The notes beneath the pieces are model-generated. The model had not been told where the DNA came from. It saw only the letters and a list, made by a program, of their open reading frames with translations, and searched no databases. 34,339 nt of DNA from an uncultured bacterium (GTDB lineage Bacteria > Bacillota_I > Bacilli_A > RF39 > UBA660), in NCBI GenBank assembly GCA_946611605.1, contig CAMODU010000011.1:1-34339 (forward strand), in the 5' to 3' direction. Below, in pieces: positions 1-34,339 of the stretch; positions within the stretch are counted from its first letter, which is position 1; every line of letters begins with the position of its first letter. A program made the translations under genes and the position numbers.

Positions 1-2
1 CA

Positions 3-926
3 TTTATAAGTGATTTATCTTATTTAAACAAAGGTAATAAGGTTAAATATGATAATAATATTAATTATATACTAATTATTATTAATATAATTATAATTAT
101 GGTAATAAATGTTTCATTTGTTCATTATATGGATAAATATAATGAAGGTGCTGCTAATAATAGATTTATATATGACTATGATGTAACTATTACAGCTCAT
201 CGAGGAGCATCTGAATATGCACCTGAGAATTCCATGGCAGCTTTTAAGAAAGCTAATAAATTAGATGTACCATATATAGAACTAGATGTTCATTTATCTA
301 AAGATGGATATTTATATATCATGCATGATAATAATTTAAACCGTGTATTAGGTATAAATAAACCATCAGATAAGATTAAATATGTAGATATTAAAGATAG
401 TTATTTAATATCTAGATTCCCTGAATATCAAGAAGAAAAAGTACCTTTATTAGAAGATGTATTAAAATGGGCTAAAGATAAGGATTTTATACTTAATATA
501 GAATTAAAACCTACGGATAATACTTTATTACTTACAGATAAAGTAGTTGAGATGGTTCATAATTATAAGATGAATAAGAAAGTAATAATAGCATCATTTG
601 ATGTCCCATCTATATTAAGAGTAAAAGAATTAGATGATAAGTTAAAAATAGTTTATTTAGGAAATACATATCAATATAATGAATTATTTGATTATTATTC
701 TATTAATTACTCCGGATTAACTACTGCAGTAGTAGATAAAATTCATAAGATTGATAAAAAAGTATTTGCTTGGACTATAAATGATCCTAAGCTAGTTAAA
801 TCTTTATTATATATGAATGTAGATAATATTATTACTAATGATCCTATCATGGTAAAAGAAGTAATAGATAAATATAAAGATAGAAATAAAGTAACTGTAT
901 TATTTGATTTTATATTAAATATATAA
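3..926 (+). CDS. Membrane-anchored glycerophosphodiester phosphodiesterase, 5' partial
   Basis: GDPD-family enzyme that hydrolyses glycerophosphodiesters to glycerol-3-phosphate and an alcohol. The first in-frame ATG is at 99, but the frame is open from position 3 without a stop and codes for a hydrophobic stretch (about 66-140, [18 protein letters not shown]) just before the catalytic domain, so the gene almost certainly starts upstream of the window. This matches the known architecture of an N-terminal membrane domain followed by GDPD. Seen from the ATG at 99: HRG (H34), the PENS motif, ELDVH with the Glu and Asp metal ligands, the second His in MHD, and NIELKP. All catalytic positions are present. 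The C-terminal part has WTIND and DNIITNDP, typical of the family. A hairpin terminator begins at the stop codon. Which phosphodiester it uses cannot be told; lipoteichoic-acid or lipid turnover is a guess from related membrane-bound enzymes. Confidence 0.9.
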
Positions 927-952
927 AAAGTAAGTGTCTACTTACTTTTTTA
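926..952 (+). terminator. Rho-independent terminator after the GDPD gene
   Basis: A 10-bp stem (926-935 with 940-949) with a GTCT loop is followed by a T run. It begins on the last base of the GDPD stop codon and separates that gene from eno. Confidence 0.85.
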
Positions 953-966
953 TTATATTTATTAAA

Positions 967-975
967 TGATATAAT
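967..975 (+). promoter_or_regulatory. Extended -10 promoter of eno
   Basis: TGATATAAT, an extended -10 box with TATAAT at 970-975, lies 19 bases before the eno ATG. No good -35 box is visible, as is common with extended -10 promoters. The ribosome binding site GGAGATGA (983-990) follows. Confidence 0.6.
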
Positions 976-994
976 TATAATTGGAGATGATAAT

Positions 995-2266
995 ATGAGC
1001 AATATTAAAGATATATATGCAAGAGAAATAATAGATTCTAGAGGAAATCCTACAATAGAAGTTGAAGTAACACTTGAATCTGGTGCATTTGGTGTTGGTA
1101 TGGTGCCATCTGGTGCATCTACAGGTGAAAGAGAAGCTTTAGAATTAAGAGATGGAGATCCTTCTAGATTTAAAGGAAAAGGTGTTTTAACAGCTGTTAA
1201 TAATGTTAATAATATCTTAAGAGATAAACTTATAGGAATGGATGCATCTAATCAAGAAGCAATAGATAATTATTTAATAGAATTAGATGGAACTCCATTT
1301 AAGAAAACATATGGTGCTAATGCTATATTAGGTATATCATTAGGTGTTGCACATGCTATGTCTAATGAGTTAAATATTCCTTTGTATGAGTATTTAAATA
1401 AATCAGATAAGTATAAATTACCTATACCTATGATGAATGTTCTTAATGGTGGAGCACACTCAGATGCACCAATAGACTTCCAAGAGTATATGATTGTTCC
1501 TCATGGAGCACCTACATTAAAAGAAGCAATTCGTATGTCATCTGAAGTATTTCATACATTAAAGAGTTTATTAAAGAAAGATGGATATTCAACAGCAGTA
1601 GGTGATGAAGGTGGATTTGCTCCAAATCTATCTAATAATGAAGAACCATTAAAATATATAGTAAAAGCTATAGAAGAAGCAGGATATACTCCTTCTAAGG
1701 ATTTCTCCATAGCAATGGATGTAGCTGCATCTGAATTCTATAATAAAGAAACAGGTATGTATGATTTAACTAAATCTAATGAAGGGTCTAAAACTACTGA
1801 TGAAATGATAGATTATTTAGTAGATTTAATAAATAAATATCCTATTATATCTATAGAAGATGGTTTAGGAGAAAGAGATTGGGATGGATGGAAGAAATTC
1901 ACTGATCTAATGAAAGATAAGATTCAAATAGTTGGAGATGACTTATTTGTTACTAATCCATCTATTTTACAAGAAGGTATTGAAAAAGGTATAGCTAATT
2001 CTATACTAATCAAAGTAAATCAAATAGGTACATTAACAGAAACTATTAAAGCTATTAAGATGGCTAATGATGCTGGTTATACTGCAGTTGTATCTCATAG
2101 ATCAGGTGAAACAGAAGATACAACTATAGCTCATATTGCGGTAGCATTCTCAACTGGTCAAATAAAAACTGGTTCTATGAGTAGAACAGATAGAATAGCA
2201 AAATACAATGAATTAATAAGAATAGAAGATAGATTAAAAGATAAATGTTATTATCCTACTAGATAA
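995..2266 (+). CDS. eno: Enolase (phosphopyruvate hydratase)
   Basis: Glycolytic enzyme interconverting 2-phosphoglycerate and phosphoenolpyruvate. The 423-residue length is normal. Visible signatures are [17 protein letters not shown] near the N-terminus, [16 protein letters not shown], the metal-binding [14 protein letters not shown] and GDDLFVTN, and the C-terminal [14 protein letters not shown] and [10 protein letters not shown] with the catalytic Lys and His. The ATG at 995 follows GGAGATGA. The gene is monocistronic here, between two hairpin terminators; in many Bacillota it closes a gap-pgk-tpi-pgm operon, so the isolation is a small local difference. Its codons follow the host pattern (AGA for Arg, almost no NCG codons), which makes it a useful reference for judging the atypical genes downstream. 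Confidence 0.98.
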
Positions 2267-2268
2267 TT

Positions 2269-2296
2269 AAAATACACGTATATACGTGTATTTTTT
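2269..2296 (+). terminator. Rho-independent terminator of eno
   Basis: A 10-bp stem, AAAATACACG (2269-2278) with CGTGTATTTT (2285-2294), with a TATATA loop and further Ts. The A and T flanks would also let it work in the opposite direction. Confidence 0.88.
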
Positions 2297-2330
2297 ATTG
2301 CATATATATAATTTGATATGTTATATTTAA

Positions 2331-2485
2331 CTTGTACGATTACTTGCCGCGAGTCGATATGACAATTTGGACGACTAGGGTGTAGTTTATCTAGGGCAAG
2401 AAGATAACTATGCATGCATGCGAGGATATAGAAAAAGAAATTTTTCTATGTCCTCTTTTTTTATCAAAAAAAGTGATCGTACAAG
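2331..2485 (+). other. Structured intergenic element bounded by a 15-bp inverted repeat (unknown class)
   Basis: The 246-bp gap between eno and the RhuM-Fic gene is mostly this element. Its ends, CTTGTACGATTACTT (2331-2345) and AAGTGATCGTACAAG (2471-2485), are complementary at 14 of 15 positions, and the odd pair would be a U-G wobble in RNA. Inside, CTTGCC (2343-2348) can pair with GGCAAG (2395-2400), and AGTCG (2352-2356) with CGACT (2372-2376). CTAGGG occurs twice (2375-2380 and 2391-2396). The sequence TGCATGCATGCG leads into a strong terminator hairpin. The G+C is clearly higher than in the surroundings. The outer left arm and the inner CTTGCC share bases 2343-2345, so the two pairings exclude each other. 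It matches no riboswitch or T-box consensus that I know. It could be a regulatory leader, a small RNA, or a miniature mobile element with terminal inverted repeats; flanking duplications are not convincing. A TATAAT at 2307-2312 could start transcription. Confidence 0.6.
2422..2462 (+). terminator. Strong hairpin terminator inside the intergenic element
   Basis: A 15-bp stem, GAGGATATAGAAAAA (2422-2436) with TTTTTCTATGTCCTC (2441-2455), has one wobble pair, a GAAA tetraloop and seven Ts (2456-2462). It lies upstream of the RhuM-Fic gene, so it either ends a small RNA or acts as an attenuator for that gene. Confidence 0.85.
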
Positions 2486-2512
2486 AATAATACAAGAAAA
2501 GGAGGAATGTAT

Positions 2513-3445
2513 ATGGAAAATAAAATTGTATTATTTGAAAATGGTGAATTAAAACTAGATGTGGAGGTGATGAATGAAAATGTATGGTTAACCCAAAAAC
2601 AAATGGAAAAGTTGTTTAATGTTTCTCATGCAACTATAAGTGAACATATAACTAATATTTTTTCTTCTGGCGAACTTGATGAAAAAACTTCTGTCGGTTT
2701 TTCCGACAAAAGTACAGGTGGAAGGAAACCTGTTATATACGATTTAGATGTAATTCTTGCCGTGGGTTATCGTGTTAATTCTAAACAAGGTATTGAATTT
2801 AGAAGATGGGCTAGTAACATCTTAAAAGATTATCTTATTGAAGGCTATGCTATTAATATGAAAAGATTAGATTATCTTAATAAAACAGTTAAACTAATTG
2901 AAATAGCTAATAGGCATCCTGATAATATAACAGGAGATCAAGCTAAAAGTATATTACAAGTAATAGGTGATTATACTAAAGCACTAGATTTACTTGATGA
3001 ATATGATCATAGAACCTTAGAAAAGATTAAAGGTACTATAGATAATAGACAAATAAATTATGTTGATTGTTTAAATATAATCAAAGATTTAAGATTTGCT
3101 GATGAATCTGTTATATTTGGTGTAGAAAGAGAACATGGATTTGAATCTATATTAAATGATATATATCAAACCTTTGGTGGAGAAGATGTATATCCATCTA
3201 TAGAAGAAAAAGCATGTAATTTCTTATATACATTAGTTAAGAATCATCCATTTGTAGATGGTAATAAAAGAATTGCTGCTACATTGTTTATATATTTCTT
3301 AAATTACTATGGTTTATTAATTAAAGATGGTAGACAAGTAATAGATAATAATACTTTAACAGCAGTTACTTTATTAATTGCTGAATCTAATCCTAAAGAA
3401 AAGCAAATAATAATAGATTTAGTAATGAATTTCTTAAATGATTAA
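2513..3445 (+). CDS. RhuM-Fic/Doc fusion protein
   Basis: Two-domain protein of 310 residues. The N-terminal part (about residues 3-110) is RhuM-like (Virulence_RhuM), with VWLTQKQMEKLFNVS, a helix-turn-helix-like region, and FRRWASNILKDYLIEGY. The C-terminal part is a Fic/Doc domain with HPFVDGNKR (H245 in this numbering), which fits HxFx(D/N)GNKR. Fic proteins transfer AMP or other phosphate-containing groups to target proteins; Doc phosphorylates EF-Tu. The Lys in the motif leans towards Doc, but the reaction cannot be told. I use the ATG at 2513, seven bases after AAGGAGG (2499-2505); the ATG at 2507 is too close to that site. No small antitoxin ORF adjoins it. An obvious (S/T)xxxE(G/N) inhibitory motif was not identified. 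Codon use is mixed: the RhuM half carries GGC, GTC, TCC and CGT codons, the Fic half is host-like. RhuM genes are typical of accessory DNA. Confidence 0.85.
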   Translation: MENKIVLFENGELKLDVEVMNENVWLTQKQMEKLFNVSHATISEHITNIFSSGELDEKTSVGFSDKSTGGRKPVIYDLDVILAVGYRVNSKQGIEFRRWASNILKDYLIEGYAINMKRLDYLNKTVKLIEIANRHPDNITGDQAKSILQVIGDYTKALDLLDEYDHRTLEKIKGTIDNRQINYVDCLNIIKDLRFADESVIFGVEREHGFESILNDIYQTFGGEDVYPSIEEKACNFLYTLVKNHPFVDGNKRIAATLFIYFLNYYGLLIKDGRQVIDNNTLTAVTLLIAESNPKEKQIIIDLVMNFLND

Positions 3446-3452
3446 TTATTTA

Positions 3453-3461
3453 TGTTATAAT
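3453..3461 (+). promoter_or_regulatory. Extended -10 promoter before tRNA-Gln
   Basis: TGTTATAAT with TATAAT at 3456-3461, 12 bases before the tRNA 5' end, which is a normal distance for a short tRNA leader. No clear -35 box is seen. Confidence 0.6.
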
Positions 3462-3473
3462 TTATATATGTAT

Positions 3474-3547
3474 TGTCCCATGGTCAAGTGGTAAGACGTC
3501 TGACTCTGGATCAGAAATCCAAGGTTCGAATCCTTGTGGGACAACCA
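3474..3547 (+). tRNA. tRNA-Gln (anticodon CUG), CCA encoded
   Basis: A full cloverleaf can be folded. Acceptor stem TGTCCCA (3474-3480) pairs with TGGGACA (3537-3543). The D arm is GTC/GAC with a GTGG loop. The anticodon stem TCTGA/TCAGA encloses CTCTGGA, giving anticodon CTG (3506-3508). The variable loop has 4 bases. The T arm is CAAGG-TTCGAAT-CCTTG, the discriminator base is A3544, and CCA is encoded at 3545-3547. The U1-A72 pair agrees with bacterial tRNA-Gln; the A at position 73 is less usual than G. It reads CAG, a codon used far less than CAA in this window. The HAD gene starts 15 bases downstream with no terminator between, so the two are probably co-transcribed. Confidence 0.95.
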
Positions 3548-3562
3548 TATATAGGTGATAAC

Positions 3563-4045
3563 ATGAGTAAAATACAAGAATTAATTAAAGATAATAATAC
3601 TATACTAGTATTTGATGTAGATGGTACATTAGCTAAAATGGAATATGGAGATTATAATCATTTTGCATTAGATGATGATAATTGGAATAAACTTATTCAA
3701 ACAGGAGAAGCCTTTTATCCTGATGATCAGGCGATACCATGCATGCAAGAATATATTAAAACTAAAGATATTAATAATATATATGCATGTTCTAAGTCTT
3801 ATTCTGATAAAGAAGATAGTATGAAAGTAAGATTTCTTATATCTGCCTTTAATATACTTAAAGATCATATATATTTTGTAAGAGATAATGATGAAAAACT
3901 AGAAGTATTAAGAAAAATTAAAGAAAATAGAAGTAATATAGAAGATAATCATATAGCTATGGTAGATGATTCTACTGAGGTATTAAATCATATAAAAGAG
4001 AATAGTAATTTTGCTACTATACATATATCTAGTTTTATGCAATAA
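3563..4045 (+). CDS. Small HAD-superfamily hydrolase
   Basis: A 160-residue haloacid dehalogenase-like protein. Motif I is FDVDGT with nucleophile D18 and acid/base D20. A possible motif II Ser is S77 in YACSKS, a candidate motif III Lys is K112, and motif IV is MVDDS with D135 and D136. Only a small alpha-helical insertion follows motif I, so this is a compact phosphatase of unknown substrate. The frame also runs open upstream through the tRNA to 3473, but the tRNA sequence explains that, and the ATG at 3563 after AGGTGAT is the sensible start. It probably shares a transcript with tRNA-Gln; the pairing hints at no particular function. The next gene has its own promoter. Confidence 0.85.
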   Translation: MSKIQELIKDNNTILVFDVDGTLAKMEYGDYNHFALDDDNWNKLIQTGEAFYPDDQAIPCMQEYIKTKDINNIYACSKSYSDKEDSMKVRFLISAFNILKDHIYFVRDNDEKLEVLRKIKENRSNIEDNHIAMVDDSTEVLNHIKENSNFATIHISSFMQ

Positions 4046-4049
4046 TTTC

Positions 4050-4078
4050 TTGCTATAAATAACTATTTTTGTTATAAT
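4050..4078 (+). promoter_or_regulatory. Promoter of the 49-residue gene
   Basis: TTGCTA (4050-4055), 17 bases, then TATAAT (4073-4078), with TGT directly before the -10 box. It is a near-consensus sigma-A promoter with an extended -10, 26 bases upstream of the small ORF. Confidence 0.75.
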
Positions 4079-4104
4079 TAATTAGCGAAGTGGAGGTTAA
4101 GCTC

Positions 4105-4254
4105 ATGAGAACAATAAAAAAACATTTACCAGATGGTGTTAAAAAGACTTTTGGTGTAGTTAAAGGACATAAAGTAAAATTAGTAAGCATTGATGCTTAT
4201 AATGAAAAAAAGAAAAAAGAACAAGCTAAAAAAGCAGCTAAAGCATCTAAGTAA
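4105..4254 (+). CDS. Small basic protein, 49 residues, unknown
   Basis: A short ORF between the HAD gene and the adenylating enzyme. It begins MRTIKKHLPDGVKKTF and ends in a run rich in Lys and Ala (KKKKEQAKKAAKASK). Support for being a real gene: a good promoter at 4050-4078, GGAGG (4092-4096) eight bases before the ATG, and host-like codons ending in TAA. There is no membrane segment or cysteine, and I do not recognise a family. The basic lysine tail would suit RNA, ribosome or DNA contact, but that is only a guess from composition. Confidence 0.7.
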   Translation: MRTIKKHLPDGVKKTFGVVKGHKVKLVSIDAYNEKKKKEQAKKAAKASK

Positions 4255-4280
4255 TTAGGTGTTTTTATTATGTCTGTTAT

Positions 4281-4309
4281 TTGACAAATATGGTGTATAA
4301 TACTATAAT
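4281..4309 (+). promoter_or_regulatory. Full-consensus sigma-A promoter of the ANL gene
   Basis: TTGACA (4281-4286), exactly 17 bases, then TATAAT (4304-4309): the ideal sigma-A promoter and the only perfect match noticed in the window. Transcription would begin near 4316, so the gene cannot start at the in-frame ATG at 4281, which lies inside the -35 box. Confidence 0.9.
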
Positions 4310-4343
4310 ATTTAATAATTTCAAGGGGAAAGAATGGTGTAAT

Positions 4344-6134
4344 ATGAAAAAATATATGACTGGCTATCCAAATGTTGATTTGCCACAATCTAAAAAATCT
4401 ACTTTTTTTGAAAAAAATCCAATTATACCTAGTATGGATACTATTACTATTTTAAAATTATTAAGTAGAAAATTTAGACAATTACAAGCAATAGATTGCA
4501 ATGAATTAAATGCTTCTTATCAAGAGTTGATAGATGATTCTCATCAATTAGCTAAAGCATATAAAGAATTAGGTGTTCGTAAAGGTGACATAGTTACTAT
4601 TTCATTGCCAAGTAACTACCAAGCTATTTCTTCGTTTTTAGCTTTAAATGAATTAGGAGCTGTAACAACATTTATTGATACTTTTTCAAGTAAAGATGAT
4701 GTAATTAAGTATTTAAATAATTATGAATCGCCTATTTTTATTAATTATAATACGCGTGCTGAAGAGAATAATGAAATATTTTCAAAAACAGGTGTTAAAT
4801 ATATCATTACGTTAGATTCAGCTAATACAAATAGTCGTGATGTTAATAATGATTATAAAGAAAATAAATCTGATATACTTATTGATTATCATACATTAGG
4901 TAGTATTGCTGATTATCAAAAAAATCCGATATTTGCAATAAATAATGGTAATGATAATTCGTTAATATTATATACAAGTGGTTCAACTGGTCAACCAAAA
5001 TCAGTTGTATTAACGAATAAAAATATATTAGCTGCACAAATGTATGCAGGAAACACTAGCCATACAGAGAATATAACTGGAACTAAGACTATGACATGTG
5101 TTCCACTTAGATATCCATACGGTATGGTAACTTCATTACTAACATCATTGTTATGGGGAAAAACTGCAATTATGACGCCTGATTGGGATAGTAATACTGT
5201 AAACTATTATTATCAAAAGAATCCAAATATTATTTTTGGAAGTCCTGCTGTACTTGAATTATCAATGAGATTTTTAAATCCTGAACAAAACCTTTCTCAA
5301 GTATCACATTTTATTTCTGGTGGAGATTTTTTAACGCTAGGTATGGCAGACAGAGGATATGATTTTTTCAAAAAACATAATAATACTACTGTTGAAATTG
5401 GTAATGGTTGCGGTAATGCTGAAACTGTAAGTATTGGTTCTACTCCAGTAGGAGTTCCTTTAAAGCAAACAACTGCTGGTAAAATATTAGTAGGTAGTAC
5501 ACCTTTAGTTATAGATTCTGAATTACCTGATGATAAACCTTTAAATGAATATCAAATATCTCCAAAAAAATATAACGAAGTAGGAGAATTGTGTATTTCT
5601 GGTGCACACGTTTTTAAAGAGTATTTTAAAGATGAACAATCAACTGCTAAGGCTAAATTTAATTATAAAGGTAAAACATATTTTAGAACAGGAACTTTGG
5701 GTTATATTGATGAAGATGGTTATTTTACACCAACTAATCGTAAGTCAAGATTTTATATAAGATGTACAGGACATAAAGTGTATTTAGATAATGTACAATC
5801 AATACTTTCCACAATAGATGAAAGAATTGCAGATGTAGCTGCAGTTCAATTTCCTGATAACGACGAATTATTTATTAACAAGTTATTTATCACATTAAAA
5901 CCTGGTATTGATCCATCTGATGAATTAAAAACAGAACTTATGGATAAGATTTATAATAATATTGATGGAAATATTTCTAAACTTAAAGAATATGAAAAAC
6001 CTAAAGATATTATATTTATAGATGAAATGCCTCGTAAAGCTGGAACTGAAAAAATTGATTATGAGATTTTAAAAAATAACTATGAATGTTCAAATGGTAT
6101 TTCTAAAGTATTAATTAATAAAAATGTGCGTTAA
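4344..6134 (+). CDS. ANL-superfamily adenylate-forming enzyme, stand-alone
   Basis: A 596-residue AMP-forming ligase or adenylation domain without an attached carrier protein. Visible core motifs are YTSGSTGQPK (P-loop, 210-219), GNGCGNAET (the usual NGYGPTE region), RTGTLG near 449-453, the hinge region GYFTPTNRKSRFYIR, and near the C-terminus RKAGTEKIDY with the catalytic Lys K570. Such enzymes activate a carboxylate with ATP and pass it to CoA or a phosphopantetheine thiol. The substrate is not readable. Odd: the usual Asp of RTGD, which holds the AMP ribose, is Thr451. The start at 4344 is fixed by the promoter; AAGGGG lies 15 bases upstream, so the ribosome binding site is not ideal. Arg CGT and NCG codons are much commoner than in neighbours, suggesting a different origin. 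A terminator spans the stop codon. Confidence 0.85.
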   Translation: MKKYMTGYPNVDLPQSKKSTFFEKNPIIPSMDTITILKLLSRKFRQLQAIDCNELNASYQELIDDSHQLAKAYKELGVRKGDIVTISLPSNYQAISSFLALNELGAVTTFIDTFSSKDDVIKYLNNYESPIFINYNTRAEENNEIFSKTGVKYIITLDSANTNSRDVNNDYKENKSDILIDYHTLGSIADYQKNPIFAINNGNDNSLILYTSGSTGQPKSVVLTNKNILAAQMYAGNTSHTENITGTKTMTCVPLRYPYGMVTSLLTSLLWGKTAIMTPDWDSNTVNYYYQKNPNIIFGSPAVLELSMRFLNPEQNLSQVSHFISGGDFLTLGMADRGYDFFKKHNNTTVEIGNGCGNAETVSIGSTPVGVPLKQTTAGKILVGSTPLVIDSELPDDKPLNEYQISPKKYNEVGELCISGAHVFKEYFKDEQSTAKAKFNYKGKTYFRTGTLGYIDEDGYFTPTNRKSRFYIRCTGHKVYLDNVQSILSTIDERIADVAAVQFPDNDELFINKLFITLKPGIDPSDELKTELMDKIYNNIDGNISKLKEYEKPKDIIFIDEMPRKAGTEKIDYEILKNNYECSNGISKVLINKNVR

Positions 6135-6146
6135 TGCACATTTTTA
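6121..6146 (+). terminator. Terminator overlapping the end of the ANL gene
   Basis: A 9-bp stem, AAAATGTGC (6121-6129) with GCACATTTT (6136-6144), encloses the loop GTTAAT, which contains the TAA stop codon (6132-6134). Ts follow. Confidence 0.85.
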
Positions 6147-6179
6147 TTTTTGAAATTAATACATTTATGTTTTTATATG

Positions 6180-6188
6180 TGATATAAT
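6180..6188 (+). promoter_or_regulatory. Extended -10 promoter of the hybrid kinase
   Basis: TGATATAAT with TATAAT at 6183-6188, 26 bases before the start codon. The -35 region is poor. Confidence 0.55.
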
Positions 6189-6213
6189 TAATATAATTGA
6201 GAGGGTGTTTAAT

Positions 6214-8619
6214 ATGGGTAGTGGTATTTTTTTTCCTATTTCTGCGATTCCAGTAATACTTATCGTAATTATTACTTTTAATTTGAAGGGACATGTTAAA
6301 AGTGATGAAACGAATTTATTTAATGCTTTGATTATTACTAATTTTTTAGGTTTAATTATTGAATTATTTTGTTCATGGGCGTGTTATATTTCTTCGTCAC
6401 ATGTTTTGCTTGCTGAGTTAATTTTGAAATTATACTTGGTATATACTATTGCGTGGACCTTATTATTTACAATTTATATATTAAAAATATCATTTACTAA
6501 TGTATCAAAAAGAAATATTTTTCTTCATATTCTTTTCTTTATCATAGTTGTATTAATAATATATATTTTACCAATTAATATTGTTGTAGAAAATAACATG
6601 TCAGTTTTTTACACTTCCGGAAAAAGTGTTAATTTTTCATATTTTGTAAGTTTAATTTATATTTTAGAAATATTATTTGTTATTATAAAATCTATTAAAA
6701 AACTTAAAGATAAAAAGTATTTGCCAGTTTTTTTATTCTTTATAATTGGTACAATTGCTATCTCAATACAAAAGTCGCATCCGGAGTTTTTATTATTAAC
6801 ATATTCTCAAACTATTATTTGTTTAACTATGTATTTTACAATCGAAAATCCAGATGTAAAGATGTTAGAACAAGTTGAAATAGCTCGTGATAGGGCAGAT
6901 AAAGCGAATCAAGCTAAATCAGATTTTTTATCTTCTATGTCTCATGAGATAAGAACACCATTAAATGCTATTGTTGGTTTCTCTGAATGTGTTAATCAAG
7001 CTGAAACATTAGAAGAAGCAAAAGAAAATGCAAAAGATATCATGGGTGCATCTCAAACATTATTAGAGATTGTAAATGGTATATTAGATATTTCTAAGAT
7101 TGAATCTGGTAAGATTGAATTAATTGAAAATGACTATGATCCATATAAGATGTTAGATGAAACAGTTAAGTTAGCTAAAGGTAGATTAGGTGATAAACCA
7201 TTAGAGTTTAATGTTAATATTGCACCTGATATACCTAAGGTATTATATGGAGATAAGTTTAATATTAAGAAGATATTAATTAACTTCTTAACTAATGCTA
7301 TTAAATATACTGATGAAGGTTATGTTAATTTTGATGTTCAATGTGTTAAGTTAAATGGATATGTAAGATTAATATTCTCTGTAGCTGATTCAGGAAGAGG
7401 TATTAAAAAGGAAGATATATCTAAATTATTTACTAAATTCCAAAGATTAGATGAAGAAAAGAATCAAACAATTGAAGGTACTGGTTTAGGACTTGCAATT
7501 ACTAAACAATTAGTTGATATGATGAAAGGTACTGTAGTTGTTGATTCGGTATATGGTGAAGGTTCTAAATTCACATTTACATTAGATCAAAAGATATCTG
7601 ATAACGTATTAGATGATACTACTTCTCAATTGAATGTAGTAGTTGATTTAACAGGTAAAAAGATACTTGTAGTAGATGATAATAAACTAAACTTAAAAGT
7701 CGCTGATAAACTATTAAAACAATATAATGTAGCTATTACATTATGTAATTCAGGTGCTGATTGTTTAGATTTAATTGAGAATGGTAATAAATTTGATTTG
7801 ATATTATTAGATGATATGATGCCTAGTATGTCTGGTACTGAAACATTATTACATTTAAAAGATAAACATGGATTTAATACACCAGTAGTTGCATTAACTG
7901 CTAATGCAATTAATGGTATGAAAGAAAAGTATTTAGAAGCAGGTTTTGATGGCTATTTAGCTAAACCTATTGATAGAAATGAATTATATAAAACTTTAGT
8001 TAAATTTATGAATCCTTTAGCAACATATGATGCTGATTCTAATTCTATGGTAATATCATCAGAAGAAGAGGAAACTAAAGAAGAAGTAAAAGAAACTATT
8101 AAACAAGATCCTGATGTACCTAGAATATCTACTATAGGAGATATTCCTAAGTATGTACCAGATAATAAAGAAATAGTTATTAATCCTGGTGATAAAAAAG
8201 AAGTAAAAGAAACTACTAAGAAATCTACTAAGAAAGCATCTGATAGAACTACAGATGAAATAAGAATACTTATAGTAGATGATAATAATTTAAATATTAA
8301 AGTAGAATCTAAATTAATTACATCTTTAGGTTATAAAGTAGAAGCTGCTAATTCAGGTGTAGAAGCAATTAATATGGTTCAACATACTAAATATAATATT
8401 ATCTTAATGGATATTATGATGCCTATGATGGATGGTGTTAAAGCTTTACATGAATTAGAAAAGTTAGAAGGATTTGATACTCCTGTAATAGCCTTAACTG
8501 CTGATGCTGTTTTAGGTGCTAAAGATAAGTACTTAAAAGAAGGTTTTGATCAATATGTTACAAAGCCTATAAATAAGGAAGAATTAGAGAAAATACTATC
8601 TAAATATATTAAGAAATAA
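6214..8619 (+). CDS. Hybrid sensor histidine kinase with two receiver domains
   Basis: An 801-residue membrane sensor. About six or seven hydrophobic segments fill residues 1-215. A short linker leads to the HisKA domain with SMSHEIRTPLNA (phospho-acceptor H244), then a HATPase domain with NAIKYT (N361), DSGRGI and GTGLGLAIT. Receiver 1 has VVDDN and LLDDMMP (phospho-Asp D533), with TAN and KP further on. An acidic and lysine-rich linker of about 70 residues leads to receiver 2 with IVDDN and LMDIMMP (D733), TAD and KP. There is no DNA-binding output domain, so the signal probably passes to a separate phosphotransfer protein or regulator that is not in the window. The start at 6214 follows GAGAGGG by eight bases; a GTG at 6205 is less likely. 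The sensor half, to about 6900, uses NCG and CGT codons freely, whereas the kinase and receivers are host-like. The ligand is unknown. Confidence 0.95.
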   Translation: MGSGIFFPISAIPVILIVIITFNLKGHVKSDETNLFNALIITNFLGLIIELFCSWACYISSSHVLLAELILKLYLVYTIAWTLLFTIYILKISFTNVSKRNIFLHILFFIIVVLIIYILPINIVVENNMSVFYTSGKSVNFSYFVSLIYILEILFVIIKSIKKLKDKKYLPVFLFFIIGTIAISIQKSHPEFLLLTYSQTIICLTMYFTIENPDVKMLEQVEIARDRADKANQAKSDFLSSMSHEIRTPLNAIVGFSECVNQAETLEEAKENAKDIMGASQTLLEIVNGILDISKIESGKIELIENDYDPYKMLDETVKLAKGRLGDKPLEFNVNIAPDIPKVLYGDKFNIKKILINFLTNAIKYTDEGYVNFDVQCVKLNGYVRLIFSVADSGRGIKKEDISKLFTKFQRLDEEKNQTIEGTGLGLAITKQLVDMMKGTVVVDSVYGEGSKFTFTLDQKISDNVLDDTTSQLNVVVDLTGKKILVVDDNKLNLKVADKLLKQYNVAITLCNSGADCLDLIENGNKFDLILLDDMMPSMSGTETLLHLKDKHGFNTPVVALTANAINGMKEKYLEAGFDGYLAKPIDRNELYKTLVKFMNPLATYDADSNSMVISSEEEETKEEVKETIKQDPDVPRISTIGDIPKYVPDNKEIVINPGDKKEVKETTKKSTKKASDRTTDEIRILIVDDNNLNIKVESKLITSLGYKVEAANSGVEAINMVQHTKYNIILMDIMMPMMDGVKALHELEKLEGFDTPVIALTADAVLGAKDKYLKEGFDQYVTKPINKEELEKILSKYIKK

Positions 8620-8646
8620 GTCAACGTAAAATCGTTGATTTTTTCT
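8618..8646 (+). terminator. Terminator of the hybrid kinase gene
   Basis: A core stem TCAACG (8621-8626) with CGTTGA (8633-8638) has a TAAAAT loop and can be extended by A-T and G-T pairs from 8618; a T run follows. Its right arm is also the -35 box of the rpsB promoter. Confidence 0.8.
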
Positions 8647-8663
8647 TTAAATAATGGTATATT
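8635..8663 (+). promoter_or_regulatory. Promoter of rpsB-tsf
   Basis: TTGATT (8635-8640), 17 bases, then TATATT (8658-8663) preceded by TGG, giving an extended -10. The -35 box overlaps the terminator stem of the upstream gene. Transcription would begin near 8670, giving a leader of about 110 bases. Confidence 0.75.
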
Positions 8664-8670
8664 ATTAAAG

Positions 8671-8780
8671 GTTTCTATTGAAACTAATAGGCACACATAT
8701 TTAGAGGACTTGCCTAGTGGCCATATTAGGTTGGTTAGTCTTGGATATGTGGATGAAAAAAACGAAAGGAAGTGTTAATT
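8671..8780 (+). promoter_or_regulatory. Structured 5' leader of rpsB
   Basis: The leader folds by eye into GTTTC-TATT-GAAAC (8671-8684) and a longer branched structure closed by CACATAT (8694-8700) with ATATGTG (8745-8751). Inside lie GACT/AGTC (8707-8710 with 8737-8740) and a CCTA...TAGG hairpin (8713-8716 with 8727-8730). Leaders of ribosomal protein operons often bind the encoded protein to shut off translation. Autoregulation by S2 is the natural guess; the sequence alone shows only the fold. It has no T-rich terminator, so control, if any, would act on translation. The ribosome binding site AAAGGAAG (8765-8772) lies outside the main stem. Confidence 0.6.
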
Positions 8781-9779
8781 ATGGCTGTTGTTTCTATGAG
8801 TTATTTATTAGAAGCAGGTGTTCATTTTGGACATCAAACCAAAAGATGGAATCCTAAAATGAAGGAATACATCTTTAATTCAAGAGATGGTATTTATATT
8901 ATCGATCTTGAAAAGACTGTTGTATGCTTAGAAAATGCATATGCAAAAGTAAAAGAGATAGCTGAAAACGGAGGTTCATTCTTATTTGTTGGGACTAAAA
9001 AACAAGCTGTTGAAGCATCTCAAGAAGAAGCAGAAAGATCTGAATCTTTCTATGTAACTACTAGATGGTTAGGTGGAACTTTAACTAACTTCAGAACTAT
9101 CAGAAGAAGAGTTAAGAGAATGGAAGAAATCGAAAAAATGCAAGAAGATGGAACATTCGAAGCTTTACCTAAGAAAGAAGTAGAAAACATCAAGAAGGAA
9201 TACGAAAAGTTAAACAGAAACTTATCTGGTATTAGAGCTATGGAAAAGTTACCTAATGCTTTAATTATTGTTGATCCTACTAAGGAAATCAATGCTATAA
9301 GAGAAGCAAGAAAGTTAAATATTCCAGTATTTGGTTTAGTTGATACTAACTGTGATCCAGATGCAGTTGATTATGTTGTTCCTGGTAATGATGATGCAGT
9401 TAGATCTGTAAAAGTTATCTTAGGAGTATTAAATAATGCTATATGTGAAGCTAAGGGATTACCTTTAACTGATTATATAACTGAAGATACTAAAGATAAG
9501 AAAGATTTTAAAACTGAAGCTACTAAAGAAACTAAGAAAGAAGTAGCTGAAGAAAAATCTGCTAAGAAAGCTTCTAAGAAAGAAGAAACAGTAGAAGAAG
9601 TTGTAGAAGACAAGACAGTAGTTAAAATGACTACGGAAGAAAAAGAAAAGGCTAATGCTAAATCTAATGATTTATCATCTAAGACTGTAGCAGAATTAAG
9701 AGCTATGGCTAAAGAAGCTGGTGTTAAAGGTTTCTCTACAATGAAAAAAGATGAATTAATTGAAGTTTTAAATAAATAA
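8781..9779 (+). CDS. rpsB: 30S ribosomal protein S2 with an extended C-terminal tail
   Basis: Small-subunit protein S2 (uS2). The core starts [20 protein letters not shown] and includes [18 protein letters not shown] and [12 protein letters not shown], and ends near residue 225. The start at 8781 is set by homology and by AAAGGAAG; a GTG at 8772 also opens the frame. The protein has 332 residues instead of the usual 230-260. The extra part is a charged Lys/Glu/Thr linker followed by a compact final segment (about 299-332, [17 protein letters not shown] then [11 protein letters not shown]), which resembles the helix-extended-helix fold of HeH/LEM, SAP and Rho N-terminal domains. Such domains bind nucleic acid. 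tsf follows 17 bases downstream, the standard rpsB-tsf pair. Confidence 0.97.
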
Positions 9780-9796
9780 TAAAAAGGAGTATAAGT

Positions 9797-10672
9797 ATGA
9801 TAAGTGCAAAAGAAGTAAACGAATTAAGAAATAAAACTGGTGCTGGAATGATGGATTGTAAGAAGGCACTTACTGAATGCAATGGAGATATTGAAGCTGC
9901 TATAGATTGGTTAAGAGAAAAAGGTATCTCTAAGGCTGCTAAGAAGGCAGATAGAATTGCTGCTGAAGGATTAGCTAATATTTATACTGAAGGTAATAAA
10001 GCTGCTATAGTTGAAGTTAACTGTGAAACAGACTTTGTTACTAAAAACCAAGATTTCGTTGATTTAGTTGATACAATTGGTAATGCTGTATTAAAGGCTG
10101 ATAAAATTGAATCAGTTGAAGATGTATTAGCATTAGAAGTTGATGGATCAACTATAAATGATATTATTACTGCTAAGACTGCTACAATTGGAGAAAAATT
10201 GTCTTTAAGAAGAGCAGAATTAGTTATTAAAGAAGATTCTCAAAACTTTGGTGCATACTTACACATGGGTGGTAAAATTGCTTCATTAGTTGTAACTGAA
10301 GGAGCAAATGAAGAAGTAGCTAAGGATTGTGCTATGCAAGCTGCAGCTATGAGACCATCTTACTTAAAAGCTGAAGATGTACCTGCTGAAGTATTAGAAA
10401 GAGAAAAAGAAGTATTAAAAGCTCAAGCTATAGAAGAAGGTAAACCTGAAGATATAGCTGAAAAGATGGTAGTAGGTAGAATTTCTAAATACTACAAAGA
10501 AAATTGTTTAGAAGATCAAGAATTCGTAAAAGATTCATCAATGGATATTAAGACTTATGTTAAGAATAACGGTGGTTCTTTAGTATCTATGATTAGATAT
10601 GAAGTTGGTGAAGGTATGGAACATAGATCTGAAAACTTCGCTGAAGAAGTAGCTAAACAAATAGCTGGTTAA
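9797..10672 (+). CDS. tsf: Translation elongation factor Ts
   Basis: Guanine nucleotide exchange factor for EF-Tu. The 291-residue length is normal. The N-terminal UBA-like domain has ELRNKTGAGMMDCKKAL, and the core carries the TDFV motif (residues 78-81, after NCE) whose Asp-Phe pair opens the EF-Tu nucleotide site. AAAAAGGAG precedes the ATG by a normal distance. It is the second gene of the rpsB unit and is closed by a hairpin terminator. Codon use is strongly host-like, as expected for a highly expressed gene. Confidence 0.98.
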   Translation: MISAKEVNELRNKTGAGMMDCKKALTECNGDIEAAIDWLREKGISKAAKKADRIAAEGLANIYTEGNKAAIVEVNCETDFVTKNQDFVDLVDTIGNAVLKADKIESVEDVLALEVDGSTINDIITAKTATIGEKLSLRRAELVIKEDSQNFGAYLHMGGKIASLVVTEGANEEVAKDCAMQAAAMRPSYLKAEDVPAEVLEREKEVLKAQAIEEGKPEDIAEKMVVGRISKYYKENCLEDQEFVKDSSMDIKTYVKNNGGSLVSMIRYEVGEGMEHRSENFAEEVAKQIAG

Positions 10673-10682
10673 TATATAAGAT

Positions 10683-10713
10683 AAACTAGATAGTAAAATT
10701 TCTAGTTTTTTTA
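10683..10713 (+). terminator. Terminator of rpsB-tsf
   Basis: Stem AAACTAGA (10683-10690) with TCTAGTTT (10701-10708), a 10-base loop, then a T run. Confidence 0.8.
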
Positions 10714-10718
10714 TTGTA

Positions 10719-10751
10719 TAAAAAAGATAGGAGAGAAATAACTCCTATCTT
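10719..10751 (-). terminator. Terminator of the pilB-like gene
   Basis: A 10-bp stem, AAGATAGGAG (10724-10733) with CTCCTATCTT (10742-10751), 8-base loop. On the minus strand it is followed by a run of Ts (the A run at 10720-10725). It sits just past the stop codon of the minus-strand gene. Confidence 0.85.
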
Positions 10752-10752
10752 A

Positions 10753-12993
10753 TTATTGTATTGAATCTAATAATGCATTTATTTCATCATCAGATATTTC
10801 ATAATCATCTATAACTAAATTCTTACTCTTATTAGATGATTTCTTATTTGTCTTCTTAGGACTATCTTTTTTAGCCTTTTTAGAGTTCTTTTTAGGCTTA
10901 ATTGTAACTACTTCAAGATTATCTTCATCTTTAACCTTATTCTTCTTATTTGGTGCTTTATCAGCATCTTTTTTCTTAGGTTTAATAGTTACAGTTTCAA
11001 ATCCTTCATCAATAGCTACTGGAGTAGGTTTAACTGTATTAGTCTCATCTAATTGTAATGTAACTATTTCAGGTTCATCTTTTTCTATTATAGTATTTTC
11101 ATCAACATCAATATCTAATACTTTTTCTTCATCTAGTTTATCTAAATTAGTTGATTCTATTGTTTCTTCTTTTAATTCTTTCTTAGTAGGTTTAGGTGAT
11201 TCTAAACTTTCAAGTTCTTCATCTTTTTCTTCTAAACTTTCTAATTCTTCATCTTCTTCAATTTCTTTAAGAGCTTCTTTAAGATCTTCTTTTGAAGGAG
11301 TAGCTTTAGGCATATCCTTAGCAAGTTCTAGTAATTGTTTTAACATTTCTGGATCTAATTGCATTGGTACAGGATATGGCATATACATTGGTTGTCCTGG
11401 AGCTCCTTGAGGCATCATACCTGGTTGAGGCATTACCATTTGTGGAGTAGTTGGTTGATTAAATGAATTATTATCAATTGAATCTTCCATTTGTTCTTCT
11501 AATCCTAATTGAGTTCCTGATCCTAAATCATCATCTAAGTCAATTAATTTTAAGATTTCATCAAATGAAGTTTCACCTAATAATACTTTTTGTAATCCAT
11601 CTTGTAACATAGTATCAGTATCACCAACACCATATACTAGTTTTCTTAATACAGATTTATCTACACCTTTAGTAATAGCATCTCTTATAGCTTGGTTAAT
11701 TAATAATACTTCATGGATTGCAATACGTCCACGATAACCTGAATCACATTCAGGACATCCTTGTGGTATATATATTTCATTAACATCTTGATTTAATGCT
11801 TTCTTAAATGCTTCTTTTTCATATTCTGTAGTAGGACGTTTTTTCTTACACTTAGGACATAATCTTCTAGCTAACTTTTGAGATATAACACCTTCTAGAG
11901 AAGATCCTAATAAATATCTTTCTACAGACATATCTGTTAAACGTTCAATCGTATTTAATGAGTTATTTGTATGTATTGTAGATAATACTAGGTGACCAGT
12001 TATAGATGCACGAACTGCAATTCTTGCTGTTTCATCATCACGAATTTCACCAATCATGATTATATCTGGGTCTTCACGTAATATTGATCTTAATACTTCA
12101 GCAAAGTTTAATCCGATTTCTTCTTGAGCTTGTACTTGGTTAATACCACCAATATTCATTTCTATTGGGTCCTCAACAGTAATTATATTTGCTGATTCTT
12201 TATTTAATACTTGTAACATAGAATAAACAGTAGTTGATTTACCAGTACCAGTAGCACCAGTAACAAGTATAATACCATTTGGTAATGATAACATCTTTTC
12301 TACTTTAGCTAAGTTCTTAGGACTAAAGTCTAGACCTTCAACACCAGCAGCAGACATAGAGTAGTCCATGATACGGATAACTATCTTTTCACCCATAGAT
12401 GTAGGTAAACAAGCCACACGTAAATCTATAGTTTTATTAGCTAACTCAGTTCTGATAGCACCATCTTGAGGTAATCTTGATTCAGTAATATTCATTGATG
12501 ATATTATCTTAATACGAGTAATCATATTATTCTTAACATATAAAGGTACAATAGAGTAGTCATGTAATACACCATCTATTCTTATTCTTACTTTAATTCC
12601 TTCTGGGAATGGATCAAAGTGAATATCTGAAGCACCTTTGTTAATTGCGTCTAAGATAATAGAATTAACGATATCAGTAATAGGAACATTATTATAATCA
12701 AAAGTAACCATACCAGTTAATAATTCTTTATCGTCCATTGCTTTAGCAGAAGTGGAAATTTCTTGTAAGTCTTGTACAGTTTTTTCTTCTACTTTAGGAC
12801 CAATATAATTTCCATTTTCATCAATCATAGATGGATCTATAGGATTACCAAATTCATCTACATATTGAACAGTTTCACCTATATAGTTACCATTTTCATC
12901 TATTAAAGATGGATCAATTGGGTTACCAAATTCATCTACATATTGTGTTTCTGTTGGATTATTATTGTTTAATACTTCTTGATTATCAGTCAT
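10753..12993 (-). CDS. PilB/GspE/ComGA-like secretion ATPase with repeat and tail extensions
   Basis: Hexameric ATPase of type IV pilus, type II secretion or competence-pseudopilus assembly. The core (about residues 85-490) has Walker A GATGTGKSTT (246-255), VEDPIE, Walker B with DPDIIMIGEIRDDETA, the His box STIHTN, and a zinc-type cysteine set C379, C382, C413, C416. The usual length is 350-570 residues; here it is 746. The N-terminus carries two copies of a 26-residue acidic unit (YVDEFGNPIDPS...). The C-terminus adds about 230 residues: a Gln/Pro/Met-rich stretch, then alternating acidic and lysine-rich blocks with two copies of VTIKPKK. No platform protein (PilC/ComGB), peptidase or pilin operon adjoins it; a single pseudopilin gene lies at 17793. 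The start follows AAGGGTTGG. It has its own promoter on the minus strand. Confidence 0.93.
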   Translation of the reverse strand: MTDNQEVLNNNNPTETQYVDEFGNPIDPSLIDENGNYIGETVQYVDEFGNPIDPSMIDENGNYIGPKVEEKTVQDLQEISTSAKAMDDKELLTGMVTFDYNNVPITDIVNSIILDAINKGASDIHFDPFPEGIKVRIRIDGVLHDYSIVPLYVKNNMITRIKIISSMNITESRLPQDGAIRTELANKTIDLRVACLPTSMGEKIVIRIMDYSMSAAGVEGLDFSPKNLAKVEKMLSLPNGIILVTGATGTGKSTTVYSMLQVLNKESANIITVEDPIEMNIGGINQVQAQEEIGLNFAEVLRSILREDPDIIMIGEIRDDETARIAVRASITGHLVLSTIHTNNSLNTIERLTDMSVERYLLGSSLEGVISQKLARRLCPKCKKKRPTTEYEKEAFKKALNQDVNEIYIPQGCPECDSGYRGRIAIHEVLLINQAIRDAITKGVDKSVLRKLVYGVGDTDTMLQDGLQKVLLGETSFDEILKLIDLDDDLGSGTQLGLEEQMEDSIDNNSFNQPTTPQMVMPQPGMMPQGAPGQPMYMPYPVPMQLDPEMLKQLLELAKDMPKATPSKEDLKEALKEIEEDEELESLEEKDEELESLESPKPTKKELKEETIESTNLDKLDEEKVLDIDVDENTIIEKDEPEIVTLQLDETNTVKPTPVAIDEGFETVTIKPKKKDADKAPNKKNKVKDEDNLEVVTIKPKKNSKKAKKDSPKKTNKKSSNKSKNLVIDDYEISDDEINALLDSIQ
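12790..12945 (-). repeat. Tandem 78-bp coding repeat in the pilB-like gene
   Basis: Two consecutive copies of 78 bp encode residues 17-42 and 43-68 of the ATPase. The proteins are nearly identical through YVDEFGNPIDPS(L/M)IDENG and then NYIG; the DNA differs at several third positions, so the duplication is not recent or is kept by selection on protein. Confidence 0.85.
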
Positions 12994-13032
12994 ATTACCA
13001 ACCCTTGTCTATTCTATTTTATTCTATATTAA

Positions 13033-13062
13033 ATTATACAATAATTGAACTTCAATAGTCAA
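13033..13062 (-). promoter_or_regulatory. Promoter of the pilB-like gene (minus strand)
   Basis: On the minus strand: TTGACT (13062-13057), 18 bases, TATAAT (13038-13033). It lies about 40 bases before the start codon at 12993. Confidence 0.7.
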
Positions 13063-13073
13063 TAAAATAACAA

Positions 13074-13104
13074 GAAAAAAAGGAATATCTAATTCCTTTT
13101 TTAT
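13074..13104 (-). terminator. Terminator of recU-ponA
   Basis: On the minus strand, AAAAAAGGAAT pairs with ATTCCTTTTTT around a 5-base loop and continues into Ts. It overlaps the ponA stop codon at 13101-13103. Confidence 0.8.
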
Positions 13105-16100
13105 TCCCTAGTTATTTTAGTTTGTTGATTAGTACTTTGGAAGTTCTTTCTAGTTACATAGAACGTTGCATTATAGCTTTCATTATTAGCTAAATGACTC
13201 TCAATTTCTGATAAACATTGATCATTTCTACCAGCTGAACATGATAAATATAATGTTGTTCCAGCAACTTTTAAATCTTCGCCACCAGTAGTTTTTATAC
13301 TATAAGCTAAACTAAACATATTATTTTGTGCCATAGCATTCTTTAATGCACCAATTGTAATTGGATTTCTTAAACTTAATACTATCTTACCATCACCAGA
13401 AGGTACATCAGTACCTGATGAATTACCATCACCTATAGTAACAGTTATACCTTTAGATTGGTTAGCTTTAAATATTGAATATGACGATTTAACAGTGAAT
13501 GTTGAACCATTTGCAACATATCCATTATAAGTAAAGTTAGTATCAGTTACGAATCCTAAACTTCTAGTACCAGCACCATCAGTTATATATATTTCATAAC
13601 CGAAGTTACCTATATGAGCATTATTATATGCAATTCTTTCAGCAATATATTCTTCAGCCCAATAACTATAAATACTTGATTTAGTGAAGTAATCTCTAAT
13701 ATATGCTTCTGATACAGCATCAGGAGTAGGAATACCATCCCAAGTTAAATATATTTGAGTACCATTTGCATTATATTTTAAGTTACTTGGATTATTTAAT
13801 TGAGCAAATCTATTAGATGTTTCAGTTGGTACTGAATTCTTATTATACATTTCAACTGATTTTAAATCAGCAGGTGTAAATTCAGATGCTAATTGAACAG
13901 GATCAGTTCCTTTTTCAATTGTAGCTGTAGTAACACCAGAAGGCCTATTAAATGATGATTTCTTTGTAATAATACCTTTAGTTAATTCTTTCATTATTCC
14001 ACGTCTTGCAGCAGAACCTTCTGAAGATGTTAAGTAATGTTCAGATGTTAAAGTAGGGTATGAATACCACATAGACATAGCATAATCTTGAGTATATGCA
14101 ACTTGCCATACATCACCATCTATCGCACCTTTTAAGTTAAGTTTCTTAATTGTATTACCATCAACTGTAGATGTACCTGTTTTAGATGCAACTTCAGCAC
14201 CAGGTTTATTAGTTATACCACCAACAACACCAGATGAAATAGCATATTGTAAGATATTTGTAATAATATATGCAGTTTCTTCAGACATTGCTTGTACTCT
14301 CTTAGGAGTAACTACAAATTCATCACCAGTTTCATTAAATACTACTTTAGTAAATGAATATGGTTCAATATAAGTTCCGCCTCTTGCAAATGCAGCATAA
14401 GCAGCAGCAGATTCAACAGGTGTAACACCAGTGAAACCACCAATAGAACATGTTTCTAGTATTTGATCACCAGATGTTTCTAGAGTCCATCCTAAATCAG
14501 ATGCCATCTTTAATTTTTGTTCATTAGATGTTTGTTTAAATGTTAGTAGAGCAGGGATATTTCTTGATCTAGCAAGAGCATCCTTGATTGATTCAGCACC
14601 TTCATATGTATTATTCCAGTTCTTAATTTTTCCTCCACCAGTATATTCATATTGTTTATCTATTACAGTATTACCAGTTCCCCATCCTAAGTATTCAATT
14701 GCAGGACCATAATCTACAACTGGCTTAGCAGTAGAACCTGGATGACGTCTACCATCAGTAGCATAGTTAAATGATCTTTCTGATTTCTTAGATCTACCTG
14801 TACCTATAGATGTAATAGCACCTGTTTCAATACTAATAACAGCTATACCATTTTCAGAATAATCATTTTTATATTTATATGTAACACCATTTTGAATATC
14901 ATTTACTACTTTTTGTTGAGCAGGATCCATAGTTGTATATATTTCCATAGAAGTAGTGTAAGGATCATATCCTGTACGTCTTACAACTTCTTCAACAACA
15001 GTATCTATAAATCTAATATGTTCATTTAATTCAGAGTTATAACCTGCTAACAATGATTTAATAGGAATTGCTTGAGCAGCTTCTTTTTCTTCTTTAGATA
15101 TATAACCATGTCTTTCCATTAAGTTAAGTACTGTATTACGTCTATTTTCTGCAGCAACTGGATGGTTATATGGATTATATGCAAATGGTAATTGGAATAA
15201 ACCAGCTATCATTGCAGCTTCAGATAGATTTAAATCTGATACATCTTTACCAAAGTAAGCGCGTGATGCTTGTTGTACACCATATGCAGCACCTAAATAT
15301 CCATTATTAACATAGAATTCCATTATTTCTTCTTTAGTATATTTCTTTTCATATACAAATACAGCTAAATAAATATCTTGGAATTTTCTTATAATACCTT
15401 TTAAACCATGTGCTTCATTTGAAGTAGCAGAGTTCTTAGATAATTGCATTGTTAGAGTAGAAGCCCCACCAGCGCCAGATGATCCTAAGATTTGACCAAA
15501 TGATGCTTTAATAAATCTAGCAACATCTATACCATTATGTTGGAAGAATCTTGAATCTTCTGTTGCAACTATGGCATCTACTAATACTTGAGGTAATTCA
15601 TCATATGTAACTTTTTCTCTGTTTTCTGATCCAATACGAGCGAACTCATTACCATCTTTATCATATAGTACAGTAGAGTTCTCTTTATATAATCTATCTT
15701 TATCAATATTTGGAGCAGTAATAACAACATATGTTATTAAGAATATTGCACATGCAAATATAAATATTAAAAATAACATTAATACTATTAATATTTTGTC
15801 TCTTAAAGTTCCGTATTTTAATCTCTTATTAAATTTCTTCATATCGAATTTTAACACCCTTCCACGATTCTCGAAGAATACTCCTATTTTATTCTTATGT
15901 CCTTTATAAGGTACTAATTCTAATTGATCTCTATCTATATCATCTTCTAATAATTTAAGATCAAATTTCTTAGTATTATATAATTCATCTTGTTTATTAT
16001 ATTTTTTTTCTTTTTTCTTATTTTTTCTTTCTTCATCTTTTTTATCTAATTCCTTTAGTTTATTAAATATAAACTTAATGAACTTAAATATTGATGCAAA

Positions 16101-16499
16101 TATAAAGATAATAAGTGCTACTATCTTTACTATAATTAATTTTACTCCAACAGCAATACTTTTTAAATACTTTGGAATGTTTTTTATAAAATTAAGTAAG
16201 AATAATCCAATTATTTTAGGTAATCCTTTTATTAATTCTTTAAAGGATTTCTTTTCTTTTTTCTTTAAAATTGGTCCTTGATAAGATTGTTTTTTATCTG
16301 TTATTTCATCTTTAGGTGTTCTTTTTATTTTGACTTCTTCAATTGTAGTAGTTGATTTAGGAGTAGTAGTCTTCTTTGTAGTAGTCTTTTTAGCAGTAGT
16401 TTTCTTTTTTACTGTAGTAGACTTTTTAGTAGACGTACTTTTCTTTCTTGTACTAGTACTTTTCTTAGTCGTAGTTTTCCTTTTCTTCTTTTCTTCCAT
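13101..16499 (-). CDS. ponA: Class A penicillin-binding protein 1A
   Basis: Bifunctional peptidoglycan synthase, with glycosyltransferase and transpeptidase domains on the outer face of the membrane. The start at 16499 follows AAGGTG by six bases and gives 1132 residues; an upstream ATG at 16529 lies inside recU. Residues 1-55 are almost only Lys, Thr and Ser. Residues 85-150 are hydrophobic and amphipathic, separate from the main anchor at about 235-262. The GT51 domain has TEDSRFFQHNGID (catalytic E314), ASTLTMQLSKN and EFYVNNGYLG. The transpeptidase has STAK (S589, K592), SRN (645-647) and KTGTS (K773). A C-terminal region of about 250 residues looks beta-rich. It follows recU with one base between, the conserved recU-ponA pair of Bacillota. 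It shows that the cell has a wall, unlike mycoplasmas. Confidence 0.96.
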   Translation of the reverse strand: MEEKKKRKTTTKKSTSTRKKSTSTKKSTTVKKKTTAKKTTTKKTTTPKSTTTIEEVKIKRTPKDEITDKKQSYQGPILKKKEKKSFKELIKGLPKIIGLFLLNFIKNIPKYLKSIAVGVKLIIVKIVALIIFIFASIFKFIKFIFNKLKELDKKDEERKNKKKEKKYNKQDELYNTKKFDLKLLEDDIDRDQLELVPYKGHKNKIGVFFENRGRVLKFDMKKFNKRLKYGTLRDKILIVLMLFLIFIFACAIFLITYVVITAPNIDKDRLYKENSTVLYDKDGNEFARIGSENREKVTYDELPQVLVDAIVATEDSRFFQHNGIDVARFIKASFGQILGSSGAGGASTLTMQLSKNSATSNEAHGLKGIIRKFQDIYLAVFVYEKKYTKEEIMEFYVNNGYLGAAYGVQQASRAYFGKDVSDLNLSEAAMIAGLFQLPFAYNPYNHPVAAENRRNTVLNLMERHGYISKEEKEAAQAIPIKSLLAGYNSELNEHIRFIDTVVEEVVRRTGYDPYTTSMEIYTTMDPAQQKVVNDIQNGVTYKYKNDYSENGIAVISIETGAITSIGTGRSKKSERSFNYATDGRRHPGSTAKPVVDYGPAIEYLGWGTGNTVIDKQYEYTGGGKIKNWNNTYEGAESIKDALARSRNIPALLTFKQTSNEQKLKMASDLGWTLETSGDQILETCSIGGFTGVTPVESAAAYAAFARGGTYIEPYSFTKVVFNETGDEFVVTPKRVQAMSEETAYIITNILQYAISSGVVGGITNKPGAEVASKTGTSTVDGNTIKKLNLKGAIDGDVWQVAYTQDYAMSMWYSYPTLTSEHYLTSSEGSAARRGIMKELTKGIITKKSSFNRPSGVTTATIEKGTDPVQLASEFTPADLKSVEMYNKNSVPTETSNRFAQLNNPSNLKYNANGTQIYLTWDGIPTPDAVSEAYIRDYFTKSSIYSYWAEEYIAERIAYNNAHIGNFGYEIYITDGAGTRSLGFVTDTNFTYNGYVANGSTFTVKSSYSIFKANQSKGITVTIGDGNSSGTDVPSGDGKIVLSLRNPITIGALKNAMAQNNMFSLAYSIKTTGGEDLKVAGTTLYLSCSAGRNDQCLSEIESHLANNESYNATFYVTRKNFQSTNQQTKITRE

Positions 16500-16500
16500 A

Positions 16501-17061
16501 TTAATCACCTTGAAAATATATCTTATCAATTACTTTTATATAATCTAATCTTGGTCTAATCTTTTTATCTATAATATATCCTTTTTCTTCTATATATGAA
16601 AAAGGAATAGATTTTCTATCATTACTATTAACAAAATCTATAATATCTTTACCATCTAATAAATAATAATTTGAATTCATACTTATAATTAAGAAGGTAA
16701 TGCCTCCGTGTTCAATTATTGATTTCATATGATTATATTGATGGTCATGTAAATTAGATAAAGGAAATGATGTTTTATTTTGAGTGCTTTTAGCATCAAA
16801 ATCAATATATTTACCTTTATATAATCCATTGTAGTCTAGAGTAGATGGTTCTTTAAAATATGCTTTAGTAATAACTCTTCCATGTGAATCAAATGATGCA
16901 TCTACTATAGTTATAGGTGTTGGTTTCTTATATATAACAGCTATATTTTCTTCCAAGTAAAAGTTATTGGATTGATTGATTAATTCTTCTAAATCCATTC
17001 CTCTATTTGAATGACTAACTTGTCTTTTGAATTCTTTCTTTATCTTACCTGGATAATTCAT
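16501..17061 (-). CDS. recU: Holliday junction resolvase RecU
   Basis: Structure-specific endonuclease that resolves Holliday junctions in recombination and chromosome segregation. The 186-residue length is normal. Family features are the N-terminal SNRGMDLE, ITIVDASF, DYNG with D76, YIDFDAK (D89, K91), and KTSFPL followed by NLHDHQ. The usual catalytic Glu of the E-A-K motif is Asp here, a conservative change allowed in PD-(D/E)xK nucleases. The AGGTG site precedes the ATG by seven bases. It is the first gene of the recU-ponA unit; RecU occurs in Bacilli and Mollicutes, which supports the lineage call. Divergent from engB across 88 bases. Confidence 0.95.
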   Translation of the reverse strand: MNYPGKIKKEFKRQVSHSNRGMDLEELINQSNNFYLEENIAVIYKKPTPITIVDASFDSHGRVITKAYFKEPSTLDYNGLYKGKYIDFDAKSTQNKTSFPLSNLHDHQYNHMKSIIEHGGITFLIISMNSNYYLLDGKDIIDFVNSNDRKSIPFSYIEEKGYIIDKKIRPRLDYIKVIDKIYFQGD

Positions 17062-17078
17062 AAAAACACCTATTTTAT

Positions 17079-17084
17079 ATTATA
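17079..17084 (-). promoter_or_regulatory. Candidate -10 box of recU-ponA (minus strand)
   Basis: TATAAT on the minus strand, 17 bases before the recU ATG. The matching -35 hexamer (TTCATT) is poor, and the region is so AT-rich that chance matches are likely. Confidence 0.4.
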
Positions 17085-17094
17085 TAATAAATAA

Positions 17095-17123
17095 TTGAAT
17101 AAATGAATAAAAAATAATATAAT
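17095..17123 (+). promoter_or_regulatory. Promoter of engB
   Basis: TTGAAT (17095-17100), 17 bases, TATAAT (17118-17123), 26 bases before the start codon. It overlaps the divergent recU promoter region. Confidence 0.7.
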
Positions 17124-17149
17124 AAATACAACAAAAGGGTGAATTATAT

Positions 17150-17743
17150 ATGAAAATAGAAACAAGTAATTTAGAGGTAGTTGCAGTAAGAGCTTCTCAA
17201 TATCCTGAAGATAATAGACATGAGTTTTTATTATGTGGAAGATCTAATGTAGGAAAATCTTCTTTCATTAATTCTTTATTAGGAAGAAAAAACTATGCTC
17301 ATACATCATCTAAACCAGGAAAAACTCAAACAGTTAATTTTTATCTTTGTAATGATTTATTTTATCTTGTTGATGTTCCAGGATATGGATATGCACAAGT
17401 GTCTAAAGAACAACAAAGAAAATTTGGTTTAATGATAGAAGAATATATTAAATCAAGAGAACAATTATCTGCTGTATTCTTACTTGTTGATTTTAGACAT
17501 AAACCAGATAATAATGATGTATTAATGTATAATTATCTTAAGTATTATGATATTCCAACTGTAATAGTTGCAACTAAATATGATAAGGTAAAAGAAAGAG
17601 ATAAAGTTAAATTTGAAAAAATATTAAGAGAAACATTAAATGTACAAGAATCTGACCATGTAGTTCTATATTCTGCAGTTACTAAAAAGGGAAGAGAAGA
17701 AATATACAGTTTATTGTCAAATTACATAGGAGTAGAGGATTAA
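17150..17743 (+). CDS. engB: Ribosome biogenesis GTP-binding protein EngB/YsxC
   Basis: Small Era/TrmE-like GTPase needed for late assembly of the 50S subunit. The 197-residue length is normal. G1 is GRSNVGKSS (30-38), the G2 Thr lies in KPGKTQTVNFY, G3 is DVPGYG, G4 is TKYDK, and G5 is the SAV near the C-terminus. AAAGGGTG precedes the ATG. It has its own promoter and no strong terminator; only a weak AT palindrome and T-rich sequence follow before the pseudopilin promoter. Confidence 0.96.
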   Translation: MKIETSNLEVVAVRASQYPEDNRHEFLLCGRSNVGKSSFINSLLGRKNYAHTSSKPGKTQTVNFYLCNDLFYLVDVPGYGYAQVSKEQQRKFGLMIEEYIKSREQLSAVFLLVDFRHKPDNNDVLMYNYLKYYDIPTVIVATKYDKVKERDKVKFEKILRETLNVQESDHVVLYSAVTKKGREEIYSLLSNYIGVED

Positions 17744-17766
17744 TTAATCTTTTACTTCTTTTTATA

Positions 17767-17775
17767 TGCTATAAT
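17767..17775 (+). promoter_or_regulatory. Extended -10 promoter of the pseudopilin gene
   Basis: TGCTATAAT with TATAAT at 17770-17775, 17 bases before the start codon. No clear -35 box. Confidence 0.6.
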
Positions 17776-17792
17776 TAAAATAGGTGAAGAAT

Positions 17793-18401
17793 ATGAAGAG
17801 AAATGGTTTTACATTAGTTGAAATACTAGCAGTTATAGTTATTATTGCTTTATTAATGATATTAACTATACCTAATATATTAAAGATTAGTAGATCTACT
17901 AAAGAAAAAGCATATGAAACTAAGATAGATTTAATTGAACAATCAGCTGTTCAATTTGCCATGAATGGAAGTAATAGAGCTGCAGTTATGAGGGGATCAA
18001 ATCCATTAATATCTACAGAAAACAATTATGTTATTACTATTACTGAAGATCCAAAAACAGGTGAAGTAACTGATGCAAACTTTAAACAAGGTCCAACTTA
18101 TTCAGCTACTGAAACATTACCTGCTAATACTTATAGAGCTATAAGAGTTACAGTTGATCAATTAGTTGGTACTAAAGATTTAAACTGGGATTCAGAAAAT
18201 CAATGTGATAATTGTACTAACAAAGAATATTATAATAATATTGTTATTAATCCTAAGAACAACTATATAATTAATAAATGTTATGTATATATTTATTATA
18301 AATATTCTAGACCTTATGCTCATTTTGATAGAAAAATGTGTGATGAGTTGAAACCAACACCTACAATGGGTAATCAATATGCGCCTGCTAGAAAAAATTA
18401 G
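17793..18401 (+). CDS. Type IV pilin-like (pseudopilin) protein
   Basis: A 202-residue class III signal protein. The N-terminus MKRNG-FTLVE is a textbook prepilin peptidase site: cleavage after Gly5, Phe+1 and Glu+5. It is followed by a long hydrophobic helix (ILAVIVIIALLMILTIPNI) and an amphipathic continuation. The globular part carries CDNC, then two more cysteines (NKCY, KMCD), suggesting disulphides outside the cell. The start at 17793 is the ATG after AGGTGA; a GTG at 17784 is also in frame. It sits alone with its own promoter and terminator, between two GTPase genes. It may be assembled by the ATPase at 10753-12993, but no platform or peptidase gene is present here, and its role (competence, adhesion or secretion) is unknown. 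Confidence 0.9.
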   Translation: MKRNGFTLVEILAVIVIIALLMILTIPNILKISRSTKEKAYETKIDLIEQSAVQFAMNGSNRAAVMRGSNPLISTENNYVITITEDPKTGEVTDANFKQGPTYSATETLPANTYRAIRVTVDQLVGTKDLNWDSENQCDNCTNKEYYNNIVINPKNNYIINKCYVYIYYKYSRPYAHFDRKMCDELKPTPTMGNQYAPARKN

Positions 18402-18424
18402 TGATTAATTAATCACTTTTTTTA
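18400..18424 (+). terminator. Terminator of the pseudopilin gene
   Basis: AGTGATT (18400-18406) pairs with AATCACT (18411-18417) around AATT, then eight Ts. The stem begins within the TAG stop codon. Confidence 0.88.
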
Positions 18425-18435
18425 TCTAATTATAT

Positions 18436-18464
18436 TTGGAAAATATACTAAAATAATATATAAT
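18436..18464 (+). promoter_or_regulatory. Promoter of the der operon
   Basis: TTGGAA (18436-18441), 17 bases, TATAAT (18459-18464), 29 bases before the der ATG. It probably drives der and the following tightly packed genes up to 22673. Confidence 0.7.
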
Positions 18465-18493
18465 ATATTTGGTTAAAAAAGGAGGGGATTATC

Positions 18494-19810
18494 ATGAAAA
18501 CTGTTTGTTTAGTTGGAAGACCTAATACAGGTAAATCATCTTTATTTAATAGACTTATACATGAAAGAAAAGCTATCATTGCAGATACACCTGGTGTAAC
18601 AAGAGATAGATTATATGGTCATGTAGAATACAATAATAAAGTATTTTCACTTATTGATACAGGTGGAATTGATTTAGAAAATATTGATTTCAATGAAAAT
18701 ATTAAAATGCAAGCTGAAATAGGTATTGAAGAAGCAGATACAATTCTATTTGTAGTTGATGGTAGAGAAGATTTAACTTTAAATGATCAAGCAATTAATA
18801 AGATGTTAATGAAGACTAATAAAAGAGTTATATTAGTTATTAATAAGATTGATGCTCCTACCTTAGAAGATAATATGCTTAATTTCTATGAATTAGGTAT
18901 AGAAGAAATGATTACTATATCTGTTGAAAATAAAAGACATATAAATGAATTATTAGATTTAATTACTAATGATATGGAAGATTATACTGATTTACCTAAA
19001 TCACATGTATGTAGATTTAGTATAATTGGAAGACCTAATGTAGGTAAATCTTCATTAGTAAACGCTATATTAGGTGAAGATGCAAGACAAATAGTATCTG
19101 ATGTAGCAGGTACTACAAGAGATTCATCTGATACTGAATTTGTATATGAACATGAAAAATATGTTGTAGTTGATACAGCAGGTATGCGTAAAAAAGGTAA
19201 AATATATGAAAATATTGAAAAGTATTCTTTATTAAGAAGTTTACAAGCTATAGAAAACTCTGATGTATGTGTTGTAGTAATATCTGCAGAAGAAGGTATT
19301 ATAGAACATGATAAACATATAGTTGAATATGCATTAGAAGCACATAAAGCTATAGTATTAGTAGTTAATAAATGGGATTTAGTAGATAATAAGGATCAAG
19401 CTATTAAAGAATGGAAGAAGAAAATAGAAAATGAATTCCAATTTATACCTTATATAGATGTTGTATTCTTATCAGCTTTAACTAAATCTAGAATTCATAC
19501 ATTAATGCCTGCTATTATTAAAGCTTATTCAGCTTATACTAGAGAAATTGGTACATCTATCTTAAATGATGTAGTAAGAGATGCTGTTAACTTACATGAA
19601 GCACCTTCTTATAGAAATAGAAGACTAAAGATATTCTTTGTACATCAAACAGATACATGTCCTCCTAAATTCACTTTTAATGTTAATGATAAAGCATTAG
19701 TACATTTCTCATATTATAGATATTTAGAAAATAAAATAAGAGAAAGTATTGATTTAGAAGGAACTCCAATTATATTACAATTTAAGAATAGAAGTGATGA
19801 TGATGAATAA
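18494..19810 (+). CDS. der: Ribosome biogenesis GTPase Der (EngA)
   Basis: Double GTPase required for 50S subunit maturation. The 438-residue length is normal. The first G domain starts GRPNTGKSS (8-16) with DTPGVTRDR and NKID. The second has GRPNVGKSS (from residue 179), DTAGMRKKGK and NKWD. A KH-like C-terminal domain follows. AAAAAGGAGGGGATT precedes the ATG. The gene overlaps the next by eight bases (19803-19810). Confidence 0.98.
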   Translation: MKTVCLVGRPNTGKSSLFNRLIHERKAIIADTPGVTRDRLYGHVEYNNKVFSLIDTGGIDLENIDFNENIKMQAEIGIEEADTILFVVDGREDLTLNDQAINKMLMKTNKRVILVINKIDAPTLEDNMLNFYELGIEEMITISVENKRHINELLDLITNDMEDYTDLPKSHVCRFSIIGRPNVGKSSLVNAILGEDARQIVSDVAGTTRDSSDTEFVYEHEKYVVVDTAGMRKKGKIYENIEKYSLLRSLQAIENSDVCVVVISAEEGIIEHDKHIVEYALEAHKAIVLVVNKWDLVDNKDQAIKEWKKKIENEFQFIPYIDVVFLSALTKSRIHTLMPAIIKAYSAYTREIGTSILNDVVRDAVNLHEAPSYRNRRLKIFFVHQTDTCPPKFTFNVNDKALVHFSYYRYLENKIRESIDLEGTPIILQFKNRSDDDE

Positions 19811-20693
19811 AAAGAAATTAATTATAATTATTTCATCTATTATAGTAATAATAGCAATACTAGTTGTATCTATATTATTAATTAGAAATTATTATAAGAA
19901 TAAAGATAATACATCTACTACAAATGAAGTATATGCTGTTATTAAGCAAGTAAATGAAGATTCTATTATAGTATCTGATAAAGATGAAAATGGATTAAAA
20001 ACATATATTATTAATCCTACAGGATATAAAAAAGGTGATTTAGTATTAATCAAGACTAAAGATGGTAAAGTAGAAGATATAAAAGTAATAATTGAAGATT
20101 ATGCATCTTTAACTACTACAAATGAAGTAGTAGTAGTTGATGATACAACTACAACAACTACATCTATAGTAACTACTAAACCAGCTACAACAAGAACAAC
20201 AACTAATACTACTAAAGTAGAAGATAAAGATAGTATGATTTTATCTTATATGTCATCTTCATATGAAAATGTTAAAAATGGAAGTGTTAAAGATACACTT
20301 AAAAATGGATTTGTATCAGTAGTAGATTTTATCTTCTATGATCAACCTATTAAAGGTGTTACTTTTAAAGAATTAAGAAATAAGACTAAAGCTAAAGTTA
20401 TTTACTATGCATTATTAATAGATGTAGGAATAGATTCTAAGTTCCCAGGTTATAAAGATACTTTATCTGATAAATATAAATCTGCTAAGAGTAAATTATT
20501 AGCTGAATTCTTAGAATTAAAATATTCTATGTGCGAAAAATCCGAAGATGGATGTAAACAAGCAAGTGATGATTTAGCATTACTTAAGAAATCACTTAAT
20601 TTAACTTGGGATATTATTAAATCTGTATTTGGATATGTTAAAGATTTAACTGTTCCTAAGATTAAATCATGGTATGAATCTTTCAGAGGATAA
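19803..20693 (+). CDS. Single-pass membrane protein with Thr-rich linker, unknown
   Basis: I do not recognise a family. After MNKKK comes one strong membrane helix (about residues 6-28, LIIIISSIIVIIAILVVSIL), then a small beta-rich region (about 40-100) with KKGDLVLIKTKDGK, a linker of almost only Thr and Ser (about 108-140), and a mostly helical C-terminal domain with two cysteines (SMCEKSEDGCK) ending KSWYESFRG. The shape is an anchor, spacer and extracellular domain, as in wall-spanning proteins. Four starts are possible (GTG 19794, ATG 19797, 19800, 19803); I list the last one, which overlaps the der stop. YgjP starts two bases after its stop, so translation is probably coupled along this operon. 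Confidence 0.75.
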   Translation: MNKKKLIIIISSIIVIIAILVVSILLIRNYYKNKDNTSTTNEVYAVIKQVNEDSIIVSDKDENGLKTYIINPTGYKKGDLVLIKTKDGKVEDIKVIIEDYASLTTTNEVVVVDDTTTTTTSIVTTKPATTRTTTNTTKVEDKDSMILSYMSSSYENVKNGSVKDTLKNGFVSVVDFIFYDQPIKGVTFKELRNKTKAKVIYYALLIDVGIDSKFPGYKDTLSDKYKSAKSKLLAEFLELKYSMCEKSEDGCKQASDDLALLKKSLNLTWDIIKSVFGYVKDLTVPKIKSWYESFRG

Positions 20694-20695
20694 TC

Positions 20696-21313
20696 ATGAA
20701 ATTACTTGATAGAGAAGTAGAAGTAATAGTTGAAAGAAAATGGATGAAGAATATATATTTTAGAATTAATCAAGAAGGTCAAATATATGTTACTTGTCCT
20801 ATTCGTACATCTGATCATGCTATTAATACATTATTAAATAGTAATGTTAAAGCATTAGAAAGAATGTATAAAAGATACTTAACTAAAGAAGATAAACATA
20901 ATAGAATATTATATTTAGGTAAAGAATATGATTTTATAGAATATAAAAAAGTAATGATAGATGGTGATACTTTCTATGGACCATCTGTATCTAAAATAAA
21001 TGAATATTTAGAAAAGAATTCTTTAAAGATATTTGAAGAAAGATTAGCTTTATATATAAATGAATTTACTAATATTCCTGATTTTAGACTAAGAACTAGA
21101 AAAATGAAAACTAGATGGGGCGTTAATAATTTTTCATCTAAGACTATTACATTAAATACTGAATTAATACATTATAGATATGAATGTATAGATTATGTAA
21201 TAATACATGAACTATCACATTTTTATCATAAAGACCATTCTACATCTTTCTGGAAAGAAGTAGAAAAACATTATCCAGATTATAAGAAATATAGAAAAGA
21301 GTTAAGATATTAA
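20696..21313 (+). CDS. YgjP-like metallopeptidase (SprT/WLM-type zinc protein)
   Basis: A 205-residue protein of the YgjP/DUF45 family. The zinc site is HELSH (171-175) followed by H181 in KDHSTSFW, the HExxHx5HxxxFW pattern of the family. The region KMKTRWGVNNFSSKTITLN before it is also typical (the trWGs..s..i.ln motif). The family is predicted to contain cytosolic zinc peptidases; substrates are mostly unknown. It starts two bases after the membrane protein and ends directly against the next start codon. Confidence 0.9.
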   Translation: MKLLDREVEVIVERKWMKNIYFRINQEGQIYVTCPIRTSDHAINTLLNSNVKALERMYKRYLTKEDKHNRILYLGKEYDFIEYKKVMIDGDTFYGPSVSKINEYLEKNSLKIFEERLALYINEFTNIPDFRLRTRKMKTRWGVNNFSSKTITLNTELIHYRYECIDYVIIHELSHFYHKDHSTSFWKEVEKHYPDYKKYRKELRY

Positions 21314-22015
21314 ATGATTGAATCTATTAACAATGAAAAAATAATTAAGTATTCTAAGTTAAAACAAAAGAAGTATCGTGATGAATCTTCTCTTTTTATA
21401 GTTGAAGGAAAACATTTAGTAGAAGAAGCTAAGAAACATGATTTAGTTGTAGAAGAATTTATACTAAATGAAAATATATCTGAATCAGCTATGAAAAAAC
21501 TATCTAATTTAGATAATCCTAATGAATATTTAGCTATTGTTAAAAAGATTGAATCAAGAGATATAAAAGGAAATGTATTAATAGTTGATGGTATACAAGA
21601 TCCTGGTAATCTTGGTACTATTATTAGATCATCTGTTGCTTTTAATATAGATACAATTATTTTATCTAATGATACAGTAGATCAATATAATGATAAAGTA
21701 ATAAGAGCATCAGAAGGTATGATATTTAATATTAATATTATTAAAGGTGATTTGAAGGGAATAATACCTACATTAAACATGGATATATATGGTACTAATG
21801 TTATCAATGGTGAATCATTAGATGATATTAATATATCATCTCCATATGCTATTATAGTTGGTAATGAAGGTGCAGGAGTATCTCCTGAAATATCTAAATT
21901 AATAAATAAAAATATTTATATTAATATGAATGATAAATGTGAATCATTAAATGTAGGTGTAGCAACATCTATAATATTATATGAAGTTGAAAGGAAGATA
22001 AGACATGATAAATAA
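21314..22015 (+). CDS. TrmH/SpoU-family RNA 2'-O-methyltransferase
   Basis: A 233-residue SPOUT enzyme using S-adenosylmethionine to methylate ribose in rRNA or tRNA. An N-terminal substrate-binding domain (SpoU_sub_bind, with FIVEGKHLVEEA) precedes the trefoil-knot domain. Motif 1 is DGIQDPGNLGTIIRSS (92-107), motif 2 is VGNEGAGVS (182-190) and motif 3 is SLNVGVATSIILYE (211-224). This resembles Bacillus YsgA and RlmB more than tRNA TrmH, but the exact target base is not readable. The ATG abuts the preceding stop codon. It overlaps the next gene by 11 bases. Confidence 0.93.
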   Translation: MIESINNEKIIKYSKLKQKKYRDESSLFIVEGKHLVEEAKKHDLVVEEFILNENISESAMKKLSNLDNPNEYLAIVKKIESRDIKGNVLIVDGIQDPGNLGTIIRSSVAFNIDTIILSNDTVDQYNDKVIRASEGMIFNINIIKGDLKGIIPTLNMDIYGTNVINGESLDDINISSPYAIIVGNEGAGVSPEISKLINKNIYINMNDKCESLNVGVATSIILYEVERKIRHDK

Positions 22016-22673
22016 GGACTTAACATTTTTAAAAGAATCTCCTTTTTTTATAGGTGGTATATATGATAATACTAAAGTATATGAAAATACTATAACTGCT
22101 ATCAACAATGTTATTAAGAATAATTATAGTTTATATATTAAATTAAAGATGACTGAAGATAATGTAATAATATGTTATTTAGATGATGATTTATCAAGAT
22201 TATTACATGTTGAAGATGAAGTAAAAAAAGTAACATATGAAAATATGAATTATATTGCTAAATTTCCAGTATTAAAATTAAGTGATTTAGTTAATATTAC
22301 TAAAGATATACCTGTATTATTTGAATTAGATAAAAATGTATTAGAATATAAATTATTAATTATGGATATATTAACTCAATATGAAGGTAGATATGGAATA
22401 GTGTCTAAAGATATGGATACTTTAAAATGGATGAATAAGAATTATCCTAAAGTTGTAACTGGATATAAGATAGAAAAAGATAATATGCATAGATTTCATA
22501 TATTTAAAAGATATGATTTCCATGTAGTAGATATTAATCTTTATAATGATAAATTTATTAAAAAAGAAAAAGAAAATAAACCTATATTAGGTATAAATAT
22601 ACTAGATGATACAACATATGAATTAAAACAAAATATCTATAGCAATTTAATAGTAAATAGTAAACTTGATTAA
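22005..22673 (+). CDS. GDPD-fold protein lacking catalytic residues (pseudoenzyme)
   Basis: A 222-residue protein whose layout follows the glycerophosphodiesterase fold. YENTITAINNVI matches the family's PENSMAAF segment. YIKLKMTEDNVIICYLDDDLSRL-type sequence matches the [12 protein letters not shown] region and what follows. KFPVLKLSDLV matches the [10 protein letters not shown] region, and LFELDK matches NIELKP. But the HRG catalytic His-Arg is GG at 17-18, the metal ligands of ExD are K46 and K48, and the second His is near Y58. All chemistry-bearing positions are lost while the frame is intact. It is probably a binding or structural paralogue of the enzyme at 3-926, or free to drift. AAGGAAG precedes the ATG, which overlaps the methyltransferase end. 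Function unknown. Confidence 0.7.
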   Translation: MINKDLTFLKESPFFIGGIYDNTKVYENTITAINNVIKNNYSLYIKLKMTEDNVIICYLDDDLSRLLHVEDEVKKVTYENMNYIAKFPVLKLSDLVNITKDIPVLFELDKNVLEYKLLIMDILTQYEGRYGIVSKDMDTLKWMNKNYPKVVTGYKIEKDNMHRFHIFKRYDFHVVDINLYNDKFIKKEKENKPILGINILDDTTYELKQNIYSNLIVNSKLD

Positions 22674-22693
22674 TAAGTATTATTTGCTATAAT
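22666..22693 (+). promoter_or_regulatory. Promoter of rimM-trmD
   Basis: TTGATT (22666-22671, over the previous stop codon), 16 bases, TATAAT (22688-22693) preceded by TGC as an extended -10. The rimM ATG is 24 bases on. Confidence 0.7.
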
Positions 22694-22716
22694 ACATGAA
22701 TTAAGAAGGGATTTAT

Positions 22717-23187
22717 ATGGGATTAATTAAAGTAGGAAGAGTAATTAGACCTCATGGAGTAAAAGGTGCTATGAAAGTATCTTCCACATTTAGATATAAA
22801 AAAGATGTCTTTAAGAAAGATAATACAGTTATTATCAATAATAAAACATATAAGATATTAAATTATATATTTGCAGGTGGAGGTCAATTAGATATATGTT
22901 CACTTGAAGGTATAAATACTATTGATGATGTAATATCTATTAGACAAAATGATATATATGTTAATAAAAATGAACTTAATACCAATGAATTATTATTAGA
23001 AGAATTAGTAGATATGGAAGTATATTATAAGCAAGAATTACTTGGTAAAGTTACCAATATTCAAGATGGATTAAATCCTTTAATAATAGTAAATGATAAC
23101 CTATATATTCCTAGACAAGATGTATTTATAGATAAAATAGAAGATAATAAGATTTATTTAACAGATAAATATAAGGAGTTAATATGA
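22717..23187 (+). CDS. rimM: Ribosome maturation factor RimM
   Basis: Binds protein S19 and helps process 16S rRNA and assemble the head of the 30S subunit. The 156-residue length is normal. The N-terminal beta-barrel has VGRVIRPHGVKGAMKV, and the PRC-barrel C-terminal part has DMEVY, LLGKVTNI and VNDNLYIPR. AGAAGGG precedes the ATG. It is the only gene in the window that ends in TGA, which is shared with the trmD start as ATGA (23184-23187). Confidence 0.95.
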   Translation: MGLIKVGRVIRPHGVKGAMKVSSTFRYKKDVFKKDNTVIINNKTYKILNYIFAGGGQLDICSLEGINTIDDVISIRQNDIYVNKNELNTNELLLEELVDMEVYYKQELLGKVTNIQDGLNPLIIVNDNLYIPRQDVFIDKIEDNKIYLTDKYKELI

Positions 23188-23852
23188 AAATAAGTATATT
23201 AACATTATTTCCTGAAATGTATGAAGGATTTATAAATACATCAATTATTAAAAGAGCTATAGAAGATAATAAAGTAGAAATAGAATTAATTAATTTTAGA
23301 GATTATTCTAAAGATCCACATAAGAAAGTAGATGATACTCCTTATGGTGGAGGAGCAGGTATGGTACTTACTTGCCAACCTATATTTGATTGTATTGAAG
23401 ATATTAAAACTAATGATAGTAAAGTTATATTATTAACTCCATCAGGTAAAGTATATAATCAAGGATTAGCATATGATTTATCAAAGGAAAAACATTTAAT
23501 TATTATATGTGGACATTATGAAGGATTTGATGATCGTATTGAAACATTAGCTGATTATATTATATCTATAGGTGACTATGTACTTACAGGTGGTGAAATA
23601 CCTTCCATGGTATTAGCTGATTCAATAATTAGATTAGTCCCTGGAGTTATAAATGAAGAATCACATATAAATGATTCATTTAATAAAGATTATTTACTTG
23701 ATTATCCAACATATACTAAACCAGATGATTATAAAGGTATGAAAGTACCTGATGTATTATTATCTGGTGATCATAAGAAAATAGATGAATGGAGAAAAGA
23801 TCAAGCTATTAAAAGAACAGAAGAAAGAAGACCTGATTTATTAGATAAGTAA
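23184..23852 (+). CDS. trmD: tRNA (guanine37-N1)-methyltransferase TrmD
   Basis: SPOUT methyltransferase making m1G37 beside the anticodon, which prevents +1 frameshifts. The 222-residue length is slightly below the usual 240-250. Visible motifs are LTLFPEMYEGF, DDTPYGGGAGMVL, LLTPSGKVYNQ, CGHYEGFDDR, and SIGDYVLTGGE with LADSIIRLVPGV. The ATG overlaps the rimM stop by four bases, so translation is coupled. The 3' neighbour is an unknown gene instead of rplS, which often follows. Confidence 0.97.
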   Translation: MKISILTLFPEMYEGFINTSIIKRAIEDNKVEIELINFRDYSKDPHKKVDDTPYGGGAGMVLTCQPIFDCIEDIKTNDSKVILLTPSGKVYNQGLAYDLSKEKHLIIICGHYEGFDDRIETLADYIISIGDYVLTGGEIPSMVLADSIIRLVPGVINEESHINDSFNKDYLLDYPTYTKPDDYKGMKVPDVLLSGDHKKIDEWRKDQAIKRTEERRPDLLDK

Positions 23853-23866
23853 AGGAGGTATATATC

Positions 23867-24304
23867 ATGTATATTATTAAAAAGAGTAAAAATGATGCTT
23901 CAATAATATATATGGAATATGATAATAAAGCATATCCGATTAAAAATAAAAATAATAGTATGCATGTAGATACTATCTATTTATATGATAAAAAATACTT
24001 ACCTAAAGATAATAATGCTCTTTCATTTACTCTAGCTTTTAATGATTTAACTAATATTATATTTAATTACTTATATAATAACTTTGATGACGAAGATGAT
24101 TCTAGTACTACAGATTTATTATTAGGTGAATTAGATAAATTAAAAAATGATTTAGAGTCTAAATATAAAGAGTTTTTGAAAAGAGAAGAGTATTATCAAT
24201 ACTTAGATAAGATAACATTCTTAAAAGAAGAATTATCTAATAGAAAAGAAATAATTAAATATAGAGAAAATATTAATAATATTATAAGTGGTAAATCAAG
24301 GTAA
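23867..24304 (+). CDS. Uncharacterised 145-residue protein with coiled-coil C-terminus
   Basis: I do not recognise this family. The N-terminal half (about 1-70) alternates short beta-like segments rich in Asn, Tyr and Lys. An acidic stretch (DDEDDSSTTD) follows, then a long helical region from about 85 to 140 with LLLGELDKLKNDLESK, likely a coiled coil. It has no membrane segment and no Cys. An excellent ribosome binding site (AAAGGAGG) lies right after the trmD stop, so it belongs to the rimM-trmD transcript. It takes the place where rplS often sits. A terminator hairpin overlaps its stop codon. Confidence 0.75.
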   Translation: MYIIKKSKNDASIIYMEYDNKAYPIKNKNNSMHVDTIYLYDKKYLPKDNNALSFTLAFNDLTNIIFNYLYNNFDDEDDSSTTDLLLGELDKLKNDLESKYKEFLKREEYYQYLDKITFLKEELSNRKEIIKYRENINNIISGKSR

Positions 24305-24329
24305 TTATGCCTTGATTATCTTATTTTAT
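24294..24329 (+). terminator. Terminator of the rimM-trmD unit
   Basis: An 8-bp stem, AATCAAGG (24294-24301) with CCTTGATT (24310-24317), has the TAA stop within its arm and loop. The T tract after it is broken by A and C, so termination may be partial. Confidence 0.65.
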
Positions 24330-24340
24330 TACTATATAAT
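24312..24340 (+). promoter_or_regulatory. Promoter of tig
   Basis: TTGATT (24312-24317), 17 bases, TATAAT (24335-24340). The -35 box is the right arm of the preceding terminator hairpin. Confidence 0.7.
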
Positions 24341-24365
24341 ACTAAATGAAGGAAGTTGATGGAAC

Positions 24366-25610
24366 ATGAAAAATGTACATGAAATTGAAATTAAAGTTGA
24401 AGGAAAAGAATGGGAAAAAGCTTTAGACAAAGCATTTGATAAAAAGAAAAATGAAGTTAGAATACCTGGATTTAGAAAAGGTAAAATAACTAAAGAATTA
24501 TTCATTAAAAAGATGGGTATTGAATCTTTATTTATGGATGCATCTGATATTGCTATTGAAGATGCTTATACTAAGGCATTAAAAGATTCAAAAGTAGAAC
24601 CAGTATGTGAACCATCTGTTTCAATTAAAGATTTATCTGAAACAGGTATTACATATGTATTTAAGATTATTTCTAGACCTGAAATCAAATTAGGTAAATA
24701 TACTAATTTAGGTGTTAAGAAAGAAAAGATTGAAGTTACTAAAGAAGAAATAGAACATGAAATTGAGCACTTAAGAAAGAATATGTCTGAAGTAATTAAT
24801 AAAGAAAATGGAGAAATAGTAAATGGTAATATTGCTATTATCGATTTTGATGGTGTTGTAGATGGTAAACCACTTGATGGTGGAAAAGGAACTGACTATA
24901 ACTTAGAAATAGGTTCAAACACATTCATTCCTGGATTTGAAGAGCAATTAATAGGAATGAAGAAGGGTGAAACTAAAGAATTAAATTTAAAATTCCCAGA
25001 AGATTATGTAGAAAACTTAAAAGGTAAAGATGTTACATTCAAGGTAACAGTTAAAGAAATTAAAGAAAAGACTGTTCCTGAATTAGATAAAGATTTCTTT
25101 GAAGATTTAGGTATTAAAGATGTAACTGATAAGAAATCATTAGAAGCTTACATTAAGAAAGAAATTGAAGAAAAGAAACAAGATGAAGCTGATAATAAAT
25201 ATGTAGATGAATTATTACATAAAGCAACTGATAATATGAAAGTTGAATTAAATGAAGAAATAATTCATGGAGAAATTCATAGAATGGTACATCAATATCA
25301 AGATGAATTAAGATATCAAGGTGCATCATTAGATCAATATTTCAAGATGACTGGTACAACTATGGAAGATCTAGAAAAGATGATGGAACCACAAGCAGTA
25401 GCTAGATTAAAGACTAGATATTTACTTGAAGAAATAGTAGCTAAAGAAGATATTAAAGTTGCTAAGAAAGATATTAAAGATGAAATAGCTAAGAATGCTT
25501 CTAAATATGGTATGAAGGAAGAAGAATTCCTTGATGCTGTAGGTGGAGAAGACGCTATTGAATACGATTTAAAAATGCGTAAAGCACTTGATATAATAAA
25601 AGAAGCATAA
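24366..25610 (+). CDS. tig: Trigger factor (ribosome-bound chaperone and prolyl isomerase)
   Basis: Chaperone that docks at the ribosomal exit tunnel. The 414-residue length is near normal (about 430). The N-terminal ribosome-binding domain holds the signature GFRKGK (35-40). The FKBP-type PPIase domain (about 155-240) includes VDGKPLDGG, FIPGFEEQLIGMKKGE and KFPEDY. The C-terminal helical arms follow (VPELDKDFFEDLG onwards). AAGGAAG lies some 13 bases before the ATG. Monocistronic with its own promoter and terminator. In many Bacillota clpX follows; it does not here. Confidence 0.96.
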   Translation: MKNVHEIEIKVEGKEWEKALDKAFDKKKNEVRIPGFRKGKITKELFIKKMGIESLFMDASDIAIEDAYTKALKDSKVEPVCEPSVSIKDLSETGITYVFKIISRPEIKLGKYTNLGVKKEKIEVTKEEIEHEIEHLRKNMSEVINKENGEIVNGNIAIIDFDGVVDGKPLDGGKGTDYNLEIGSNTFIPGFEEQLIGMKKGETKELNLKFPEDYVENLKGKDVTFKVTVKEIKEKTVPELDKDFFEDLGIKDVTDKKSLEAYIKKEIEEKKQDEADNKYVDELLHKATDNMKVELNEEIIHGEIHRMVHQYQDELRYQGASLDQYFKMTGTTMEDLEKMMEPQAVARLKTRYLLEEIVAKEDIKVAKKDIKDEIAKNASKYGMKEEEFLDAVGGEDAIEYDLKMRKALDIIKEA

Positions 25611-25624
25611 TCGCTTCTTTTTTA
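25598..25624 (+). terminator. Terminator of tig
   Basis: AAAAGAAGC (25598-25606) pairs with GCTTCTTTT (25613-25621); loop ATAATC contains the TAA stop codon. Ts follow. Confidence 0.87.
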
Positions 25625-25642
25625 TATTTTGTTATAAATAAA

Positions 25643-25651
25643 TGATATAAT
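25643..25651 (+). promoter_or_regulatory. Extended -10 promoter of comN-rel-dtd
   Basis: TGATATAAT with TATAAT at 25646-25651, 17 bases before the comN-like start. No good -35 box at the standard spacing. Confidence 0.55.
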
Positions 25652-25668
25652 AATTATAGGTGTTGTAT

Positions 25669-25932
25669 ATGGAAACTATTAATATAAATTCACAAACAGA
25701 ATTATACAATAGAGTTAAACCTGCTTTAAGATGTAAAAAGCATGAATTGTTTTCTAATGGTATTAAATATATCTCAGAAGATGATATATGGGCATATAAT
25801 AAAGAAAACAAATGGAAAGAAGTAAAAGGATTAACTTTATCTCAAGTAGTTGATAATATACTAAATACACCAAATAAAGAATATGAAAGATATGTATTAA
25901 GTAAACTTAATACAGAAGAAGATGTGATATAA
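25669..25932 (+). CDS. ComN-like post-transcriptional regulator
   Basis: An 87-residue protein resembling the Post_transc_reg family (Bacillus ComN/YrzD). The pattern VKPALRCKKHELFSNG, EDDIWAYNKENKWK, LSQVVDNILN and YERYVLSKL follows the family's order: vkp-L-K-eF-Gy, dlW-yl-kkW, lh-lV-dIl, y--yl. In Bacillus, ComN controls the location and stability of comE mRNA in competence. In B. subtilis the comN gene also lies in the relA-dtd-secDF region, which supports the call. I start at the ATG at 25669 after AGGTG; a GTG at 25660 is also in frame. The rel ATG abuts its TAA stop. The family call is by eye, so moderate certainty. Confidence 0.75.
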   Translation: METININSQTELYNRVKPALRCKKHELFSNGIKYISEDDIWAYNKENKWKEVKGLTLSQVVDNILNTPNKEYERYVLSKLNTEEDVI

Positions 25933-28089
25933 ATGGATAACATAAATAAGTTATATAATAATTTAATAAATTTATGTAATGAAAATGACTATGATAAAGA
26001 TCAAATGGATCTTATAAATAAAGCTTATAATTTTGCATTAAAGCAACATAAAGATATGTTAAGAAAGAATGGTGAACCTTATATAGTTCATCCTTTATGG
26101 GTTGCAATCATTGTAGCAGAATTAAATACTGATTATACAACTGTAGTTGCTGCATTAGTACATGAGACAATAGATCATGGTTCTTCTTCATTAGATGAAT
26201 TAGAAGAATTATTTGGAAAAGATATAAGAGAAATAGTATCTTCATTAAGTAAAGTAAATAAGTTACATTTAGTTGATGATTCTGAATCATCTGCTATCTA
26301 TTTAAGAAAAATACTTGTTGCTTTATCTGAAGATGTTAGAGTCATTATTATTAAATTAGCTGGTAGAGTTCATAATATGAGAACTATAGAAGGTCTTCCA
26401 ACTGATCAACAAAAGATAAAAGCTAAAGAAACAGTAAATGTATTAATACCTATAGCACATAGATTAGGTGTTAATAAACTAAAAGCAGAACTAGAAGACT
26501 TATCATTTAAAGTATTAAAACCAGATGTATATGATCAAATAGAAAATGAATTACCAGAGCCAAGAGCTGATTTACAATTACAATTAAATTCTATGATGGA
26601 TGATATAGCTGATGATTTAATGGAAGTTGGTATTACTAACTTTAATATTAAATGTAGAGTTAAATCAGTATCATCTATTAATAATAAATTAAATAATGGA
26701 CATACATGGAATAATATATATGATATTTTAGGTATTAGAATAATATGTGAAACAGTACCTGATTGTTATTTAATTATAGGTTTAATACATAATAAATATA
26801 GACCTATACCTAAGCGTTTTAAAGACTATATAGCTATGCCTAAAGGTAATTCATATCAATCACTTCATACTGGTATATATGGTATTAATAATTATCCTGT
26901 AGAAATACAAGTTAGAACATATGAAATGAATGAAATAGCTGAGCACGGTTTAGCATCTCACTGGTCTTATAAAGAACATGGTACTAAAGCTGCTTTATCA
27001 GTCATGGAACAAAAACTTCAATTATTTAGAAATAGTATTGAAGCTGCTGATAAAGATGATGAAGAATTAGAATCTAATATTAATGATGAAATATTAGCTA
27101 AAATGATATATGTTAATACACCTAAAGGTGATGTTGTAGAATTACCTGAAGGATCTACTCCAATTGATTTTGCATATCGTATACATTCTAGAGTAGGTGA
27201 TACATGTATAGGCGCTACAGTTAATAATTCTATTGTTACATTAGATTATGAATTACAAGATGGTGATATAGTATCAATTAGAACTGATGCTAACTCAACA
27301 CCTAATAAGGATTGGTTGAAGTTTGCTAGGACTACACAAGCTAAATCTAAGATTAAATCTTATTTCTCTAAACAAGATAGAGAAAACTATATAGCACGTG
27401 GTCAAGAATTATTAGAAAAAGAATTAAAGAAACAAAAGATTCCTTTAGCTGAAGCATTAACTGATGATCATAAAAATAAATTAATTGCAGATTTAGGTGC
27501 AAAGGAATTTGATGAAGTATTATTACAAATAGGTTCTTTAAGATATACTCCTGTATATATTATTAATCTTATTTATAATGATAAAGAAAATGTAGAAGAT
27601 GTATTATTAGATAAGATAACCAATAATAATAGATATGAAACTACTAATTATAAAGCAGATATAATTGTATCTGGTAATGATGATATTCTTGTTACATTAG
27701 CATCATGCTGTAAGCCTGTATATGGTGATGATATAGTTGGTTATATTACTAAAGGGCATGGTATAACTGTTCATAGAAAAGATTGTATCAATGTTGCTGG
27801 ATTAACTGATAGATTAATTGATGTTGATTGGAATAATAGGAATAAAGAAGAAGAAAAGAAGTATTCTGCAAGACTTAGAATATATACAAATGGTATTAAT
27901 AATAAGTTAATAGATATAGTTACTATTGCATCTCAAGATAATATAGTTATAGCTAATGTATCTGAAGTAAATGGCAATAATACAGCTTATTATGATATCT
28001 TAGTTAGAGTAAAAGATAATGCTACTTTAAAGAAATTTATAGATAGTGTTAAATCAATATCATTTGTTACGGATGTAAGGAGAATATAG
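25933..28089 (+). CDS. rel: RelA/SpoT-family (p)ppGpp synthetase with a degenerate hydrolase domain
   Basis: Stringent-response enzyme of 718 residues with the full long-RSH order: HD hydrolase (about 25-180), synthetase (about 235-350), TGS (about 390-450), zinc-finger-like part with CCKP and HRKDC, and a C-terminal ACT domain. The synthetase keeps the RxKxxxSxxxK pattern (RVKSVSSINNK), DILGIRI, RFKDYIAMPK, YQSLHT, VEIQVRT. The hydrolase site is damaged. H53 and H77 are present, but position 78 is Glu instead of Asp, the following ED pair is D81-H82, and the LADRLHNMRT Asp (D144 in Streptococcus Rel) is Gly144. So this protein probably makes but does not degrade (p)ppGpp, although its RFKD motif is that of bifunctional enzymes. 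It abuts comN upstream and dtd downstream; rel-dtd is a common pair in Bacillota. Confidence 0.96.
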   Translation: MDNINKLYNNLINLCNENDYDKDQMDLINKAYNFALKQHKDMLRKNGEPYIVHPLWVAIIVAELNTDYTTVVAALVHETIDHGSSSLDELEELFGKDIREIVSSLSKVNKLHLVDDSESSAIYLRKILVALSEDVRVIIIKLAGRVHNMRTIEGLPTDQQKIKAKETVNVLIPIAHRLGVNKLKAELEDLSFKVLKPDVYDQIENELPEPRADLQLQLNSMMDDIADDLMEVGITNFNIKCRVKSVSSINNKLNNGHTWNNIYDILGIRIICETVPDCYLIIGLIHNKYRPIPKRFKDYIAMPKGNSYQSLHTGIYGINNYPVEIQVRTYEMNEIAEHGLASHWSYKEHGTKAALSVMEQKLQLFRNSIEAADKDDEELESNINDEILAKMIYVNTPKGDVVELPEGSTPIDFAYRIHSRVGDTCIGATVNNSIVTLDYELQDGDIVSIRTDANSTPNKDWLKFARTTQAKSKIKSYFSKQDRENYIARGQELLEKELKKQKIPLAEALTDDHKNKLIADLGAKEFDEVLLQIGSLRYTPVYIINLIYNDKENVEDVLLDKITNNNRYETTNYKADIIVSGNDDILVTLASCCKPVYGDDIVGYITKGHGITVHRKDCINVAGLTDRLIDVDWNNRNKEEEKKYSARLRIYTNGINNKLIDIVTIASQDNIVIANVSEVNGNNTAYYDILVRVKDNATLKKFIDSVKSISFVTDVRRI

Positions 28090-28527
28090 ATGAGAGTAGT
28101 AGTACAAAGATCATTAAAATCATCTGTATCTGTTGATAATAAAGTTATTAATAAAATAGATAAAGGTTTAATGCTATTAGTAGGTATCAATGTAGAAGAT
28201 ACTACTAAAGATGTTGATTGGATGGTTAATAAAGTATTAAACCTAAGAATATTTGATGATGAAAATGGTGTAATGAATAAATCTATATTAGATGTAGGTG
28301 GAGAAATCTTATCTATATCTCAATTCACTTTACAAGCAGAAACCAAGAAAGGTAATAGACCATCTTATATAAATGCTATGAAAGGTGAAGATGCCAATAA
28401 ACTATATGAAGAGTTTAATAATAAATTAAATGAACATATAAAAACATATCCTGGTGTATTTGGTGCTGATATGTTAATAGATATTCAAAATGATGGACCA
28501 ATTACAATTATATTAGATAGTAAATAA
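28090..28527 (+). CDS. dtd: D-aminoacyl-tRNA deacylase
   Basis: Removes D-amino acids, and misplaced Gly, from tRNA. The 145-residue length is normal. It begins MRVVVQRSLKSSVSV, has the SQFTL catalytic motif, KGNRPSY, and NDGPITI near the end, where the family's Gly-cisPro sits as NxGPxT. AAGGAG inside the 3' end of rel serves as ribosome binding site, and the ATG directly follows the rel TAG. The unit ends in a bidirectional terminator. Confidence 0.97.
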   Translation: MRVVVQRSLKSSVSVDNKVINKIDKGLMLLVGINVEDTTKDVDWMVNKVLNLRIFDDENGVMNKSILDVGGEILSISQFTLQAETKKGNRPSYINAMKGEDANKLYEEFNNKLNEHIKTYPGVFGADMLIDIQNDGPITIILDSK

Positions 28528-28553
28528 AAAAGAGTTATTTAATAACTCTTTTT
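28527..28553. terminator. Bidirectional terminator between dtd and the convergent peptidase gene
   Basis: AAAAAGAGTTA (28527-28537) pairs with TAACTCTTTTT (28543-28553) around a 5-base loop. A and T tracts on both sides allow it to work on either strand; the stop codon of the minus-strand gene (28535-28537) is inside the stem. Confidence 0.85.
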
Positions 28554-29629
28554 ACTTTGTCTAATCTTTCTTTTTCTTCTATTAATAATTTATTATTATC
28601 TGAATAGAAATCAAACATAGTTTTCATTTCTGTATTGAAGAATTCTGAATTGCAGAATTTACCTAATTGTTTAATAAATGCAAATTGTTCAGGTGTATCA
28701 TATTTCTTAGATAATTCTAAACATACAAGATAATCTATAATGTTTGTAATAGTATCAAATCCATTTATATTACATATATTTGGTATATCTTCTTCTTCCA
28801 AATAAGCATCTTTAAATTGTGTTTCTGTTTGAATAAAACTAGATGCTTTGTTTATATCAAATTTATTATCTTTAGCAGTATAGAATAACGTATCATTTAA
28901 ATATAATTGAAATGATGTATATAATACAGTTTGAAGGTTATATGCATCTATTTCATTAGCCCATTTTTCCATATTATGTTCTCTCATATATTGAGTAGCA
29001 AGTCTTTCTCCAAATCTACCTTCTAATTCTTGGAAATAATCACTTACTAATTCATCTTTATCTTTATATCTATATATTATTGCATGCATTACTTCATGCA
29101 TGAATGTTTCTATATCATATGGTGTATGTCTTCTTTTTAATATAACATATGGTTTTTCATTTGTATGATCATAATAAGTTATACCATATACATCATCATG
29201 CATATCTTCTAAATCATCATCTACTATATGTAAATAATGATTACCATGTTTAACTAATTCTTTATATATTTCTAATGATTTTTTATCTTTTAAAGATTCA
29301 ACCATTTCATATCCAAGTTCAATTAATTCATTATTCTTTAAAGTAATATTAGAATGTTTTATTATAGTATATAAATCATCTTCGTCTTTAACTATACCAA
29401 ATATATCTACACATCTATCAAATATATCTGCATTTATATATTCCATTTCATTACTATAATAATCAAACATTGATTGATAATTATTATCTGGTAAATCTAT
29501 TTTATCAGCATGAATATCATTTAGTAATGCTAACATACAGTTAAAATGTTCTTCTGATATCTTATCATTATGATTAATAGCATTCTTTAAACCTTTTAAT
29601 AATAATTTCTCTTTCCATCTATATTTCAT
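28535..29629 (-). CDS. Putative zinc metallopeptidase with HEVMH motif
   Basis: A 364-residue cytosolic protein without signal peptide or membrane segment. The HExxH motif is HEVMH (178-182) in FMHEVMHAIIYRY, followed after about 20 residues by QELEGRFGE, which offers Glu201 or Glu203 as third zinc ligand, the spacing of gluzincins such as M3 oligopeptidases. The N-terminal 150 residues are helical with many acidic positions, and the C-terminal part is helical too. I cannot assign it to a named family. It is last in a minus-strand group of three (30824 to 28535), 21 bases after the YigZ-like gene. The ribosome binding site is weak (AAAAGG, about 11 bases upstream). Confidence 0.75.
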   Translation of the reverse strand: MKYRWKEKLLLKGLKNAINHNDKISEEHFNCMLALLNDIHADKIDLPDNNYQSMFDYYSNEMEYINADIFDRCVDIFGIVKDEDDLYTIIKHSNITLKNNELIELGYEMVESLKDKKSLEIYKELVKHGNHYLHIVDDDLEDMHDDVYGITYYDHTNEKPYVILKRRHTPYDIETFMHEVMHAIIYRYKDKDELVSDYFQELEGRFGERLATQYMREHNMEKWANEIDAYNLQTVLYTSFQLYLNDTLFYTAKDNKFDINKASSFIQTETQFKDAYLEEEDIPNICNINGFDTITNIIDYLVCLELSKKYDTPEQFAFIKQLGKFCNSEFFNTEMKTMFDFYSDNNKLLIEEKERLDKVKRVIK

Positions 29630-29650
29630 ACAACCAAAACCTTTTGTTTA

Positions 29651-29995
29651 TTATTTAATTACTTCATTAGCTACAGTAGAGTAGCATCTTGTAAGTGGAC
29701 CAACACCTAAAAGTGTTCCACCAAAATATCTAACTATTACGATTAATATATTATCTAAATTATTTCTTATAATTGTATTATAAATTGGCATACCAGCAGT
29801 ATTCTTAGGTTCTTTATCATCTGTCTTCTTGATGATAGGACCAACTTTATATGCAAATACTACATGTCTTGCTTTCTTATTATCTTGTTTTATTTGTTTA
29901 ATTATTTCTTCAGCTTCTTCTTGAGAAGATACATTATAATAATAACCAATAAACTTTGATTTCTTTAATTCATATGTATATTCATTAATTAACAT
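29651..29995 (-). CDS. YigZ/IMPACT-family protein, N-terminal domain only
   Basis: A 114-residue protein matching the UPF0029 (IMPACT N-terminal) domain: KKSKFIGY, ARHVVFAYKVG, TDDKEPKNTAGMPI and VIVRYFGGTLLGVGPLTRCYS. Full YigZ proteins have about 205-215 residues, with a second DUF1949 domain that is absent here. The conserved DDGEP is DDKEP and the GGLVRAY is GPLTRCY, so the usual conserved surface is altered as well. The start at 29995 follows AGGAAG; the longer frame from 30013 has no such site. The role of the family is poorly known; links to translation control have been proposed for IMPACT. Middle gene of the minus-strand group. Confidence 0.85.
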   Translation of the reverse strand: MLINEYTYELKKSKFIGYYYNVSSQEEAEEIIKQIKQDNKKARHVVFAYKVGPIIKKTDDKEPKNTAGMPIYNTIIRNNLDNILIVIVRYFGGTLLGVGPLTRCYSTVANEVIK

Positions 29996-30026
29996 ATTAA
30001 TCTTCCTAACCATTAATATTATATCA

Positions 30027-30824
30027 TTATTTTGAATAATTAATACTTAGTTTATTTACTACATCTTTAAAATCATATTCATGTGTAGTATGTAATTCTT
30101 CCATAACTGAATTAGCTTTATAAGGATTCTTTAAATACATACTATATATTTGCTTAGCTATTAGATATGAATTTATTTGAGATAGATTATTCATATAATT
30201 ATTATTTATTAATTTATCTAAATCATCTTTATCAATAGATATATTAATTCCTTTATTTTCTAATAATCTATTTAGTTTAGCAACACTTACAAATAATTTA
30301 TTTTGTCTATATAAATCTAATAAATATATATCTTGTATATTATCTAATGTTTCATTAAATAAACTCTCAGTTATATATAATACATGACCAGATCTATTAT
30401 TAATTGTTCTTTCAATTATAAAATTAAATAGATATGTATCTAAATATGGAATATATTTTTTAACTAATTCACATTCACCAAATACATTACTAGATACTTC
30501 ATCTGCTAAGAATTTAGCTAGTCCATATATGTGATCAATATCCATATTACTATTCTTATTATTATATATTTCTATATTCTTTAAAGCTTTAGCTAATTCT
30601 TTCTTCATATCTGAATTATTTAATCTATCTACAGTAAGTAATAAATAATTCATGACATCAGCTTTTCTAAACATAGCATTGTGATAATCGGCATATTCAA
30701 ATTTAGGATGATTTTCAAATAATCTTACTAAATAATTATATGATCCTTCAACTATTAGATTAGTAACTAATTCTATTTCATGTTGTTTATGTAATAACTC
30801 TTTCTTTTGTTGTGTATTAAACAT
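30027..30824 (-). CDS. Uncharacterised helical protein, 265 residues
   Basis: I do not recognise this protein. It is soluble, mostly helical by composition, and rich in Leu, Asn and Lys, with one cysteine (FGECELVKKY). Segments like KADVMNYLLLTVDRLNN and KELAKALKNIEIYNN suggest a helical-repeat or bundle fold. The start at 30824 follows GGGGTG by six bases; a GTG at 30833 also opens the frame. It is first in the minus-strand group with the YigZ-like and HEVMH genes, with 31 bases to the next start, and divergent from uvrC across 97 bases. Codon use is host-like. Confidence 0.75.
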   Translation of the reverse strand: MFNTQQKKELLHKQHEIELVTNLIVEGSYNYLVRLFENHPKFEYADYHNAMFRKADVMNYLLLTVDRLNNSDMKKELAKALKNIEIYNNKNSNMDIDHIYGLAKFLADEVSSNVFGECELVKKYIPYLDTYLFNFIIERTINNRSGHVLYITESLFNETLDNIQDIYLLDLYRQNKLFVSVAKLNRLLENKGINISIDKDDLDKLINNNYMNNLSQINSYLIAKQIYSMYLKNPYKANSVMEELHTTHEYDFKDVVNKLSINYSK

Positions 30825-30847
30825 ATATAACACCCCATTTAATAGGT

Positions 30848-30853
30848 ATTATA
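30848..30853 (-). promoter_or_regulatory. Candidate -10 box for the minus-strand group
   Basis: TATAAT on the minus strand, 23 bases before the 30824 start. The nearest TTGATA lies 20 bases further, longer than ideal spacing. Confidence 0.45.
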
Positions 30854-30890
30854 CTACCAAATATATGTATATTTATCAAATATTTTATAT

Positions 30891-30896
30891 TATAAT
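30891..30896 (+). promoter_or_regulatory. Candidate -10 box of uvrC
   Basis: TATAAT 25 bases before the uvrC ATG; the -35 region is AT-only and not distinctive. Confidence 0.45.
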
Positions 30897-30921
30897 ATGT
30901 ATATGAAAAGGAGGAAACAAT

Positions 30922-32721
30922 ATGGCTAATATGGATAAGATTAAACCAAAATTAGAGCTTATTCCACATTTACCTGGTTCATATCAGTATTATGATATAA
31001 ATGGAAATATTATATATGTTGGAAAAGCTAAAGATTTAAAGAATAGAGTTTCCTCATATTTCAATGGAAAACAAACAGGTAAAACTAAGAAATTAGTAGA
31101 AGATATAGATGATTTAAGATATATAGTTACATCATCTGAATTGGAATCATTTTTACTTGAGATTAATTTAATTAAGAAATATGATCCTAAATATAATATA
31201 TTACTAAGAGATGATAAGAGTTATCCTTATATTGAATATAAAAGAGATCCTTATCCAGAGGTAAAAATATCAAGATATTTAAATATTAAGAAAAAGGATA
31301 ATAAACATTTATTTGGCCCTTATGTAAATGCTCATGCAGCAAGAAAGATAGTTGAATTAATTAATAGATTATATCCTATTAAGAAATGTAGAAATGGTAA
31401 GGAACTATGTCTTTATTATCATATACATGAATGTTTAGGTTATTGTTGTAAAGAAGTAGATAAAGAAACAATAGATAATATGGAAAAAGATATATTATCT
31501 TTCTTAAATGGAAATGATCAAGTAATAATTAATAAATTAAAAGATAAAATGAATACTTATTCATCTAATCTTCAATTTGAAGAAGCTCAAGAGATGAAAG
31601 AATATTTAGATTATATAAATATAATCATGCAAAAACAAAAGATTGATTTACCTGATCTAATAGATCGTGATGTAATTAATTATACTGTTCAAAATGGATA
31701 TTTATCTATAGTAATATTTTTTATTAGACATGGTAAATTAATAGGTAGTAAGAATGAAATATTATTAATAGAAGATGATTATATTGATGATATAGAAACA
31801 TTTATATCATTATTCTATGAAAAACATGAAATACCTAAAGAAATTTTAGTACCTGATGAATTAAATGATGAATTATTATCAGGAATATTAAATACTAAAG
31901 TATTACATATATCTCGTGGACCTAAAAAGAAGTTATTAGAATTAGCTAAAGATAATAGTAATATTTATTTAAAAAATAATTTTGAAACTATTAATAGAAA
32001 ACTAAAAAGAACATCTGGTGCTAATGATGAATTATCTAAGTTATTAGGAATAGATATACATAGAATTGAATCATTTGATAATTCACATCTATTTGGTAAT
32101 TATGCAGTATCAGGGATGGTAGTATTTAAAGATGGTACAGAATCTAAAAATGATTATCGTAAGTATAAAGTATCTGTTGATGTAAATGATGATTATAATA
32201 CTATGAAAGAAGTTGCTTATAGACGATATTATCGTGCTTTAATAGATAAATCTCCTTTACCTGATTTAATACTTGTAGATGGTGGAAAAGGCCAAATACA
32301 TGCAATAAATGATGTATTAGATATGTTAGATTTAAGAGATAGAATTAAAGTATGTGGTTTAGTTAAAAATGATAAACATATGACTAATGATTTAATGGAT
32401 GGTAATACATTAGAAGTTATACCATTAGATAGAACTAGTAACGTATTCCATTATATAACTAGAATACAAGATGAAGTACATAGATTTGCTATCACTTATC
32501 ATAGACAAATAAGATCTAAAGGTTCTTTATCATCTATACTTGATAATGTAGAAGGTATAGGTGCTGTAAGACGTAAAGAATTACTAAAGAAATATGGGTC
32601 TATTAAGAAGATAAATGAGGCATCTATTGAAGATTTGAGTACAATTATACCTAAAGATATAGCAATTAATCTAAAAAGCTATTTAAATGACTATTTAAAG
32701 AGTAAAGAAACATCTAAATAA
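30922..32721 (+). CDS. uvrC: UvrABC excinuclease subunit C
   Basis: Makes both incisions in nucleotide excision repair. The 599-residue length is normal. The N-terminal GIY-YIG nuclease has PGSYQYYDINGNIIYVGKAK and LKNRVSSYF. The UVR motif lies near residues 205-240 (LQFEEAQEMKEYLDYIN), where UvrB binds. The RNase H-like second nuclease has FDNSHLFGNYAVSGMVVF and LILVDGGKGQI. Tandem helix-hairpin-helix motifs close the protein (NVEGIGAVRRKELLKKYG). AGGAGG lies eight bases before the ATG. Stands alone; uvrA and uvrB are not here. Confidence 0.97.
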   Translation: MANMDKIKPKLELIPHLPGSYQYYDINGNIIYVGKAKDLKNRVSSYFNGKQTGKTKKLVEDIDDLRYIVTSSELESFLLEINLIKKYDPKYNILLRDDKSYPYIEYKRDPYPEVKISRYLNIKKKDNKHLFGPYVNAHAARKIVELINRLYPIKKCRNGKELCLYYHIHECLGYCCKEVDKETIDNMEKDILSFLNGNDQVIINKLKDKMNTYSSNLQFEEAQEMKEYLDYINIIMQKQKIDLPDLIDRDVINYTVQNGYLSIVIFFIRHGKLIGSKNEILLIEDDYIDDIETFISLFYEKHEIPKEILVPDELNDELLSGILNTKVLHISRGPKKKLLELAKDNSNIYLKNNFETINRKLKRTSGANDELSKLLGIDIHRIESFDNSHLFGNYAVSGMVVFKDGTESKNDYRKYKVSVDVNDDYNTMKEVAYRRYYRALIDKSPLPDLILVDGGKGQIHAINDVLDMLDLRDRIKVCGLVKNDKHMTNDLMDGNTLEVIPLDRTSNVFHYITRIQDEVHRFAITYHRQIRSKGSLSSILDNVEGIGAVRRKELLKKYGSIKKINEASIEDLSTIIPKDIAINLKSYLNDYLKSKETSK

Positions 32722-32750
32722 TTGATAATAAATGCTATTAATTATATAAT
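32722..32750 (+). promoter_or_regulatory. Promoter of the membrane protein gene at 32774
   Basis: TTGATA (32722-32727, directly after the uvrC stop), 17 bases, TATAAT (32745-32750), 23 bases before the ATG. Confidence 0.75.
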
Positions 32751-32773
32751 TATTATAGAATAGAAGTGGTTAA

Positions 32774-33328
32774 ATGAATAAAGGTGGAATTGATCATAAA
32801 ATCTATTATATATTAATTCCTTTAGGTGCTCTGTTATTAGCAATAATATGTAATATTATATATGATAAATATCATCAAATTAAGTTAGATATAGATACTA
32901 AAGAAATAGTTAATTATTTAGTATCTAAAGATTATGAAACAGAAGATCAATATAAAGAAACAGCTATACAAGAGTTTCAAAAAAGAGGATATGATGATTC
33001 TGAATTAATATCTGTTATGTTAGGTGATGATTATTTATTAGTTGTTAAATATCATGCTTTTAATGATTTAAAAACATTCTTAAATATCTTCCATATTGAT
33101 TGGGTAGATGAAGATGGAATGATATCAGATGAAAATATTAATAAAGGATTAGAAGAAAAAACTGGACATGCAGTAAGTCGTTATATTGTTAAGAAAAATG
33201 AATATAATGAACCTGTTATAGAGAAGTTTGATAGAGATGAAAATGAGTTCTATTTAGAGAAAGCTCAAAAAGAGCAAGAAGAAAGAGATAGAACATCTAC
33301 AACTGAAGCAGTTGTAATCGACGAATAA
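32774..33328 (+). CDS. N-terminally anchored membrane protein, unknown
   Basis: A 184-residue protein. A single hydrophobic helix (about residues 11-30, YYILIPLGALLLAIICNIIY) near the N-terminus precedes a charged, mostly soluble domain of about 150 residues ending in an acidic tail with coiled-coil character (EKAQKEQEERDRTST). No cysteines occur outside the membrane segment, and I see no catalytic motif. Repeated acidic stretches (GDDY, WVDEDG, DRDENEFYLEK) are the main feature. It has a strong promoter of its own and AGAAGTGG before the ATG. Role unknown; rpmG follows with a separate promoter. Confidence 0.75.
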   Translation: MNKGGIDHKIYYILIPLGALLLAIICNIIYDKYHQIKLDIDTKEIVNYLVSKDYETEDQYKETAIQEFQKRGYDDSELISVMLGDDYLLVVKYHAFNDLKTFLNIFHIDWVDEDGMISDENINKGLEEKTGHAVSRYIVKKNEYNEPVIEKFDRDENEFYLEKAQKEQEERDRTSTTEAVVIDE

Positions 33329-33342
33329 TTGATAATTTATGT

Positions 33343-33371
33343 TTGAAATACATATATTATTATGATAAAAT
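33343..33371 (+). promoter_or_regulatory. Promoter of rpmG-efp
   Basis: TTGAAA (33343-33348), 17 bases, TAAAAT (33366-33371) preceded by TGA. The rpmG ATG is 29 bases on. Confidence 0.65.
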
Positions 33372-33399
33372 ACAATATAGTTTAAGTGAGGTGTGAAAA

Positions 33400-33579
33400 A
33401 TGGCTAGTAAAAAGACTGGAGCAAGAGTACAAGTTGCTTTAAAATGTTCTGAATGTGGAAATTTAATTAGACCTACTTTTAAGAATACAAAAAATACAAC
33501 AGATAAGCTAGAAATGAAGAAATTCTGTCCTAGATGTAATAAATCAACTACATTTGTTGAAACTAAAATAGGAAAGTAA
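33400..33579 (+). CDS. rpmG: 50S ribosomal protein L33
   Basis: A 59-residue bL33. It begins MASKKTGARVQVALKCSECG and has two CxxC pairs (C16/C19 and C43/C46), so this is the zinc-binding form, which in Bacillus is used when zinc is sufficient. The internal KNTKNTTDKLEMKKFCPRC is typical. GAGGTG lies eight bases before the ATG. efp starts 18 bases after its stop, and the two are probably co-transcribed. Confidence 0.95.
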   Translation: MASKKTGARVQVALKCSECGNLIRPTFKNTKNTTDKLEMKKFCPRCNKSTTFVETKIGK

Positions 33580-33597
33580 TATAAGGAGTGAATATAC

Positions 33598-34158
33598 ATG
33601 AATATATCTATAAATGATATTAAGAATGGTATGACTATCATAATTGATGGTAAATTATGTATGATAGAAGATTTCCAACATGTTAAACCAGGTAAAGGTT
33701 CTGCTTTCATGAGAATTAAATTAAGAAATTTAAGAACTGGTGCATTAGTTGAAAATACATATAATACTAATATTACTGTTGAAAAAGCTAGAGTAGATAG
33801 AATGCCTATGCAATATCTATATCAAGATGGTAATAACTATATTTTTATGAATACTGAAACATATGATCAAATAGAATTACCTAAAGATAAGATTGGTGAT
33901 AACGCTAACTTCTTAAAAGAAGGTTTAGAAGTAGTTATTGCTATGCATGAAGGAGAAATGTTAGGAATTCAATTACCTGATAAGATAGAATTTGAAGTAG
34001 TTGATACTCAAGATGCTACTAAAGGTAATACTACTAATAATGCTCAAAAAGATGCAACTATTGAAACAGGATATACTATTAAAGTACCATTATTTATAAA
34101 TCAAGGTGAAAAGATCTTAGTATCTACATCTGATGGAAAATATGCAGGAAGAGCTTAA
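33598..34158 (+). CDS. efp: Translation elongation factor P
   Basis: Relieves ribosome stalling at polyproline. The 186-residue length is normal. Domain I has the loop VKPGKGSAFMRIKLRN, whose tip lysine K33 (PGKG) corresponds to the residue modified in other species (lysylation in E. coli, 5-aminopentanol in Bacillus). Domain II includes YNTNITVEKARVDR and MQYLYQDG; domain III ends with IKVPLFINQGEKILVSTSDG and YAGRA. The modification enzyme is not in the window, and the Lys/Gly tip fits the Bacillus type. AAGGAG precedes the ATG. A terminator spans the stop codon. Confidence 0.98.
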   Translation: MNISINDIKNGMTIIIDGKLCMIEDFQHVKPGKGSAFMRIKLRNLRTGALVENTYNTNITVEKARVDRMPMQYLYQDGNNYIFMNTETYDQIELPKDKIGDNANFLKEGLEVVIAMHEGEMLGIQLPDKIEFEVVDTQDATKGNTTNNAQKDATIETGYTIKVPLFINQGEKILVSTSDGKYAGRA

Positions 34159-34169
34159 TTGCTCTTTTT
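34149..34169 (+). terminator. Terminator of rpmG-efp
   Basis: AAGAGC (34149-34154) pairs with GCTCTT (34161-34166); loop TTAATT contains the TAA stop codon; a T run follows. Confidence 0.82.
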
Positions 34170-34177
34170 TTATAAAA

Positions 34178-34339
34178 ATGAATAAAAGCGATATTGTAAA
34201 AAGAATAAAGAAATATTATAAAAAATATAATAATGGTATAGAATTATCTTTAGTTAATTATGAATATTTAAATTATTATATAAGAATAGATGAATATAAA
34301 GGTACATATTATTTAAGATATTTTGATCTTAATAGTATG
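34178..34339 (+). CDS. Partial ORF running off the window end
   Basis: From the ATG at 34178 the frame stays open for 54 codons to the last base, which is notable in such AT-rich sequence. It begins MNKSDIVKRIKKYY and is rich in Tyr, Asn and Lys. No ribosome binding site precedes it, and the ATG is only some nine bases after the efp terminator T run, so either the true start differs or translation is leaderless-like. No family can be assigned from the fragment. Confidence 0.45.
   Translation, partial: MNKSDIVKRIKKYYKKYNNGIELSLVNYEYLNYYIRIDEYKGTYYLRYFDLNSM

Follow-up and report, generated by a model that had tools for sequence, protein, structure and literature searches.

The window analysed here, a 34,339-nucleotide stretch of DNA from an uncultured bacterium of the RF39 Bacilli (GCA_946611605.1, contig CAMODU010000011.1), encodes a long Rel enzyme whose (p)ppGpp hydrolase site has lost its catalytic residues and whose synthetase is intact. 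The explanation that we consider likely is that Rel was duplicated at the base of this bacterial family, giving rise to a long synthetase without hydrolase and a short hydrolase without synthetase, and that the short copy belonging to the window lies in a gap of its assembly. This explanation starts from residues, domain architecture, phylogeny, distribution and the gap itself, all observed directly, and reads from them the probable activities and regulation of the two copies and the presence of the short one in this organism. The textbook picture of Bacillota is one bifunctional Rel accompanied by small synthetases. The Bacilli would here possess a division of labor resembling that of RelA and SpoT, arisen separately. 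A search of open-licence papers yielded nothing on (p)ppGpp in RF39-type Bacilli, and the split is, provisionally, newly recognized for this branch of bacteria.

The rel gene (25933-28089, + strand) opens with ATG and encodes 718 aa. The protein scores 638.2 bits against TIGR00691 (E 1.6e-191; cut-off 499.2), and a Pfam profile search finds five domains in the order HD_4, RelA_SpoT, TGS, RelA_AH_RIS and ACT_4. The HD_4 domain (aa 31-180; 26023-26472; PF13328) is followed by the synthetase domain (aa 242-350; 26656-26982; PF04607, E 1.8e-37), the TGS domain (aa 392-451; 27106-27285; PF02824), a helical and RIS/zinc-finger region (aa 464-614; 27322-27774; PF19296) and the ACT domain (aa 641-717; 27853-28083; PF13291), all on the + strand. 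In the AlphaFold2 model (pLDDT 79.0, pTM 0.48) the hydrolase domain is folded, with block pLDDT mostly 76-95, and the hydrolase and synthetase domains match known Rel structures (Z 35.7). The gene dtd, encoding D-aminoacyl-tRNA deacylase (28090-28527, +; TIGR00256), begins immediately behind the stop codon of rel, and the abutting coordinates make co-transcription of the two genes probable.

Aligned with B. subtilis Rel (6yxa sequence), which has the canonical H53, H77, D78, E81, D82 and D144, the window protein reads H53 (CAT), H77 (CAT), E78 (GAG), D81 (GAT), H82 (CAT), G144 (GGT), N148 (AAT) and T151 (ACT). Of the set expected of a bifunctional Rel (H53, H77-D78, E81-D82 and D144), it thus carries E78, D81, H82 and G144 instead of the four acids. 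The HDxxED motif has become HExxDH, with ETIDH at codons 78-82 (26164-26178, +), and the metal-ligand Asp is replaced by Gly at codon 144 (26362-26364, +). The synthetase is complete: RxKxxxSxxxK, D264, RFKD, K304, N306, YQS, H312, EIQ.RT and E324, the equivalent of E323 in RelSeq, are all present, so that D264, E323 and RXKD, expected of a bifunctional Rel, are intact. A reading of the sequence alone had described just this combination of degenerate hydrolase site, with H53 and H77 kept, and intact synthetase motifs, and codons and alignment bear it out. Its statement that the numbering is exactly that of Streptococcus Rel holds for the hydrolase domain but is slightly too strong overall, an offset of +1 occurring at ~242-252 and at E324.

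A protein search of relatives revealed a second RSH of ~480-500 aa in many members of the family, besides the long Rel. Its architecture is HD-SYN-TGS; it ends after TGS and has neither RIS nor ACT. A representative (L037, 4036-5496) encodes 486 aa with HD_4, RelA_SpoT and TGS and no later domain. All ten other sampled members of the genus possess it, eight as whole genes, one (G001) as two pieces on two contigs and one (G004) as a fragment where a contig ends. Among the matches listed, 73 of 146 order-level genomes that are at least 90% complete, about half, match the short-copy profile at least twice. Three genomes (G037, G038 and G111) carry two short RSH copies each (L060/L062, L064/L065 and L185).

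The residues of the short copy are the mirror image of those in the window Rel. R44, H53, H77, D78, E81, D82, D144, N148 and T151 are kept in all 57 full-length aligned copies, and the same 57 have all lost E323, replaced by Gln in 56 of them and by Lys in the other; S247 has mostly become Gly, and R295 mostly Lys. In PMC13299517, which cites Hogg, D264G and E323Q are each reported to eliminate the synthetase activity of RelSeq. By its residues, then, the short paralog has the intact hydrolase and dead synthetase of a hydrolase-only SpoT analog. The predicted model of the copy from G005, the nearest relative, is stronger than that of the window Rel (pLDDT 92.5 against 79.0) and superimposes on the Rel catalytic domains of 7oiw over 326 residues at 1.8 A (Z 38.0), so that the short copy is modeled with confidence as a Rel N-terminal domain. 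The ratio of hydrolase-domain to synthetase-domain divergence is 0.73 in short copies, where the synthetase diverges more, and is reversed in long copies (1.34-1.44), a pattern that fits a hydrolase kept in the short copy and a synthetase kept in the long one. The sequence-only reading had foreseen a separate hydrolase as one way out of a toxic imbalance; a second RSH does exist in all ten other sampled genus members, but it is a truncated Rel paralog with a dead synthetase and not of the MESH1 type.

The short copies form one clade (SH-aLRT 100), and long and short copies together form another, to which the 13 other Bacilli Rels in the tree do not belong (SH-aLRT 100). This argues for duplication at the base of the family rather than transfer of RelA or SpoT, the tree being a quick one in which some short copies sit on long branches and proteobacterial RelA is not included. 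The window Rel groups with the short paralog of its own family and then beside other Bacilli Rels, not as a RelA by descent would, and proteobacterial RelA, itself absent from the tree, scores below Bacillota and mycobacterial Rel against it. Nor does it have the EXDD motif of RelA, positions 295-298 reading RFKD. From architecture and score the protein is classed as a long RSH, and from descent and its RXKD motif as something other than RelA.

The window's own assembly (G000) is a MAG of 47 contigs and 92.7% completeness in which no short RSH was found in the 1.0 Mb assembled. The window Rel is both its sole RelA_SpoT match and its sole HD_4 match over the cut-off. A MESH1-type hydrolase was sought in it and rejected: none exceeds the cut-off, and a weak HD_4 match at G000:C5 (E 0.02) falls in a protein of 329 aa whose HD domain is of another type. 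Taken at face value, this would leave the organism with a lone Rel without hydrolase, its synthetase tightly gated or weak and its (p)ppGpp cleared by unrelated enzymes such as Nudix proteins and GTPases or by dilution. Five relatives (G022, G036, G047, G048 and G049), each 93% complete or better and one of them (G048) in only 9 contigs, lend this some credence, as in them too the long hydrolase is broken and nothing else matches HD_4 above the cut-off.

We nevertheless regard a lone Rel as improbable in the window's organism. The paralog is present in every other sampled genus member, and what is missing from the assembly is its whole neighborhood. In the nearest relative the short RSH lies within a 20-kb stretch with xseA, yvcK, thiI, hsp20, mraY and recA; this stretch has no syntenic match in the window's assembly, whereas two other genus members (G004 and G009) match it strongly. 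ThiI, Hsp20 and a sortase-like neighbor have no matches in the window's assembly either, and recA, found in all seven other genus genomes tested, was not found there. As recA and the 20-kb block are absent along with it, the missing short gene is not evidence of true absence, and a true loss is unsupported. Bacilli of a free-living type without recA and mraY are much less likely than a gap, and the short copy of the window's organism most likely lies in that gap. Known biology also speaks against a lone Rel: in S. aureus Rel is essential because of its hydrolase (PMC6053245), and relA+ E. coli does not survive the loss of SpoT (PMC3153485). Caution is generally due with anything missing from this MAG. 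The description of the window Rel as the sole long RSH is thus correct for the assembled sequence but probably an artefact of incomplete assembly, and the ‘different balance’ once offered as an alternative is not needed for this organism, although it may apply to the five relatives without a detected partner.

A second reading would have the hydrolase domain still hydrolyzing (p)ppGpp through a rearranged site, with E78 as metal ligand and D81 as the acid, making the window Rel bifunctional at a low rate. The change to E78 is conservative, and across 64 degenerate long copies of the family H53 is invariant and R44, H77, R145, N148 and T151 are kept in 61-63. The catalytic positions themselves tell against it. 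In the ten long Rels of the genus (G000-G006 and G008-G010) the alignment invariably shows E78, no Glu at 81, and one of His and Arg at 82, but position 81 may be D, A, M, G or T, so that neither 81 nor 82 is held as a catalytic residue would be. Among the 64 degenerate copies, positions 78, 81 and 82 vary. D144 has become Gly in the window Rel and four others of the genus (G003, G004, G005 and G009), as well as in one member of another genus (G031), and Ser in the other five genus members. With a dedicated hydrolase of invariant site coexisting, a rearranged site is very improbable.

Recent decay or an assembly error, without functional meaning, is a worry natural enough for a MAG in 47 contigs, but as an explanation of the degeneration it can be set aside almost entirely. 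The changes recur in separately assembled relatives and throughout a 44-member clade, and, relative to the synthetase, the hydrolase domain evolves no faster in degenerate copies than in intact ones (1.34 versus 1.44). That codons 78 and 144 might be assembly errors is accordingly contradicted by all ten long Rels of the genus, and the loss of hydrolase residues beside an intact synthetase proves to be lineage-wide.

Among 127 other long Rels of the family, drawn partly from the matches listed, 64 have all six canonical hydrolase residues and 63 are degenerate. The second of the two genome sets comprises best-scoring matches only and is biased against degenerate copies, so the true degenerate share may exceed 63/127. 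The synthetase is always intact in degenerate long Rels, both in the genus and in the family. On a tree built without the hydrolase-domain columns, the hydrolase site was lost 16 times on the best topology, or at least seven times if only well-supported branches are trusted, and the window Rel sits in the clade of 44 in which every copy is degenerate. Some 16 losses amount to a replicated natural experiment, bearing on why Rel is bifunctional, what the hydrolase domain is for once it is no longer catalytic and whether a synthetase can persist with no hydrolase as its partner.

In the Rel and RelA families, uncharged tRNA on the ribosome is sensed by TGS, RIS and ACT. Together with an intact synthetase these parts make the long copy a probable inducible synthetase, and a mechanism can be proposed. 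After duplication in the ancestor shared by this family of Bacilli, the long copy would have stayed full length with its ribosome- and tRNA-sensing C-terminal half and, in the window's clade, would have dropped the HDxxED acids to become RelA-like (S+/H-). The short copy would have lost everything after TGS and, by the change of E323 to Gln, the general base of the synthetase, and would have kept an invariant hydrolase site (S-/H+). Starved ribosomes would switch on synthesis via the long copy, and the short copy would remove (p)ppGpp, preventing toxic build-up. Removal of the C-terminal domain from S. aureus Rel leaves the enzyme synthetase-off/hydrolase-on in vivo, that domain being dispensable for hydrolysis (PMC6053245).

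The pseudo-hydrolase domain of the long copy would be retained as a structural or regulatory element. Loss of catalysis did not accelerate its evolution, as the two divergence ratios indicate, and in E. coli RelA the inactive hydrolase domain regulates the synthetase (PMC8012599). A regulatory or ligand-binding role is thus plausible. A bolder proposal is that the domain acts as a sensor, binding (p)ppGpp or metal and regulating the synthetase, and that some family members have a synthetase without any RSH-type hydrolase. It draws on the retention of R44, H53, H77, R145, N148 and T151 while the catalytic acids were repeatedly lost, and we think it unlikely as a whole; if it were true, such members would imply a new route of (p)ppGpp removal.

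Strict coevolution of the short copy with degeneration of the long one was considered and rejected. In an unselected set of 55 genomes the short copy occurs in 25 of 36 degenerate and 7 of 19 intact genomes (Fisher p 0.025), and overall, partly among the matches listed, in 38 of 63 and 26 of 64, respectively (p 0.034). The association is weak in these plain tables and absent in phylogenetically independent pairs, which show no trend. In several genomes an intact long Rel is accompanied by a short copy, and in several others a degenerate long Rel has no partner. A sixth relative, G056, is also degenerate without a detected partner, but it is 79% complete, making about six in all; incomplete assembly probably explains some of these cases, not all.

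Other degenerate genomes without a short copy have small HD_4 hydrolases of the MESH1/SAH type (G021, G039 and G046) or a fusion of HD_4 with a P-loop kinase (G015 and G031). The fusion belongs to a ~450-aa family with an intact-looking HD_4 and a P-loop kinase-like AAA domain (L073, 1477-2814, +; L074, 1418-2758, +; L075, 530-1897, -; L148, L149, L154 and L155). Found in several family members, these proteins are possible candidates for a nucleotide hydrolase/kinase. In G031 a 652-aa version (L147, 707-2662, -) has an extra N-terminal HD-type domain, and in G046 the fusion is split, with HD_4 and P-loop portions encoded by adjacent genes that overlap (L150, 1307-1855 and 1851-2408, +).

The window Rel is predicted to work like RelA, and the short copy like a hydrolase-only SpoT. 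As in the RelA/SpoT pair of beta- and gammaproteobacteria, Rel has been duplicated, one copy being a synthetase with a pseudo-hydrolase domain and the other the hydrolase. Here, however, the duplication is a separate one inside Bacilli, the hydrolase copy is truncated after TGS, and the long copy keeps RFKD (RXKD) instead of the EXDD of RelA. It also keeps H53, H77, N148 and T151, whereas E. coli RelA is without the HDxxED motif (PMC8012599). Moraxellaceae such as Acinetobacter baumannii have a full S+/H- and S-/H+ split between RelA and a hydrolase-only SpoT, which retains a pseudo-synthetase domain (PMC9974481, PMC12742793). In A. baumannii the C-terminal domains of SpoT activate the enzyme by way of Core and TGS (PMC9974481). 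This SpoT is full length, unlike the short copies, which are without HEL, RIS and ACT and, after the hydrolase domain, keep only the synthetase domain, linker and TGS.

Within Bacilli the short copy recalls RshC of Bacillus (Atkinson et al. 2011, PMC3153485), a second long-type RSH truncated in the helical domain with HD, SYN and TGS kept, and its own truncation likewise falls within the helical domain. RshC is listed as [HS], the bifunctional type, and is confined to six Bacillus strains (PMC3153485); by that description the short copy, with its dead synthetase and its derivation from the family's own Rel, stands apart. Small alarmone hydrolases (MESH1, SAH) are also dedicated HD_4 hydrolases balancing synthetases, but the short paralog, unlike them, keeps SYN and TGS.

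Some other genes in the window deserve mention. Downstream of dtd lie two genes of 364 and 268 aa without Pfam or NCBIfam match (28535-29629 and 30027-30833, both -) and a 120-aa protein of the YigZ/IMPACT family (29651-30013, -) that covers roughly the initial 60% of the family model and no more. Elsewhere, a protein with RhuM-like and Fic/DOC domains (2507-3445, +) is flanked by enolase and an AMP-binding enzyme, and a hybrid histidine kinase with two receiver domains (6205-8619, +) is encoded in this genome of 1 Mb.
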